Below are positions 1 to 57,255 of a stretch of DNA of 57,255 nucleotides, one piece after another. How positions within the stretch are numbered: the stretch's first letter is position 1; each line of letters opens with the position of its first letter. Position numbers and translations under genes: made by a program. The DNA is from an uncultured Saprospiraceae bacterium. GTDB lineage: Bacteria; Bacteroidota; Bacteroidia; Chitinophagales; Saprospiraceae. The stretch is from assembly GCA_937921595.1 (NCBI GenBank), contig CAKZTD010000009.1, positions 1 through 57,255 on the forward strand, given 5' to 3'. The notes under the pieces are model-generated. The model was not told the DNA's origin. It was given only the letters and a program-made list of their open reading frames with translations, and ran no database searches.

Positions 1-171
1 CATTCTATTAAAGTAATCAATGAACGGTTGAATTCCATCTCCAACTAACGGATTGTGCTGAATGTATTCTGACCCAACATATAAATCAGCTGCTTTTTTC
101 GGGTTTCCTTCGTAAGCCATTTTATAAAAAGCTATCGCATTTTGTTTGTTCTGTTTTAGTTTATCATTCAT
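1..171 (-). CDS. NTF2/SnoaL-like protein, N-terminal part (runs off window)
   Basis: The first 57 codons of a minus-strand gene that continues beyond base 1. Translation begins MNDKLKQNKQNAIAFYKMAY and continues with an Asn-Pro-x-Lys-Ala stretch, then SEYIQHNP and DGIQPFIDYF. The aromatic helix followed by a Y-I-Q-H-N-P strand is typical of small NTF2-like/SnoaL-like (polyketide-cyclase-fold) proteins, which bind small ligands or act as isomerase-like enzymes. The ATG at 171 is in frame; the ATG at 167 is in another frame and stops at once. It is the last gene of a minus-strand cluster and starts 6 bp after the hydrolase stop. Function cannot be assigned from the fragment. Confidence 0.6.
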   Translation of the reverse strand, partial: MNDKLKQNKQNAIAFYKMAYEGNPKKAADLYVGSEYIQHNPLVGDGIQPFIDYFNRM

Positions 172-177
172 TGCGAT

Positions 178-969
178 TTATTTTTTAGATAGAAAGGCCT
201 TAGACTTTGTTACGAACTCTCCCTTGGTTTCTCCTTCATGAGCGCCATGTGCTACATTCGGTAATATCCATAAATCAGATTTAGGTAGGTTTTTCTTAAC
301 TCTAACGACCTCTTCTAAGTCCATGCCTTCATCATCATCACCAATCATGATTAAGACTTCAGGTTTTATGGTTTGCAATTCTTCATTACTGACCATGACC
401 GTATAATTCTTAAATTGATCCATTAAGGCTTTAATTTTATCATCTGTTCCGTGGTACTTTAATAACCATGGAAAATTGATTCTATTCTCAAAAGTAAAAG
501 CTTTTTGGTAAGTAGGAAAATCATTGATAGTCCAAGTCCCTACAGCTCCGATTGTGATCATTGATTCTATCAAAGATGGATTCATTAAGGCAAGTTGATA
601 AAGAACATCACCTCCAAAACTGAAACCAATTGCTTTAATTTTATCCAATTTTAAATATTGAATTAAGGCATTAAGATCCTCCGCTACAGATTTTATAGAT
701 AGGTCTTCTTTAAAGGCATCAGATTTTCCATGTCCAGTTAAGTCAACGAGGTAAACTTTATATTCTTTATCAAAGTCTTCGACGTAAGGTAACCATGACT
801 GAGAAGAAAGCGTGTAACCATGTAAAAGAAACAAGGGTTCTCCTTCACCATAAACTTCATAATAAATATTCTTTCCGTTAATAAAAGCTGACTCTGATTC
901 CTTTGGAATTTGAGAGAAGATATTAGTTGAGATTAAAATTAAGATTATAAAAAGAGTAGATTTTTTCAT
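178..969 (-). CDS. Secreted alpha/beta-fold hydrolase
   Basis: A 263-residue alpha/beta hydrolase with a signal peptide (hydrophobic residues 5-18, ending FSQ at 18-20), so it should act outside the inner membrane. Visible features are the oxyanion HG at residues 50-51, the nucleophile elbow G-F-S-F-G (Ser117), an acidic loop IGDDDEGMD that should hold the Asp, and His241 or His244 in NVAHGAHEG. The TGHGKSD segment at 78-84 is typical of the family. Substrate unknown: esterase, lactonase or C-C hydrolase are all possible. It starts 5 bp after the stop of the Asp-hydroxylase-like gene, so the two are probably cotranscribed. Confidence 0.85.
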   Translation of the reverse strand: MKKSTLFIILILISTNIFSQIPKESESAFINGKNIYYEVYGEGEPLFLLHGYTLSSQSWLPYVEDFDKEYKVYLVDLTGHGKSDAFKEDLSIKSVAEDLNALIQYLKLDKIKAIGFSFGGDVLYQLALMNPSLIESMITIGAVGTWTINDFPTYQKAFTFENRINFPWLLKYHGTDDKIKALMDQFKNYTVMVSNEELQTIKPEVLIMIGDDDEGMDLEEVVRVKKNLPKSDLWILPNVAHGAHEGETKGEFVTKSKAFLSKK

Positions 970-974
970 TGAGT

Positions 975-1700
975 TTATGTTGACTCTATAGTTTTGATTT
1001 TGGACAGAAGTTCTTCAATCGTTTCTTTAGCACCTGCGGTATTGATCAGTTTCAATTCTTCGATCATATTTTTCATCATGTCTAAAGAATAATTATTTTT
1101 TTCTTTTGGGAAAAAACTACTTTCTGGAGCCATTGAAAAAAACAGGCGGTCTGACCATTCATTTCTTTCGCAATCAATGACAAGATGAATTCTGTCTGAT
1201 TCTCCATTGTTTGAAACAGAGTGAATATAATTTACATTGGTATACCAACATTGTCCTTCCTCCATATTTAATTTTATTCCATCAAGAATAAAACTAACCT
1301 GTTGATTGGTGATAATAGGTATGTGTATTCTGAAGTTATTATTTTCATACCCTAGATTGTAATCGCGATGAGGTTTTATAAATGCACCTTTTCCTAGCCT
1401 TAATAGTCGGACAGAAAGTAAAGGGCATTTGATCTGTTCAATAACTTTTTTGAGGTATTTGCTGTTGTTTAAGATTGGTGTTTCTTTTAATGTTGAACTC
1501 ACATTTGGATCAGCAGAAATATTAGATTCATCACCATCCTGAGCATATAAGGCGATAGAATTCCATTCTCCATCATACCCATCTGCATTAAAATGTGGAA
1601 TCCATTTTGTTTTCAAAAGAGATTCTAATTCACTTTTCAATTTTTGCACATTAAATTGAAAAGGTAATTTTAAATGTTTAGTTAATTGAGTGCTTTCCAT
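975..1700 (-). CDS. Aspartyl/asparaginyl beta-hydroxylase-like protein
   Basis: A 241-residue protein with the Asp/Asn beta-hydroxylase (cupin, Fe(II)/2-oxoglutarate) pattern. His111-Arg-Asp113 in KPHRDYN supplies two iron ligands, His160 in NYIHSVSN the third, and Arg170 with IHLVIDC can bind 2-oxoglutarate. The beta-strand FRIHIPI at 123-129 between them is also characteristic. Bacterial members hydroxylate peptides or small molecules and the target here is unknown. No signal peptide is visible, so it is probably cytoplasmic. The C-terminal 40 residues are helical and outside the core fold. It lies 5 bp upstream of the hydrolase gene. Confidence 0.85.
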   Translation of the reverse strand: MESTQLTKHLKLPFQFNVQKLKSELESLLKTKWIPHFNADGYDGEWNSIALYAQDGDESNISADPNVSSTLKETPILNNSKYLKKVIEQIKCPLLSVRLLRLGKGAFIKPHRDYNLGYENNNFRIHIPIITNQQVSFILDGIKLNMEEGQCWYTNVNYIHSVSNNGESDRIHLVIDCERNEWSDRLFFSMAPESSFFPKEKNNYSLDMMKNMIEELKLINTAGAKETIEELLSKIKTIEST

Positions 1701-1753
1701 GAAAGTTTAATTCAATATAGATAGACATGATTTTGTAAGAGTATTTTTAAAAA

Positions 1754-3091
1754 TTATCTCTTAGGCATCAAACGCTCCGACTTTACTGTGCTCAAAATAA
1801 CAATGCCCAAAATAAAAAATACAGACAATCCTAAGATACTGGCCCGCATTCCAGACTGTTGATCCAGCAAAGAAAAAGTCAAAGTCCCTAAAGTAATCGC
1901 CACCTTTTCGAGCACATCGAAAAAGCTAAAGTAAGAGGCAGTATCCTTAGTATCTTCTGGAATCAATTTCGAATAAGTTGATCTCGATAAAGATTGTACG
2001 CCACCCATGACTAGACCAACTCCGGCCGCTAGTATATAAAAATTAGTTTTTCCTTCCACAAAATATCCGATAATACAGATGGCTGTCCAGATAAATAGAA
2101 TACCGATCAAGACTTTCTTATTACCTAGTTTTTTAGAAAGATTAGCTGCCAGATAAGCACCAGCAATCGCTACGATTTGTAAAATCAAAACAACGATAAT
2201 TAGCTCTGAAGTTTCAAAACCAAGTTCTTTAATCGCAAAAATAGAAGCTAGGAAAATCGCAGTCTGTGCTCCTGCACTATAACAAAAGAAAGCAATTAAA
2301 AATCGTTTGGTTTGAACTCGTGTTTTTAATTCTCTCCAGACTTTTTTAATCTCCTGATATCCTTTTGATAAAATGTCTGAAGAAAGCTTTTGATCTTTAG
2401 CTACCGGAAGTCGATTAAAAGTAATCTGAGAAAATCCAATCCACCAAATACCAACCATGATGAAAGATAATCTTGCAGCAAGTGCTCCAGGACTGTCTCC
2501 GAAAAAACTACCCGGTTCACCAATTAGATTATTCAATCCGAAGGTTTCCGGAAAGGTAATCATGATCAGATTGAAAACCAAAAGGATCACACTACCAATA
2601 TATCCAAAAGCAAAACCTCTGGCGCTGACTTCATCATATTTTGCTTCTGTAACAATATCCGGCAAATAAGAATTATAAAAAACCTGCCCTCCTGCAAATC
2701 CAATGACACCCAAAATAAATCCAGTCAAACCAATCCACATGGTATCTTGACTTACAAAAAAGAATAAAGCAAAACAAGCCAATCCTCCTAGTCGGGTAAA
2801 GAATTTCATGAAAGGCATTTTTTTACCTCCATAATCTGCAATACCTGTGAGCAGGGGCAAAGACAAAGCAATGATCAAATAAGCGAAGGAAATTGAAAAA
2901 CCTAAGATGGCCGAATTTTTCATATTGATTCCCAGAAACAGGAATTCATCGTCTAATACATTTTCCAAGTAGCCAGGAAAGATAGCCGTTGTGATAACCA
3001 ATGCAAATGCAGAATTTGCCCAATCAAACATCGACCAACCATTAATTATACGTGGATCATCTTTTTTGTACGAAGGAGTTTCTGAGGCCAT
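1754..3091 (-). CDS. MFS transporter, UMF1 (Atg22-like) family
   Basis: A 445-residue inner-membrane protein with about 12 hydrophobic segments. The opening INGWSMFDWANSAFALVIT followed by FPGYLENV is the hallmark of the bacterial UMF1 family, related to yeast vacuolar Atg22 amino-acid effluxers. A charged loop near residues 230-260 separates the two halves. GGVQSLSRSTYSKLIPED near residues 360-378 is another family signature. Substrate unknown; efflux of a small metabolite is the usual suggestion. It is transcribed away from rimK across a 257-bp divergent intergenic region. Confidence 0.85.
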   Translation of the reverse strand: MASETPSYKKDDPRIINGWSMFDWANSAFALVITTAIFPGYLENVLDDEFLFLGINMKNSAILGFSISFAYLIIALSLPLLTGIADYGGKKMPFMKFFTRLGGLACFALFFFVSQDTMWIGLTGFILGVIGFAGGQVFYNSYLPDIVTEAKYDEVSARGFAFGYIGSVILLVFNLIMITFPETFGLNNLIGEPGSFFGDSPGALAARLSFIMVGIWWIGFSQITFNRLPVAKDQKLSSDILSKGYQEIKKVWRELKTRVQTKRFLIAFFCYSAGAQTAIFLASIFAIKELGFETSELIIVVLILQIVAIAGAYLAANLSKKLGNKKVLIGILFIWTAICIIGYFVEGKTNFYILAAGVGLVMGGVQSLSRSTYSKLIPEDTKDTASYFSFFDVLEKVAITLGTLTFSLLDQQSGMRASILGLSVFFILGIVILSTVKSERLMPKR

Positions 3092-3133
3092 TTTGTTTTT
3101 TGTTTTGTGATATAGACCAAGATAGAGATTTTT

Positions 3134-3253
3134 GACAAGTTAGCAAGTTAATTAAGTGAACAAGTTGCAGCAGGAAGAAGTGATCAGAGGGTAAGAGACC
3201 AAGGACTTAGTGTTCTTGACCTCTTGACTATTTTACTACTTGATTACTTGTTT
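3134..3253. repeat. Imperfect inverted repeat of AAGTTA/ACTTG-type units
   Basis: The left arm (3134-3166) has repeated CAAGTTA/TTAAGT words. The right arm (3213-3253) contains ACTACTTGATTACTTG and further CTTGAC words, which read as the same word on the other strand. It lies between the divergent UMF1 and rimK genes, so it is not simply a terminator. Related arms occur at 8757-8815, 26608-26620, 27308-27368, 37525-37578 and 45587-45627. Confidence 0.55.
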
Positions 3254-3348
3254 CTTCCAATTTCCAATCTTTTTACTATCTTGAATCCGGGATTAGTAAC
3301 TTACACCACATAGCTGCGTCAAAAAAGAAATTAATCAATTTTTTCTAG

Positions 3349-4251
3349 ATGAATATAGTAATACTTTCCAGAGGGCCTGGATTATACTCCACTCAAAGTC
3401 TGGCTTATGAAGGCCGAAGACGAGGCCATAACATGCGAGTAGTTGATCATGTTAGGTGCAATATTTTGATTGAAAGCGGAAAACCTGCGATCTATTATGA
3501 AGGAGAACGCTTGACGAATGTTGATGCAGTAATTCCAAGGATTGGAGCTTCGGTTACCTTTCATGGATCGGCGATTATTCGGCAATTCGAAATGGTGAAA
3601 ATTTATACAGCAGCAAGCTCTGATGCCTTGTTGCGATCGCGAGATAAATTGCGGTGTTTGCAATTGTTAGCCATGGAGAATCTAGGTGTTCCGAGAACTG
3701 CTTATACTGATTTTACCCCAGATGTAGGAAAAGTAATTGACGCTGTTGGTGGGACCCCGATTGTTATAAAACTGCTTGAAGGTACACATGGGTTGGGCGT
3801 GATACTTGCAGAGACAAGGAAGACTGCGGAATCGGTGATTGAAGCTTTTAATAAAATAAAAGAACGGATTATCGTTCAGGAATTTATTGAAGAATCAAAC
3901 GGAGCAGATATCAGAGCTTTTGTCGTTGATGGAAAGATCGTTGCGGCTATGAAAAGAAAAGCTTTACCTGGAGAATTTCGTTCTAATCTCCATAGAGGAG
4001 GAACAGCTATCCACATTAAATTAACCGATAGGGAAATTGAAACCGCTTTGAAAGCGACCAAGGTTTTAGGACTTGATATCGCAGGAGTAGACATGTTACA
4101 ATCTGATCGTGGACCTTTGGTTTTAGAAGTTAATCCATCACCAGGTTTAGAAGGGATTACAAAAACAACCGGAATTAATGTTGCGGGGAAGATTTTAGAT
4201 TTAGTAGAAAGTAGAATTCAGACTCAAAGGAAGCATGAGATGGAAGCTTGA
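3349..4251 (+). CDS. rimK: RimK-type ATP-grasp glutamate ligase
   Basis: A 300-residue ATP-grasp ligase, the same length as Escherichia coli RimK, which adds glutamates to the C terminus of ribosomal protein S6. The N-terminal domain starts MNIVILSRGPGLYSTQSLAY. It is followed by the DKLRCLQLLA segment, the ATP-grasp lid GGTPIVIKLLEGTHGLGV (about residues 134-151), VQEFIEESNGADIRAFVVDG and the metal-binding LEVNPSPGLEGI near 263-274. It is followed 79 bp downstream by an M14-type hydrolase, a pairing seen in several phyla. Neither rpsF nor a retropepsin-like rimB is in the window, so S6 as substrate is an inference from the family. Confidence 0.9.
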   Translation: MNIVILSRGPGLYSTQSLAYEGRRRGHNMRVVDHVRCNILIESGKPAIYYEGERLTNVDAVIPRIGASVTFHGSAIIRQFEMVKIYTAASSDALLRSRDKLRCLQLLAMENLGVPRTAYTDFTPDVGKVIDAVGGTPIVIKLLEGTHGLGVILAETRKTAESVIEAFNKIKERIIVQEFIEESNGADIRAFVVDGKIVAAMKRKALPGEFRSNLHRGGTAIHIKLTDREIETALKATKVLGLDIAGVDMLQSDRGPLVLEVNPSPGLEGITKTTGINVAGKILDLVESRIQTQRKHEMEA

Positions 4252-4252
4252 T

Positions 4253-4305
4253 TTTTCGATTTTGTTCGAAATGACAGCTTCGACTTTGCGTGAAATGATA
4301 AGCTA
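4253..4305. repeat. Short direct repeat, REP-like
   Basis: The rimK-M14 gap holds two tandem, imperfect copies of a roughly 22-bp unit: TTCGATTTTGTTCGAAATGA and TTCGACTTTGCGTGAAATGA. Each is itself partly self-complementary (TTCGA/TCGAA). From memory, similar TTCGAC...TCGAAATGACA words are common in intergenic DNA of Bacteroidota. Confidence 0.45.
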
Positions 4306-4330
4306 GCTATTTTCAAAAAGATAAACACCT

Positions 4331-5284
4331 ATGTCAAATAATTTAGTAATAAATAAAAAAAATATAGAACCTGGAAGCCATGAGATTGTGCGATTAAATG
4401 TCGCAAGATTACCGTCCGGAACGGTGATCAATCTTAGGATTCATGTTTATCGAAGTAAGAATCCTGGACCTGTTGTTTTGGTCCAAGGCGGTGTACACGG
4501 CGATGAAATCAATGGAGTAGAAATTGTCAGGAGAACGATTGAACAAGGAATGTTTAAAAATTTAAAAAGAGGAAGTGTAATTGCTATTCCTCTTTTAAAT
4601 ATTTATGGATTTATCAACTTCTCCAGAGACGCTTCAGAAGGTAAAGATGTCAATCGAAGTTTTCCTGGAAATATGAGCGGCTCCTTAGCATCTAGAGTAG
4701 CAGGAACTTTGACTAAAAAGATTTTACCTTTGATAGATTTCGGCTTGGATTTCCATACGGGAGGATCAGCCAGATATAATTATCCGCAAATCCGATATAC
4801 AAAAGGAGATAAGAAAGCGGAAGAATTAGCGAAAGCTTTTGGCGCACCTTATCTAATCGAGAAACCTAATATTCCTAAGACTTTAAGAAAAGTGGCGATG
4901 GGAATGAATAAACCTATTCTGGTTTTTGAAGGTGGAGAATCACTTAGATTTGATGGGGTTTCTATAGAACATGGATTGGCAGGAATACAACGCGTTTTGT
5001 TTTCAGAAGGTATGATAGAAAATGATATTGCTCCACTTACTGAACCTATTCATTTTGAAAAAACCAGTTGGATTCGAGCGGACCGATCAGGTTTGTTCCG
5101 ATGGTTCCAACAATCAGGTGCTAAGGTAAGTGTTGGTGAACCTTTAGGTGTTTTGAATGACCCTTATGGAGAAACGGCTATCCGAATTTTTGCTAAAAAA
5201 GATGGCTATATTATCGGCCATAATAATACACCAGTGGTAAGTCAGGGAGATGCGCTTTTTCATATTGGGTATGAAACGGAATAG
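4331..5284 (+). CDS. Succinylglutamate desuccinylase/aspartoacylase-family (M14) zinc hydrolase
   Basis: A 317-residue zinc hydrolase of the AstE/AspA branch of the M14 carboxypeptidase fold. The zinc motif H-x-x-E is His56-Gly-Asp-Glu59 in GGVHGDE, and the third ligand is His near residue 142 in DFHTGG. NRSFPG near residues 115-120 fits substrate carboxylate binding. The last 80 residues form the small beta-barrel domain (SGLFRWFQQSGAKVSVGEPL), which resembles a lipoyl domain. Family members remove acyl groups from amino acids, while other M14 enzymes remove C-terminal amino acids. Placement directly after rimK suggests action on a RimK product, possibly removal of glutamates; this is an inference. 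Confidence 0.82.
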   Translation: MSNNLVINKKNIEPGSHEIVRLNVARLPSGTVINLRIHVYRSKNPGPVVLVQGGVHGDEINGVEIVRRTIEQGMFKNLKRGSVIAIPLLNIYGFINFSRDASEGKDVNRSFPGNMSGSLASRVAGTLTKKILPLIDFGLDFHTGGSARYNYPQIRYTKGDKKAEELAKAFGAPYLIEKPNIPKTLRKVAMGMNKPILVFEGGESLRFDGVSIEHGLAGIQRVLFSEGMIENDIAPLTEPIHFEKTSWIRADRSGLFRWFQQSGAKVSVGEPLGVLNDPYGETAIRIFAKKDGYIIGHNNTPVVSQGDALFHIGYETE

Positions 5285-5352
5285 GAGCGAAAGAATATTG
5301 ATTATTTTTTCTGAACAACTTTAATTAAGAAGGAGGAATATAAGAGATGTCA

Positions 5353-5889
5353 TTAATGATATTTGATGTTATAAGTATTAATCAGTAAGCCAGCTTCATA
5401 CACTTCTGTATCGGTTAAGTCTAAGTGGTACTCTTTTTTTGAATCGCCAAATAATTTAATTCCTTTTCCTAAAATCAATGGGTTTACTTTCAGCTTCAGA
5501 ATATCAATTTGTTCGTTCTCTAATAACCATCCTGCAAAAAGTCCACCACCACATAGGTAAATATCGGTCTTTGAAACTTTCCTAATTTTATTTATTTCAT
5601 CTAGGTCAAGCTTCTTGATTTTTACATTGCTTTTGGCATTTTCAAAAGCCAAGGATTCTGAGAATATATAATGATCCATATGTGGATACGGAGGATCGCC
5701 TGGTTTTAATCCAAATTTATAACCGAATTCATAAGTCTTTCGACCCATGATTACCGTTTCAAATTTTTTTAAGTCGGCAAGGTATTTTTGAACACCGTTG
5801 CCTTCTCCTAAAAAACCACTTATGTCTTCGTTTTCTCCAGAAATAAAACCGTCAATTGAACTTGCAACGTAGTATACTATTTTGTTCAT
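5353..5889 (-). CDS. Dihydrofolate reductase-like/RibD C-terminal domain protein
   Basis: A 178-residue protein of the RibD-C/DHFR fold. It begins MNKIVYYVASSIDGFISGEN, has VIMGRKTYEFG in the middle (the NADPH-binding G-R-K-T-Y turn) and IYLCGGGLFAGWLL near the end, followed by NPLILGKGIKLFG. Such stand-alone proteins are common and often uncharacterised; they are predicted NADPH-dependent reductases. The ATG at 5889 is chosen because a longer reading would need a TTG and adds a Lys/Asn-rich segment outside the fold. It is convergent with the M14 gene and separated by about 60 bp from the FtsX permease gene. Confidence 0.8.
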   Translation of the reverse strand: MNKIVYYVASSIDGFISGENEDISGFLGEGNGVQKYLADLKKFETVIMGRKTYEFGYKFGLKPGDPPYPHMDHYIFSESLAFENAKSNVKIKKLDLDEINKIRKVSKTDIYLCGGGLFAGWLLENEQIDILKLKVNPLILGKGIKLFGDSKKEYHLDLTDTEVYEAGLLINTYNIKYH

Positions 5890-5950
5890 CAGTTGATTTT
5901 TTTTAATCAAAAACTAAACCCTAGTTTTATCTCACGCCTCACTCCTTAAT

Positions 5951-8494
5951 CTACTGCACCTCACTCCGCAAAACCTCCAAAGGCGGACGATTCAAAACAT
6001 CTCGACTATTAAATAATCCAATCAAAACGGTCAAGCCTGTAATACTTAAGAATAAAATAAATGGAGGAATCAAGCTTGGTGAGAATGGAATATTAAAGCT
6101 AAATTTTGCTAGTAGAAAACTTCCTACTGCGGAAATAATAATTCCCGTAAGTGTTGCTAATGTTCCAATCATAAAATACTCAAAAGCATTGATCGCCAGA
6201 ATCTGTCTTCGATTGGCCCCAAGTGTTCTTAATAAAACACTCTCTTTAATTCTTTGGTATTTACTAATCACAACGGAACTGATCAATACCAGTAATCCCG
6301 TGAGGATACTAAATAAAGCCATAAAGCGAATCACAAAAGATACTTTACTTAGGATGTCATCAACGGATTTTAAAATCGAAGTCAAATCAATCACCGAGAC
6401 ATTAGAATAAGTTTCCACTACCTTTTGTTGAAATCGAGCGGATTGCTCAGGGTCGCTTACTCGAGTCACCAAGACATTAAATTGAGGTGCTTGTTCTAAA
6501 ACACCTGAAGGAAACACAACAAAGAAATTCGTTTGAACTCGATTCCAATTGATTTTACGAATACTCCCTACGGTGGTTTGGATGGGTACACCTTGAACAT
6601 TAAAAACGATTTCTGTTCCTACTTCTGCATTCATATCTTCTGCAATACTTTCTGCTAAAGAAACATAAATTGTTTCGCCATCTTTGGGTGGTGTATTATG
6701 CCAGGCTCCTTTTAAAATTTCTTCCGTATCAATAAGTGTATCTCGGTAAGTTGTTCGATATTCTCGATTATAAACCCATCGTCGAGTCGTTGAAGTTGTA
6801 TCCTCCATTCTAGCCTTTTTATCAATACCATTAATCTCATCTAAACGCATCGTTACAATAGGAACTTGTTGGATGATTGGCATGTCAAAAGATTCGGTAA
6901 TATCAATCAACTGATCTTTTTGTTCTGGCTGAATATCAAAAAGAATCATATTCGGTTGGTCACCTGATCCGGAAATAGCAACTTGACTGAGCAGCATTTC
7001 TTGAGTGAAAAATAAAATGGAAATTAATGCAGTTCCCAAGCCAATAGAAACCATCAAAATCAAAGTCTGATTATTAGGTCGATATAAATTCGCAATACTT
7101 TGTCGCCAGACATAACTCCATTTGACAGGGAAAAATTTCCGAACAACAATCATCAATAATTTTGCTACTCCTGCTAACAATAAAAAAGAAAGTCCAACAC
7201 CAATTGTGAAAGCAATGGAGGTTTGAATTGATTTGGTTTGCCAATAAGTGAAACCAGCAATAAACAAAGCGATTAAAATAAAAACCAACCAACGCAAGGG
7301 GTCTTGCGAATTCGTATCCGCTTCATAGGAAGCTCTTAAAGTTCGAAGTGGTGAAATTCTTCTAATACTCAGCAAAGGTAAAAGCGCAAATAATAGGGCA
7401 ATTCCAAGGCCGATAAAAATCCCCTGACCAATTGCTGACCAAGAAATATTTGTACTCACTTTATCTACCGGAAGGAACTCTCCAAACACAGCAGGTAGAA
7501 TGACTTGTATCAAACTTCCAAGTACTGCTCCGATGAGTGAGCCAATCAACCCCATCGCAATAATCTGTATCATATAAATCCAAAAAGCTTGACTTCCGCT
7601 TGTTCCAATCGTTCTAAGAATGGCAACTGTTGGCAATTTATCTTTTACATAAATATGAACAGCACTTGCTACTCCAATACATCCAAGTAGTAAAGCGATG
7701 AATCCAATTAAATTTAAAAAAGTATTCATGTTGCCCAAGGAATTTCCAATTCTTGCCTGACGTTCAGAAACAGAATTGTCCCTATAAGATAACTCAGAAT
7801 GTGTTTCTCGAAATTCTTTTTTTAGGGAATCAACATCGACTGTGTCAGGCATTTTAAATTGATACTGATAATCAACCCGACTACCTGGCTGAACCAATTT
7901 TGTACCATCCAAGTATGCCATCGGAATATAAACAGCAGGTGCAATTGAAGAAGCAATGCCTGCTTGTCCGGGAACGGAATTTAGTTTCCCTTCAATTTCA
8001 AAAGTAAGTTCTCCGACCTTGATTTTATCACCTGGGTTGAGGTCATATTGAATCATGAGGGTTTTATCAACGAGGGCTTTTTGTCCTGTTTTAAAAGTTT
8101 GATAAGCTTGCTCTGGTGTCGTGTTGAATTTTCCGTAATAAGGGAAGTTTCCTTCGAAAGCTTTTATAAAAGCAAGTCGAGTTCCTCCGTTTTTTGGAAA
8201 GAGTACCATCGATACAAAATCTACAGATCGAGATTGATCTACAGCAATCGTATCAAAAACTGGAGCGATAATCGAATCCAATGGTTGGTTACTTTCAAGG
8301 GTCAGGTCGGCTCCCAAGAGCGATTTGGCTTCCTTACTAATATCGCTGACTAGGTTCTCACTAAAAGAATTGATGGCAACCAAAGCTGCAATTCCCAGTA
8401 CGATAGAAGAAATAAAAAGCGTCAATCTACTACGATTCCGTCGACTGTCTCGCCAAGCCATTTTTGTTAACCAGGAAAAATTTACTTTTGCCAT
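5951..8494 (-). CDS. FtsX-like ABC transporter permease, YbbP-type
   Basis: An 847-residue inner-membrane protein with two FtsX domains. One transmembrane helix near residues 25-45 is followed by a periplasmic domain, then three helices near 255-375. A helix pair lies near 400-445, then another helix, a second periplasmic domain, and three C-terminal helices from about 720. The start (WRDSRRNRSRLTLFISSIVLGIAALVA with basic flank) matches the YbbP type, in which a fused permease works with a LolD/YbbA-like ATPase and often a GDSL esterase. No ATPase gene adjoins it here, so the partner must be elsewhere. Likely substrates are lipids or lipoproteins of the envelope. Confidence 0.85.
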   Translation of the reverse strand: MAKVNFSWLTKMAWRDSRRNRSRLTLFISSIVLGIAALVAINSFSENLVSDISKEAKSLLGADLTLESNQPLDSIIAPVFDTIAVDQSRSVDFVSMVLFPKNGGTRLAFIKAFEGNFPYYGKFNTTPEQAYQTFKTGQKALVDKTLMIQYDLNPGDKIKVGELTFEIEGKLNSVPGQAGIASSIAPAVYIPMAYLDGTKLVQPGSRVDYQYQFKMPDTVDVDSLKKEFRETHSELSYRDNSVSERQARIGNSLGNMNTFLNLIGFIALLLGCIGVASAVHIYVKDKLPTVAILRTIGTSGSQAFWIYMIQIIAMGLIGSLIGAVLGSLIQVILPAVFGEFLPVDKVSTNISWSAIGQGIFIGLGIALLFALLPLLSIRRISPLRTLRASYEADTNSQDPLRWLVFILIALFIAGFTYWQTKSIQTSIAFTIGVGLSFLLLAGVAKLLMIVVRKFFPVKWSYVWRQSIANLYRPNNQTLILMVSIGLGTALISILFFTQEMLLSQVAISGSGDQPNMILFDIQPEQKDQLIDITESFDMPIIQQVPIVTMRLDEINGIDKKARMEDTTSTTRRWVYNREYRTTYRDTLIDTEEILKGAWHNTPPKDGETIYVSLAESIAEDMNAEVGTEIVFNVQGVPIQTTVGSIRKINWNRVQTNFFVVFPSGVLEQAPQFNVLVTRVSDPEQSARFQQKVVETYSNVSVIDLTSILKSVDDILSKVSFVIRFMALFSILTGLLVLISSVVISKYQRIKESVLLRTLGANRRQILAINAFEYFMIGTLATLTGIIISAVGSFLLAKFSFNIPFSPSLIPPFILFLSITGLTVLIGLFNSRDVLNRPPLEVLRSEVQ

Positions 8495-8834
8495 TTTTGT
8501 TAAATATATCCGTTTTAAATTCCGCTCAAGTTTAGAAATTAGGTATAAATAGGTAATTTCACTATTAAATAAGTCAACAATCAGTGAAGTTAATAAGTTA
8601 TCATGCTAAGAAGGAAGACAACAATATTTTTTATTAAAGACACCTTAAACGTTTAATTTTATACTAAAAGGAAACGGTATTAAGAGAATCCAAATACCGT
8701 ACACTTAATACCGCTTTTATAAGCTTGGGGTTAATTCATTTTTATAATTATTTTTGTCCATTAACTTAGTAACTCATTCTTAACTTACTGACTTGTTCCT
8801 TTGTTCTCTTATTCACCTTCATTAGTACAACAAT
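8495..8834. other. Intergenic region between divergent ftsX-type gene and dacB
   Basis: 340 bp with no convincing ORF. It holds AAGTTA-type words at 8572-8605 and, in reverse sense, at 8757-8815 (TTAACTTAGTAACTC and ACTTACTGACTTG), plus a hairpin with two alternative pairings at 8675-8713. The promoters for both flanking genes must lie here, but no perfect TAnnTTTG box stood out. Confidence 0.5.
8675..8713 (+). promoter_or_regulatory. Hairpin with two mutually exclusive pairings upstream of dacB
   Basis: CGGTATTAAG (8675-8684) is perfectly complementary to CTTAATACCG (8704-8713). Its first seven bases can instead pair with AATACCG at 8693-8699, giving a shorter hairpin. The site is about 120 bp before the dacB start. 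The competing stems could form an attenuator, or the DNA may simply carry repeated protein-binding sites. Confidence 0.4.
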
Positions 8835-10292
8835 ATGCATCGATTTGTTTTGTTTTTAAGTCTGATTCTTTCTTTTAATGCTCTTGCTCAAACGAGTCTT
8901 CAGCGATCAATCGGTGAATTGGCGAAGGACCCAGTATTGAAATCTCAAGGTTTTAGCATGACGGTTATGGACGTCGAAAGTGGGGAAATTATTGCACAAC
9001 ACCAAAAGGACCGAGGATTAATTCCTGCTTCTTCGCTAAAGGTGGTCACTACATCGACGACCTTGGCTCTGTTGGGTGATGATTTTAAATTCAAAACAGA
9101 ACTGCAGTATGATGGAAGTATTGATGAAGCAGGTGTTTTGAATGGGAATGTTTACATCAAAGGTTATGGTGATCCGACCCTAGGTTCTGATCATTTTGAA
9201 AAAACAAATGATCTGGATGCGGTGATGGAAAAATTTGTTCAGGCGATTAAAGAAAAAGGAATTAAAAAGATAAATGGAAAGATCATAGGTGATGCTTCTT
9301 TTTTAGGAACACAAGTAGATTGCCGAACTTGGGTTTGGGAAGACATGGGGAATTACTATGGAGCAGGAGCATGGGGATTGAATATTCACGAGAACAGATA
9401 TTTTTTGACTTTTAAAAGAAACTCGACAATCGGGGCAAAACCTGAAGTTGAAAAAGTAGAACCGCATATTCCAAATTTGCTACACATGAATGAAATCACA
9501 CAAGCTGGAAAAGGCTCTGGTGATCATGCTTTTATTTTTGGATCGGTTTACAATTATACCCGATTTATCAGAGGAACTATTCCGATTGGAAAGACATCTT
9601 TTACAATCAAAGGATCTATTCCTGATCCGCCTTTTTTTGCTGCTTATTATTTAATGAAAAAATTAGAAGCGCAAGATATAGAAACCAATAAAGAAGCGAC
9701 CAGTCTTTTCGAATTGGAAAGAAATGGATTTCAAGATAATAATCGAATCGTCTTTTATACACACTATTCTCCGAATCTAAAAGACATTGTTCAGATTACG
9801 AATATGAAAAGTATCAACCTTTATTGTGAGGCGATGCTCCGATATTTGGGGGCTGATCGAAAAGGAAAGGGAACACCAGATGCAGGATTGGAAGTGATTC
9901 AAGAGTTTTTAAAAAATAAAAATTTCAATAAGAATAATTTTTTCATAGAAGACGGAAGTGGCTTGTCTCCTTTTAATACGGTGTCCAGTTTTCAGATGGC
10001 TACGGTGATGCGACTGATTGCTCAGGATAAAAAACTGTATACTTCCTTTCGACCATCCTTACCTGTAGCAGCTCAATCCGGAGCTTTGAAATATATGTTT
10101 AAAGGAACCAATGCAGCTGGAAAAATCAGAGCCAAAAGTGGTGGTATGAAACGCGTTCGATCATATACCGGATATGCGGAAACGAAATCAGGAAAGCTTA
10201 GAGCTTTCAGTATTATTTGTAATCACTTCACTTGTGAAAGTAGTGAGATGAGAAAGAAGATGGAACGGGTGATGCTGAAGATGATTGAGTAG
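8835..10292 (+). CDS. dacB: D-alanyl-D-alanine carboxypeptidase/endopeptidase, PBP4 type
   Basis: A 485-residue class C penicillin-binding protein with a signal peptide (residues 1-19, ending ALAQ). The active-site motifs are S-x-x-K at Ser66-Lys69 in PASSLK, S-x-N in KSINLYCEAML near residue 325, and K-S-G near 433 in RAKSGGMKRVRSYTGY. The stretch between the first two motifs is the extra domain typical of the S13/PBP4 family. The enzyme trims D-Ala from, or cuts cross-links in, periplasmic peptidoglycan. Length agrees with family members (about 450-490 residues). It is monocistronic: a MITE-like element and the next gene follow. Confidence 0.92.
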   Translation: MHRFVLFLSLILSFNALAQTSLQRSIGELAKDPVLKSQGFSMTVMDVESGEIIAQHQKDRGLIPASSLKVVTTSTTLALLGDDFKFKTELQYDGSIDEAGVLNGNVYIKGYGDPTLGSDHFEKTNDLDAVMEKFVQAIKEKGIKKINGKIIGDASFLGTQVDCRTWVWEDMGNYYGAGAWGLNIHENRYFLTFKRNSTIGAKPEVEKVEPHIPNLLHMNEITQAGKGSGDHAFIFGSVYNYTRFIRGTIPIGKTSFTIKGSIPDPPFFAAYYLMKKLEAQDIETNKEATSLFELERNGFQDNNRIVFYTHYSPNLKDIVQITNMKSINLYCEAMLRYLGADRKGKGTPDAGLEVIQEFLKNKNFNKNNFFIEDGSGLSPFNTVSSFQMATVMRLIAQDKKLYTSFRPSLPVAAQSGALKYMFKGTNAAGKIRAKSGGMKRVRSYTGYAETKSGKLRAFSIICNHFTCESSEMRKKMERVMLKMIE

Positions 10293-10354
10293 TGGATGAA
10301 GGAATGGGAAAGTTTTCTGAGAACTATTTCTTTGGAAAAAGCATTTTATATTTA

Positions 10355-10451
10355 GAACCTGTCCAAATTTTGTCTTCGATGGCGAAAAGTCTCAAATTAT
10401 GGTTCTTAAAGTGTGATTATCCAGACCGAACAATAAAGTTTGGGCAGGTTC
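10355..10451. mobile_element. MITE-like element, 97 bp, with TTA target duplication
   Basis: Terminal inverted repeats read GAACCTGTCCAAATTTT at the left and, on the other strand, GAACCTGCCCAAACTTT at the right (15 of 17 identical). They are flanked by TTA on both sides (10352-10354 and 10452-10454), as expected of a 3-bp target duplication. There is no ORF inside, so it would have to be moved by a transposase encoded elsewhere. A TNA duplication is typical of the IS1031 group of the IS5 family, but the family is not proven. Confidence 0.6.
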
Positions 10452-10507
10452 TTACCCGATGTTGAATAATAATGGATAAATTTGCCTGTAGTAAAATTCT
10501 ATATTAA

Positions 10508-11266
10508 ATGAATGTAATAAAACTCACCTATTTTTTAATGTTTGGTCTGTTGTTTTGTTTTGCCTGTGAAAGTAATTATAACGGAGGTAATTATAATGAG
10601 CAAACGAATAGCCATGATTATGAGAATTCTGATTCTCAGCGGAATAATGGAAATCAAGGAGTCAATCAATCTCCTTCGGATAATAATAGTTCAAATGGTA
10701 ATTATAGCGCTCGAGAGCTTTGGCAAAAGCCTAAGGTAGTGATAGATAAAATGGGAGACTTGACCGATAAAGTAGTGGCTGATATTGGAGCAGGGCCCTA
10801 TGGTTATTTTACAATCTACATTGCAGAAAATTCAGATGTTCAAAGAATCATGGCGATTGATATAGATAAAGAAGCATTGCAATTTATTGAAAATCAAAAA
10901 ATCACTTACCGCCAACCTATTCGCAACAGAATAGAAACTCGACTGGCACTTCGAGAAGACCCTAATCTAAAAGACGAAGAGGCCGATATCGTATTGATCG
11001 TTGACACTTACATGTATTTTGAAGATCCGATAGCCTATTTGAAAAATCTAAAGAAAGGTCTTAAAGGGGATGGGAAATTGATCATTATTGAATTTAAAAA
11101 AAGGAATACTCCGGAAGGACCTCCTTTGAGTTTTAGAACAGCTATAGGGAAATTAGAACAAGATTTGGAGAAAGCTGGTTACATCAATATTGATTCTGAT
11201 GACCAAACATTGGAATATCAATATATCGTGATTGCTCAGCCGGGGCCGAAGGAGGTTGTAGATTAG
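10508..11266 (+). CDS. Exported, lipoprotein-like class I SAM-dependent methyltransferase
   Basis: A 252-residue protein with an N-terminal export signal. The hydrophobic segment at about residues 7-19 ends CFAC-ES, a loose lipobox with Cys20. It is followed by about 45 residues rich in Asn, Ser and Gly, then a methyltransferase domain from about residue 68. The SAM-binding motif is VVADIGAGPYGYFT, the acidic end of strand 2 is IMAIDIDKEALQ, and motif IV is DIVLIVDTYMYFEDP. Homologous domains methylate small molecules, but SAM is not expected in the periplasm, so an exported form is puzzling. It could be periplasmic or surface-anchored with an altered role. It is convergent with the helical protein gene that follows. 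Confidence 0.75.
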   Translation: MNVIKLTYFLMFGLLFCFACESNYNGGNYNEQTNSHDYENSDSQRNNGNQGVNQSPSDNNSSNGNYSARELWQKPKVVIDKMGDLTDKVVADIGAGPYGYFTIYIAENSDVQRIMAIDIDKEALQFIENQKITYRQPIRNRIETRLALREDPNLKDEEADIVLIVDTYMYFEDPIAYLKNLKKGLKGDGKLIIIEFKKRNTPEGPPLSFRTAIGKLEQDLEKAGYINIDSDDQTLEYQYIVIAQPGPKEVVD

Positions 11267-11280
11267 AAAGGGACTGAAAT

Positions 11281-12681
11281 CTAAAATTGTAGTTTTCTAA
11301 TTTGTGCTAAAAGCCAATCTGACTCTGTCAGCGGATTAGTTTTTGAAATTAATTTACGAAGATTTTCAATTTCTTTTTTATCATAAAAATTAGTACTGAT
11401 TAATTTTCTAGTGACCTGAATAATATTGAAATAATTTTTCTGATGGTATCCAATCACTCTTTTTCTACGGATATAATTTTTCATCGCTTCCAGATGAGCA
11501 TCTAATAAATCCAGTTCTTCCAATTCGAAATAGGTTTTTAGTAAAAGCGTTTTTGCTCCAAGATTTAATAATAAATCCCGGTAATTCGATTTTTGCAATA
11601 GATCCAAAACAACGGGATAATTACTCCGATGATATTCTAATTTAGCTAAGGAGAAGCTGAAAGAACTTTCTCTATATTTCCGCTCTATATTTTTTTTATA
11701 TTTTAAAATAAATTGATCGACCCATTCAAAGTTCTTCGTTTTAATCCCTGCTGCTACAATGTTGTGATAGGTGAATCTGGAGAGTATTCCATTTTCTAAC
11801 AAATAATTTTTATCTAAACCTTCTTTATATAAATCCATAGCTTCCGAAAAAAAGTTAGTAGCACCTGTATTAATTTTTTTTATACAATAATTGATCGCTT
11901 GTAAATACAAGTCCCTGATTTCTATTGTTGAAAACAAAGTTCCATTTTTTAAGAGCAACTGCTTAAAGGTTCCAAAGTAATGCTCGTTTTCCACATTACT
12001 GAGCATAAGGTAACAATGGTAGTAAACAGCAATCGCCGGGATTTTTAAATAATTATCTTTTTTTAAATAAGAAAAAATCGGGTTTAACAGACCAAGATCA
12101 AATTCAGATTTATAAATTGTTTTATGAGAAACGATTAAACAAGCTTGTCTAAGTTTTGATATTAAAAATGCGGTATCTAAGGTGTCCGATAATTCCTGAC
12201 GATTTAATTCCATTGAAGGACTGTCAGCGGATTCTAATAGGAATCTTTCAAATTGTAATTGAAAAGAAAGATTATACCATTCCGCATTGCGTTCTTGATT
12301 TTGTTCTAATGTCTTGATTCCTTCTTTGATAATTCGTTCGACTTGCTTAGGGCTCTGGCGTTTTTTATAAGCTCTGGCAACATATAATTGTTGCGTATCC
12401 ACATCATCGAATAACTCGGTAGTAGTCAGGTATTTTTCTGCTAATCGAAACAAATAGCTCATCAAAAGTCTAAATTTACTGACTTCAAAAGGTTCATCAG
12501 GGTAGATACGGGTAAAAGCGTTTTGAGGATCTGTTTTATCCTTATTTGAGATGATATATTCAAATAAGAGCATTACATCCTTGCGTTGATTGAAGAAGGG
12601 AGAATGCAGAAATTTCCTAAAACTCCGTATATCAGATGGACTTAAGCTATTAATTACTTGAAGAAGTTTACTATTTTTCAC
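11281..12681 (-). CDS. Conserved helical protein of unknown function
   Basis: A 466-residue protein with no signal peptide or membrane segments. It opens MKNSKLLQVINSLSPSDIRS and continues with FRKFLHSPFFNQRKDVMLLF. The rest is a run of amphipathic helices rich in Leu, Tyr, Phe and Lys, reminiscent of TPR/solenoid proteins, but I see no clear TPR consensus. Similar openings (SPSDIRSFRKFLHSPFFN) occur, from memory, in proteins of Saprospiria and relatives. A scaffold or regulatory role is possible, but no function should be assigned. It is transcribed toward the methyltransferase gene, with only 14 bp between the two stops. Confidence 0.75.
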   Translation of the reverse strand: MKNSKLLQVINSLSPSDIRSFRKFLHSPFFNQRKDVMLLFEYIISNKDKTDPQNAFTRIYPDEPFEVSKFRLLMSYLFRLAEKYLTTTELFDDVDTQQLYVARAYKKRQSPKQVERIIKEGIKTLEQNQERNAEWYNLSFQLQFERFLLESADSPSMELNRQELSDTLDTAFLISKLRQACLIVSHKTIYKSEFDLGLLNPIFSYLKKDNYLKIPAIAVYYHCYLMLSNVENEHYFGTFKQLLLKNGTLFSTIEIRDLYLQAINYCIKKINTGATNFFSEAMDLYKEGLDKNYLLENGILSRFTYHNIVAAGIKTKNFEWVDQFILKYKKNIERKYRESSFSFSLAKLEYHRSNYPVVLDLLQKSNYRDLLLNLGAKTLLLKTYFELEELDLLDAHLEAMKNYIRRKRVIGYHQKNYFNIIQVTRKLISTNFYDKKEIENLRKLISKTNPLTESDWLLAQIRKLQF

Positions 12682-12889
12682 TTTTATTATCTATGACTAT
12701 TTTTTAATATGCTGATTAATAGATAATTATACGGATAATGTTTAATAATTGCTCTATAAATGATAATATTTGTATTTGTTTTCCCTATCAAATTATTAGA
12801 TCATTGTAATATGGAGCTAAATCTTGTTTGCTCATAATGAAGGTTGCTGTATTGGATTACAGATTTTACAAAAAAGAAAAATTAAGATT

Positions 12890-15736
12890 ATGAAAACGAA
12901 GATTTTTAAAGGAATACTGCTGCTACTTTTATTTGGGCAGATGGTAAATGCTCAAGGATGGGAGCGGTATATTGATGCGGATAGTTTACAAAGGACTTAT
13001 AGTAATGATATTATAAATACAGATAATGGAGATTACTTAATATTAAGTGTAGGGTCTGATCTTGATAATAAAGTACCTGCATTGCTTAGCAGGTTTAATG
13101 CTGAAGGGGATGAAATATGGAGAAAATCGTATTATAATCATGTTTCTAATGATCCGAATATTTTGGGGGTTTCATTGCTGGAAGGAAGTAATGAATCTTA
13201 TTATATTGTAGCACAAACATATGATAATCCCAGAAAAATTATGATACTAAATGTTAATGAAAGTGGAGACACTTTATGGACGAAACAGCAAGGCCCTTTC
13301 TTTGATTTAAATGGTAACCAGTTATTTCTAAAAGGTGCCACTTCTTTTCAAAATGGTTATTCTGTTGCAATGTCAAATCCTAACGGAAGTTCACTAGTTG
13401 TTAAGTTAGATGCAGAAGCAAACATAGAATATTTGGATACTGTTTCTTTTGATACGGGTGATATAGAACTATTAAGCATGGCGGAATCTTTAGATGGAAA
13501 CTTAGTTATTGGGGTGAACTATGGAGACGATACGATTATGGAATATTCAAATTATATTCAAAAAAGAGATTCTGGTGGAAATGAAATTTGGAGATATGAA
13601 CTTGATAGTTTGGAAACTTCTATACCTATAGTTTTTAAGGAAACGAGTAGTGGTGACTTTGTTGTATTCTTAAGAGGAACACTTTTAAAATTAAATGCGG
13701 ATGGAGTATTACAATGGGAGAAGTCATATCCAATATTTAGAGGTTATACATTTATTGAAGAGACGGATGACGGAGGATATATATTTTCTTCAACATATAT
13801 GTTAGATGTATTATTATGGAAAACAGATGCGAATGGAGAATTTATTTGGTCAAAAACATTTGATGGAGGAGGGACTTCTTGGGCGGGAAAGTATAGGGCG
13901 ATTCAAGATGGAGAAGGAGATATTATTATTGCAGGGCATTGCGAAGGAATTACGCCAGAGGATTCATCGTTTAAGCTTAGATCTTATATTATAAAAACAA
14001 ATTCAGATGGTAATCTTTACGAAAACTTTGTCAATGGAAAGGTCTTTCATGATGATGATTTAAGTTGTGTAGATGAAAATGAACAAGGCTTAGATAGGAT
14101 TTTAATTGAAGTTATTGGAAATGATACCCTTTACGATTTTGCAGATGAAACCGGATATTTTGAAATTAATCTGGATACCGGAGATTATGAGATTCGACCT
14201 AGACTCCCAAATCCATATTGGGAGACTTGTATTGATATTCCTTTTCCTTTTCCTTTTTCAGTTACGAATGCTCAGGATACACTGACTATAGATTTGCCTT
14301 TGCAAGCTGATGTAGAATGTCCATACTTAGAGGTAGATATTTCGACTCCTTTTTTGAGACGATGTTTTGATAATACCTATTACGTCAATTACTGTAATTC
14401 GGGTACTGTGGATGCAGAAGATCCCGTGGTCACGGTTATCTTAGATCCATTTCTGGAATATCAAAGTTCATCTATTGATTTAAGTGCACAATATGGCGAC
14501 ACCCTTGAATTTGAAATTCCAGATGTGGCGGTTGGGGTATGCGGTAGTTTTGAAATTCTCACCTATCTAGGTTGTGATTCAACAGTTATAGGTCAAACTC
14601 ATTGTGTCACTGCAATGATAACACCTGATTCTCTTTGTGGAGAATTGGATTCTTTGTGGAGCGGAGCGAGTCTTGCGGTAAGAGCCGAATGTACGGGAGA
14701 TAGTATTTTCTTTTTTATTGAAAATATTGGAACTAACGATATGAACGCTCCAGTAAATTATATCGTTACCGAAGATGTAATCATGTACAATGAAGAAGAA
14801 GTCCAATTAATGATAAACGAGTCTGTTCAGGTATTAGCAATGGAAGGAAATGGTGCAACTTGGCGATTAGAGGTTGATCAGGTCGAGGGGCATCCGGGAA
14901 ATAGCGATCCGAGTATTGTTGTAGAAGGTTGTGTCCCTGATGGCGAACCCTTTAATTTATATTTTGCAAATATCTTCCCGGAAGATGATGGCGATCCTTT
15001 TATTTCTATTGATTGTCAGGAAAATATTGGATCCTTTGATCCAAATGACAAACAAGGATTTCCAAAAGGTTGGGACGATGATCATTTTATCGAAAGAAAT
15101 CAAGATATTGAATATCTTATCCGTTTTCAAAATACTGGGACAGATACGGCATTTACGGTTGTAATAAAAGATCCGATTTCTACTCATTTGGATATCTCAA
15201 GTATTCGGCCGGGAGCAAGTAGTCATTCTTATCAGATGGGGTTTGAAGGAGATGATGTTTTGACTTTTACTTTTGATAATATCATGCTTCCAGATAGCAA
15301 TATCAACGAAGCCGCTTCTCATGGTTTTGTCAAATTTAAAATCGCTCAAAAAGAAGACTTGGAATTAGGAACAGTCATTAATAATCGAGCTTCTATCTTT
15401 TTTGATTTTAATGATTTAGTGAACACAAATGAGACCTTTCATACCATCGCAGAGCCTTTGATTACTGTCGCTATTGGAACGCCTCTTCTGTCTTCGGTGG
15501 ACATCAGTGCTTTTCCAAATCCATTTGAAGAATCGGCAACGATAAAAGTAGAAGGTTTAAACTTCAAGGAATTAAGCCTCCATGTATTTGATATCAATGG
15601 ACGATTGATCTCTTTTGATAAAACGCAGGGTAATCAATTTGTTTTAAAAAGAAATGGGCTGACAAGTGGGATGTATTTTTATCAGATTATCGGAGATGGA
15701 AAATTAGTAGGAGTGGGGAAAGTGATTGTTCAATAA
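12890..15736 (+). CDS. Large secreted protein with T9SS type A sorting domain
   Basis: A 948-residue secreted protein. The start at 12890 is chosen because MKTKIFKGILLLLLFGQMVN followed by AQ is a clean signal peptide; the 22 residues before it carry none. Residues 30-400 hold repeated W/D-G-rich blades (for example LWTKQQG, EIWRYEL, LQWEKSY, FIWSKTF), as in beta-propeller proteins. Then come Cys-containing Ig-like domains, and near residue 720 a block starting SFDPNDKQGFPKGW, common in Bacteroidota adhesin-like proteins. The last 75 residues are the T9SS type A domain (ISAFPNPFEESATIKVEG, SLHVFDINGRLIS, LTSGMYFYQI). It is probably exported and fixed to or released from the cell surface. Confidence 0.88.
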   Translation: MKTKIFKGILLLLLFGQMVNAQGWERYIDADSLQRTYSNDIINTDNGDYLILSVGSDLDNKVPALLSRFNAEGDEIWRKSYYNHVSNDPNILGVSLLEGSNESYYIVAQTYDNPRKIMILNVNESGDTLWTKQQGPFFDLNGNQLFLKGATSFQNGYSVAMSNPNGSSLVVKLDAEANIEYLDTVSFDTGDIELLSMAESLDGNLVIGVNYGDDTIMEYSNYIQKRDSGGNEIWRYELDSLETSIPIVFKETSSGDFVVFLRGTLLKLNADGVLQWEKSYPIFRGYTFIEETDDGGYIFSSTYMLDVLLWKTDANGEFIWSKTFDGGGTSWAGKYRAIQDGEGDIIIAGHCEGITPEDSSFKLRSYIIKTNSDGNLYENFVNGKVFHDDDLSCVDENEQGLDRILIEVIGNDTLYDFADETGYFEINLDTGDYEIRPRLPNPYWETCIDIPFPFPFSVTNAQDTLTIDLPLQADVECPYLEVDISTPFLRRCFDNTYYVNYCNSGTVDAEDPVVTVILDPFLEYQSSSIDLSAQYGDTLEFEIPDVAVGVCGSFEILTYLGCDSTVIGQTHCVTAMITPDSLCGELDSLWSGASLAVRAECTGDSIFFFIENIGTNDMNAPVNYIVTEDVIMYNEEEVQLMINESVQVLAMEGNGATWRLEVDQVEGHPGNSDPSIVVEGCVPDGEPFNLYFANIFPEDDGDPFISIDCQENIGSFDPNDKQGFPKGWDDDHFIERNQDIEYLIRFQNTGTDTAFTVVIKDPISTHLDISSIRPGASSHSYQMGFEGDDVLTFTFDNIMLPDSNINEAASHGFVKFKIAQKEDLELGTVINNRASIFFDFNDLVNTNETFHTIAEPLITVAIGTPLLSSVDISAFPNPFEESATIKVEGLNFKELSLHVFDINGRLISFDKTQGNQFVLKRNGLTSGMYFYQIIGDGKLVGVGKVIVQ

Positions 15737-15740
15737 ATAA

Positions 15741-15777
15741 AAAAAAAGGAGACGTAAATTTTACGTCTCCTTTTTTT
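15741..15777. terminator. Bidirectional rho-independent terminator
   Basis: A stem GGAGACGTAAA/TTTACGTCTCC with a minimal loop, flanked by A-tract on the left and T-tract on the right. It lies between the convergent T9SS gene and purA and should end both transcripts. Confidence 0.9.
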
Positions 15778-15799
15778 ATAATATCATTTTAAATAAATC

Positions 15800-17119
<1,320 letters not shown>

Positions 17120-17159
17120 TTAATAGTTTCTCAATAGTTCGGCTTAATTAACGAAACGT

Positions 17160-17200
17160 ATAAAAATACGAAAACCTGATGGAATTCCTCCTCATCAGGT
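17160..17200 (-). terminator. Terminator of the STAS-protein transcript
   Basis: On the minus strand ACCTGATG and CATCAGGT form an 8-bp stem (17193-17200 with 17174-17181), followed by TTTTCGTATTTTT. It lies downstream of the STAS gene and upstream of purA. The adjoining CGTATAAAAATACG is a second small palindrome. Confidence 0.65.
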
Positions 17201-17331
17201 GCGCAAAGTTACCAAAAATTAAAGATTTATTTAGAGCCGAAGAGCTTATTCTTGAGAAATTAATTATCTATGGAGATAATCTCCCTTCGCTCCTCACTTT
17301 TTACTCTTCCCCCTTCAATGTTCAGATCTAT

Positions 17332-17676
17332 TTACCCTTTCGTTTCAAGATTTTGAAGTGCTTCTTCGACCGTTTGTGTCAAAGTGAACATATTTTTCAA
17401 CTTAGTTACTTCAAGGAGACTAATCACTTGTTCGTTTGCATTCGCAACAGCAAGAGATCCGCCCTTTTCTTTGGAAGAGGTCATAATGGAAATAAGAAAA
17501 TTTAAACCAACACTATTCATAAAGTCTAACTCAGAAAGGTCAACGATAAATTCGTTGGAACCATTTTCCATTCGCTCTTTGACTTCTTTAAGGATGATTT
17601 TGTTTTCTAATTCGTTCAGAAGGTCGTTGACTTGAACGACCTGAATGGCTTCATGTTCGTGGATGGCATAGTTCAT
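17332..17676 (-). CDS. STAS-domain anti-sigma factor antagonist
   Basis: A 114-residue single STAS domain. The phosphorylation site sits in DLSELDFMNSVGLNF, with Ser55 as the expected target. The preceding strand and following helix match SpoIIAA/RsbV-like antagonists, which bind an anti-sigma kinase when unphosphorylated. No RsbW-like kinase or phosphatase is adjacent, so the partner is elsewhere. The gene stands alone between purA and the fur-type gene. About 130 bp separate its stop from the terminator hairpin at 17160-17200, and I see no gene in that gap. Confidence 0.87.
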   Translation of the reverse strand: MNYAIHEHEAIQVVQVNDLLNELENKIILKEVKERMENGSNEFIVDLSELDFMNSVGLNFLISIMTSSKEKGGSLAVANANEQVISLLEVTKLKNMFTLTQTVEEALQNLETKG

Positions 17677-18032
17677 GGGAGTTCTGTTTTGTATTTAAAA
17701 ATAGTGTTCAGCGTGTCGTGTAGATCTATTCTCTTGGTCTATTCATAAATGTTGTATCAAAAAACTTACCAAATATATTACAATTTTTAAAAATATATAA
17801 TAATTATTTTAATTTTTAAAAGAACTTTCATGAAAACTACTACTATTAGGGATGAAAGGAGGATGAGAGGTGATGAAAGTGATTAAAAAAACGGAGACTT
17901 TTTTGAAATTTGAATACGATAATAAATCAAAACTGAATTGAGAACCAGTTTTAATACAAATATCTATGGCTAAGGTATAATTACCATTAGGTTAAATGGC
18001 GGAGAAAAGAAGTGCAAAACTATCTAAAAAAA
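17677..18032. other. AT-rich intergenic region
   Basis: 356 bp between the STAS gene and the Fur-family gene, both on the minus strand. It should hold the STAS promoter. A long A/T run spans about 17770-17830. A 22-codon ORF starting near 17870 is too short to support. I see nothing else. Confidence 0.4.
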
Positions 18033-18500
18033 CTATTCTGATTCTTCCACACAATCTTCACAATAGCCATAAAGGTTAAGCGAATGATGAGTCACTTTGA
18101 ATTTGAGCAATTCCCCCATCATGTTTTTGATTTGTTGAATTCGCGGATCACAAAATTCAACGACCTTCCCACAATTCCCACAGATAATATGGTCATGTTG
18201 TTTGAAACCATATGATTTTTCATACTGGGCGAGATTTTTACCAAACTGATGCTTGGTGACTAAATCACAGGTTACCAAAAGGTCTAAGGTATTATAAACC
18301 GTTGCTCGACTGACTCGATAGTTTTGAGTCTTCATATGGATGTATAAAGCCTCTGCATCAAAATGATCATCTCTTTTGTAAATCTCTTCCAAAATCGCGT
18401 AACGTTCCGGAGTTTTCCGAAAGCCATTTTTTTCCAGATGAGCGGAAAAAATATTAATTACTTCTTTTATGGTAGAGTCTTCTTTTTTTTGAGTTGACAT
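18033..18500 (-). CDS. Fur-family transcriptional regulator
   Basis: A 155-residue Fur-family repressor. The winged-helix part contains NGFRKTPERYAILEEIYKRD and YRVSRATVYNTLDLLV. The dimer/metal part has HDHIICGNCGKVVEF and ends LYGYCEDC, giving two CxxC structural-zinc pairs, plus HHS near the C terminus. Fur, PerR and Zur cannot be told apart by eye. The ATG at 18500 is chosen because a TATCTTTG promoter lies 20 bp upstream, so an upstream ATG at 18539 would precede the transcript. It follows rel on the same strand but appears to have its own promoter. Confidence 0.88.
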   Translation of the reverse strand: MSTQKKEDSTIKEVINIFSAHLEKNGFRKTPERYAILEEIYKRDDHFDAEALYIHMKTQNYRVSRATVYNTLDLLVTCDLVTKHQFGKNLAQYEKSYGFKQHDHIICGNCGKVVEFCDPRIQQIKNMMGELLKFKVTHHSLNLYGYCEDCVEESE

Positions 18501-18520
18501 AAGCAACTGATTGTTTGGTA

Positions 18521-18528
18521 CAAAGATA
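18521..18528 (-). promoter_or_regulatory. Promoter -7 box of the Fur-family gene
   Basis: On the minus strand TATCTTTG matches the Bacteroidota TAnnTTTG box exactly, with TTG about 21 bp upstream. Transcription would start near 18514, leaving a leader of about 14 nt. Confidence 0.7.
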
Positions 18529-18626
18529 ATCATTGCCATTCATAATCTTCAATTCTACTTTCATCCTTTTTATGGGAAAGGCATGGGAAGGACATTTTAT
18601 AACTGGTTATGGCCGGATGAATTAGC

Positions 18627-20846
18627 TCAATCTTCTACTCTAACGACTGTTGAAACTTCATCTAGATTTTTTAGCCCTTTGATAGCAACATTTAATTGAT
18701 CCTTGTTTAAAACAAGGAGACTGATCTTTCCTTCGAAATAACCTTCCTTCCCTTCGATAAAGAAAGAGCGGATATTTAACCCAAGGTCCGTAGAAATACT
18801 ATGTGTTAATCGTTCAATTACACCTGGGCCTTTATCTATTCCTGTTATCTTCAGATCAACGACAAAAGAACGATCTCCAGAAGAAACCCATTCGGCTTTC
18901 ATGATTCGATAACCATAATTAGCCATTAAGTGAGTAGAGTTGGGACAAGAAGTTCTATGGATTTTTGCACCGCCATTGACGGCCATAAAAGCAAAGACAT
19001 CATCACCTAATACCGGATTACAGCAATTCGATAATGAATATTCAAATTTATCAGCAGATTCTCCATTAATCAAAAGCCTTGGCTTGATAAGATTCTTTTT
19101 CGCTTTTGGCGCTGGCTCAATATCAGAGACGGGAGTATTGGGCTGAATTTCTTCAATAATCTCTATCAATTTTCCTCCTTCTACAGTAAAATAAGTCTTG
19201 AGCTCATTGAGCGCAATTCGGCCAACTGCAATTTCGAAATATAAATCTGGTCGACTATTAAAACCAAAGTATTTTGCCAGAAGATCAACATTAGGATCAA
19301 AATCAGCTTTCATACTTTTAAGCTTTCGCTGCAAACTTTCTTTACCAAGGTCACCAGCTTTTCTACGCTCTTCTTTCATCGCAGAGCGAATCTTTGAGCG
19401 AGCTTTTCCAGTAACCACCATTTTCAACCAGTTCTCATTTGGTTTCTGTGTACTGCTTTTGGTAACACTGACCTGATCTCCGTTTTGAAGCTTATAACCA
19501 AAAGGTACCAGCTTTTTGTTCACCTTGATGGCACTACATTGGTAACCCAAATTAGAGTGGATACTAAAAGCAAAATCCAATGCAGTTGCTCCTTTAGGCA
19601 AGATTTTTAAATCTCCCTGAGGGGTATAGACATAAACCTCTTCTTGAAAAAGGTTTGTTTTAAAATCATTTAAAAATTCTACAGAATCAGAATCCGGATT
19701 TTCTAAAATATCTCTAACATTATCAAACCAGGATTCGAAGACATCAGGAGAACCATTGACGCCTTTATATTTCCAGTGAGCAGCAAAACCTTTTTCTGCT
19801 ACATCATCCATCCGTTCGCTACGAATCTGAACTTCCACATATCTTCCTTCAGGACCAATCACTGTGGTATGCAAGGATTCATAACCATTAGACTTTGGCG
19901 TAGTGATCCAATCTTTGAGTCGTTCTGCAATTGGAGTATGTACATCCGTAACGATGGAATATATCTGCCAGCAAATTTGCTTCTCTTTTTTCAAAGGCAC
20001 ATCAACAATAATCCGAACAGCAAAGAGATCATAAATCTCTTCGAAAGGAACATCTTTGGTTTTGATTTTATTGGCAATTGAAAAAATAGATTTCGGTCTT
20101 CCTGTTGTTCGATAAGGATAACCAACTTCTTCCAAAGCTTCATTAAGTGGTTTTAAAAATTCACTGATATATTTCGAACGCTCTAGCTTTGTCTCTTGTA
20201 ATTTTCTTGCGATTTCAGAATAGATCTCAGGCTCCGTAATTTTCATCGCCAGATCTTGAAATTCTGTTTTAAAACTATAAAGCCCCAAACGATGAGCAAG
20301 TGGGGCATAGATGAAAGTGGTTTCCGCAGCGATCTTCAACTGCTTATGCCTAGGCATAGAACCCAAGGTTCGCATATTGTGAAGACGATCCGCCATTTTT
20401 ATCAATACAACCCTAACGTCTTCCAATAAAGTTTTTAAAACCTTTTTGAAATTCTCTGCTTGAGGACTCGTCACATTATATAGACCGTCTAATTTGGTAA
20501 GACCATCGACAATACGAGCGATTCGATCTCCAAATTTTTCTTTTAACTGATTTAAACTAACATCGGTATCTTCAACAACATCATGGAGTAGGGCAGCTAC
20601 GATTGCAGTTGGACCCAAGCCAATCTCTTCAGCACAAATGCGAGCTACTTCGATCGGGTGCAATATATAAGGCTCACCAGATTTACGTCTTTGCTTACTA
20701 TGTGCTTCCACGGCTATTTCATAAGCCATACGGATATTGTTTCGATCTGTATCATCCATTTTGGACTTGATCGATTTCAACAGCTTACGATAAGCATTTA
20801 CGATAAGCTTTTTCTCCTCTTCCTGACTAAGGACTGCTTCAGACAT
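18627..20846 (-). CDS. rel: Bifunctional (p)ppGpp synthetase/hydrolase Rel
   Basis: A 739-residue long RSH protein. The hydrolase HD domain has His49, His63, HD at 88-89 in ALLHDVVEDTD, and KMADRLHNMRTL near 150-160. The synthetase domain has GRPKSIFSIANKIK, EIYDLFAVRIIV, YESLHTTV and VEVQIRSERMD. The TGS domain begins VYVYTPQGDLKILPKGATAL near residue 400, and a zinc-finger/CC region has NCCNPV and HRTSCPN. The ACT domain ends the protein (FVVDLKITGIDKGPGVIERL). All key motifs are present, so it should both make and degrade the alarmone. It is the only RSH gene in the window. Confidence 0.95.
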   Translation of the reverse strand: MSEAVLSQEEEKKLIVNAYRKLLKSIKSKMDDTDRNNIRMAYEIAVEAHSKQRRKSGEPYILHPIEVARICAEEIGLGPTAIVAALLHDVVEDTDVSLNQLKEKFGDRIARIVDGLTKLDGLYNVTSPQAENFKKVLKTLLEDVRVVLIKMADRLHNMRTLGSMPRHKQLKIAAETTFIYAPLAHRLGLYSFKTEFQDLAMKITEPEIYSEIARKLQETKLERSKYISEFLKPLNEALEEVGYPYRTTGRPKSIFSIANKIKTKDVPFEEIYDLFAVRIIVDVPLKKEKQICWQIYSIVTDVHTPIAERLKDWITTPKSNGYESLHTTVIGPEGRYVEVQIRSERMDDVAEKGFAAHWKYKGVNGSPDVFESWFDNVRDILENPDSDSVEFLNDFKTNLFQEEVYVYTPQGDLKILPKGATALDFAFSIHSNLGYQCSAIKVNKKLVPFGYKLQNGDQVSVTKSSTQKPNENWLKMVVTGKARSKIRSAMKEERRKAGDLGKESLQRKLKSMKADFDPNVDLLAKYFGFNSRPDLYFEIAVGRIALNELKTYFTVEGGKLIEIIEEIQPNTPVSDIEPAPKAKKNLIKPRLLINGESADKFEYSLSNCCNPVLGDDVFAFMAVNGGAKIHRTSCPNSTHLMANYGYRIMKAEWVSSGDRSFVVDLKITGIDKGPGVIERLTHSISTDLGLNIRSFFIEGKEGYFEGKISLLVLNKDQLNVAIKGLKNLDEVSTVVRVED

Positions 20847-21206
20847 ACGCGATGACTTCTAATAAGTATGTAATTGGAAATTATACTCTAATTAAAGAGC
20901 TTTAAGCCATATTTATATTTCCAATTTTAGATCAAATAAATTATCCGGCGACTTACCTAACAAAGTAATGAGAAAAATAGGACTATATCCAGTATATAGC
21001 CGGATATTTATGAATATGCTGAAAACTACTCTTGCTAGGGAAAAATGTTATTGAATTGGGAAATATTTATGCTCACTAAAAGTGTTTTTAATAAAAAAGG
21101 TTTTATCTTTGCAACGCTTTTGGAAAAAGAAGGCCAATTGTTCAAAGGAACTTATCTAAAAATACCTTGGTTTTCCTAGCTTTAAGGAGCTAAAAAGTAT
21201 CAAAAT
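20847..21206. other. Intergenic region with the tRNA promoter
   Basis: 360 bp between rel (minus) and tRNA-Leu (plus). It must contain the rel promoter and holds a TATCTTTG box at 21104-21111 for the tRNA. A small palindrome TAGCTTTAAGGAGCTA lies at 21179-21194, just before the tRNA. Confidence 0.5.
21104..21111 (+). promoter_or_regulatory. Promoter -7 box of tRNA-Leu
   Basis: TATCTTTG followed by C matches the Bacteroidota consensus. The transcript would start near 21117, giving a leader of about 90 nt to be removed before the mature tRNA at 21207. Confidence 0.6.
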
Positions 21207-21288
21207 GCGGGTGTGGTGAAATTGGTAGACACGCTAGACTTAGGATCTAGTGCCGCAAGGCTTGGGGGTTCGAGTCCCTTCACCCGCA
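21207..21288 (+). tRNA. tRNA-Leu (anticodon UAG)
   Basis: An 82-nt class II tRNA. The acceptor stem is GCGGGTG/CACCCGC with discriminator A. The D loop is TGGTAGACACG, the anticodon loop CTTAGGA has TAG, a long variable arm TGCCGCAAGGCTT follows, and the T arm contains GGTTCGAGTCC. The long variable arm and the UAG anticodon identify leucine. CCA is not encoded. Confidence 0.97.
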
Positions 21289-21296
21289 CTATTTTA

Positions 21297-21358
21297 TTTA
21301 GGATTTGAAATTTAAGAGGAGAGTTTGTTCTTTTTTTCCTAAGTTTTAAATCTTAAAT
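21297..21358 (+). terminator. Inverted repeat after tRNA-Leu, probable terminator
   Basis: The left arm TTTAGGATTTGAAATTTA and, read on the other strand, the right arm TTTAAGATTTAAAACTTA agree at about 14 of 18 positions. A TTTTTTT run lies in the loop. It immediately follows the tRNA. Confidence 0.45.
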
Positions 21359-21505
21359 AAAAAAAGTCCCAAATCTATAAGGAGGTTTTAATTGCAAGGG
21401 ACAAAGCATTTTATGGAGCATCCTTTCTAGTTCTCATCCTTCCTAATAGATTCGAGAAAAACATACTTACTGAATAATTTTTTAAATTCTAAACTATATT
21501 TCAAT

Positions 21506-22948
21506 ATGCCAAAGGTTGTCAGAGAAGATAAAGAAAATCTGAGTGCAGAATTGACGATGACGATAACGAAGGACGATTATACGCCTAAGTTAGATTCGGA
21601 AATGAAAAAACACCGTAAGAAAGCTCAAATGAAAGGTTTTCGAAAAGGTAAAGTTCCGATGGGGGTCATCAAAAAGATGTACGGACAGTCTTTATTGGTA
21701 GAAGTTGTTAACGATACTATCCAAAAAGAAATCACTAAATATCTAACAGACGAAAATATTGAAATCCTTGGTCAGCCACTTCCTTCTGATGATCAAGAGC
21801 AATTCGAGTTTGATATTAATAACCTAAGAGATTTCGTATTCAAATTTGATATTGGAAAAGCTCCTGAGTTTGAGTTGCAAGGCTTAAGCGCAGATGATGG
21901 TTTTGATAGATATGCTGTCGAGGTTCCTGCTTCTATGTTAGATAAAGAGATGGAGCAAGCCATGAAGAAATTTGGCGAGCGTGAGTCTGTAGAAGGAAAA
22001 ATTATAGAAAATGATGTCATCACTTTGAATGCAGAAGAGTTAGAAGATGATGCAATCAAATTAGGAGGTTGGGCTTCTACTTTTAATATCCTGATCGATC
22101 AAATTGAGTCTGAGGATTTGAAAAAAGAAATACTAACCAAAAGTACTGGAGATAAAATTAAATTCAATATTCATCAGTTAGAGAAAAATAGTACGGAAGA
22201 ATCTGTAAGAAAATATTTACTAAACGTTTCTGAAGCAGATGCAGATGTAGTGATTGGTGAGGAGTTTGAAGCAACAATTGGTGAGATTCAAAGAATTGCT
22301 CTAGCAGAACTTAATCAGGAGTTTTTTGATAAAGCTTTTGGTGAAGGAAATGTAAAATCTGAGGAAGAAGCAAGAGCTAAGTTCGAAGCAGAAATTGCAA
22401 AATATTATGACAAACAAGCTGAGAGCCTTTTATTCAGAGATTTTCAGGATTACTTGTTAGAAAAAAATGTAATCGAACTTCCAAACACATTCTTAAAAAG
22501 ATGGATCAAAGCCTCTAATGAGAATGCAACGGATGATGTGATTGATAAAGAATACGAAAACTTTTCAAAGAATCTTCAATGGTCTTTAATCAAAGGAAAG
22601 ATTGTTAAACAATTTGACCTAAGTGTTTCTGAAGAAGAAATATTTGAAGGATTCAAAGAGAGAGTAAGAGGATACTTCCAGGGATATGGTGATGAGCTGA
22701 TTATTTTAAATACAGCAAATCGTTTGATGGAAGATCAGAAGCAAGTAGATCAATTGTATCAAGAATTGATGAGCGACAAGCTTTTTGAAAGCGTGAGAGG
22801 TGTTGTGAAAATTAATGACAAGAAAATCACAGCAGAAGAATTTGATGTAGTTATTAAGAAAGCACATGATGAAGTAGTGGCAACTCAAAATGCTGCAGCT
22901 GCACAGGTAGCCGCTCCTGAAGAAACTACAGAAGAAGAAGTCGTATAA
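21506..22948 (+). CDS. tig: Trigger factor
   Basis: A 480-residue ribosome-associated chaperone. The N-terminal ribosome-binding domain has the signature GFRKGKVPMGVIKKMYG at residues 45-61. The central region, where a FKBP-type domain is expected, is divergent, as is common in Bacteroidota. The C-terminal helical arms include EEARAKFEAEIAKYYDKQAE and a Glu/Ala-rich tail ending EETTEEEVV. The gene heads the tig-clpP-clpX cluster found in many bacteria, where folding and proteolysis functions are neighbours. A 16-bp hairpin follows its stop, suggesting separate transcription from clpP. Confidence 0.93.
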   Translation: MPKVVREDKENLSAELTMTITKDDYTPKLDSEMKKHRKKAQMKGFRKGKVPMGVIKKMYGQSLLVEVVNDTIQKEITKYLTDENIEILGQPLPSDDQEQFEFDINNLRDFVFKFDIGKAPEFELQGLSADDGFDRYAVEVPASMLDKEMEQAMKKFGERESVEGKIIENDVITLNAEELEDDAIKLGGWASTFNILIDQIESEDLKKEILTKSTGDKIKFNIHQLEKNSTEESVRKYLLNVSEADADVVIGEEFEATIGEIQRIALAELNQEFFDKAFGEGNVKSEEEARAKFEAEIAKYYDKQAESLLFRDFQDYLLEKNVIELPNTFLKRWIKASNENATDDVIDKEYENFSKNLQWSLIKGKIVKQFDLSVSEEEIFEGFKERVRGYFQGYGDELIILNTANRLMEDQKQVDQLYQELMSDKLFESVRGVVKINDKKITAEEFDVVIKKAHDEVVATQNAAAAQVAAPEETTEEEVV

Positions 22949-23022
22949 TCATCCTGAATTTTTAAAGAAAAAGAAAGGTATTTAATACTTCAGACCTTAA
23001 TTCAAAATTGAAATATAAATTT

Positions 23023-23062
23023 ATCATTGGTCATTAGTTGAAAATTACTAATGACCAATGAT
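23023..23062 (+). terminator. Perfect 16-bp hairpin after tig
   Basis: ATCATTGGTCATTAGT is followed by an 8-nt loop and its exact complement ACTAATGACCAATGAT. The T-run after it is weak (GATTTTAG), so termination is likely but not certain. Confidence 0.6.
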
Positions 23063-23160
23063 GATTTTAGTATGACACTTACACTTAAGTTTTAAGACTA
23101 TTTTCAAAATATTTAAAACTTTCCTACCAATATTTGTTATACATTTTATAATTTCCCCGT

Positions 23161-23187
23161 AGAACACTTTTTAATACTAAGTGTTCT
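23161..23187 (+). promoter_or_regulatory. Inverted repeat upstream of clpP
   Basis: AGAACACTT and AAGTGTTCT are perfect 9-bp arms separated by 9 bp, about 90 bp before the clpP start. It has operator-like geometry and no T-run after it. It could be a regulator site or an RNA leader hairpin. Confidence 0.35.
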
Positions 23188-23278
23188 TAACTCAAGGGAA
23201 AGGCAAACTCTTGGTTTTCACACCATTGACAACCAACCTTTTGCAAGCCCTATTTCTTAATATTTAAACCGATAATTT

Positions 23279-24004
23279 ATGTTTAATAAGGACGAATTCA
23301 TGAAATATGCGACTATGCATCATGGCATGAGTAGAATGCACTTGGAAAAATATGTTGATAAAACAGTACAGAATCATCAAAATACTACTGTACCGAATAT
23401 TCAAGGATTTACGCCTACCGTAATTGAAGAGCGTCAAATGAATATTGCAGCAATGGATGTTTTTTCAAGATTGATGATGGATCGTATTATTTTTATGGGA
23501 GTACCTGTGAATGATTACGTAGCCAATGTTATTCAAGCGCAATTATTATTTCTAGAATCTGTTGATCCTAAGCGTGATGTACAGATGTTTATCAATAGCC
23601 CTGGTGGTTCAGTGATTGCAGGTTTAGGAATCTATGACACGATGCAATATGTTTCTCCCGATGTAGGAACGATTTGTACAGGTATGGCTGCTTCTATGGG
23701 AGCAGTATTGTTAGCAGCAGGTACTAAAGGAAAACGAACTTGTTTATTTCATAGTCGAGTGATGATTCACCAGCCATTAGGTGGAATGCAAGGACAGGTT
23801 TCTGATATGGAAATTTCTTATAAGTTGATCAAAGACATGCAAAAAGAATTATACGATATTCTTGCGCATCATACTGGCCAGACTTACGAAACAATTGAGA
23901 AAGATTGTGATCGTGATAACTGGATGGTATCAGCTGAAGCTAAGAAATATGGATTGATTGATGAGGTACTAGATCGAAATAGCGCAAGAAAAGAAGAGGC
24001 TTAA
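23279..24004 (+). CDS. clpP: ATP-dependent Clp protease proteolytic subunit
   Basis: A 241-residue serine peptidase. The oxyanion strand is INSPGGSVIAG at 105-115, the catalytic Ser139 lies in GMAASMGA and His164 in MIHQPLGG; the Asp is expected in the KDCDRDNWM region. Compared with the roughly 195-207 residues of E. coli ClpP, there are about 35 extra N-terminal residues (starting MFNKDEFMKYATMHHGMSRM). These may be a propeptide, or the true start may be an internal Met. It forms the degradation chamber used by ClpX, encoded next. A terminator separates it from clpX. Confidence 0.95.
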   Translation: MFNKDEFMKYATMHHGMSRMHLEKYVDKTVQNHQNTTVPNIQGFTPTVIEERQMNIAAMDVFSRLMMDRIIFMGVPVNDYVANVIQAQLLFLESVDPKRDVQMFINSPGGSVIAGLGIYDTMQYVSPDVGTICTGMAASMGAVLLAAGTKGKRTCLFHSRVMIHQPLGGMQGQVSDMEISYKLIKDMQKELYDILAHHTGQTYETIEKDCDRDNWMVSAEAKKYGLIDEVLDRNSARKEEA

Positions 24005-24023
24005 GCCTTTTTATCATAATTAG

Positions 24024-24064
24024 GAAATTCCATCAGGTCTGTGTATCTGATGGAATTTTCTTTT
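24024..24064 (+). terminator. Rho-independent terminator of clpP
   Basis: AAATTCCATCAG and CTGATGGAATTT form a 12-bp perfect stem with a 10-nt loop, followed by TTCTTTT. The core CTGATGGAATT recurs in the hairpin at 17174-17191. Confidence 0.85.
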
Positions 24065-24305
24065 AAGAAATAATAGAAAGAGTGCTCAAGACTTAAATAA
24101 TATCTGTTTAACGTTCTTTATTATTCCTATAGATCCTACAGAGATTAAAACTTTAGTCTTATAAAATACGTTATGTACTTGCCTTTAAGCTTGTTTTAAC
24201 GCATTACTGTTTTTTTTTTGGTAAATTGCAATCTAATTCAAATGAGAGGCGGATCAAAAAAAGTGAAAAGTTATTTTAATATTTCCGTCTAATAATTTTA
24301 TGTAA

Positions 24306-25550
24306 ATGAAAAGAAGTAAAAATAGTTATAGATGTTCCTTTTGTGGACGAGACAAAACAGAAGCCCTCATTCTGATTGCAGGAATTGATGGACACATCTG
24401 TGAGGTTTGTGTGGAGCAAGCGGAAGAAATTATTCAGGAAGAGTTATATTCTGGAAAGAAAGAAAAATCTGCGGATGATTTTTTCCTTCCTGAAACAGTG
24501 ACTCCAATGGAAATTAAAACTCATCTTGATGAATATGTGATCGGTCAGGATGAAGCTAAAAAGTTTCTTTCAGTAGCGGTTTATAATCATTATAAAAGAC
24601 TGCGTCAGCCATCTAATGATGAGGTTGAAATCGAAAAATCTAATATCCTTTTTGTTGGTCGTACAGGAACAGGTAAAACTTTATTGGCGAAAACCATCGC
24701 TAAGTTTTTAAATGTACCTTTCTCGATTGTTGATGCGACGGTATTTACAGAAGCTGGTTATGTAGGAGAAGATGTGGAAAGTATCCTTAGTCGATTACTT
24801 CAGGTATGTGATTATAATGTTGATGCTGCTCAAAAAGGAATCGTATATATTGATGAGATTGATAAGATTGCCAGAAAGAGCGACAATCCTTCGATCACCC
24901 GTGATGTATCTGGTGAAGGTGTTCAGCAAGCAATGTTGAAAATGCTGGAAGGTACAGATGTGAATGTTCCACCTCAAGGAGGAAGAAAGCATCCAGAGCA
25001 AAAAATGGTAAAAGTTAATACCCACAATATTCTTTTTATCTGCGGCGGTGCTTTTGATGGTATTGAAAAAAATATCGCAAGAAGAGTTAACACTCAGGTG
25101 ATTGGTTTTAATAATACCAACGAAAAAGAAAAAATTGACAGAGAGAATTTGCTACAATATATTTCTCAACAAGATTTAAAGTCTTACGGTTTGATTCCGG
25201 AGTTGATAGGCCGTTTACCTGTATTGACTTATTTGGAGTCATTAGATTTGGATGCCCTGAGACGTATTCTTACGGAGCCTAAAAATTCTTTAATGAAACA
25301 ATATCAGCGATTATTCGAATTGGAAGGTATCGAGTTGACTTTTACAGATGGTGCTAAAGATTTTATTGCTCAAAAAGCTTTAGATTACAAACTTGGCGCT
25401 CGTGGACTTCGGTCTATTTGCGAAGCAATTATGACGGATGCAATGTTTGAATTACCTTCTCAAAAAGACGTGAAAAGCTTTGAGGTAACGGGTAGTTATG
25501 CAAAAGAGAAATTGAGTCGTTCGAAACTAAGTAAGTTGAAAGTAGCATAG
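24306..25550 (+). CDS. clpX: ATP-dependent Clp protease ATPase subunit ClpX
   Basis: A 414-residue AAA+ unfoldase. The N-terminal zinc domain has Cys10, Cys13, Cys32 and Cys35. Walker A is GRTGTGKT at about 118-125 and Walker [12 protein letters not shown]. The pore-loop region GYVGEDVE is present, and the ClpP-docking IGF loop is seen in [12 protein letters not shown]. Sensor 2 is [13 protein letters not shown]. Length and order are normal for ClpX. It recognises tagged or damaged proteins and feeds them to ClpP. A TAATATTTC stretch before the gene may be its promoter, and a strong terminator follows. Confidence 0.97.
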
Positions 25551-25578
25551 TTTTTAAAATATACTAAACTTATAAATA

Positions 25579-25613
25579 CAAAAGCCGAGTAGTTAAGACT
25601 ACTCGGCTTTTTT
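25579..25613 (+). terminator. Rho-independent terminator of clpX
   Basis: AAAGCCGAGTAG and CTACTCGGCTTT form a 12-bp GC-rich stem around a 6-nt loop, followed by a T-run. Confidence 0.92.
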
Positions 25614-25827
25614 GATAGTATAATTGTTTTCATGTGACTAATGGCATTATACAGTGTATATTGACATTGATGTATATAGAGAAATTATTATGCCAGAAAG
25701 AGAACAGGGGGATAGAGTGAGAGACTAGGAGAGAGTAACTAACTTAATAAAAAAGGCAAATAATTCTAAACCAAAAATGCCAGACAGTCTCCTGTCCAGC
25801 ATTTTTAATAAAATTTAATCTAAGGAA

Positions 25828-26346
25828 TTATTTTTCGAAAAGGGTATTGTAAGAATTTTTTAAATGCTTTCTCGCAAAGAAAATTCTACTCTTTACGGTA
25901 CCCATAGGAAGATCAAGTCTTTCCGCAATTTCATCATAAGAGAAACCGGTATAGTACATTAGAAAGGGTGTCTTGAAACGATCATCGATATTACCGATAA
26001 GCTTTTCGATTTCTTTTACATTCATATCCACATCAGTGGAATTTTCTGAAGATTTTTTTCCAAAGAAATAACCACCAACTCCTTTTGCCAATATCGCCTG
26101 AAAACGTTTTTGCTTTCTGTAGTTATTTATGAAAGTATTTCTCATGATGGTTTTACACCATGCTGTAAAGTTTGTACCGATACTAAATTTTTCCCTGTTC
26201 TTCAGCGCCAGAAACACCGTGTCTTGATAAAGGTCTTCCGCGTCGCTATTATTCTTAGTTAAGCTCATTGCAAAGGAGTACAAGGATTTATTGCTTAACT
26301 GTAGACTTTCAGAAAAGTCGAAGGATATATGATTGATTGAATTCAT
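25828..26346 (-). CDS. ECF-type RNA polymerase sigma factor
   Basis: A 172-residue sigma-70 family protein with regions 2 and 4 only. Region 2 includes NNSDAEDLYQDTVFLALK and FTAWCKTIMRNTFINNYRKQ. Region 4 has FKTPFLMYYTGFSYDEIAER followed by LDLPMGTVKSRIFFARKHLK, the helix-turn-helix for the -35-like element. No anti-sigma factor gene adjoins it, so control may be transcriptional or the partner lies elsewhere. It is divergent from the DoxX-like gene across a 450-bp AT-rich region. Target genes are unknown. Confidence 0.92.
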   Translation of the reverse strand: MNSINHISFDFSESLQLSNKSLYSFAMSLTKNNSDAEDLYQDTVFLALKNREKFSIGTNFTAWCKTIMRNTFINNYRKQKRFQAILAKGVGGYFFGKKSSENSTDVDMNVKEIEKLIGNIDDRFKTPFLMYYTGFSYDEIAERLDLPMGTVKSRIFFARKHLKNSYNTLFEK

Positions 26347-26803
26347 GATAAAGTGATTTATAGTAAAGAAAAATTGTTTTCAAACCCGTCTCTTCATACC
26401 CTGCTGTTGAGCTGAAGCAATAGCCTGTTTCTTGATGAATCAGCCCATGCAGCATTTGATTGTCTTACCATAACCCGTTTATACAAATCTAGCCCTAAAT
26501 TAAGCAATACTTAAATGAAATACTCCAAACTGTCTTTATAATAGATGAATTGTCATTTTTTCAGGATGAACTGTGTGAGGTTATAGAGTACTGGTAAACT
26601 TTAATATAACTACTTGATAATGAATTTTTTGTAGTTTTATTTTGGCTTATATTGGTATTGTGGAATATAGTATTGAGATAAGAACAAGTTATAATATATA
26701 TTATGGTTTATTTTAATTTGGCGGATTTAAATTTGTATATTGCAAATGCATGTATATACATGTAATCACAGAACGATTTTTTAACCAACTAATTTCTTTA
26801 CTT
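26347..26803. other. Divergent AT-rich intergenic region
   Basis: About 457 bp before the chosen DoxX-like start. It holds AACTACTTGATAA at 26608-26620 (a member of the dispersed family) with a nearby GTAGTT that can pair with AACTAC. The perfect 14-bp palindrome CATGTATATACATG lies at 26749-26762, with a near-consensus TATATTGC box at about 26737-26744 just upstream. Confidence 0.5.
26749..26762. promoter_or_regulatory. Perfect palindrome at the presumed DoxX-like transcript start
   Basis: CATGTATATACATG is a perfect 14-bp palindrome placed a few bases after a TATATTGC promoter-like box and about 40 bp before the chosen start codon. It is a plausible operator. No regulator is identified. 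Confidence 0.35.
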
Positions 26804-27157
26804 ATGAATGGTATAATTGGACTAGGCAAGTACTTGTTTGCAATCCCCATGGGAATTTTTGGAATTATGCATTTTATTGCTGCTGATCAAATGGCCGCGA
26901 TGGCTCCAGGTGGTAAATTTATGGTCTACTTTACAGGACTTGCTCTTGTTTTGGCAGCTGTGAGTATTATCATTGGAAAAATGGATAAACTCGCATCGGT
27001 TCTATTAGCAGTGATGCTTTTGTTATTTATTATTCCACATGCTCAAAATATGGCAAGCGATGAATCTGAGATGTTTAATATTCTTAAGAATATTGCAATG
27101 GCGGGCGGTGCTTTATTATATGCAGGACAAGCAAAAGATGATGCAGTGATTGGATAA
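26804..27157 (+). CDS. DoxX-like small membrane protein
   Basis: A 117-residue protein with four hydrophobic helices: FAIPMGIFGIMHFI, FTGLALVLAAVSIII, LASVLLAVMLLLFII and IAMAGGALLYAG. The IPMGIFGIMHF start and overall spacing resemble DoxX/DoxD-like quinone-associated membrane proteins, but the match is loose. The ATG at 26804 is preferred over 26750, because the latter lies at the presumed transcript start and its 18 extra residues are polar. Its stop codon overlaps the first stem of the structured RNA element at 27155, so that RNA would be part of its 3' untranslated region. Confidence 0.7.
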   Translation: MNGIIGLGKYLFAIPMGIFGIMHFIAADQMAAMAPGGKFMVYFTGLALVLAAVSIIIGKMDKLASVLLAVMLLLFIIPHAQNMASDESEMFNILKNIAMAGGALLYAGQAKDDAVIG

Positions 27158-27311
27158 TAATTGATAAGTAGACGTAAAGAATCAAGTTGAATCGTTTTGA
27201 TATTCTGAAATTTTCATTAATAATTGACTGTAAGGAGGCTGTGTTGAAAAAATTGGGATATCTTAAAAAAAACGATTTAACTTAATTTAGTCCAATAACT
27301 TAGAATTATTA
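27155..27311 (+). ncRNA. Candidate structured RNA, copy 1
   Basis: A 157-nt rod. P1 pairs 27155-27162 and 27165-27169 with 27304-27311 and 27298-27302. Next is a symmetric 10 by 10 internal loop (AGACGTAAAG opposite TAGTCCAATA). P2 pairs 27180-27198 with 27269-27287 (18 of 19, one G-U). P3 pairs 27199-27215 with 27246-27262 (15 of 17, three G-U). The apical loop has 30 nt. About 86% identical to copy 2 at 57020-57177, with P2 differences that are compensatory. G-U pairs exist only on the plus strand, which favours plus-strand RNA. No promoter is seen directly before it; it may be the 3' end of the DoxX-like transcript. Confidence 0.7.
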
Positions 27312-27368
27312 AGTAGTTAAGTTACTAAAATAGAGGCTTGCTTTGTTTTGATGACTTAACTACTTGAT
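27308..27368. repeat. Inverted repeat of the ACTACTTG family
   Basis: AAGTAGTTAAGT (27311-27322) is perfectly complementary to ACTTAACTACTT (27354-27365). Wobble or Watson-Crick pairs extend the stem to at least 15 bp. It directly abuts structured RNA copy 1 and continues GATAACTTGTTTTTCC, so it may act as a terminator. Confidence 0.6.
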
Positions 27369-27392
27369 AACTTGTTTTTCCTTCTTCTTTCT

Positions 27393-27400
27393 TACCTTCG
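27393..27400 (+). promoter_or_regulatory. Probable promoter -7 box of truA
   Basis: TACCTTCG differs from TAnnTTTG at one base and ends only four bases before the ATG. If it is used, the truA mRNA is leaderless or nearly so. Confidence 0.45.
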
Positions 27401-27404
27401 CGAC

Positions 27405-28151
27405 ATGCGATATTTTATCAAGCTATCTTATCGAGGAACCAATTATAGTGGTTATCAAATTCAACCGAATGCAATGAGTGTTCAGGAGACAATTGAAGAT
27501 GGACTTTCCAAAGTATTAAGAACAACAATCAAAATTACTGGATGTGGTAGAACGGATTCGGGAGTTCATGCGAAAGACTACGTTGCACATTTTGATACTG
27601 ATGCAGAATTTTCAGAAGACTTTCTAAAAAGAATCAATAAATGCTTGCCTGATGATATCGTAATTTCTTCTATTGGAAAAGTGAGCGATGAAGCGCATGC
27701 ACGTTTTGATGCGACACATCGAGCTTACGAATACCATATTGTTTTTTCAAAAACACCTTTTGATATCGATACCGTTTATCATTTTCCTTTTATAAAAGAT
27801 GTTGATTTTAAAAAATTGCAAGAGGCCGCTCAGTTACTTTTAAATTATGAAGACTTTTTTACTTTTTGTAAATCGAATACGCAAGTGAAAACAACCTTGT
27901 GTACAATGATTCGCTCAGAATGGGAGATTCGTGAAGAAGAGGGAAAGATGATTTTTCATATTGCGGCTAATCGATTCCTGAGAGGAATGGTTCGGCTAGT
28001 TGTTGGAATGTGTTTGAATGTTGCTATCGGAAAGGTCAACTTGGAAGATGTAAAAAAAGCGATGGATTCTAAAACGCGTTTGATAAAAAGTCTGAGTGTT
28101 CCACCGAATGGATTATTCCTAGTAGATATCCGGTATCCGTATGAGTTTTGA
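27405..28151 (+). CDS. truA: tRNA pseudouridine synthase A
   Basis: A 248-residue enzyme making pseudouridine at positions 38-40 of tRNA. It starts MRYFIKLSYRGTNYSGYQIQ. The catalytic Asp51 is in TGCGRTDSGVHA, and RAYEYHIVFS and the FLRGMVRLVVGMCL motif near residue 190 complete the family pattern. The ATG at 27405 is chosen because the longer reading needs a TTG and adds 11 residues not found in the family. A promoter-like box ends just before this ATG. The gene appears to be transcribed alone. Confidence 0.95.
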   Translation: MRYFIKLSYRGTNYSGYQIQPNAMSVQETIEDGLSKVLRTTIKITGCGRTDSGVHAKDYVAHFDTDAEFSEDFLKRINKCLPDDIVISSIGKVSDEAHARFDATHRAYEYHIVFSKTPFDIDTVYHFPFIKDVDFKKLQEAAQLLLNYEDFFTFCKSNTQVKTTLCTMIRSEWEIREEEGKMIFHIAANRFLRGMVRLVVGMCLNVAIGKVNLEDVKKAMDSKTRLIKSLSVPPNGLFLVDIRYPYEF

Positions 28152-28276
28152 AATAATAGAAATGCTATCAGGGCTTAAAAATATTGTGATATAGTTATGT
28201 GGCCATATAGTATATTACCTACATTACAACATAAAAACCTCTAAGCCTCTCTACAAATTCCATGGTTAATATAAAA

Positions 28277-29170
28277 CTAAGACCAAAACTTCCAAGCCTT
28301 CCTCTTTACCTTCTCCTTCTCCATTCGCAAAAAAGAACTCTCCTCCGATCCAAACCGAAGTCCAAAATCATCTGTGGAATTAAAATCTAAAACCAAAGGC
28401 CTCCCAGCATGGCTCCTTAGAATATTGTCAATGAGATAGTCATAAGCTCCAAGCTCTTTTCCTTTAGGACTAGTTGCAGAAAGTAGTTGCATCATTCGCC
28501 CTTGGCCATAGATGAAAAAGCCTGCACTCAATAAATTCTTATCCCGATCAGTCACTCCAAAAGTAGCACCCCAACCACGATGCAAGGCATTATACATGAT
28601 ACGTTGGTAGGTATGGAAAGCGATTTCATTCTCTCGATTGAAAGGTGAATTGTCTTTAAAAAGTTGAGCAATTAACTCTGGTTTTACATTGGAAGAAGGT
28701 AGTAGTTTTTTGATATTCGGATGTTCTAACTGAGCTTTTAGATCGCTTGAAAAACGTCCTTTAATTACTTGGTAATCATCTAACAAGACAAGCTGATAGT
28801 TTTTAATACTAGAAAGAGAATAATCAGCATGCTCACTAATTTGAATGCCTTCATTAAATTGAAAACTATGGTTCGTAAACTGTTCAGGAATGGCATCAAT
28901 AAAATTCTGAATCCTTTTTTGAGCCAATACATGGATAGAATAAATACCTGCCTCCCGAAGTAATTTAGGTTGTTCCAGTAAATCTTCTTTTTCGGTAATA
29001 AAGAGTGGCATTATTGATTCATAATCTCCTTCCACCAAAGCATCCCATTCTTTAGCAACAGCATCGAGATACCATTTATAGCCAAAGATGTTTCCATTGG
29101 TTGCATAATGAACACAGCTGTTCCATTTCACTTTGTCAATCTCTTGATGAGGTATGAGTTTTATATTCAT
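28277..29170 (-). CDS. GNAT/FemAB-like acyltransferase-fold protein
   Basis: A 297-residue soluble protein. The N-terminal part (KWNSCVHYATNGNIFGYKWY and LDAVAKEWDALVEGDYESIM) and the C-terminal part (FGVTDRDKNLLSAGFFIYGQ, then MMQLLSATSPKG and GAYDYLIDNIL, with LDFNSTDDFGLRFGSE) resemble double-GNAT proteins of the FemAB/BioF2-like group. These transfer amino acids or acyl groups to peptidoglycan precursors or other acceptors. The match is by overall pattern only and no catalytic residue is certain. The start codon is 93 bp after the TonB receptor stop on the same strand, so the two may be cotranscribed. Confidence 0.6.
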   Translation of the reverse strand: MNIKLIPHQEIDKVKWNSCVHYATNGNIFGYKWYLDAVAKEWDALVEGDYESIMPLFITEKEDLLEQPKLLREAGIYSIHVLAQKRIQNFIDAIPEQFTNHSFQFNEGIQISEHADYSLSSIKNYQLVLLDDYQVIKGRFSSDLKAQLEHPNIKKLLPSSNVKPELIAQLFKDNSPFNRENEIAFHTYQRIMYNALHRGWGATFGVTDRDKNLLSAGFFIYGQGRMMQLLSATSPKGKELGAYDYLIDNILRSHAGRPLVLDFNSTDDFGLRFGSEESSFLRMEKEKVKRKAWKFWS

Positions 29171-29263
29171 AAATGTAGAACAAAAAAGATTGTGATAGGT
29201 TGAAAAATTATTTTAGAAAATTCTGAAAACCTCTGCGAGCCTTGTGTCCCAAAAAGAATTAAT

Positions 29264-31555
29264 CTATTTACCAAAACTAACCTCCAACCCCAAATAAAAA
29301 TTCCGAGGCAATCCCGGATAATAATACCTTGGAGCATTAAAACCAAAGCTCCCAGCATTAATCAAAATCATGGAAGCATATTTTTCATCCAATACATTAT
29401 TTACACCAGCAAAGAGATTGAGCTCCCATTTTTTAGAAAACTTATATTTGTAACCCAATTTTAAATTCAATAATTGATAAGCATCGGAATAAATAGAATT
29501 ATCATCTCTCATCGGCATGGCATCAACAAAACGATAGACCAAATTGCCATGGAAGTTTTTATGTCGAAGATGAAAACCTGAAGACAATAAATGTGGTGCA
29601 GATCCAGTAAGGTCATTTCCAGAATAATCGTTATCACCTTCAGTAAATTGGTCAAAAGTATAATCTGAAAAAGTATAATTAAGGAATGGATCGATATTGA
29701 ACGCTCCAAGTTTGACATTATATTTTAAAGCGACTTCAACTCCATTGTGGCTTGTTTTACCAGCATTTAGACCGATGAATTGATCAAAGCCAGACCGTCT
29801 GGCGACTAGTAGATCTTTGATTTGCATGGTGTAAAAAGAAAGTGCATAAGACAATTTTTGCAAAGATCCTCGAACACCTAATTCATAATTCCAACCTTGT
29901 TCAGGAAGAATGCTTCTATTGATGGTACCATCTGGCGTTAAAGTTTCTTCAAGTGTAGGAGGGGAGAAACCATGGGATACGGTAGCGGATAATGATAGTT
30001 CTTGTTTTAAAGAAAGTAGGTCTCCTAAATCTAGTCCGAGATTAAAAAATGGAGAATAGTGAACAGGAAATCTTCGACGACCACTTTGATCGCCATCGGT
30101 TTCATAATAATCCTCGAATTCATAATCCGTAAAATTTCGATTAATCCCAGCAGTAAAAGTTGCCCGATAATCTAGATCAAATTTTGCCTGAGCAAAAAGA
30201 TTACTATAAAATCTATTTTCCCGATTGTCGCTGATAATCTCTTCTCTACTTCCTTGTCCATTCGTGTCATAAGTCTGCCAAGCATAACTCTCTTCAAATA
30301 TTTCTCCTCCCAGATGAAATTCCATTTTAGAAATAAAACCATCTAAATTGTAGTCAAGAATCCATTCCGTTTTGGCATCAAGTAAACGTGATCTTTCATC
30401 TAAAATATTGAAAGGCCTTTTTTCATAGGTTTCTCTATTGTTAAAATGAATTGCTGATATCTGTTTTAAATGATCGCCAATTCCTGCAGTATAAGAGATT
30501 CCGCCAAGCATCCTTTCTGTACTTTCTTTTCCTCTTGCTCTATCCCAGATAAAAGCTGCTTGTTCTGGATTGTCAACATAATCAGTACTGTCCAATGAGC
30601 TAGGAATTCTTGCACTTAGGAAAGTATAATTGAATAGCATCGTAACAGATTCCTTTTCATTGATTTTCAATTTTCCAAAACCGGAAAAAGCTTGTCGACG
30701 ATATCTATTATTATCCCGGTAACCATCGCTTGCAGTATTGTTGAAATTGAGATTGATGATACTCTTATTTTCATTTGCTCTTGAAAAAGTCAAAGCAGCT
30801 CTTGATAAACCAAAAGAACCACTCGTACTTTTTATAGAAAGCGTGTTTCCTGATTTGCCAATGTTATCTGGTGTTTGAAGATGAATCATGCCTCCTAAGC
30901 CTGCACCATAAATACTTGAGGCTGGGCCTTTATAAACAGTGATGGCATCTAGAATACTGAGGTCAATATCTTCTAAATCAGTTTCGCCAGAACCATTGGT
31001 CAATGGAATGCCATCGAGGTAAGCTTTGATTTTTGCTGTTCCAAAAAGATTGCGATTTCCAATTCCTCGGATAGTAATTCGATTAGTATTGAGTGCTCCG
31101 GAATGCATGAAAACGCCTGGTGTATTGTTGAGTGCTGGAGCAATACTGGTTTCATTTTCTAGCTGAATATCCTTATGGTCTAAATAAGTAATGGATGGAT
31201 GAATTTTGTGTGTTCGAGTCGAGATGATGATAGGACAAGAAATAAGAAGATTATCAGGATCAAGAAAAAGCGTTGTATCAATTTGAATTGCTGATTGAGT
31301 CAGATCAATAGAAGTGATAATCGTTTTATATCCAAGATACTGAATTTGAATAATCGAATCTAAAGCGATAAATTCAAATTTCCCTTCTAGGTCAGAGACC
31401 GTTCCTTCAGATGATTTAGGTGTAAAAATAGTAACGAAAGGTAAAGGTTCTTTTGTCTCCCCATCGATGATCGTCCCGGTAACTTTCGTTTGCCCAGAGA
31501 GATTCCAACTATAAAAAAGACCAACAGCAAAAAGGATTAAGTATTTAAAATTCAT
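29264..31555 (-). CDS. TonB-dependent outer-membrane receptor
   Basis: A 763-residue receptor. The signal peptide (NFKYLILFAVGLFYSWNLSG) is followed by a carboxypeptidase-like regulatory domain (TKVTGTIIDGETKEPLPFVT). The plug has LENETSIAPALNNTPGVFMH, ITIRGIGNRNLFG and VYKGPASSIYGAGLGGMIHL. The rest is a 22-strand barrel ending FYLGLEVSFGK with a C-terminal FGK. No SusD gene accompanies it, so it is not a polysaccharide-utilisation pair; a siderophore, metal chelate or vitamin is likely. An alternative ATG at 31573 would add six residues (MKYRAS). Its small ligand is unknown, and nothing nearby suggests an uptake cassette. Confidence 0.92.
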   Translation of the reverse strand: MNFKYLILFAVGLFYSWNLSGQTKVTGTIIDGETKEPLPFVTIFTPKSSEGTVSDLEGKFEFIALDSIIQIQYLGYKTIITSIDLTQSAIQIDTTLFLDPDNLLISCPIIISTRTHKIHPSITYLDHKDIQLENETSIAPALNNTPGVFMHSGALNTNRITIRGIGNRNLFGTAKIKAYLDGIPLTNGSGETDLEDIDLSILDAITVYKGPASSIYGAGLGGMIHLQTPDNIGKSGNTLSIKSTSGSFGLSRAALTFSRANENKSIINLNFNNTASDGYRDNNRYRRQAFSGFGKLKINEKESVTMLFNYTFLSARIPSSLDSTDYVDNPEQAAFIWDRARGKESTERMLGGISYTAGIGDHLKQISAIHFNNRETYEKRPFNILDERSRLLDAKTEWILDYNLDGFISKMEFHLGGEIFEESYAWQTYDTNGQGSREEIISDNRENRFYSNLFAQAKFDLDYRATFTAGINRNFTDYEFEDYYETDGDQSGRRRFPVHYSPFFNLGLDLGDLLSLKQELSLSATVSHGFSPPTLEETLTPDGTINRSILPEQGWNYELGVRGSLQKLSYALSFYTMQIKDLLVARRSGFDQFIGLNAGKTSHNGVEVALKYNVKLGAFNIDPFLNYTFSDYTFDQFTEGDNDYSGNDLTGSAPHLLSSGFHLRHKNFHGNLVYRFVDAMPMRDDNSIYSDAYQLLNLKLGYKYKFSKKWELNLFAGVNNVLDEKYASMILINAGSFGFNAPRYYYPGLPRNFYLGLEVSFGK

Positions 31556-31690
31556 ACTTGCTCTATATTTCATGTTTTAAAAATAAAGGTACAAAATAAA
31601 GAATAAGGTATAAAGGCATATGCTACCGCTTTGAATGCTAGTATGACTTATAATATTATTTTTTGTAAAATAGTAAGCAAGTTATAAAAG

Positions 31691-31725
31691 ATAGTGCTAT
31701 ATTTGCATTAGATAGTAATACTATC
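31691..31725 (+). promoter_or_regulatory. Promoter flanked by two palindromes
   Basis: The -7 box TATATTTG (31698-31705) matches the consensus exactly. ATAGTGCTAT (31691-31700) and GATAGTAATACTATC (31711-31725, 7-1-7 bp) are palindromes on either side of it. This geometry suggests a repressor or activator site controlling the small ORF downstream. Confidence 0.55.
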
Positions 31726-31792
31726 ATTGGTTATAGTGAAGATCTATTGGTTAATAAGAGTCGAATTTATCACTATTCTAAACCAATAAAAT

Positions 31793-31918
31793 ATGAAAAA
31801 AGCAAACAATTCATCTACCGTGGTTAAATTATTGAAAAAGATAATTAAGACAGTGAAATCCTCTCCGGTAAATAGCAAACCAAGGCGAGAACGAAGTTGG
31901 ATGTATAGAAATGAATAA
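31793..31918 (+). CDS. Small basic protein, 41 residues
   Basis: ATG at 31793 opens a 41-codon ORF beginning MKKANNSSTVVKLLKKIIKT and ending SWMYRNE. It is strongly basic (about 13 Lys/Arg against 2 Glu), with an amphipathic helix at 9-22 and a Pro/Arg-rich tail. It has no membrane segment long enough to be certain. Support for expression comes from the exact TATATTTG promoter 88 bp upstream with flanking palindromes, and from an 11-bp hairpin 23 bp after the stop. I do not recognise the family. It could be a regulator, a nucleic-acid-binding peptide or a toxin-like peptide; no function is assigned. Confidence 0.5.
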   Translation: MKKANNSSTVVKLLKKIIKTVKSSPVNSKPRRERSWMYRNE

Positions 31919-31941
31919 AAGCTAGTGTGAAAGTTTTTATT

Positions 31942-31970
31942 TCGGCACCATCTAAGATTGATGGTGCCGA
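31942..31970 (+). terminator. Strong hairpin between the small ORF and glyA
   Basis: TCGGCACCATC and GATGGTGCCGA form a perfect 11-bp stem around TAAGATT. There is no T-run on either side in the right place, so it may stop transcription poorly or serve as an RNA-protecting 3' structure. It lies between convergent genes. Confidence 0.5.
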
Positions 31971-32046
31971 TAAAGACTGGTAGTATTATTAATTTTTTGC
32001 TTGTGTCAACGATCACTCAGAGTGATGATGTTACTTTTGTAAAGAG

Positions 32047-33330
32047 TTAAACTGTTGCAGCAGCATAAAGCGGAAAGTCTGCCATAAACGCATTAACCTC
32101 AGATCGAGTTTTATTAATCAAGTCTTCATTGTCAATATTACTAATGATTGCATCGATCCAATCTACAACTTGAATACAATGTTCAGGATTGAACCCTCTG
32201 GTGGTAATTGCGGCCGTACCGATACGAATTCCAGAAGTAACAAATGGAGATTGTGTATCAAAAGGAACCATATTTTTATTGATGGTAATATCGGCTCTAA
32301 CCAAAGCATTTTCAGCTTGCTTACCAGTCACATCTTTAGATCGTAAGTCGATTAACATTAAGTGATTATCAGTGCCACCACTAATTATTTTATAACCTTT
32401 TTCAACAAAAGCGTCAGCCATCGCGGAGGCATTTCGAATAACCTGCTCACCGTAGTATCGAAACTCTGGTTGAAGTGCTTCTCCAAAAGCTACCGCTTTT
32501 GCTGCAATCACATGCTCCAATGGTCCACCCTGCATTCCAGGAAAAACACCACTGTTTAAAATCGAAGACATTTTTATTGGAGTTCCTTTCTTAGTGGTTC
32601 TGCCCCAAGGATTTTCAAAATCCTGCCCCATCATGATGATTCCACCTCTAGGTCCACGTAAAGTCTTATGCGTTGTTGAAGTTACAATATGGCAATGCTT
32701 CATCGGATTGTTTAATAAACCGGTAGCAATCATACCTGCTGGGTGTGCAATATCAGCAAGTAACAAAGCACCAACTTGATCAGCGATTGCTCGGAATCTT
32801 GCATAATCCCAATCTCTAGAATAAGCACTTGCTCCGCAAATAATCATCTTAGGTTTGACTGCTAAAGCTTTTGCTTCTACCTTATCCATATCGATGAGAC
32901 CGCTATCTTCTTCCACCCCATAAAAATGCGGGTTGTAAACCTTTCCTGAAAAATTTACCGAAGATCCATGCGATAAGTGTCCACCATGGGAAAGATCGAA
33001 ACCTAGGATATCATCTCCAGGTTTTAAAACAGCAAGAAAAACTGCTGCATTTGCCTGTGCTCCAGAATGCGGTTGGACATTTGCATAAGCTGCACCAAAC
33101 AATTCTTTTAGGCGATCAATGGCTAATTGTTCTATCTCGTCCACAACCTCACATCCTCCATAATATCGCTTACCTGGATAACCTTCAGCGTATTTATTAG
33201 TTAGGCAACTGCCCATAGCATCAATGACCTGCTGAGAAGTGAAATTCTCAGAAGCGATCAATTCAATACCGTTTTGTTGACGTTCTAATTCCTTTTGGAT
33301 TAAAGCACTTACAACAGAATCTTGCATCAT
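32047..33330 (-). CDS. glyA: Serine hydroxymethyltransferase
   Basis: A 427-residue PLP enzyme converting serine and tetrahydrofolate to glycine and 5,10-methylene-tetrahydrofolate. It begins with [17 protein letters not shown] near residues 14-30, and [15 protein letters not shown] follows at 50-64. The PLP Lys222 is in [15 protein letters not shown]. Length and motifs are standard. The first two codons are both ATG, so the true start may be 33327. It is probably transcribed alone. ahcY, which belongs to the linked methyl cycle, lies 2 kb upstream on the same strand. Confidence 0.97.
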
Positions 33331-33556
33331 AATAGATATATTTGAAAAATTTTAATATTTGGCAAAGTTTTCGCCGTATAATTGAAAGATATGGTTGGCG
33401 GAAAAGGCAATGCAATTTACAAATGATTCTGATTTTTAAGAAAAAAAGAATGAAACTTTAGCAGCGCTTTGATAAAAATAAACCTCCTTATTCCAAAAAT
33501 AATTAGAACAAACCCAAGAATCTAGCGCTAAGCCCATTTACAACGGGATTTTTTAT

Positions 33557-33564
33557 TAATTTTG
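33557..33564 (+). promoter_or_regulatory. Promoter -7 box of the metallophosphatase gene
   Basis: TAATTTTG matches TAnnTTTG exactly and lies 18 bp before the ATG at 33583, so an upstream TTG start at 33562 is excluded. Confidence 0.55.
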
Positions 33565-33582
33565 ATTAGAGATAACCTAAAT

Positions 33583-35457
33583 ATGAAACGCTTCAGTCCC
33601 CTTTTGCTGATCCTTTTTTATCTGTTTTTTGCATCTGATTTGACTGCGAAGACAGACAAGTATCGTATCATGTGGCGGGATGATCCTTCTACGACGATGG
33701 TGATAGGTTGGAATCAAATTGATGGAGCAGGTGTTGCGGTTTATTATGATGTGAATGATTTTGGCAAAGATGTTTTGTCTTATGAAAATGCAGTGAAACC
33801 AACCATTAGCAATACTTCCAAAGGTATGAACAATCACTTTGTTCGATTAACCAACCTAATGCCTTCTACCACTTATTATTTTGTTGTTCAAGATAGCGAA
33901 GGTTGTAGTGAGCGGATGTATTTTGAAACCGCACCAGATCATCCAAATGAGCGATTATCAATTATAGCTGGTGGAGATTCTAGAAATTTTAGAGAAGCAC
34001 GAAAAAAAGCGAATAGCTTGGTGGCCAAACTTCGACCGCATTGCGTAATGTTTGGAGGAGATATGACCGGAGGAGATAATGCAAAACAATGGAGAGGATG
34101 GTTTGATGATTGGCAATTGACTATTTCTGATGATGGTCGAATAACTCCAATTCTCGTAACTCGAGGAAATCATGAATATTCAAATAAAACATTGACTGAT
34201 CTTTTTGATGTTGCTCCACCGGATGCTTATTATGCACTTTCAATTGGTGGAAATTTACTTCGAATTTATACTTTAAATTCTTTGATTCCTTCAGGAGGAG
34301 ATCAGAAAAAATGGCTAGAAAATGATTTGATTCAATCACAAGATCATATCTGGAGGTTTTCTCAATACCATTATGCTACTAGACCGCATACTGGAAAAAA
34401 ATCTGAACGCAATAATCAATTGAAAAATTGGTCTACTCTTTTCGAAAAATATAAAGTACAATTAGCGGTTGAGTCTGATGCACACTGTGTAAAATGGACT
34501 TACCCGATTCGGCCGTCGAGAGAACAAGGAAGTGACGAAGGATTTATTCGAGATGATGAAAAAGGAACGGTCTACGTAGGTGAAGGTTGTTGGGGCGCTC
34601 CACTAAGACGAAACAATGATGACAAAATGTGGACTAGAAATAGCGGGAGCTTTAATCAGTTCAAATGGATCTTTGTTGACCAGGATCAAATAGAAATAAG
34701 AACGGTTAAAACAGATGGAGCGGATGATGTAAGTTCTGTTGAATCGTGGGATGTTTTTACACCACCAGCAGGATTGGAATTGTGGAATCCTTCAAATGGT
34801 CCCGTTGTTAGAATCGAACGAGAACCTTTATTAGTAAATAATGATTTCTTAGCTGCAAAAGGCGGAGGAACTGCTAATCCGTTTCAAAATTTTGTGGTCA
34901 CAAATTATGATGTGATTCAAAACGAAGAAGGAGTAGCAGTAAAGTGGAATACTGAAAATGAGCAAAATAATAGTCGTATTTTTCAGATAGAAAAGAGTTA
35001 CGATGGAATGACCTTTGAAATGGTTTCAGAATTAGGAAGCAAAGGTGTAGGTAGTCATACGTATGACTTTTTTGATAATGAAAAAAATGAAATATCGGAA
35101 AAGGTATTCTACCGGTTAAAAGAAGAATTAGGAGAAGGGAAGTATCAGCTTTATCAAACCAAGTCGATCTCAAATACGATTTTAGCTATGACTACTGAAA
35201 CTCAGAAGATGAGCAAATTGATTCCAGAGTCTAGTAATGGGATGATACGAGCAAAATATGTTGTAGACGAACCTGCAGATATTGCGATTCGTTTAGTAGA
35301 CAAAACAGAAAAGATAATAGCAAAGAGTGATTATAAAAATCAACGAACCGGAAATTATCTCCAGTCTTTTGATATGAAAAAATTTCCGCAAGGACAATAT
35401 ATGTTGACTATTCAGGCTAATGAGGAAGTGATTCAGAAATATCTTGTTGTAAAGTAA
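33583..35457 (+). CDS. Secreted purple acid phosphatase-like metallophosphoesterase
   Basis: A 624-residue secreted enzyme. The signal peptide (residues 1-22) is followed by a fibronectin-like domain near 26-116. The metallophosphatase domain has GDSRN at 131-135, GGDM at 158-161, GNHEY at 195-199, QYHYATRPH near 265 and ESDAH near 302. The DAH motif stands where purple acid phosphatases have GHxH, so one metal site may be altered. The C-terminal part (VTNYDVIQNEEGVAVKWNTE and onward) is Ig-like, and the last 70 residues (FDMKKFPQGQYMLTIQANEE) resemble a T9SS type A tail. It probably releases phosphate from phosphoesters at the cell surface. Confidence 0.85.
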   Translation: MKRFSPLLLILFYLFFASDLTAKTDKYRIMWRDDPSTTMVIGWNQIDGAGVAVYYDVNDFGKDVLSYENAVKPTISNTSKGMNNHFVRLTNLMPSTTYYFVVQDSEGCSERMYFETAPDHPNERLSIIAGGDSRNFREARKKANSLVAKLRPHCVMFGGDMTGGDNAKQWRGWFDDWQLTISDDGRITPILVTRGNHEYSNKTLTDLFDVAPPDAYYALSIGGNLLRIYTLNSLIPSGGDQKKWLENDLIQSQDHIWRFSQYHYATRPHTGKKSERNNQLKNWSTLFEKYKVQLAVESDAHCVKWTYPIRPSREQGSDEGFIRDDEKGTVYVGEGCWGAPLRRNNDDKMWTRNSGSFNQFKWIFVDQDQIEIRTVKTDGADDVSSVESWDVFTPPAGLELWNPSNGPVVRIEREPLLVNNDFLAAKGGGTANPFQNFVVTNYDVIQNEEGVAVKWNTENEQNNSRIFQIEKSYDGMTFEMVSELGSKGVGSHTYDFFDNEKNEISEKVFYRLKEELGEGKYQLYQTKSISNTILAMTTETQKMSKLIPESSNGMIRAKYVVDEPADIAIRLVDKTEKIIAKSDYKNQRTGNYLQSFDMKKFPQGQYMLTIQANEEVIQKYLVVK

Positions 35458-35483
35458 TCTGATAAAAAGAAGGTCATAAAAAG

Positions 35484-35525
35484 AAGAAGGGTTCAAAGTT
35501 GTAAAACTTTGAACCCTTCTTAATT
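35484..35525. terminator. Bidirectional terminator
   Basis: AAGAAGGGTTCAAAGTT and AACTTTGAACCCTTCTT form a perfect 17-bp stem around GTAA, between the convergent metallophosphatase and ahcY genes. Confidence 0.88.
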
Positions 35526-35560
35526 ATATAAATGGTCTTATTTATAAGACAAAATTATTT

Positions 35561-36880
35561 CTAGTATCTGTAGTATTCTGGTTTGAAAGGTCCTTCAACC
35601 TTTACACCGATATACTCTGCTTGATCAGGTCTTAGTTCTTCCAATTCAACACCAATTTTCGCTAAGTGCAAACGAGCAACTTGCTCATCTAAATGCTTAG
35701 GAAGCATGTATACTTTATTCTCGTATTTGTCTGTGTCTTGGTTTTCCCAAAGCTCTAACTGAGCCAAACACTGATTAGTGAATGAGTTAGACATTACGAA
35801 TGATGGATGACCCGTAGCACAACCAAGGTTTACCAAACGACCTTCAGCCAATACGATTACATCACTACCATCGATAGTATATTTATCAACCTGTGGTTTG
35901 ATTTCTACTTTAGTACTTCCGTATGTATTATTTAACCAAGTCATGTCGATTTCATTATCGAAGTGTCCGATATTACAAACGATTGCTTTGTCTTTCATTG
36001 CTCGGAAGTGAGCTTCTGTAAGGATATCTTTATTTCCAGTAGCAGTAACTACAATATTTGCTTGAGGAATAGCATTCTCCATTCTCTTCACAGCGAAACC
36101 ATCCATTGCAGCTTGAAGCGCACAAATAGGGTCGATCTCCGTTACAATTACTCTACATCCTGCACCTTTTAAAGAAGCCGCAGATCCTTTTCCTACATCA
36201 CCATATCCAGCAACAACCGCAACTTTACCAGCCATCATTGTATCTGTAGCACGACGAATCGCATCTACACAAGATTCTTTACATCCGTATTTGTTATCAA
36301 ATTTAGATTTAGTAACGGAATCATTGATGTTAATAGCAGGAAGTGCTAATGTTCCTTTTGCCATTCTTTCATAAAGACGGTGAACACCAGTTGTTGTTTC
36401 CTCACTTAATCCTTTGATTTCTTTCACTAATTCTGGAAAATCATCCAAAACCATATTTGTTAAATCTCCTCCATCATCAAGGATCATATTTAAAGACTTT
36501 CCACCTTCAAATGAATGAAGTGTTTGCTCTATACACCAGCTAAATTCCTCTTCGGTCAAACCTTTCCAGGCAAATACAGGAATTCCAGCAGCAGCAATAG
36601 CAGCAGCAGCATGGTCTTGAGTAGAGAAGATGTTACATGAAGACCAAGTAACTTCTGCACCCATTTCTACTAAGGTTTCGATAAGGACAGCCGTTTGGAT
36701 GGTCATGTGTAAACAACCAGCAATACGGGCACCTTTTAATGGTTTTGATTCACCATATTGCTCTCTAAGAGCCATTAAGCCAGGCATTTCTGCCTCAGCT
36801 AAGTCCATTTCTTTTCGTCCCCAGTCAGCCAGGGAGATGTCTTTAACTTTGTACTTCAAATTAGATTCTACTTTATGCAT
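35561..36880 (-). CDS. ahcY: S-adenosylhomocysteinase
   Basis: A 439-residue NAD-dependent enzyme splitting S-adenosylhomocysteine into adenosine and homocysteine and so keeping methyltransferases active. The N-terminal part has [20 protein letters not shown] and the substrate segment [33 protein letters not shown] carries active-site Lys and Asp. The NAD fold is [18 protein letters not shown] and the C terminus ends KPEYYRY. The ATG at 36880 is chosen because the extra 13 residues of the longer frame are not conserved. A TATTTTTG promoter box lies 37 bp upstream. Confidence 0.96.
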
Positions 36881-36916
36881 TTGAAAAAAATTTAATTTAT
36901 GATTTGAAATCGAGTG

Positions 36917-36924
36917 CAAAAATA
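36917..36924 (-). promoter_or_regulatory. Promoter -7 box of ahcY
   Basis: On the minus strand TATTTTTG matches TAnnTTTG exactly, with TTG about 20 bp upstream. The leader would be about 30 nt. Confidence 0.65.
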
Positions 36925-37114
36925 CGATTTTATTCTCTTTATTTCAACGATTTGAGTCTTTGAAAGACTAATCTTACTGTTAAACATATACGGGATGGTA
37001 TAGTTTATGTTTATATGCATTTAATCTCCTCCCAGATTAATCCCCTTGATTAGTCTTCCTGATTACCGAAAAATCAACGTTTTCAGGCATTTTAGAATGT
37101 TTAAAGAATGACCC

Positions 37115-37507
37115 ATGAAAATTTATACTACTATGATATTGCTCTGTGGAGCAGTGTTTTTCCTTTCTCTAAATGCAATACAAGCCCAAAATATCCAGTA
37201 TTCTCAAGATCAAATCATTGGAAAATGGATTTTAAAATCAGCAAGTTATAATGGAACATATGTTTCTCTTGAAAATAGCGTTAGCCCAATTTCATTTGAG
37301 TTTTCTCTTGATGGAAAAGTAAAGTATATAGCCTTGGATGGAAAAATGCAGGAAAGTATTTTTCAATTAAAAGAAAATCAAATCATAGATCCTAAGGTTC
37401 CTGAATATGCGAATGCAGATATCTTGGAATTAACTAAAAATGCAATGGTATTGAAGATGCAGGAAGAGTATAATAAAGTTTTGATGACCTTTGAGATTGA
37501 TAAATAA
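37115..37507 (+). CDS. Secreted lipocalin-like protein
   Basis: A 130-residue protein with a signal peptide (cut likely after IQAQ, residue 25). The start of the mature part (DQIIGKWILKSASYNG) and the middle strands (ISFEFSLDGKVKYIALDGKM) match the lipocalin-like beta-barrel family, whose members begin with a G-x-W strand. The ligand is unknown; family members are envelope proteins of unproven function. No lipobox is visible. It is convergent with the EF-G-like gene, and the two are separated by an inverted repeat (37525-37578). Confidence 0.72.
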   Translation: MKIYTTMILLCGAVFFLSLNAIQAQNIQYSQDQIIGKWILKSASYNGTYVSLENSVSPISFEFSLDGKVKYIALDGKMQESIFQLKENQIIDPKVPEYANADILELTKNAMVLKMQEEYNKVLMTFEIDK

Positions 37508-37524
37508 CGAGTCATGTCGAAAAG

Positions 37525-37578
37525 GAGTCAAGTTGTCAAGTAGCCAAACAAAACTTGACTACTTAACAACCTGACCTC
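37525..37578. repeat. Long inverted repeat of the ACTACTTG family
   Basis: The arms at 37525-37547 and 37555-37578 contain GTCAAGTTGTCAAGTAGCC and, read on the other strand, GTCAGGTTGTTAAGTAGTC. They match at 16 of those 19 positions, with a 7-nt loop. It lies between convergent genes and may serve as a terminator here. Confidence 0.6.
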
Positions 37579-37591
37579 TTGGTTACTTACC

Positions 37592-39724
37592 TTATGCTTC
37601 TTGCATATCCGATTGATAAGCACTGATCAAACCTTTTTGAATATCATGAGGAACAGGATTGAACTCAGCAAATTTCCTAGTGAATTTTGCGCGACCCTGT
37701 GTAATAGATCTCAAGGTTGATGAATATTTATATAATTCCGCAAGTGGAACTTTAGCTTTGATTTTTTGATAATGACCTTCAGCATCCATTCCTTGAATGA
37801 TTGCTCGTCGAGTTTGAAGATCACCCATCACGTCACCCATGACATCATCTGAGCAAAGAATTTCTAAATTGTAGATAGGTTCCATGAGTTGAGGAGCAGC
37901 CTGACCAAAGTTGGTTTTAAAAACCTGAGCCGATGCAATCATAAATGCCATATCATTGGAATCAACTGCATGCATTTTACCATCATAAATACAAATCCGG
38001 ATATCCCGGCAATAAGAACCAGTAAGCGGCCCTTCTTCCATTTTTTGCATGACTCCTTTCTTAATTGCATTGATGTATTTAGCATCGATAGATCCACCGA
38101 CAATGCACCAATAAAAAACCAGTTTTCCACCCCAAGGCAGTGTGTCTTCTTCTGTTTTTCTAACAGTCAAACCATTTGGCGGTGGCATTCCTTCATAAAA
38201 AGGTTCGATCCGCATATGGACTTCTGCAAACTGTCCAGAACCACCACTTTGTTTTTTGTGACGATAAGAACCATTGGCAGCTTTGGTGATCGTTTCCCGA
38301 TATTCGATCTTCGGTTTTTCAAATTCCATCGAAATGTTATTAACTTTTTCGATTCTATATTTGATAATATCTAAATGTAATTGTCCTTGACCATGAAGTA
38401 AGGTTTGCTTGAGTGCTTTTGATTGTTCTATAATTAAAGTAGGATCTTCTTCCTGAATTTGATGTAACGCTTTCATTAATTTCTCCATATCATTTTTACT
38501 TGGAGGACTAACAGCTGTACGAATTCTAGGCGCTGGAAAATGGATTTTTTCAATTTGATGATCCTTTCCTTTTATAGTAAGTGTTTGATTTGTATGTGAA
38601 TTTTTCAGTTTCACCGTTACACCGATGTCGCCAGCTTTTAACTCATCAACTGAATCTCGGGTTTTACCATTTGCAGTAAAGAGTTGCCCAAAGCGTTCAG
38701 AAGAGCGGTTAGAATTATTGACCAATTCGTCACCAGCTTTCAGGCTACCAGAACAAATTTTGAAATAGGAGACCATTCCTATTCTTGGTTCCGACATCGT
38801 TTTGAAAATAAAAGCAGTCGTTGGGCCTGCAGAATTACAAGCCAAAGTGCCACCATCTTCAAGTGATGCATCCGGACGATCTAATGGAGAAGGAGCAATA
38901 TCATTAATGAAACCCATGATACGACCCGTGCCCATATTGCGTTCTGAAGATGCTATAAATAAAGGAAATATTTCTTGATTAGCTAAGGCTATTCTTAAAC
39001 CTTTGGCAAGTTCATCCTCGCTAAGAGAACCTTCATCGAAAAATTTTTCCATCAAGCCTTCATCATTCTCTGCAGCAGCTTCAACTAGTGCATTGTGAAG
39101 TTCTTGAGCTTTTCCAATTTCGGATTCAGGAATAGCCTCTTTCACTGGTCGTCCGCCTCCATCTGGAAAGACGTACATGATCATCCGTAGTGCATCGATG
39201 ATCTTGTTAAAACCTATACCTTGACCTTGGTTAATGGGATATTGAATAGGCATGACTTTTTTTCCAAAACGCCCGATAGCCTGTTCAAGTGTTCTTTCAT
39301 AATCTGCTTTTTCATTGTCCATATGGTTGACCACAAAACAAGCAGGAGTTTTAAATTTTTCGACGTATTCCCAGGTGAGTTCTGTTCCTACTTCGACGCC
39401 ACTTCGTGCATTTAAAACCATTAAAGCTGTATCTGATACTTTGAGAGAAGAAACTACTTCTCCAACAAAATCGTCAAAGCCCGGAGTATCAATAATGTTA
39501 ATCTTAGAGTCTTTCCACTTTGCATGTAATAGGGTACTAAAAATAGAATTGCCCCTTTCCTGTTCGATGTTCGTGAAATCAGAAGTTGTCGATTTGTCAT
39601 TTACAGACCCTCTACGACCGATAGCTTTCGATTCGAAAAGCATAGTTTCAGCCAAAGAGGTTTTTCCTGAGCCTGAATGTCCCAGCAAAACAACATTCCT
39701 GATATTCTTGGTGTTGTAGCTCAT
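37592..39724 (-). CDS. Elongation factor G paralogue (EF-G2 type)
   Basis: A 710-residue translational GTPase-like protein with the five-domain EF-G order. Walker A GHSGSGKT is at 15-22. The effector loop reads ERGNSIF (usual ERGITIT), switch II reads DTPGF with Phe83 where EF-G has the catalytic His, and the base-recognition motif is NHMD at 133-136 instead of NKMD. Domain IV and V motifs (SGGSGQFAEVHMRIEPF, PLAELYKYSSTLRSITQGRA) are intact. Known EF-G2 of Bacteroides thetaiotaomicron lacks detectable GTPase activity yet supports translation in poor growth; the substitutions here suggest the same type. It is not the housekeeping fusA and has no ribosomal neighbours. Confidence 0.88.
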   Translation of the reverse strand: MSYNTKNIRNVVLLGHSGSGKTSLAETMLFESKAIGRRGSVNDKSTTSDFTNIEQERGNSIFSTLLHAKWKDSKINIIDTPGFDDFVGEVVSSLKVSDTALMVLNARSGVEVGTELTWEYVEKFKTPACFVVNHMDNEKADYERTLEQAIGRFGKKVMPIQYPINQGQGIGFNKIIDALRMIMYVFPDGGGRPVKEAIPESEIGKAQELHNALVEAAAENDEGLMEKFFDEGSLSEDELAKGLRIALANQEIFPLFIASSERNMGTGRIMGFINDIAPSPLDRPDASLEDGGTLACNSAGPTTAFIFKTMSEPRIGMVSYFKICSGSLKAGDELVNNSNRSSERFGQLFTANGKTRDSVDELKAGDIGVTVKLKNSHTNQTLTIKGKDHQIEKIHFPAPRIRTAVSPPSKNDMEKLMKALHQIQEEDPTLIIEQSKALKQTLLHGQGQLHLDIIKYRIEKVNNISMEFEKPKIEYRETITKAANGSYRHKKQSGGSGQFAEVHMRIEPFYEGMPPPNGLTVRKTEEDTLPWGGKLVFYWCIVGGSIDAKYINAIKKGVMQKMEEGPLTGSYCRDIRICIYDGKMHAVDSNDMAFMIASAQVFKTNFGQAAPQLMEPIYNLEILCSDDVMGDVMGDLQTRRAIIQGMDAEGHYQKIKAKVPLAELYKYSSTLRSITQGRAKFTRKFAEFNPVPHDIQKGLISAYQSDMQEA

Positions 39725-40050
39725 ATTCAGTACAATTTTTTAAAGGTTAATAAATGTCAAGTTGAAGAGTGTGCGATTTGAAGACAAACATTTGAATACA
39801 GACTCCTAACTTAGATTTTTTCGATGGGATACTGAGGGAGTAATGGCTTACGGCTCAGTAGGATTGTTTGCCTAAGATGAAAATAATAAATTAAACCAAA
39901 TAAACAAAGCTTATTTGATTCAAAGTTGATATTTGTATTTGTTTAAATTATACTTGACAGAATTGTCTTTGCGTAATCGGTTGTTTTGTGGTATTTAGTT
40001 TGGTTGTCTTAGTGCAATTGGTACACGAACTCATTATGCTCTCTTCACTC
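39725..40050. other. Intergenic region upstream of the EF-G paralogue
   Basis: 326 bp with no credible ORF. TACTGAG/CTCAGTA arms flank 39827-39860. An imperfect inverted repeat (TTAAACCAAATAAACAAA with TTTGTATTTGTTTAA) spans 39891-39946. A TTGACAGAATTGTC stretch near 39954 is partly palindromic. The EF-G promoter must lie at the left end. Confidence 0.4.
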
Positions 40051-41073
40051 CTAGATTAAAGGTAAGACCTGGGCCCCGAGTTTCTCTTTTTTAGATTGAA
40101 CAAACTGGCGACAAGTTTCTTCTAGTGTTTGTTGGATAGGTGTATATTTAAAATCAAAAAGGGATTTTGACTTTTCGTTTCCATAGGTATATTTTCTGCC
40201 GACATGTAAAGCAACCTCTTTGGTAATAAGTCGTTTCTTGCCAATCAGTTTTGAAAGTAACCAGTCTCCTCGCCAAGCTGCGCCATTGAGAAATGAATTG
40301 GTTTTAAAACTAGGAGCAGATTTATTGATGGCTTTTGCAATTTCTGTAAAGAGCTGAAAGTAGGGCCAGTTTTCGCTATTCAATAAAAAACGCTCAGCAC
40401 TAACATCACTTTCCATTAGCTGGATAGTAAATTTTGCAACATCACGAACATCCACAAATCCGGTTGTCCCTGAAGGATAAAACCTTAAACCTTTCCAAAC
40501 TTGTTCGAAAAAAGTAGTCGTCCCTGATCCCCAAATTCCACTTCCTACAATGACAGAGGGATTGACGATTGCCGCATTTAGACCTTCCGCAATTCCACGC
40601 CAAACTTCTTGTTCAGCAGAGTATTTACTGATCGCATATTGAGAATTGAATTGGCTACGTTCCCACTTTGTGTTTTCATCATAAAAATTGACGAGCTTAT
40701 AACGGCCAAGTGCTGCGATGGAACTAATATGCACCAGTTTTTTGATTCCAAAATCTAAGGCTACGTTCACAATGTTTGCCGTTCCTTCAGCATTGACCCG
40801 GTGCATATGTGCAAATTGCTTAGGATCAAAAGTGACGACCGCTGCACAATGAAAAACCTGATCTACATCTTGCATTGCATCTTCCAAAGACACTTGATCC
40901 AATACATCTCCTTCGATCCATTCAATCTGATCCTGGATACTTTCTACCAAGGCCATTGAACTATTCTTCCGCTTTAAGGCACGGATTTTATAGTCCTTGT
41001 TTTTTACCAAATATCTGAGAATGTATGATCCTAGAAATCCGGTACCACCTGTGATGAAAATTGTTTCGGGCAT
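40051..41073 (-). CDS. NAD-dependent epimerase/dehydratase-family protein
   Basis: A 340-residue extended short-chain dehydrogenase. The NAD loop is ITGGTGFLGSYILR at residues 7-20. GDVLDQVSLEDAMQDVDQVF with CAAVV and the catalytic YAISK (Y-x-x-x-K) confirm the fold, with a Ser in SSIAAL. The C-terminal lobe includes FVDVRDVA. The family covers sugar epimerases, dihydroflavonol-4-reductase-like enzymes and 3-beta-hydroxysteroid-type enzymes; the substrate cannot be set. It starts 11 bp after the anmK stop, as the last gene of a cytochrome c-anmK-SDR operon. Confidence 0.85.
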   Translation of the reverse strand: MPETIFITGGTGFLGSYILRYLVKNKDYKIRALKRKNSSMALVESIQDQIEWIEGDVLDQVSLEDAMQDVDQVFHCAAVVTFDPKQFAHMHRVNAEGTANIVNVALDFGIKKLVHISSIAALGRYKLVNFYDENTKWERSQFNSQYAISKYSAEQEVWRGIAEGLNAAIVNPSVIVGSGIWGSGTTTFFEQVWKGLRFYPSGTTGFVDVRDVAKFTIQLMESDVSAERFLLNSENWPYFQLFTEIAKAINKSAPSFKTNSFLNGAAWRGDWLLSKLIGKKRLITKEVALHVGRKYTYGNEKSKSLFDFKYTPIQQTLEETCRQFVQSKKEKLGAQVLPLI

Positions 41074-41084
41074 AAAAAAATGAG

Positions 41085-42188
41085 TTAATGAGTAATTGAT
41101 CCCGCGTGTATAGCGCCACTGATAGTATCTCTTGTTGCTCCAGTGACGGTATGAATCGTATTCGGAATTCCTTCTAATCGTAGAACTCCCATCAAGGCCA
41201 TCAATGCAGCTTCTTTAAATTCGATGATATTACGATCCGGGATCTCCAACTTTACTTGCTGACTATAATCTTGAATCGTTTTTATTAAAAATGAATTATG
41301 TGCACCACCACCAGTTGCGATCATTTTATATAAATCTTTGCTTAGATTTTCTTTACTAACAATCTGAAGAATGGATTGTTGAATTTGATAGGCAGTATGA
41401 TGCACCATCGTGCAAAGTTTATCAGGAATACTTCCTTCATGTTCTAAAAACAAAGGAACCAGAGATTTTTGAACCCATTGATTGCTAAGTGATTTTGGAT
41501 AAGGGTTGTTTAAATAATCCAAAGTATTTGAAGCTTCGAAAAGATCAGGTAACAATTTTCCAGAAGCAGCAAGCTGTCCACCATTATCATAAGGTAATCC
41601 CATTTCATTTGCTAATCGATTCAAAACCTGATTGGCACCCGAAATATCAAAAGCAATAAACTGATCATTGGCCTTACAACTGATGTTGACAATGCCTCCG
41701 ATATTTAAATAAAAATCATATCCGGGAATGAGGTAGCGATCAGCGATCGGTGCAATCGGAGCACCTTCACCATTCAATGCAATATCCTGAGTCCTGAAAT
41801 TATCGATGGTTTGAATTCCTGTAGTGGCAGCAATAGCAGCGCCGTCTCCGATCTGTGCAGAATATCGATGTTCCGGATCATGGAAAATGGTATGCCCGTG
41901 AGATGCAATAAAATCCGGTTGAATGTTATGTTTTTTTAAAAAAGCATTACAAAGCTCACCAAAATAATACCCAAGATAAATATGAGACTTTGCATAAACC
42001 TCAGCATTTTGCATAGGAAGATGAGCTAACCTTGCTTGCCACATTTCAGAAAAAGGCATGGTCTCACCAATTAATAATTTCCAATCGAAAGAAGTTCCAT
42101 CGATAGAAAATTCACAAAAAGCGAGATCTAATCCATCGAGGGAACTACCCGACATCAGGCCGAGAGCTTTGTAGGTTTTAGCTGGCAT
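41085..42188 (-). CDS. anmK: Anhydro-N-acetylmuramic acid kinase
   Basis: A 367-residue sugar kinase that opens and phosphorylates 1,6-anhydro-MurNAc, a step of peptidoglycan recycling. The ATP loop is LGLMSGSSLDGLDLAFCEF, and IDNFRTQDIALNGEGAPIAP carries the substrate-binding and catalytic Asp-Glu region. NIGGIVN and ATGGGAHNSFL are further signatures. Its ATG overlaps the stop of the cytochrome c gene in the form TAATG, so translation is coupled. No other recycling gene such as murQ or nagZ is in the window. Confidence 0.93.
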   Translation of the reverse strand: MPAKTYKALGLMSGSSLDGLDLAFCEFSIDGTSFDWKLLIGETMPFSEMWQARLAHLPMQNAEVYAKSHIYLGYYFGELCNAFLKKHNIQPDFIASHGHTIFHDPEHRYSAQIGDGAAIAATTGIQTIDNFRTQDIALNGEGAPIAPIADRYLIPGYDFYLNIGGIVNISCKANDQFIAFDISGANQVLNRLANEMGLPYDNGGQLAASGKLLPDLFEASNTLDYLNNPYPKSLSNQWVQKSLVPLFLEHEGSIPDKLCTMVHHTAYQIQQSILQIVSKENLSKDLYKMIATGGGAHNSFLIKTIQDYSQQVKLEIPDRNIIEFKEAALMALMGVLRLEGIPNTIHTVTGATRDTISGAIHAGSITH

Positions 42189-42511
42189 TATTTTTTAGCA
42201 AGATTGGTCAACTCTATGGTATAACCAGCTACGGCTTTAATTTCTTCCGGTGAAAGGATACCTTTATATGGCGTCATCATGTTTCGCCCATTGGTAATCA
42301 CTTGGATTCTTTCCTCAAGAGAAAGAGTAGACTCTCCAAATTTCTTAGCACCATTCAAAGCCATGTTTCCAGTAGAACCATGACAAGCAACGCATAGTTT
42401 TCCGAAAGTATCTTTTCCTTTTGCTAGTTCATCAGCTGATAATTGAGGGCCACCGCCACCACAGGCAAATACAAATGTTGCAATACAAATAAACCCAAGA
42501 ATCTTTTTCAT
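42188..42511 (-). CDS. Small class I cytochrome c lipoprotein
   Basis: A 107-residue protein with a lipoprotein signal (MKKILGFICIATFVFAC; Cys17 followed by GGGG). The haem site is C-V-A-C-H in LCVACHGSTGN, and the distal Met is in NMMTPYKG. Expected place: outer face of the inner membrane or inner face of the outer membrane, as an electron shuttle. The ATG at 42511 gives a clean signal; the longer frame adds eight residues. Its stop overlaps anmK. The link to murein recycling is unexplained. Confidence 0.88.
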   Translation of the reverse strand: MKKILGFICIATFVFACGGGGPQLSADELAKGKDTFGKLCVACHGSTGNMALNGAKKFGESTLSLEERIQVITNGRNMMTPYKGILSPEEIKAVAGYTIELTNLAKK

Positions 42512-42701
42512 ATTAAAAACGTTTTTATAGATCAATTAAGGCTTGCAATTTATGCATTCAGTCGGATAAAGGAGTCATTTTGAAAATATTTTTTGTTTTC
42601 TTCTTTGTATTTTTAACCTTTATATAATTAATTCAAACGGCAAACAACTTGTAAATCCCTATTTCAAAAAAGATAAGAAAGTATTAGTCTAAATCAGATA
42701 T

Positions 42702-42764
42702 GAGAAGCGGTATTCAATGTTCGGCATTCAGAGAGCACGAAATCCGAAGACCGAATAGCTTCTC
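42702..42764. repeat. Inverted repeat before the glutamate synthase-like gene
   Basis: GAGAAGC-GG-TATTC (42702-42715) pairs with GAATAGCTTCTC (42753-42764) with a 2-nt bulge. It lies just before the start at 42788, in DNA with TTCGG/CCGAA words. It may be a REP-like element or a leader hairpin. Confidence 0.4.
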
Positions 42765-42787
42765 TCTTAATTCAAACACAATCCATT

Positions 42788-44398
42788 ATGCGTAACGAAT
42801 TTGTAGTATTTGCTATCGTCTCTTTACTCATCGTCTGTGGCGTAGGTTATTTTCTATGGCAGCCGATGTGGTGGGCTATGATCGTTTTAGGACCAATTCT
42901 TTTGATTGGGTTCTATGACATGTTTCAATCTAAGCATGCGATTATGCGAAATTTTCCGATTCTTGGAAGAGGTCGATATGTGATGGAATTTTTGCGTCCG
43001 AAGTTATACCAATATTTTATTGAGTCAGATACGAATGGAAGACCGCTAAGTCGGATTTTTAGAAACATTGTTTATCAACGAGCGAAGCTAGAATTATCGA
43101 CGACTCCATTTGGGACGCAATTGGATGTTTACGAACAAGGTTACGAGTGGATGAATCATTCCATCGGAGCATTGGATGCCCATGATTTGGAACAACACCC
43201 AAAGGCAAAAGTAGGAAGTCCCAATTGTAAGCAACCTTATGATGCGAGTATTTTCAATGTCTCAGCAATGAGTTTTGGTTCTTTGAGTAGTGCTGCGATT
43301 ATGGCTTTGAATGGTGGTGCAAAAATCGGAGGATTTGGACACAATACAGGGGAAGGTGGAATCAGTCCTTATCATAGTGAACTCGGAGGAGATTTGATAT
43401 ATCAGATTGGTACAGGCTACTTTGGTTGTCGAGCTAAGGATGGGAATTTTGACCCGGATTTATATAAAAAAATAACAGCTCCTGATAATGTCAAAATGAT
43501 TGAACTCAAACTGTCGCAAGGTGCAAAACCTGGTCACGGTGGAATTTTACCAGCAAAGAAAAATACCGAGGAGATTGGAAAGATTAGAGGTGTGGAACCA
43601 GGAACTGATGTAAATTCTCCACCTTTTCATAAAGCCTTTTCAACACCAAAAGGATTGTTGCAATTGATCGAAAAAATGCAAAACCTATCCGGTGGCAAAC
43701 CAGTAGGATTTAAATTATGTATTGGAAATCGTAGTGAGTTTTTAGCAATCTGTAAAGCGATGTTGGAAACGGGGATTCGTCCTGATTTTATTGCCATTGA
43801 TGGGGGAGAAGGAGGCACCGGAGCAGCACCTTTGGAATTTAGTAATTCTGTCGGGATGCCTTTTAAAGAAGGCTTAGCATTTGCTTATGATGCGCTAATT
43901 GGTTTTGATTTAAAAAAGGACATCAAGCTTTTTGCTTCTGGAAAAATTATGACAGGTTTTGATATTTTTAAAGCGATGGCCTTAGGAGCAGATGCTTGTT
44001 ATAGTGCTAGAGCAATGATGTTGGCGGTAGGATGTATTCAAGCTTTGGAATGCAATAAGAATACTTGCCCAACGGGAGTGGCGACACAAGACAAAGAATT
44101 GGTCAGTGGGTTAAAAGTCGATGATAAAAAAGTTCGAGTAGCAAACTACCATCATGAAACGGTTTTAAGTTTTGTTGAATTATTAGCTGCGGCTGGATTG
44201 AAAAGTGCCGATGAAGTCAATCGTAGTCACATTTACCGAAGAGTAGATATGAAAGATACTTTACGTTACGATCAAATTTTTCCTTACATGAAAAAAGGAG
44301 CTTTGCTAAGTATGGATAGTTGTCCAGCGAATTGGAGACCTTATTTAGATATGGCTGATTCAGAAACTTTTAAACCTAAGCCGATGACTTATGCTTAA
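42788..44398 (+). CDS. Glutamate synthase-like FMN-binding protein
   Basis: A 536-residue protein with an N-terminal hydrophobic region (residues 5-42, probably two helices) and then the FMN/Fe-S domain of glutamate synthase large subunits. MSFGSLSSAAI and GHNTGEGGISPYH belong to the FMN barrel. LKLSQGAKPGHGG and DGGEGGTGAAP bind flavin phosphate, and CIQALECNKNTCPTGVA supplies the three Cys of a [3Fe-4S] cluster. The glutamine amidotransferase domain is missing, so it is not a complete GOGAT. It may be a membrane-anchored flavin enzyme of unknown substrate. Its stop overlaps the next start by 8 nt. Confidence 0.88.
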   Translation: MRNEFVVFAIVSLLIVCGVGYFLWQPMWWAMIVLGPILLIGFYDMFQSKHAIMRNFPILGRGRYVMEFLRPKLYQYFIESDTNGRPLSRIFRNIVYQRAKLELSTTPFGTQLDVYEQGYEWMNHSIGALDAHDLEQHPKAKVGSPNCKQPYDASIFNVSAMSFGSLSSAAIMALNGGAKIGGFGHNTGEGGISPYHSELGGDLIYQIGTGYFGCRAKDGNFDPDLYKKITAPDNVKMIELKLSQGAKPGHGGILPAKKNTEEIGKIRGVEPGTDVNSPPFHKAFSTPKGLLQLIEKMQNLSGGKPVGFKLCIGNRSEFLAICKAMLETGIRPDFIAIDGGEGGTGAAPLEFSNSVGMPFKEGLAFAYDALIGFDLKKDIKLFASGKIMTGFDIFKAMALGADACYSARAMMLAVGCIQALECNKNTCPTGVATQDKELVSGLKVDDKKVRVANYHHETVLSFVELLAAAGLKSADEVNRSHIYRRVDMKDTLRYDQIFPYMKKGALLSMDSCPANWRPYLDMADSETFKPKPMTYA

Positions 44399-44996
44399 TT
44401 TCGGCCTAATCATTTTAGCTGCCGGAGGCTCCACGAGAATGGGGCAACCAAAACAACTATTAGATATCAATGGACAGACTCTAATTCGAAAAACGATAAG
44501 CACAGCTTTGACTGCCGGAGCTGATCCATGCTTGGTTGTTTTAGGGAATGCTTTGGAAAAAATAAAATCCGAAATTTCTGGTCTGAATGTTGAAATTGCT
44601 CAAAATCCAGATTGGAAAAAAGGAATGGCTTCTTCTCTTCGAATCGCTATCGAAAGCTTTCGGAAAAAAACAGATCCTCCAAAATCCGTTATGATTTTAC
44701 TCTGTGATCAACCCTTGATTACTTCAGATTATTTAAAAAAGCTATTTCTAGTTTTTCAAGAATCGACTCAACATGCTATTGCTTCTGAGTATAATGATAT
44801 TAAAGGTGTTCCTGCTATTTTTGATTTTGAAACCTTGGCTCAGTTTAGTGCCGAACAAGGAGATTTTGGAGCGAGGCATTTGATTAAAAAACTGGACAAA
44901 GAAAATCAACTAGCTGTGATGTCGTTTCCCGAAGGAGCGATTGATTTGGATACGCCGGAGGATTATGAGCGGTTTTTGGAACGAAATATTGATTGA
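44391..44996 (+). CDS. MocA-like NTP-transferase-domain protein
   Basis: A 201-residue nucleotidyltransferase. The N-terminal motif ILAAGGSTRMGQPKQLL binds NTP; GMASSLRIAIES and LLCDQPLITSDYL give the metal-binding Asp, and DLDTPEDYERFL ends the protein. The pattern fits MocA/MobA-type enzymes that add CMP or GMP to molybdopterin; another sugar-phosphate nucleotidyltransferase role is possible. It overlaps the flavoprotein gene by 8 nt, so the two are translated together, which is unusual for MocA. No molybdenum-enzyme or cofactor gene is nearby. Confidence 0.82.
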   Translation: MLNFGLIILAAGGSTRMGQPKQLLDINGQTLIRKTISTALTAGADPCLVVLGNALEKIKSEISGLNVEIAQNPDWKKGMASSLRIAIESFRKKTDPPKSVMILLCDQPLITSDYLKKLFLVFQESTQHAIASEYNDIKGVPAIFDFETLAQFSAEQGDFGARHLIKKLDKENQLAVMSFPEGAIDLDTPEDYERFLERNID

Positions 44997-45205
44997 ATTT
45001 TATTTTTTCAAAAAAATAGTAAAAACAGCTTAGGAGTATTTCCAAAAGTCTCAGCCCAGACATTCCAACTTTTCCTCCTGCAAGCCGTTATAAATAAGAA
45101 TATATTTGCTTTTGCATTTAGGAGGCTATTTACTCATTTGTAAATTCACTCATTCGCTTATTTCAAAAGCATACAAGAGTTTAATTCATTCAAAAAATAA
45201 AACCC

Positions 45206-45574
45206 ATGTTCTGGAAAAAGAAAGATAAACCAAAAGCCCTTCAAATTAATGATGCTAATTTCAATGATATTATAGAAACAGATAAAGGTATTCTACTTGA
45301 TTTTTATGCGGATTGGTGTGGGCCTTGTCAAGCTTTAGGGCCGATCATCGATGAGCTTTCGGAAGAGTTTAAAGATCGAGCAATCATAGGAAAAGTGAAT
45401 GTAGATCAAAATCCTAATTTGACTGCATTTTTCAAAGTGAAGAGTATGCCGACTTTGGTTTTTGTAAAGAACAAGCAGATGATAGAAAAAATTAAAGGCT
45501 TGATTCCAAAACCAAATCTAGAAGAAATGCTGGAGGATTTGGTGGCATTTACTTTTGAAAAAGAAGAAGAGTAA
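45206..45574 (+). CDS. trxA: Thioredoxin
   Basis: A 122-residue thioredoxin with the redox site W-C-G-P-C (Cys38 and Cys41), then the cis-Pro segment KSMPTLVFVKN. There is no signal peptide, so it is cytoplasmic. The N-terminal KKKDKPKALQIND is about ten residues longer than E. coli TrxA and the C terminus ends in an acidic tail. It is probably a general disulfide reductase. It is followed by a hairpin and a short tandem repeat. Confidence 0.93.
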   Translation: MFWKKKDKPKALQINDANFNDIIETDKGILLDFYADWCGPCQALGPIIDELSEEFKDRAIIGKVNVDQNPNLTAFFKVKSMPTLVFVKNKQMIEKIKGLIPKPNLEEMLEDLVAFTFEKEEE

Positions 45575-45586
45575 AATTAACAAGCT

Positions 45587-45627
45587 AATAAGTTAGCAAA
45601 GGGCTCCATGCTTTTTGCTAACTTATT
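45587..45627 (+). terminator. Perfect 14-bp hairpin after trxA
   Basis: AATAAGTTAGCAAA and TTTGCTAACTTATT are exact complements around a 13-nt loop. The AAGTTAGCAA word is the same as in the 3134-3166 arm. A T-run is weak. Confidence 0.5.
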
Positions 45628-45664
45628 CCTCTATTCCTCTATTCCTCTATTCCTCTATTCCTTT
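45625..45664 (+). repeat. Tandem repeat of ATTCCTCT
   Basis: Four perfect units of 8 bp followed by a degenerate ATTCCTTT, immediately after the trxA hairpin. It is a likely variable-number site. Confidence 0.9.
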
Positions 45665-45853
45665 GTCTAGAATTCCATTCCAATACAGGTTTTCAACAAT
45701 TCATCCGCATTTCCATTCCACTCATCTAAAATCAATTTTTATTTTTAGATAAATAAGTTACATTTATCCGCCCTTATAAGTCGGCGTCTTATTGTTTATG
45801 GGCTCCTTATCTTCAATTGGTCTATAGTGAAAATATTTTTCAAAAAAAACACA

Positions 45854-45881
45854 GGAAACTTTAAAACAATTGAAAGTTTCC
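45854..45881 (+). promoter_or_regulatory. Inverted repeat, probable TetR operator
   Basis: GGAAACTTT and AAAGTTTCC are perfect 9-bp arms separated by 10 bp. The right arm ends 13 bp before the -7 box of tetR, so a bound repressor would block the promoter. This is the usual arrangement for self-regulated TetR genes. Confidence 0.65.
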
Positions 45882-45894
45882 AACGTTTTTCAAG

Positions 45895-45902
45895 TATATT
45901 TG
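45895..45902 (+). promoter_or_regulatory. Promoter -7 box of the tetR efflux operon
   Basis: TATATTTG followed by C matches TAnnTTTG exactly, 24 bp before the tetR ATG. Confidence 0.7.
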
Positions 45903-45926
45903 CAAAAAAAACAGCAAGACTAATAG

Positions 45927-46529
45927 ATGGATTCAAAAACTAGTATTCTACAGGGTGCAGCAGGCATGTTTCTGAGGTATGGAATCAAGAGTGTGACGAT
46001 GGATGATATATCCAGAGAATTGGGTATTTCTAAAAAGACCTTATATCAGCATGTTGAAAATAAAGCGGATCTCATTGAGCAGACCATGCAAACGCATATC
46101 GATGATGAGAAAAACATGATTGCTCAGATTCGTGAAACAGCAGATGATGCCATTCACGAAATCGTAATCCTTGCGAGACATATCACTCAGGTATTAAGAG
46201 AAATGCCTGCCGGCTTGACCTATGATTTACAAAAGTATTATCGGAAATGTTGGGAGATTATGGATGCTTATAATCGAACCCATGTTTATGGTGTCATTAA
46301 AGACAACATTGAAAGAGGTATAGATCAAGGCGTATATCGGGAAGATGTGAATCCGGATATCGTAGCCAAGCTTTATGTTGGAAAAACTTCGATCATTACG
46401 GATGAAGATATTTTTCCTTTAAGGAATTATAAAAAGGATACTTTGTTTAAACAATATATCAGTTACCACCTTCATGGCATCGCTTCGACAAAAGGTTTAA
46501 AGCTTTTGAGCAAACATATGAAGGAGTGA
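45927..46529 (+). CDS. TetR-family transcriptional regulator of the efflux operon
   Basis: A 200-residue regulator. The N-terminal helix-turn-helix has GIKSVTMDDISRELGISKKT and LYQHVENKADLI (about residues 18-50). The C-terminal ligand-binding part is helical and not assigned. It is the first gene of an operon with tolC, a membrane-fusion protein and an RND pump, and likely represses it; a 9-bp inverted repeat in front of its promoter is a candidate operator. The gap to tolC is 53 bp. The inducing compound is unknown. Confidence 0.9.
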   Translation: MDSKTSILQGAAGMFLRYGIKSVTMDDISRELGISKKTLYQHVENKADLIEQTMQTHIDDEKNMIAQIRETADDAIHEIVILARHITQVLREMPAGLTYDLQKYYRKCWEIMDAYNRTHVYGVIKDNIERGIDQGVYREDVNPDIVAKLYVGKTSIITDEDIFPLRNYKKDTLFKQYISYHLHGIASTKGLKLLSKHMKE

Positions 46530-46582
46530 AACTGTTCTAAGAAATAATAAATACTTTACACTAAACATACTCAATAAAAAAA

Positions 46583-47905
46583 ATGAAACGCCATCTAATT
46601 CTATTTCTCACTTTATTCGGTTTTTCACTCAGCGCACAAGAGCCTGTCGAAATGACGCTCGATGATGCCATCAAATACGCACTCGAGCACAGCATCGATA
46701 TGCGCATTGCACAAATTAGTATCGCTGATGCTGAAGAGCAGATTGTGGAAAGACGAGCAATTGGTATTCCTCAGGTAAATGCCGGAGTAGATTACCAATA
46801 TTTCCTAAAAGTCCCAGCTTCGGTTGTTGACATTAGTAATTTCGACCCAAGTGTTCCTGAAGGAACTTTTCAAAAATTGGAATTTGGATTGAAAAATAAT
46901 TTAACTGCTGACATTACCGCTTCGGCTTTATTATTTGATGCGAGTTATCTTACTGGTTTGAAAGCTGCAAAAGCTTATCGAAATTATGTCCAGCGAGATC
47001 GCGAACGAGTAGAATACGAAGTTAAAAACAGTATTGTCGAAGCTTACCTTCCCGCATTGATTCTCGAAGAGAGCATAAAGACCTTATTGAAAAATATTAC
47101 TAATTTAGATCAGTTACTCACAGAAACCAAGGCCTTATATAAAGAAGGTTTTGTAGAACAATTAGATGTCGATCGATTGGAATTGTCTCATGCTAATCTT
47201 CAAGCAGAAATTGAAAATATAGAACGTCAAAAAGAACTGGTTTATAATGTTTTAAAATTCCAAATGGGGTATCCGATACAGGAAGTGATCACAGCAGTTG
47301 ATGATATTGAAAAATTATTTGTACCAGCCTCTGAAGAGCAATTGACTGCTACCGTGAATTATGAAAAACGTCCAGAGATCAGAGTATTAGAACTCGGAAT
47401 TAATCTCAATCAATTAAATGTAGACCTTAATAAATCAGGTTACCTCCCAAGTCTTGCGGCTTTTGGATCTTACCAACAATCTGCTCAGGGAAATAACCTT
47501 TTCGACAATCCAGTATGGGTACCTTCTGCTGTAGTTGGTCTTCAATTGAATGTTCCGATTTTTGATGGTTTTGAAAAACGAGCGAAGATCAATCGTGCAA
47601 AGTTAGATCTCGAAGAAGCAATGATGCAAAAGACACAACTAGAACGAGCGATCAATTTGGAAGTGTCTAATGCTAGAACAAGTTATCGAAATGCCATTGA
47701 AAGATTAGAAACGCGTAATAAAAACATGAACCTGGCTAATCGAATTTTTGAAACGACCAGAATTAAGTATAAAGAAGGAGTAGGTTCAAGCTTGGAAATT
47801 TCTCAGGCGGAACAAGCGCTTTATGATGCTCAACAGAATTATATTCAAGCACGATATGATTTGCTAGTTGCTAAGCGGGCTTTGGATAAAGCGCTAGGAG
47901 AATAA
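46583..47905 (+). CDS. TolC-family outer-membrane efflux channel
   Basis: A 440-residue protein with a signal peptide (residues 1-19, ending SLSAQ) and two internally repeated TolC halves. Each half has long helices (MTLDDAIKYALEHSIDMRIA, and VSNARTSYRNAIERLETRNK) and a beta part (LTADITASALLFDASY; LQLNVPIFDGFEKRAKI). The last helix ends DLLVAKRALDKALGE. It would form the outer-membrane exit of the pump encoded downstream. About 115 bp with CAAGTTT palindromes separate it from the adaptor gene. Confidence 0.93.
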   Translation: MKRHLILFLTLFGFSLSAQEPVEMTLDDAIKYALEHSIDMRIAQISIADAEEQIVERRAIGIPQVNAGVDYQYFLKVPASVVDISNFDPSVPEGTFQKLEFGLKNNLTADITASALLFDASYLTGLKAAKAYRNYVQRDRERVEYEVKNSIVEAYLPALILEESIKTLLKNITNLDQLLTETKALYKEGFVEQLDVDRLELSHANLQAEIENIERQKELVYNVLKFQMGYPIQEVITAVDDIEKLFVPASEEQLTATVNYEKRPEIRVLELGINLNQLNVDLNKSGYLPSLAAFGSYQQSAQGNNLFDNPVWVPSAVVGLQLNVPIFDGFEKRAKINRAKLDLEEAMMQKTQLERAINLEVSNARTSYRNAIERLETRNKNMNLANRIFETTRIKYKEGVGSSLEISQAEQALYDAQQNYIQARYDLLVAKRALDKALGE

Positions 47906-47918
47906 ATGCTCTTAGATA

Positions 47919-47978
47919 GCAAGTTTAAAACTTGCGGATATAAACTAAACGCAAGTTACAGCTGCGCTTAAACTTGCG
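47919..47978. repeat. Cluster of palindromic GCAAGTTT units
   Basis: GCAAGTTTAAAACTTGC (47919-47935) is a perfect palindrome. CGCAAGTT (47950-47957) and AACTTGCG (47971-47978) form another inverted pair. There are four half-sites in 60 bp between tolC and hlyD, inside the operon. Confidence 0.7.
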
Positions 47979-48021
47979 ACAGTTAAAAAAATAAACAAAA
48001 AGAAAATTCAAAATTACACCA

Positions 48022-49197
48022 ATGAAATATTTATTTCCATTATTATTAATTACTGTGTTGGTCTTAGCTTGCCAACCAGAGAAATTAACTCCAGAAGAAT
48101 TTTTAAAACAACAAGAAACTTTACTTAAAGAAAAGCAAAAAGAACTTCGGAGTCTTACCAAAGTTATCGGGAAATTGGAAAATACCATTGATTCCTTAAA
48201 TCCGGAAAGTGAAAAAGAGAAACCAAGAACCTTAGTGACTACTCAAGATGTTAGTCGTAAAAATTTCGAGCGATTTATTGATATTCAATCCAATGTCCAG
48301 TCAGATGATGTGGTCATGGCGAGTAGTGAAACTGGCGGCCGTTTACTCAATGTTTCCGTCAAGGAAGGATCTTATGTCCGGAAAGGTCAGCTGATCGCGA
48401 GCGTCGATATGGAAGCTGTGAATAAGCAAGTTGATGAAGTAAACAAAGCGCTAGAGTTAGCTGCGGATGTTTATGATCGACAGAAACGATTATGGGATCA
48501 AAATATTGGTTCTGAGATCCAATATTTACAAGCTAAAAACAATAAAGAGCGTTTAGAAAAATCTTTGGAATCAGTAAATTACCAATTGACGAAAGCCAAT
48601 GTCTATGCGCCAAGTACAGGGGTGGTTGATATGGTCTTTTCAAAAACAGGAGAGATGGCTGGACCGGGGACACCTATTGTTCAGATTTTAAATACTGGTG
48701 TTGTAAAAGTTGTCGCAGATGTTCCTGAAAAATATCTCAAAGCGATTAAGCGAGGAGAAATAGTAGATATAAAGTTCCCGGCTTTGGATCGAGAAATGAA
48801 AGCAAAAGTATCCTTGATCGGTTCTTCTATTAATCCTTCTAATCGAACTTTTAAAGTCGAAGTAAATATTCCAAACAGAGACGGTCTTTTAAAACCTAAT
48901 TTGTTAGCAAGTATGTTGATAAAAGATTTTTCTGCAAAAGATGCGGTAGTGGTTCCTTTAGAATTGGTGCAGCAGGAAGTTGGAGGAAGCTTTTATGTTT
49001 TTATTCAAGATAAAAATGCAGATGGAGCTGTTGCTAAGAAAGTAATCGTAGAAACAGGAGAAAGCTATGACGGCGAAATCATAATCACCAAAGGTTTGAA
49101 AGGTGGAGAAGTTTTGATCGTAGACGGAGCAAGAGGCTTGGCTAATAATGAGTTAATTCAAATTCAATCAACAACAACAGAAGAAAACAATGGCTAA
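48022..49197 (+). CDS. RND efflux periplasmic adaptor (membrane fusion protein)
   Basis: A 391-residue lipoprotein with the lipobox VLVLAC (Cys17). A coiled coil runs from about residue 25 to 60 (EEFLKQQETLLKEKQKELRS), followed by the lipoyl-like domain with GGRLLNVSVKEGSYVRKGQL. A second helical hairpin (LELAADVYDRQKRLWDQNIG) is next, then the second half of the barrel (NVYAPSTGVVDMVFSKTGEM) and the membrane-proximal domain. It links the RND pump to the TolC channel. Its stop overlaps the pump start by 8 nt, so the two are translationally coupled. Confidence 0.93.
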   Translation: MKYLFPLLLITVLVLACQPEKLTPEEFLKQQETLLKEKQKELRSLTKVIGKLENTIDSLNPESEKEKPRTLVTTQDVSRKNFERFIDIQSNVQSDDVVMASSETGGRLLNVSVKEGSYVRKGQLIASVDMEAVNKQVDEVNKALELAADVYDRQKRLWDQNIGSEIQYLQAKNNKERLEKSLESVNYQLTKANVYAPSTGVVDMVFSKTGEMAGPGTPIVQILNTGVVKVVADVPEKYLKAIKRGEIVDIKFPALDREMKAKVSLIGSSINPSNRTFKVEVNIPNRDGLLKPNLLASMLIKDFSAKDAVVVPLELVQQEVGGSFYVFIQDKNADGAVAKKVIVETGESYDGEIIITKGLKGGEVLIVDGARGLANNELIQIQSTTTEENNG

Positions 49198-52100
49198 CAA
49201 ACGAATCGATAAAATGAAAGAAGGGCTTCGGGAATTTGGTTTGACCTCATTTGCTGTGGACAATCGAACCAGTATTTTTCTGTTGACTTTTATGATATTA
49301 TTATTTGGAGTCTCGGGATATCAGGCGATGCCGAAAGAAGCTTATCCTGAAATTTCCTGGCCACAGATTTTTGTCAATACTCCTTATTTTGGTAACTCTG
49401 CTGAGGATATTGAAAACCTAATCACCCGACCTTTGGAAAAAGAATTGGGTGGAATTTCTGAGGTTAAAAAAATTACTTCCAATTCAATGCAGGATTACTC
49501 GATTATCACGGTTGAGTTTGACGCAGATATTGAAATGGATGATGCTGCTCGAAAAACGAAAGATGCAGTAGATAAGGCAAAACCCGAATTGCCAAATGAC
49601 ATGACAATGGATCCGGAAGTTTTAGAAATTAATTTTTCTGAGATTCCAATTATGACCGTTAATCTTTTTGGAAATTTTTCAAATGATGAGCTTCGTAATT
49701 ATGGAGAATACCTTCAGGATAAAATCGAAGACATCAAAGAAATCTCTGCTGTCAATCTAAAAGGTGCTTTAGAACGTGAAGTAAAAATTGATGTGGACTT
49801 GCCAAGCATGGAAGCGGTGCAGGTCAGTTTTACGGATATTGAAAATGCAGTACGTTCTGAAAATATTACCATGTCTGGTGGAGAAATTTTGAGTAATGAT
49901 TTTAGAAGAACAATACGGATCATCGGAGAATTTGAATCAGTGAAGGAGTTGGAAGGCATGATCATTAAAAATGAAAATAATGCTCCGATCTATCTTCGAG
50001 ATATTGCTAAAGTTTATTTTGGTGAAAAAGAGAAAACGAGTATTGCTCGGTCTGATCAATTACCAGTAATCTCTTTGGACGTGATCAAAGAAAGCGGTGA
50101 AAATCTTTTGATCGCTGCTCAAAAAATAAAAGAAGAAATCAAAGCCGCAGAAGACAATGTGTTTCCTGATAAATTAGAAGTTTCCATTTTTAATGACATC
50201 AGTATTCAGACGAATGACATGGTGGAAAATCTGGAGAACAGTATCATCTCTGGAGTAATATTGGTAGTTGTTATTTTGCTTTTCTTCTTAGGACTTAGAA
50301 ATGCGATGTTCGTTGGAATTGCAATTCCGCTTTCCATGCTAATGGGTATTCTTGTTTTAAAAATGTTAGGTTACTCCATGAATATGGTGGTATTGTTTTC
50401 ACTGATTCTCGCCTTAGGACTTTTGGTGGATAACGCCATAGTAGTTGTGGAAAACGTCTATCGTTATATGCAAAATGGTTACTCAGGAGTTGATGCAGCA
50501 CGTTATGGAGCTGGGGAGGTCGCCCTTCCTATTATTGCTTCTACTGCGACAACACTTGCCGCCTTTTTGCCATTGGCGTTTTGGCCGGGGATCATGGGGA
50601 GCTTTATGAAATACCTGCCAATCACCTTGATCGTAGTGTTGTCTTGTTCGCTTTTTGTAGCGCTGGTGATCAACCCGGTATTTACTTCTAAGTTTATGAG
50701 GGTTGATGAAAAGTCAGATGACCCGGCAGTAAGAAAACGTAAACGAAGGAATGTATTAATTGGAGCATTAGTAATGCTGTTGATTGCGGTTGCAGGACAT
50801 TTTTCAGAAACCATGTGGTTACGAAATATGATGACTATCGCTCTAATATTATCGCTAGTTAATTTCTTTATTCTAAGAGATGCGTCTTTCTTTTTTCAAA
50901 ATAAAATCCTTCCAATATTAGAAAACGCTTATAATAAATTTATCAAAGGTGCTTTACATAAATATGTGCCAGTCGTTGTTTTTATTGGTTCGTTTGTATT
51001 GTTGATTGCAGCCTTAGGTTTGCTAGGTGCTAATATGCCAAAGGTAGAGTTGTTTCCAAAAGCAGATCCGATTTATGTAAATGCTTTTGTAGAATTGCCT
51101 CTTGGAAAAGACATTGAAGCAACGGATAAGATTTTAAAAGACATGGAGAAAAAGGTCGAAGCATCTCTAGAGCCTTATTCCGAAATCGTAGAAGCAGTAC
51201 TTTCGCAAATTGGAGAGAATACAGCAGATCCAAATGCTGGACCAGCTTTCGGTGCATCGCCTAATCAGGCACGTTTGACAGTGTCATTTGTTCCTTCTCG
51301 GGAGCGTGGAACTTTGTCAAGTGCAAAAGCGATGGAGACAATTAGAGAAGCGGTACAAGGCTATCCTGGTGTGCAAGTTGTGGTAGATCAGAATGCAGAA
51401 GGGCCGCCGCAAGGGAAAGATATCAATATCGAAATCAAAGGAGATAAGGTGGATGATTTAGCCATTCTTTCTGATGAGATCATCACTTTTATTGAAAGTA
51501 AAAATATTCCTGGAATAGAAGAACTCAAAGCAGATGTTCAGATTGGAAAACCAGAAATGATTGTTTCAATTGATCGAGAAGCAGCGAGAACGTATCAGAT
51601 TTCAACCTATGCAATTGCAGATGCGATTCGTACTTCAGTTTTTGGAAAAGAGATTTCGAAATACAAAGAAGGGGAGGAGGAGTATCCGATTACTTTGAGA
51701 TTAGATGAGCAATATCGTTATAGTACTGGAGATGTTTTAAATCAAAAAATTACTTTCCGAAGTCCTGCGAATGGACGAATTGCTCAGGTGCCGGTTTCGA
51801 CCGTAGCAGACATTACTTATGGTTCTTCGTTCAACTCCATTAATCGAAAAGATCAAGAACGAGTGATTACACTTTATTCCAATGTAGTGGATGGATATAA
51901 TGCCAACGAAGTTGTTGAAGAATTGAAATCACTTTTGGCTGATTATGATATGCCTGCAGATTATAGTTATGAATTTACTGGACAGCAAGAGGAGATGGCA
52001 GAGCAAATGGACTTTTTATCTTCAGCATTTTTGGTCGCCTTATTTGCTATCTTTTTGATTTTGGTAGCGCAGTTTAATTCGATTGTCTCTCCGTTTATTA

Positions 52101-52660
52101 TTGTGCTTTCGATTGTCTTTAGTACGATAGGAGTTTTCCTTGGGTACGTTTTTACTAATATGGATATCATCATTGTAATGACGGGAGTAGGAATTATTTC
52201 GCTAGCAGGGATTGTGGTAAATAATGCGATCGTATTAGTGGATTATATTAATCTACTTCTGAAGCGGAGACAAGATGAACTGGGTGTCAAAAGCGTATAT
52301 GATTTAACGAAAGCAGAAGTAAAAGATGCGATCATCCTAGGAGGATCAACTCGTCTCCGTCCCGTATTATTGACAGCGATTACGACAGTGCTTGGATTGA
52401 TTCCTTTGGCGATAGGATTCAATTTTAATTTCTTCACTTTTATTGCAAGACTTGATCCTGAGTTTTTCTTAGGAGGAGATAATGCGGCATTCTGGGGAAC
52501 GATGGCATGGACTGTAATTTATGGATTGGCGTTTTCTACCTTCCTGACTTTGATCGTTGTACCGGTAATGTACTGGTTGGCTTATCGATTTAATTTTGCT
52601 TTCCAGAATATTTTTATGAAAAAGAAAGAAGAAGTTGGTGATGTGGAATTAGCAGAATAA
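49190..52660 (+). CDS. RND efflux pump, HAE-1-like, with extra membrane insert
   Basis: A 1156-residue inner-membrane pump, about 100 residues longer than AcrB. TM1 (TSIFLLTFMILLFGVSGYQA), the porter loops with FGNSAEDIENLITRPLEKEL, and the TM4 motif LLVDNAIVVVENVYR are clear. AcrB has two Asp in that motif (407 and 408); here the second is Asn, as in many Bacteroidota pumps. Between TM6 and TM7, at about residues 505-590, lies a basic stretch and two additional hydrophobic segments (VLIGALVMLLIAVAGHF; TIALILSLVNFFIL) absent from AcrB. The C half ends in the TM10-12 region with VVNNAIVLVDYIN and TTVLGLIPLAIGF. Substrates are likely lipophilic compounds. Confidence 0.93.
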   Translation: MANKRIDKMKEGLREFGLTSFAVDNRTSIFLLTFMILLFGVSGYQAMPKEAYPEISWPQIFVNTPYFGNSAEDIENLITRPLEKELGGISEVKKITSNSMQDYSIITVEFDADIEMDDAARKTKDAVDKAKPELPNDMTMDPEVLEINFSEIPIMTVNLFGNFSNDELRNYGEYLQDKIEDIKEISAVNLKGALEREVKIDVDLPSMEAVQVSFTDIENAVRSENITMSGGEILSNDFRRTIRIIGEFESVKELEGMIIKNENNAPIYLRDIAKVYFGEKEKTSIARSDQLPVISLDVIKESGENLLIAAQKIKEEIKAAEDNVFPDKLEVSIFNDISIQTNDMVENLENSIISGVILVVVILLFFLGLRNAMFVGIAIPLSMLMGILVLKMLGYSMNMVVLFSLILALGLLVDNAIVVVENVYRYMQNGYSGVDAARYGAGEVALPIIASTATTLAAFLPLAFWPGIMGSFMKYLPITLIVVLSCSLFVALVINPVFTSKFMRVDEKSDDPAVRKRKRRNVLIGALVMLLIAVAGHFSETMWLRNMMTIALILSLVNFFILRDASFFFQNKILPILENAYNKFIKGALHKYVPVVVFIGSFVLLIAALGLLGANMPKVELFPKADPIYVNAFVELPLGKDIEATDKILKDMEKKVEASLEPYSEIVEAVLSQIGENTADPNAGPAFGASPNQARLTVSFVPSRERGTLSSAKAMETIREAVQGYPGVQVVVDQNAEGPPQGKDINIEIKGDKVDDLAILSDEIITFIESKNIPGIEELKADVQIGKPEMIVSIDREAARTYQISTYAIADAIRTSVFGKEISKYKEGEEEYPITLRLDEQYRYSTGDVLNQKITFRSPANGRIAQVPVSTVADITYGSSFNSINRKDQERVITLYSNVVDGYNANEVVEELKSLLADYDMPADYSYEFTGQQEEMAEQMDFLSSAFLVALFAIFLILVAQFNSIVSPFIIVLSIVFSTIGVFLGYVFTNMDIIIVMTGVGIISLAGIVVNNAIVLVDYINLLLKRRQDELGVKSVYDLTKAEVKDAIILGGSTRLRPVLLTAITTVLGLIPLAIGFNFNFFTFIARLDPEFFLGGDNAAFWGTMAWTVIYGLAFSTFLTLIVVPVMYWLAYRFNFAFQNIFMKKKEEVGDVELAE

Positions 52661-52688
52661 TTCTTTGAATGAAGATATTGTTTTATAT

Positions 52689-52728
52689 AAAAAGAGCTTT
52701 CGGTTTTATCGGAAGCTCTTTTTGTTTT
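52689..52728 (+). terminator. Terminator of the efflux operon
   Basis: AAAAAGAGCTTTCG and CGGAAGCTCTTTTT form a stem of 14 positions, one of them a wobble, followed by GTTTTT. Confidence 0.88.
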
Positions 52729-52774
52729 TAAAGGATTAAGAATGAGTTGATTCATTCTTGATCAAAGGATAAAA

Positions 52775-52861
52775 TTAAAACCGCATTCCAAATCCTAGAT
52801 ATATTTTAGGATTTTTTTCCTGAAATTCTGCCCTGAATTCTGGAACATCATTATCTTTTTT
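52775..52861 (-). pseudogene. C-terminal remnant of an outer-membrane beta-barrel protein
   Basis: The minus-strand frame reads 28 codons ending in stop, including VPEFRAEFQEKNPKIYL then GFGMRF, with a terminal Phe typical of outer-membrane barrels. Upstream in this frame come two stop codons beside an 8-base A-run. A second frame (about 52862-52950) stays open for about 30 codons and may be the continuation before a frameshift. I see no start codon or full gene. It looks like a decayed gene end rather than a live small gene. Confidence 0.45.
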
Positions 52862-53042
52862 TTATTAGATATGGATAATTGATTCAAGTTGCAACGAATA
52901 AATAAAAGGAACCAGTTGAGTATACCTATAGCTCAATAAGTAAAAATATATACGACTCTTTGAAGTCCGTAGATCTTGTTATTTTATGATAGGATTATTT
53001 TAAAACCACAAATTATAAAGCGATCTAATTTGTTTGACTCAA

Positions 53043-53075
53043 AAAGGGAAGTGATTTTTTATAATTCTTCCCTTT
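53043..53075 (+). repeat. Short inverted repeat in the intergenic region
   Basis: AAAGGGAAG and CTTCCCTTT are perfect 9-bp arms 15 bp apart. The T-tract lies in the loop and not after it, so it is not a classical plus-strand terminator. Confidence 0.5.
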
Positions 53076-53362
53076 GGGAGATTTTCTGTTTTCGAACAAT
53101 TTTTATAATTAAAAAGCACATAAAATTATTGTAATCAATGTGTTATACGTTTGATTTTAATTATATGTATCCTACAGATTCGAAAATATGTCTTTGCAGT
53201 TTTAAGCGAGAAGTTGTTCCTTTGTACGATTTAAAGGATGTTGGGAGTTTATTTTTGTAGTCCGAAGTATAAATTATCAACATGCTCTAGCAAATGTTTA
53301 TTGTAATAAAATCTAAATCAGATAAAGCTAATTTGTTGTTTATCTTTTTGAATAACTTGAGT

Positions 53363-54775
53363 ATGAAACAATCAAAACGAAGCCTTTGGTTAGGCCTTTG
53401 CCTATTATTTTTTTCTTTCCAAAGTATTGCACAATTATCCGAATTGCCTCCCGAATTACTTCAAAAGTATAATGAGTTTTTAGAGGAATTCAAAGACCAG
53501 CACACTGCACAAGAAGAGCGTGCTCAATTTCGAGATGATGATGATTTACTAATCGCTACTCGCACAGATAACTATATTAACGATTGGGAACATGTCGATT
53601 CTGTCGAGTTTTATTATAATGATAATAACTTAGAAATAGAACGAATTGGAAAATTATACAATGGTGTAGATTGGGTCAATTGGTATAAGATAGTTATTGG
53701 TTACGATGAGGAGGACAACTATACTTTAATAGCATTTGAAAATTGGATTGATGAAGAGTGGATTAGATTTAATCAAGATGTTTTTGAATACGATGATAAT
53801 AATAACCGGATTTTAGAATATCGTCAAAACTTAGATAGTCTAGAAGGTTGGGTCAATGAATTTAGAATTCAATTGGATTATAATTCAAATGATAACCTTG
53901 TCAGTCGGTTTCGGCAGGATTTCGATGGAACAGATTGGATAAATAATTCTCTGGATTCTGTATTTTATAATGCTAATGAAAATAGATCAATTTACCTTTT
54001 TAAAAGTTGGGAACTCAATGATTGGGTTCCTATAAAACGTAGAGTCTCAGAATATGATATTGATAATAATAACATAGAATGGATTTTCCAAAATTGGAAT
54101 GGAACGGATTGGGGGAATGACGTTCAGTATTTACGGGATTTTGATGCTAACGGAAACCGTATTGTTGATTTATTTCAGCGATGGATCAATAATGAATGGG
54201 TAAATCAAAGTAAAAGTCTGGCTAATTATGATTCAAATAATAATTGGACTTTGTATGAAAGACAATCATGGATTGATGAAGAATGGTTGCCTTTTGTTAG
54301 GGACTCTTTTGAATACAATATTGAAAATCAAAGAGCGCGAGGGTTAGTTCAACGATTTATAAATGGAGTTTGGGAAAATGATACAGAAGGTTTTTATGAG
54401 TATAACGAAGATGATAATCTTTCATTTTACTTTGGGAACAAATGGGTTGGAATGGAATGGGGGCTCGATACTCGGACTTATTATTACTATCGAGTTGTTA
54501 CTGGACTTGAAGAAGGATATTTAGCAGAGACAAAGGTTAATGTTTTTCCGAATCCGAGTAACGGACTTTTCACCTTAGAATTAAAAGAGGTGAATCTAAA
54601 GGATACCAAAATTGAAGTTTATAATACATTAGGACAACTCCTCCTTTCTCAGGAAGCTTCGGAAGAAAATAATCAAATGCTAAATCTGAATGGTTTTTCA
54701 AAAGGCAATTACTTTTTACGGTTCAAAACTGGAAGTCAGGAACCTACAAAAGCGATTCAAATTTCAATTCAATAA
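53363..54775 (+). CDS. Secreted W/YD-repeat protein with T9SS type A domain, paralogue 1
   Basis: A 470-residue secreted protein. The start at 53363 gives a clean signal peptide (KQSKRSLWLGLCLLFFSFQS then IAQ); the longer frame has none. After FRDDDDLLIATRTDNYIND, about nine repeats of roughly 32-36 residues follow, each with EYD-x-N-x-N, a few hydrophobic residues, then W-x-[ND]-x-x-W (examples: FQNWNGTDWGND, FQRWINNEWVN). The last 75 residues are the T9SS type A domain (KVNVFPNPSNGLFTLEL, KIEVYNTLGQLLLSQ). The repeats resemble YD/RHS-type repeats but are shorter, and their role is unknown. It lies 102 bp before a paralogue. Confidence 0.85.
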   Translation: MKQSKRSLWLGLCLLFFSFQSIAQLSELPPELLQKYNEFLEEFKDQHTAQEERAQFRDDDDLLIATRTDNYINDWEHVDSVEFYYNDNNLEIERIGKLYNGVDWVNWYKIVIGYDEEDNYTLIAFENWIDEEWIRFNQDVFEYDDNNNRILEYRQNLDSLEGWVNEFRIQLDYNSNDNLVSRFRQDFDGTDWINNSLDSVFYNANENRSIYLFKSWELNDWVPIKRRVSEYDIDNNNIEWIFQNWNGTDWGNDVQYLRDFDANGNRIVDLFQRWINNEWVNQSKSLANYDSNNNWTLYERQSWIDEEWLPFVRDSFEYNIENQRARGLVQRFINGVWENDTEGFYEYNEDDNLSFYFGNKWVGMEWGLDTRTYYYYRVVTGLEEGYLAETKVNVFPNPSNGLFTLELKEVNLKDTKIEVYNTLGQLLLSQEASEENNQMLNLNGFSKGNYFLRFKTGSQEPTKAIQISIQ

Positions 54776-54877
54776 GAAGATCAAAATAATTACAATTAAA
54801 AATCTGATAGAAAAAAGCAAGTATTGAATCAAAGCAAATACAATGATTTTGTCAATATTTTTAAAAAAATAAAAGCC

Positions 54878-56287
54878 ATGAAACAAATCATTTACTGTTT
54901 AACACTTCTGTTTATTAGTCAAAATCTATTTAGTCAGTTACCCGAAATTGAAAGAGAGATATTAGAAGAAACTATTCCTGCTGATATACTGAAACAAATA
55001 TTAGCTCAAGGAAAAAGCAATAATGCAAAATTCCGGGACGAAGGAGATTTACTGATTGCAACAAGGAGAGATAATTTTCAATTTGGTCAAGTTTCTCTCT
55101 TAGATTCCACGCAACATTTTTATAATGATGATGATTTAAAAATTGAAATATTGCGTAGAAACTTTGATGAAACAGAAGCTTCTTGGAATGTAGTAGAGAG
55201 AGAACGATTTGAATACGATATAAATGGAAACCTTACTTTAGAGCAAGAAGAATTTGTAGTTGATGAAAATTGGGTAAATGATGAACGAAGGATCAGAACC
55301 TATGATGGAAATAATAATCTTCTAACTTATGAAACACAAAATTGGGTAGATGATGAATGGCAAAATTTTTATAGATGGAGCTATCAATACGATGCTGCCA
55401 ATAATAATGTTTTGGCTATTGCTGAAAAATGGTGTAATCCTTCCTGGCAAAATCATAGACGTATTGAATACGAATTTAATGGAGACCATCTTCGAACTCA
55501 ATTTATAAGTCAATCATGGGAGGGTGCCATTTGGGAAAACATGAATAAAAATACATACGAGTATGATGTGAATCAAAACTACATTATCGGACAAGCAACG
55601 TCTTGGAATGGAGTAGAATGGGGAAATGATTTCCAATTTAATAATACTTATAATACCAATGATGATCTAGAAGAAGCATTGGTTTTTATTTATGTTGATA
55701 GCGCTTTGGAAAATAATCGACGAAGCATACTCGAATATGATCAAAATAATTTTTTGAGTAAAAGGGTTTTTGAAAATTGGAACGATACCATTTGGGTTTT
55801 TGAACGCCAACATTTACATGGCTTTGAAGCGAATGGTAATGAACTTAGTCACTCGGTGCAACTTTGGGATGGAATGGAATGGGATGATCTCTCTCTTGAA
55901 ATGAATACTTATGATGCAAATGACAATCTTATTTATATAGAATTTGCACTAGCTGTTTTTTTAGATGGAAACTTGAATGTAGAATCTTTTGAAACGCTCT
56001 ACTACGAAATAGCTACGAATACAAACGAAAATTATTATCTGGATTCTAAGCTTGAAATCTATCCTAATCCTAGCAATGGTATTTTTAATGTAGAAATAAA
56101 AGGAGAACAGTTTGATCTAAAAAGTCTGACAGTAGTCAATACTTTAGGAATGCCTCTTGTTTCTAAAGCAATTTCAAATCTTTCGGAAATAAATAAATTA
56201 GATTTAAGTGTACTTCCAAGAGGAACTTATTTTATTCACATCAATAGTGAAGGTCAACAATTGGTAGAAAAGATCCAGGTTTTCTAA
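54878..56287 (+). CDS. Secreted W/YD-repeat protein with T9SS type A domain, paralogue 2
   Basis: A 469-residue paralogue of the preceding gene. Signal peptide KQIIYCLTLLFISQNLFSQL; start at 54878 chosen because the preceding 18 residues are Lys-rich and lack a signal. It shares KFRDEGDLLIATRRDNFQFG and about nine W/YD repeats (ETQNWVDDEWQNF, ATSWNGVEWGNDF), then the T9SS type A domain (KLEIYPNPSNGIFNVEIKGE, SLTVVNTLGMPLVSKA). Tandem duplication is the simplest explanation. Both are probably exported by T9SS and attached to the surface. Function unknown; binding of glycans or proteins through the repeats is speculative. Confidence 0.85.
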   Translation: MKQIIYCLTLLFISQNLFSQLPEIEREILEETIPADILKQILAQGKSNNAKFRDEGDLLIATRRDNFQFGQVSLLDSTQHFYNDDDLKIEILRRNFDETEASWNVVERERFEYDINGNLTLEQEEFVVDENWVNDERRIRTYDGNNNLLTYETQNWVDDEWQNFYRWSYQYDAANNNVLAIAEKWCNPSWQNHRRIEYEFNGDHLRTQFISQSWEGAIWENMNKNTYEYDVNQNYIIGQATSWNGVEWGNDFQFNNTYNTNDDLEEALVFIYVDSALENNRRSILEYDQNNFLSKRVFENWNDTIWVFERQHLHGFEANGNELSHSVQLWDGMEWDDLSLEMNTYDANDNLIYIEFALAVFLDGNLNVESFETLYYEIATNTNENYYLDSKLEIYPNPSNGIFNVEIKGEQFDLKSLTVVNTLGMPLVSKAISNLSEINKLDLSVLPRGTYFIHINSEGQQLVEKIQVF

Positions 56288-56288
56288 A

Positions 56289-56322
56289 TTTATTCAAGAA
56301 TTTATTTTTTTGAATAAAATTT
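56289..56322 (+). terminator. Terminator of paralogue 2
   Basis: TTTATTCAA and TTGAATAAA form a 9-bp stem right after the stop codon at 56287, followed by ATTTTG. Confidence 0.6.
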
Positions 56323-56471
56323 TGTCTAATGTGTTTCGGGTTTTGCTGTCACAGAAATTAAAATTACAATTTAATAAAATACAAGACAGAAATATTATCA
56401 CTAATCCTATAAACCCTTGTTAATCTTGGGTTTTCAAAGATTGTTTAAGTTTTCAAACAATCATCCGATGA

Positions 56472-56510
56472 TGCAAAAAAAGCGATTGAATGCTTTTTTT
56501 GCATTTTTTA
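56472..56510 (+). terminator. Terminator-like hairpin
   Basis: TGCAAAAAAAGC and GCTTTTTTTGCA form a perfect 12-bp stem with an 8-nt loop, followed by a T-run. No coding gene lies between it and the previous terminator. Confidence 0.8.
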
Positions 56511-56730
56511 TTTACATCATATTAAAATTATGTTTTTTTTGATGATGTCACAGATCATTTATTCTCTCTAAATTTTCCTGATTTTATGGCGCAGTGTTTG
56601 CCTTTACCTAAGCGTGAAATGATTCATAATGATTCATTTAAAATACATAAATCGTAACCTTTGAAAGTCATAATCGTTTCACTTCTAGTTAGTAATAAAG
56701 TAAAAAAAATAACATAAGATATTTAGGGTG

Positions 56731-56793
56731 AGTGTTTGTTCATAGTTTTTGTTTTTTGTTTTATCCCCCCGATGAACTCGGGGGGACTTTTTT
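56731..56793 (+). terminator. Repeat leader plus GC-rich terminator, unit a
   Basis: AGTGTTTGTTCATAGT begins a T-rich segment of about 35 bp, followed by a CCCCCCGA/TCGGGGGG hairpin (56765-56785) and a T-run. The leader recurs at 57182 (about 36 of 38 bases) and, more weakly, at 56949. Confidence 0.75.
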
Positions 56794-56948
56794 CTCCTCT
56801 ACAAAAAACTACACCCGATCCGCTTTATACTAATTCCCCCACATCAAGTTTAATTATCTAAAATTCTCCCATCCCTCGGTAGTCTCTGACTTAACAGATA
56901 TTGCGTTTTCGCGTTTCTGGTCATTGAGACGATTGAATGTAAGGGTAG

Positions 56949-57004
56949 AGTGTTTTTTATATGTTTCAATTGATCCCCAGGCTTCTTTGTCTGGGGGCTT
57001 TTAA
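56949..57004 (+). terminator. Repeat leader plus terminator, unit b
   Basis: AGTGTTTTTTATATG then TTTCAATTGATCCCC leads into the CCCCAG/CTGGGG stem (56975-56996) and a short T-run. It is a degenerate relative of units a and c. Confidence 0.6.
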
Positions 57005-57019
57005 AACCAGCCGAAAAAA

Positions 57020-57177
57020 TAGATCGATTTTAAGAAGACGTAAAGAATTATGTTTAATCTGTTTGATATTCTGAAATTTTCATAAACAATTGACTGTAAG
57101 GGAAATGTGTTGAAAAATTTGGGATATCTTAAAAAATAGATTTAATATAATTTAGCCCAATAACTTAAATCGATTTA
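57020..57177 (+). ncRNA. Candidate structured RNA, copy 2
   Basis: A 158-nt rod with the same plan as copy 1. P1 pairs 57020-57030 and 57032-57034 with 57167-57177 and 57164-57166. P2 pairs 57046-57064 with 57134-57152 (18 of 19, two G-U). P3 pairs 57065-57081 with 57112-57128. The internal loop (AGACGTAAAG opposite TAGCCCAATA) and the strand GATATTCTGAAATTTTC are conserved. The P1 arms differ in sequence from copy 1 but still pair. A terminator follows about 40 bp later, so a free-standing small RNA is plausible here; its promoter is not clear. Confidence 0.7.
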
Positions 57178-57181
57178 AGAT

Positions 57182-57247
57182 AGTGTTTGTTCATAGTGTT
57201 TGTTTTTTGTTTTGTCCCTGTCAATGCCAGTTGACGGGGCTTTTTTT
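57182..57247 (+). terminator. Repeat leader plus terminator, unit c
   Basis: The 38-bp leader is nearly identical to unit a. It is followed by a 9-bp stem CCCTGTCAA/TTGACGGGG (one G-U; 57216-57239) and a run of seven T. It would end a transcript containing structured RNA copy 2. Confidence 0.8.
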
Positions 57248-57255
57248 GTCTTTTT

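Follow-up and report, generated by a model that had tools for sequence, protein, structure and literature searches.

A gene-free mobile element in Saprospiraceae whose rod-shaped fold keeps its pairing across genera

Two parts of the window, by which we mean the whole 57,255-nucleotide stretch of DNA analysed here, fold into similar rods, raising the question of whether they are copies of a conserved functional RNA or of a mobile DNA. An earlier note made from the sequence alone had favored the first answer, and much of what it described is borne out. It found about 117 of 136 aligned bases common to 27166-27302 and 57032-57168, and we count 119 identities in 138 alignment columns; at three pairs that it reported as changed on both sides (27185/27282, 27194/27273 and 27195/27272) copy 1 has A/T, G/C and T/A as described. 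The computed fold runs in the order it had given, through P1, an internal loop (9-10 nt per side), P2, P3 and an apical part. Two details have to be redrawn. The 30-nt apical loop is correctly placed, but it contains another short stem with a GA/GA internal loop. P1 pairing in both copies holds for about 5 bp (TAAGT/ACTTA), which recur elsewhere, while the rest is flanking DNA: beyond TAAGT/ACTTA, flanks pair within their own copy at chance level (4.62 versus 4.59 when shuffled between copies, p 0.44, 32 copies), and a long P1 was rejected as part of the element. The features are listed below; covariance model R1, cited there, was built from 28 copies, and a wider model, R2, from 96.

27165..27302, plus strand: element copy 1, subfamily A, from TAAGT to ACTTA (BLAST and alignment; R1 match 27162-27304, 138.9 bits)
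27165..27169, plus strand: P1 5′ arm TAAGT, partner ACTTA at 27298-27302 (fold and alignment; outer limit of recurrent sequence)
27170..27178, plus strand: end-proximal internal loop, 5′ side (AGACGTAAA), facing 27289-27297 (fold and alignment; conserved in subfamily A)
27179..27198, plus strand: P2 5′ arm, partner 27269-27288 (fold, inverted-repeat listing and covariation)
27199..27216, plus strand: P3 5′ arm, partner 27245-27262 (fold and covariation)
27220..27242, plus strand: apical stem-loop with GA/GA internal loop, GA 27226-27227 facing GA 27235-27236 (kept between genera)
27263..27268, plus strand: one-sided A-rich bulge on the 3′ side at the P3/P2 boundary (fold and group consensuses)
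57031..57167, plus strand: element copy 2, subfamily A, about 87% identical to copy 1 (BLAST and fold; R1 match 57028-57169, 133.4 bits)

Both copies have repeats as neighbors. A second inverted repeat (27306-27370; 30-nt arms, 80% complementary, 5-nt loop) adjoins the 3′ end of copy 1 and sits directly before a truA-like frame at 27372, a frame with a Pfam match. Copy 2 is flanked by a 37-nt direct repeat, 95% identical (56731-56767 and 57182-57218), each unit being followed by a GC-rich hairpin and a T-run.

Folded singly, the plus strand of copy 1 reaches -30.9 kcal/mol against a shuffle mean of -20.1 (z -3.28) and that of copy 2 reaches -32.4 against -18.0 (z -4.57), with neither value equaled in 200 shuffles. 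For copy 1 the minus strand, too, folds more stably than most shuffles (z -2.91, equaled by 3 of 200), and for copy 2 it is no better than shuffles (z -0.13). Plus-strand rods are likewise formed by five copies from other genomes (z of L099 -11.5, L080 -7.3, L133 -5.2, L083 -6.8 and L074 -5.4), and three of the seven copies tested have a minus strand that does equally well by shuffle z (L099 -11.1, L080 -7.3, L074 -5.5). Under DNA parameters the plus strands of the window copies hardly rise above shuffles (z -1.4 and -1.7), whereas under RNA parameters both clearly do; the fold of one copy from genome G021 is significant under either set. This comparison of parameters weakly favors RNA over DNA as the form in which the element would fold.

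The number and spread of copies also bear on what the rods are. The element codes no gene and is 132-143 bp long, about 140. A BLAST search with copy 1 against the window genome (8.04 Mb, 465 contigs) gave 41 matches. One copy was matched as two pieces, and each of two pairs of matches at contig ends seems to be a single sequence, which leaves about 38 places. The related copies seen in the window are real, but they belong to about 38 dispersed places and not to a two-copy RNA gene. Two subfamilies in this genome have a common core and different ends. The covariance-model search of Bacteroidota that the earlier note had proposed found multi-copy homologues, all within one family: R1 hits 8 of 148 genomes and 5 of 129 genera, all of a single family, presumably Saprospiraceae, and R2 hits 13 of 396 in the order, within the same family, both genome counts including the window's own. 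A phylum sample gave one R2-positive genome among 395, the window genome itself; scans of more than 40 genomes used stricter filters, by which weak matches may be lost. The homologues, with as many as about 40 copies in one genome, are patchily distributed among related genera. A loop pattern scanned over named genomes found 13 stretches, 11 in one Chitinophagales MAG and 2 in Saprospiraceae MAGs. The plasmid collection searched contained no match to the element, and viral contigs gave two pattern matches, neither supported by R2 at E 0.01. In G065, a genome in a single contig, a P2-arm pattern marks 83 sites, most of them paired at a spacing of 87 bases, which amounts to roughly 40 copies, full or shortened. 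Mean identity among 26 that were aligned is 92%. Genome G001 carries tandem copies with a common junction.

Some copies have themselves received insertions. Small GC-rich palindromes of the CCTGCC...GGCAGG or CCCGATA...TATCGGG type lie in loops, bulges and arms of copies in the window genome (L021, L025, L027, L033), in G001 (L067, L115, L118, L145, L146) and in G065 (L111, L112, L151, L152, L154, L156, L158, L171, L175, L189), where several copies have the same insert. Two further G065 loci, L173 and L182, resemble the element at their ends and in having P2 arms that covary, but their core is unrelated, and on this comparison element cores may be exchangeable.

Insertion sites carry a record of movement. 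With the boundary set at GTGACGG...TTAC, 16 of 18 G065 copies show a duplication of the three adjacent bases (3 of 21 with unrecognised ends being omitted), against 8.8 after shuffling, and 0 of 5000 shuffles are as high. In G021 a 3-bp duplication is found in 13 of 17 copies (2 of 19 omitted likewise; shuffled 3.8), by a one-base shift of the boundary that was picked after viewing the sequences, the first setting having given 0 of 17 at k=3; targets there include TTG, TTT and AAA. The duplicated target is mostly TWA, and the flanks conform to Y-TWA-R and little else. No target duplication was found in 10 usable copies of genome G071 (15 read, 5 omitted for unrecognised ends), and none was detected in 32 copies of the window genome under 324 boundary settings; an invariant TA flanks most copies in both, and shuffling cannot test such a TA. 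Target duplications, which the earlier note had named as a mark against its own reading, thus occur in G065 and G021, with none shown for the window genome's own copies. Additionally, the site of one G065 copy is empty in a sister species, G303: the alignment runs on without a gap when the flanks are joined around a single target copy (309 of 405 columns) and breaks there with the filled sequence. That G065 copy gives a gene its stop codon, and the protein end otherwise shows only ordinary divergence.

The element is therefore a MITE-like, non-autonomous mobile element, being shorter than 500 bp, without coding capacity, dispersed in many copies and, in G065 and G021, associated with target duplication. 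Its dispersal, the target duplications in two related genera and the empty site tell against a two-copy functional RNA that is not mobile DNA; the expectation that the ends of a mobile DNA should be its best-conserved part had been applied to flanking DNA mistaken for P1. The window genome, G065 and G071 also contain end-only copies of about 30-60 bp that keep the two ends and look like shortened forms. Because several of their junctions lie at short direct repeats, these may be post-insertion deletions and not mobile units. Given such copies, the rod may be dispensable for movement.

Hairpins in bacterial MITEs are usually taken as a by-product of inverted ends. The compensatory changes first seen between two copies extend far beyond them. 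Two-sided cells number 58 in 28 window-genome copies, where shuffling gives 20, and in 95 distinct copies from 8 genomes two-sided changes occur at 44 of 50 pairs, with 970 cells against 306. In this latter alignment (A5), which was fitted to the structure model and leans towards it, 90.9% of cells pair, compared with 42.5-53.7% in slid controls. Within a young G065 group all 14 two-sided changes keep pairing, where independent change predicts 0.6 and a moved-partner control gives 1; the corresponding counts are 28 of 34 in subfamily A of the window genome (expected 9.1, control 9) and 19 of 38 in G021 (expected 9.3, control 14). Between genera the sequences of P2 and P3 differ and their pairing stays, together with the GA/GA apical loop, a UAA before the apical stem, the A-rich one-sided bulge and an offset end loop; at 21 unpaired columns one base is common to 10 or more of the 13 sequence groups. 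By covariation in these alignments the element folds as a structured RNA would.

The same changes could arise in a plain palindromic MITE under no single-strand selection, its arms held complementary by quasi-palindrome template switching and its core being a DNA-protein site or simply inherited. We regard this as a possible account, though not the probable one. Two-sided changes among copies that average 92% identity fit templating, the three copies named above have minus strands that match the plus strand by z-score, and end-only copies exist. Templating should nevertheless erase bulges, and between genera the one-sided bulge is kept, as are the offset end loop and the GA/GA motif. It should also erase standing wobbles, yet among the 646 consensus pairs of the 13 groups (defined by us, one of them a single sequence) 43 are GU and 11 are AC. 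Templated repair explains these retained features poorly; it may still contribute, and arm-to-arm templating may account for part of the covariation.

The wobbles also speak to the choice of strand. Counted by pair columns, the consensus excess of GU over AC is 20 to 5, and the plus-strand consensus is the more stable of the two in 10 of 10 groups, the difference ranging from 1.3 to 17.6 kcal/mol. The plus strand contains more G than C in 10 of 10 groups, so that part of the GU excess is expected from composition, as a plain MITE would have it. The earlier statement that wobbles appear only if the plus strand is the RNA thus holds as a tendency (43:11) and not as a rule. Variants common to at least two copies, tallied in the same author-defined groups, comprise 32 GU and 11 AC, while singletons are nearer to parity at 55 and 43, again in keeping with a plain MITE; the contrast between the two classes is borderline (Fisher p 0.059). 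We read the excess among shared variants as constraint on copies that seed new copies, and mutation bias may be another source. From these patterns in the alignments we infer that the plus strand probably works as RNA. Promoter-like sites are about as frequent as chance predicts (5, against 2.6 expected, sd 1.7).

Selection might instead act in the host. Other bacterial MITEs have been reported as processing or insulating sites in untranslated regions, and rods in transcripts could serve here in the same way, harmful copies being lost. In a crude open-frame test covering 97 of 116 copies, 36 lie between divergent genes, 34 are codirectional with the element, 20 are opposite and 7 lie between convergent genes; the excess of codirectional over opposite copies falls short of significance (p 0.076). 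Copies are thus mostly intergenic and rarely between convergent genes, with gene calls that are crude open frames, and this agrees with a host-level function, as does the insertion that supplies a stop codon and leaves the protein end unchanged but for ordinary divergence. Selection on each inserted copy should, on the other hand, bias singletons too, and those stand at 55:43. We judge a host-level function to be improbable.

We looked for a mover of the element from its ends and from transposase genes. The left end marks 46 sites in the window genome, and the 14 further regions read, with loci L032 and L040, yielded no parent element. The right end marks 74 sites in G065, of which about 31, by hand count, lie outside the main group; no parent was found among the 20 of these 31 that were inspected, or among 18 of 27 left-end sites read in G071. 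DDE_Tnp_1 genes gave 43 rows in 7 genomes, and among 30 loci read none has a transposase with the element's ends; end-like motifs occur at four (L234, L242, L250, L261). L178/L250 (G065 near 2963938) is an element copy interrupted by an IS that has GGGGTTGTGTAAAAAG ends and contains a 565-aa DDE frame. Four other copies of this IS are without the element's ends beyond the IS.

A different machinery would be a Y1 (HUH) transposase recognising the folded strand of a single-strand DNA element of the REP or IS200/IS605 kind. Besides the folded strand itself, this explanation can point to two Y1_Tnp-type genes in the window genome, L055 (G000:C131), beside a frame that resembles radC, and L056 (G000:C333). 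The 3.2-3.3 kb around both genes contain no element match, however, and target duplications, present in G065 and G021, are not expected from Y1 transposition. On these grounds a Y1 mover and an IS200/IS605-like ssDNA element were rejected, and we hold the explanation to be very improbable.

The reading that we put forward as rather probable is a mobile element, moved in trans by a transposase, whose single-stranded form, probably plus-strand RNA, must fold. A DDE-type (cut-and-duplicate) transposase would recognise the ends and move the element, and the single-stranded form, most likely a plus-strand transcript, would have to adopt the rod for a copy to keep multiplying. The fold could take part in mobilisation or could render insertions harmless to the host. 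We lean slightly towards mobilisation because the wobble excess is clear in shared variants and weak in singletons. In its strictest form, which we consider unlikely, the element would be a transposable structured RNA, with a plus-strand fold required for mobilisation, for example as a scaffold or guide bound by the transposase acting at the ends; if that were true, selection for jumping would maintain RNA structure in a gene-free element. With pairing, bulges and apical motif kept across genera, a possible dependence of a gene-free transposon on the folding of its transcript or single strand becomes testable. G065, with about 40 similar copies on a single contig and an empty site in a sister species, is convenient for separating selection on structure from arm-to-arm templating.

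Among known systems, the RNA families of Rfam offer no counterpart. The comparison with all Rfam models that the earlier note had suggested returned only a tRNA at threshold on the window and, for seven element loci searched with E values as high as 1, six matches that all fall below their gathering scores, none of them near threshold. 6S RNA resembles the element in being a rod with a central internal loop, but the element stands in tens of dispersed copies without an Rfam match, and 6S RNA or any other Rfam family was rejected. A literature search, within a coverage that excludes most subscription journals, found no description of this element family.

Among mobile elements, IS5/IS1031-type and PIF/Harbinger (Tourist) elements use TNA or TWA targets. 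They are alike in the 3-bp T-W-A duplication and symmetric Y-TWA-R target; the element differs in having no transposase gene, and no such IS with its ends was met among the 30 DDE_Tnp_1 loci. Inward of their 5-bp outer arms, the ends contain GACGG and CCGTC, displaced against each other by about 5 nt, and after these come the long inverted arms. REPs, as described in PMC3733652, are 20-40 bp long with stems of 8-9 bp and loops of 4-5 nt, and those of CGTC type are reported there from Bacteroidetes without a known dedicated transposase. CGTC-tagged REPs are likewise palindromic and dispersed, and the element's GACGG/CCGTC recalls their tag. Full copies of about 140 bp, however, are 4-5 times longer than these single stem-loops and have a conserved internal structure, so that membership in the GTAG/CGTC REPs was rejected; the length also counts against Y1 movement.

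The element also resembles Correia/NEMIS, ERIC, RUP and BOX, bacterial MITEs with folding transcripts, of which Correia transcripts are cleaved by RNase III and ERIC transcripts show RNase E effects, according to PMC10969869 and, for the class, PMC3049150. Like the element, these are short, AT-rich, intergenic, gene-free, dispersed and hairpin-forming, with target duplication. Neither paper contains 'compensatory' or 'covari'. Compared with these families as described there, the element has ends that are not simple inverted repeats and no parent IS in the ends and loci read, and its fold is kept across genera despite changed stems, together with its bulges and apical motif.
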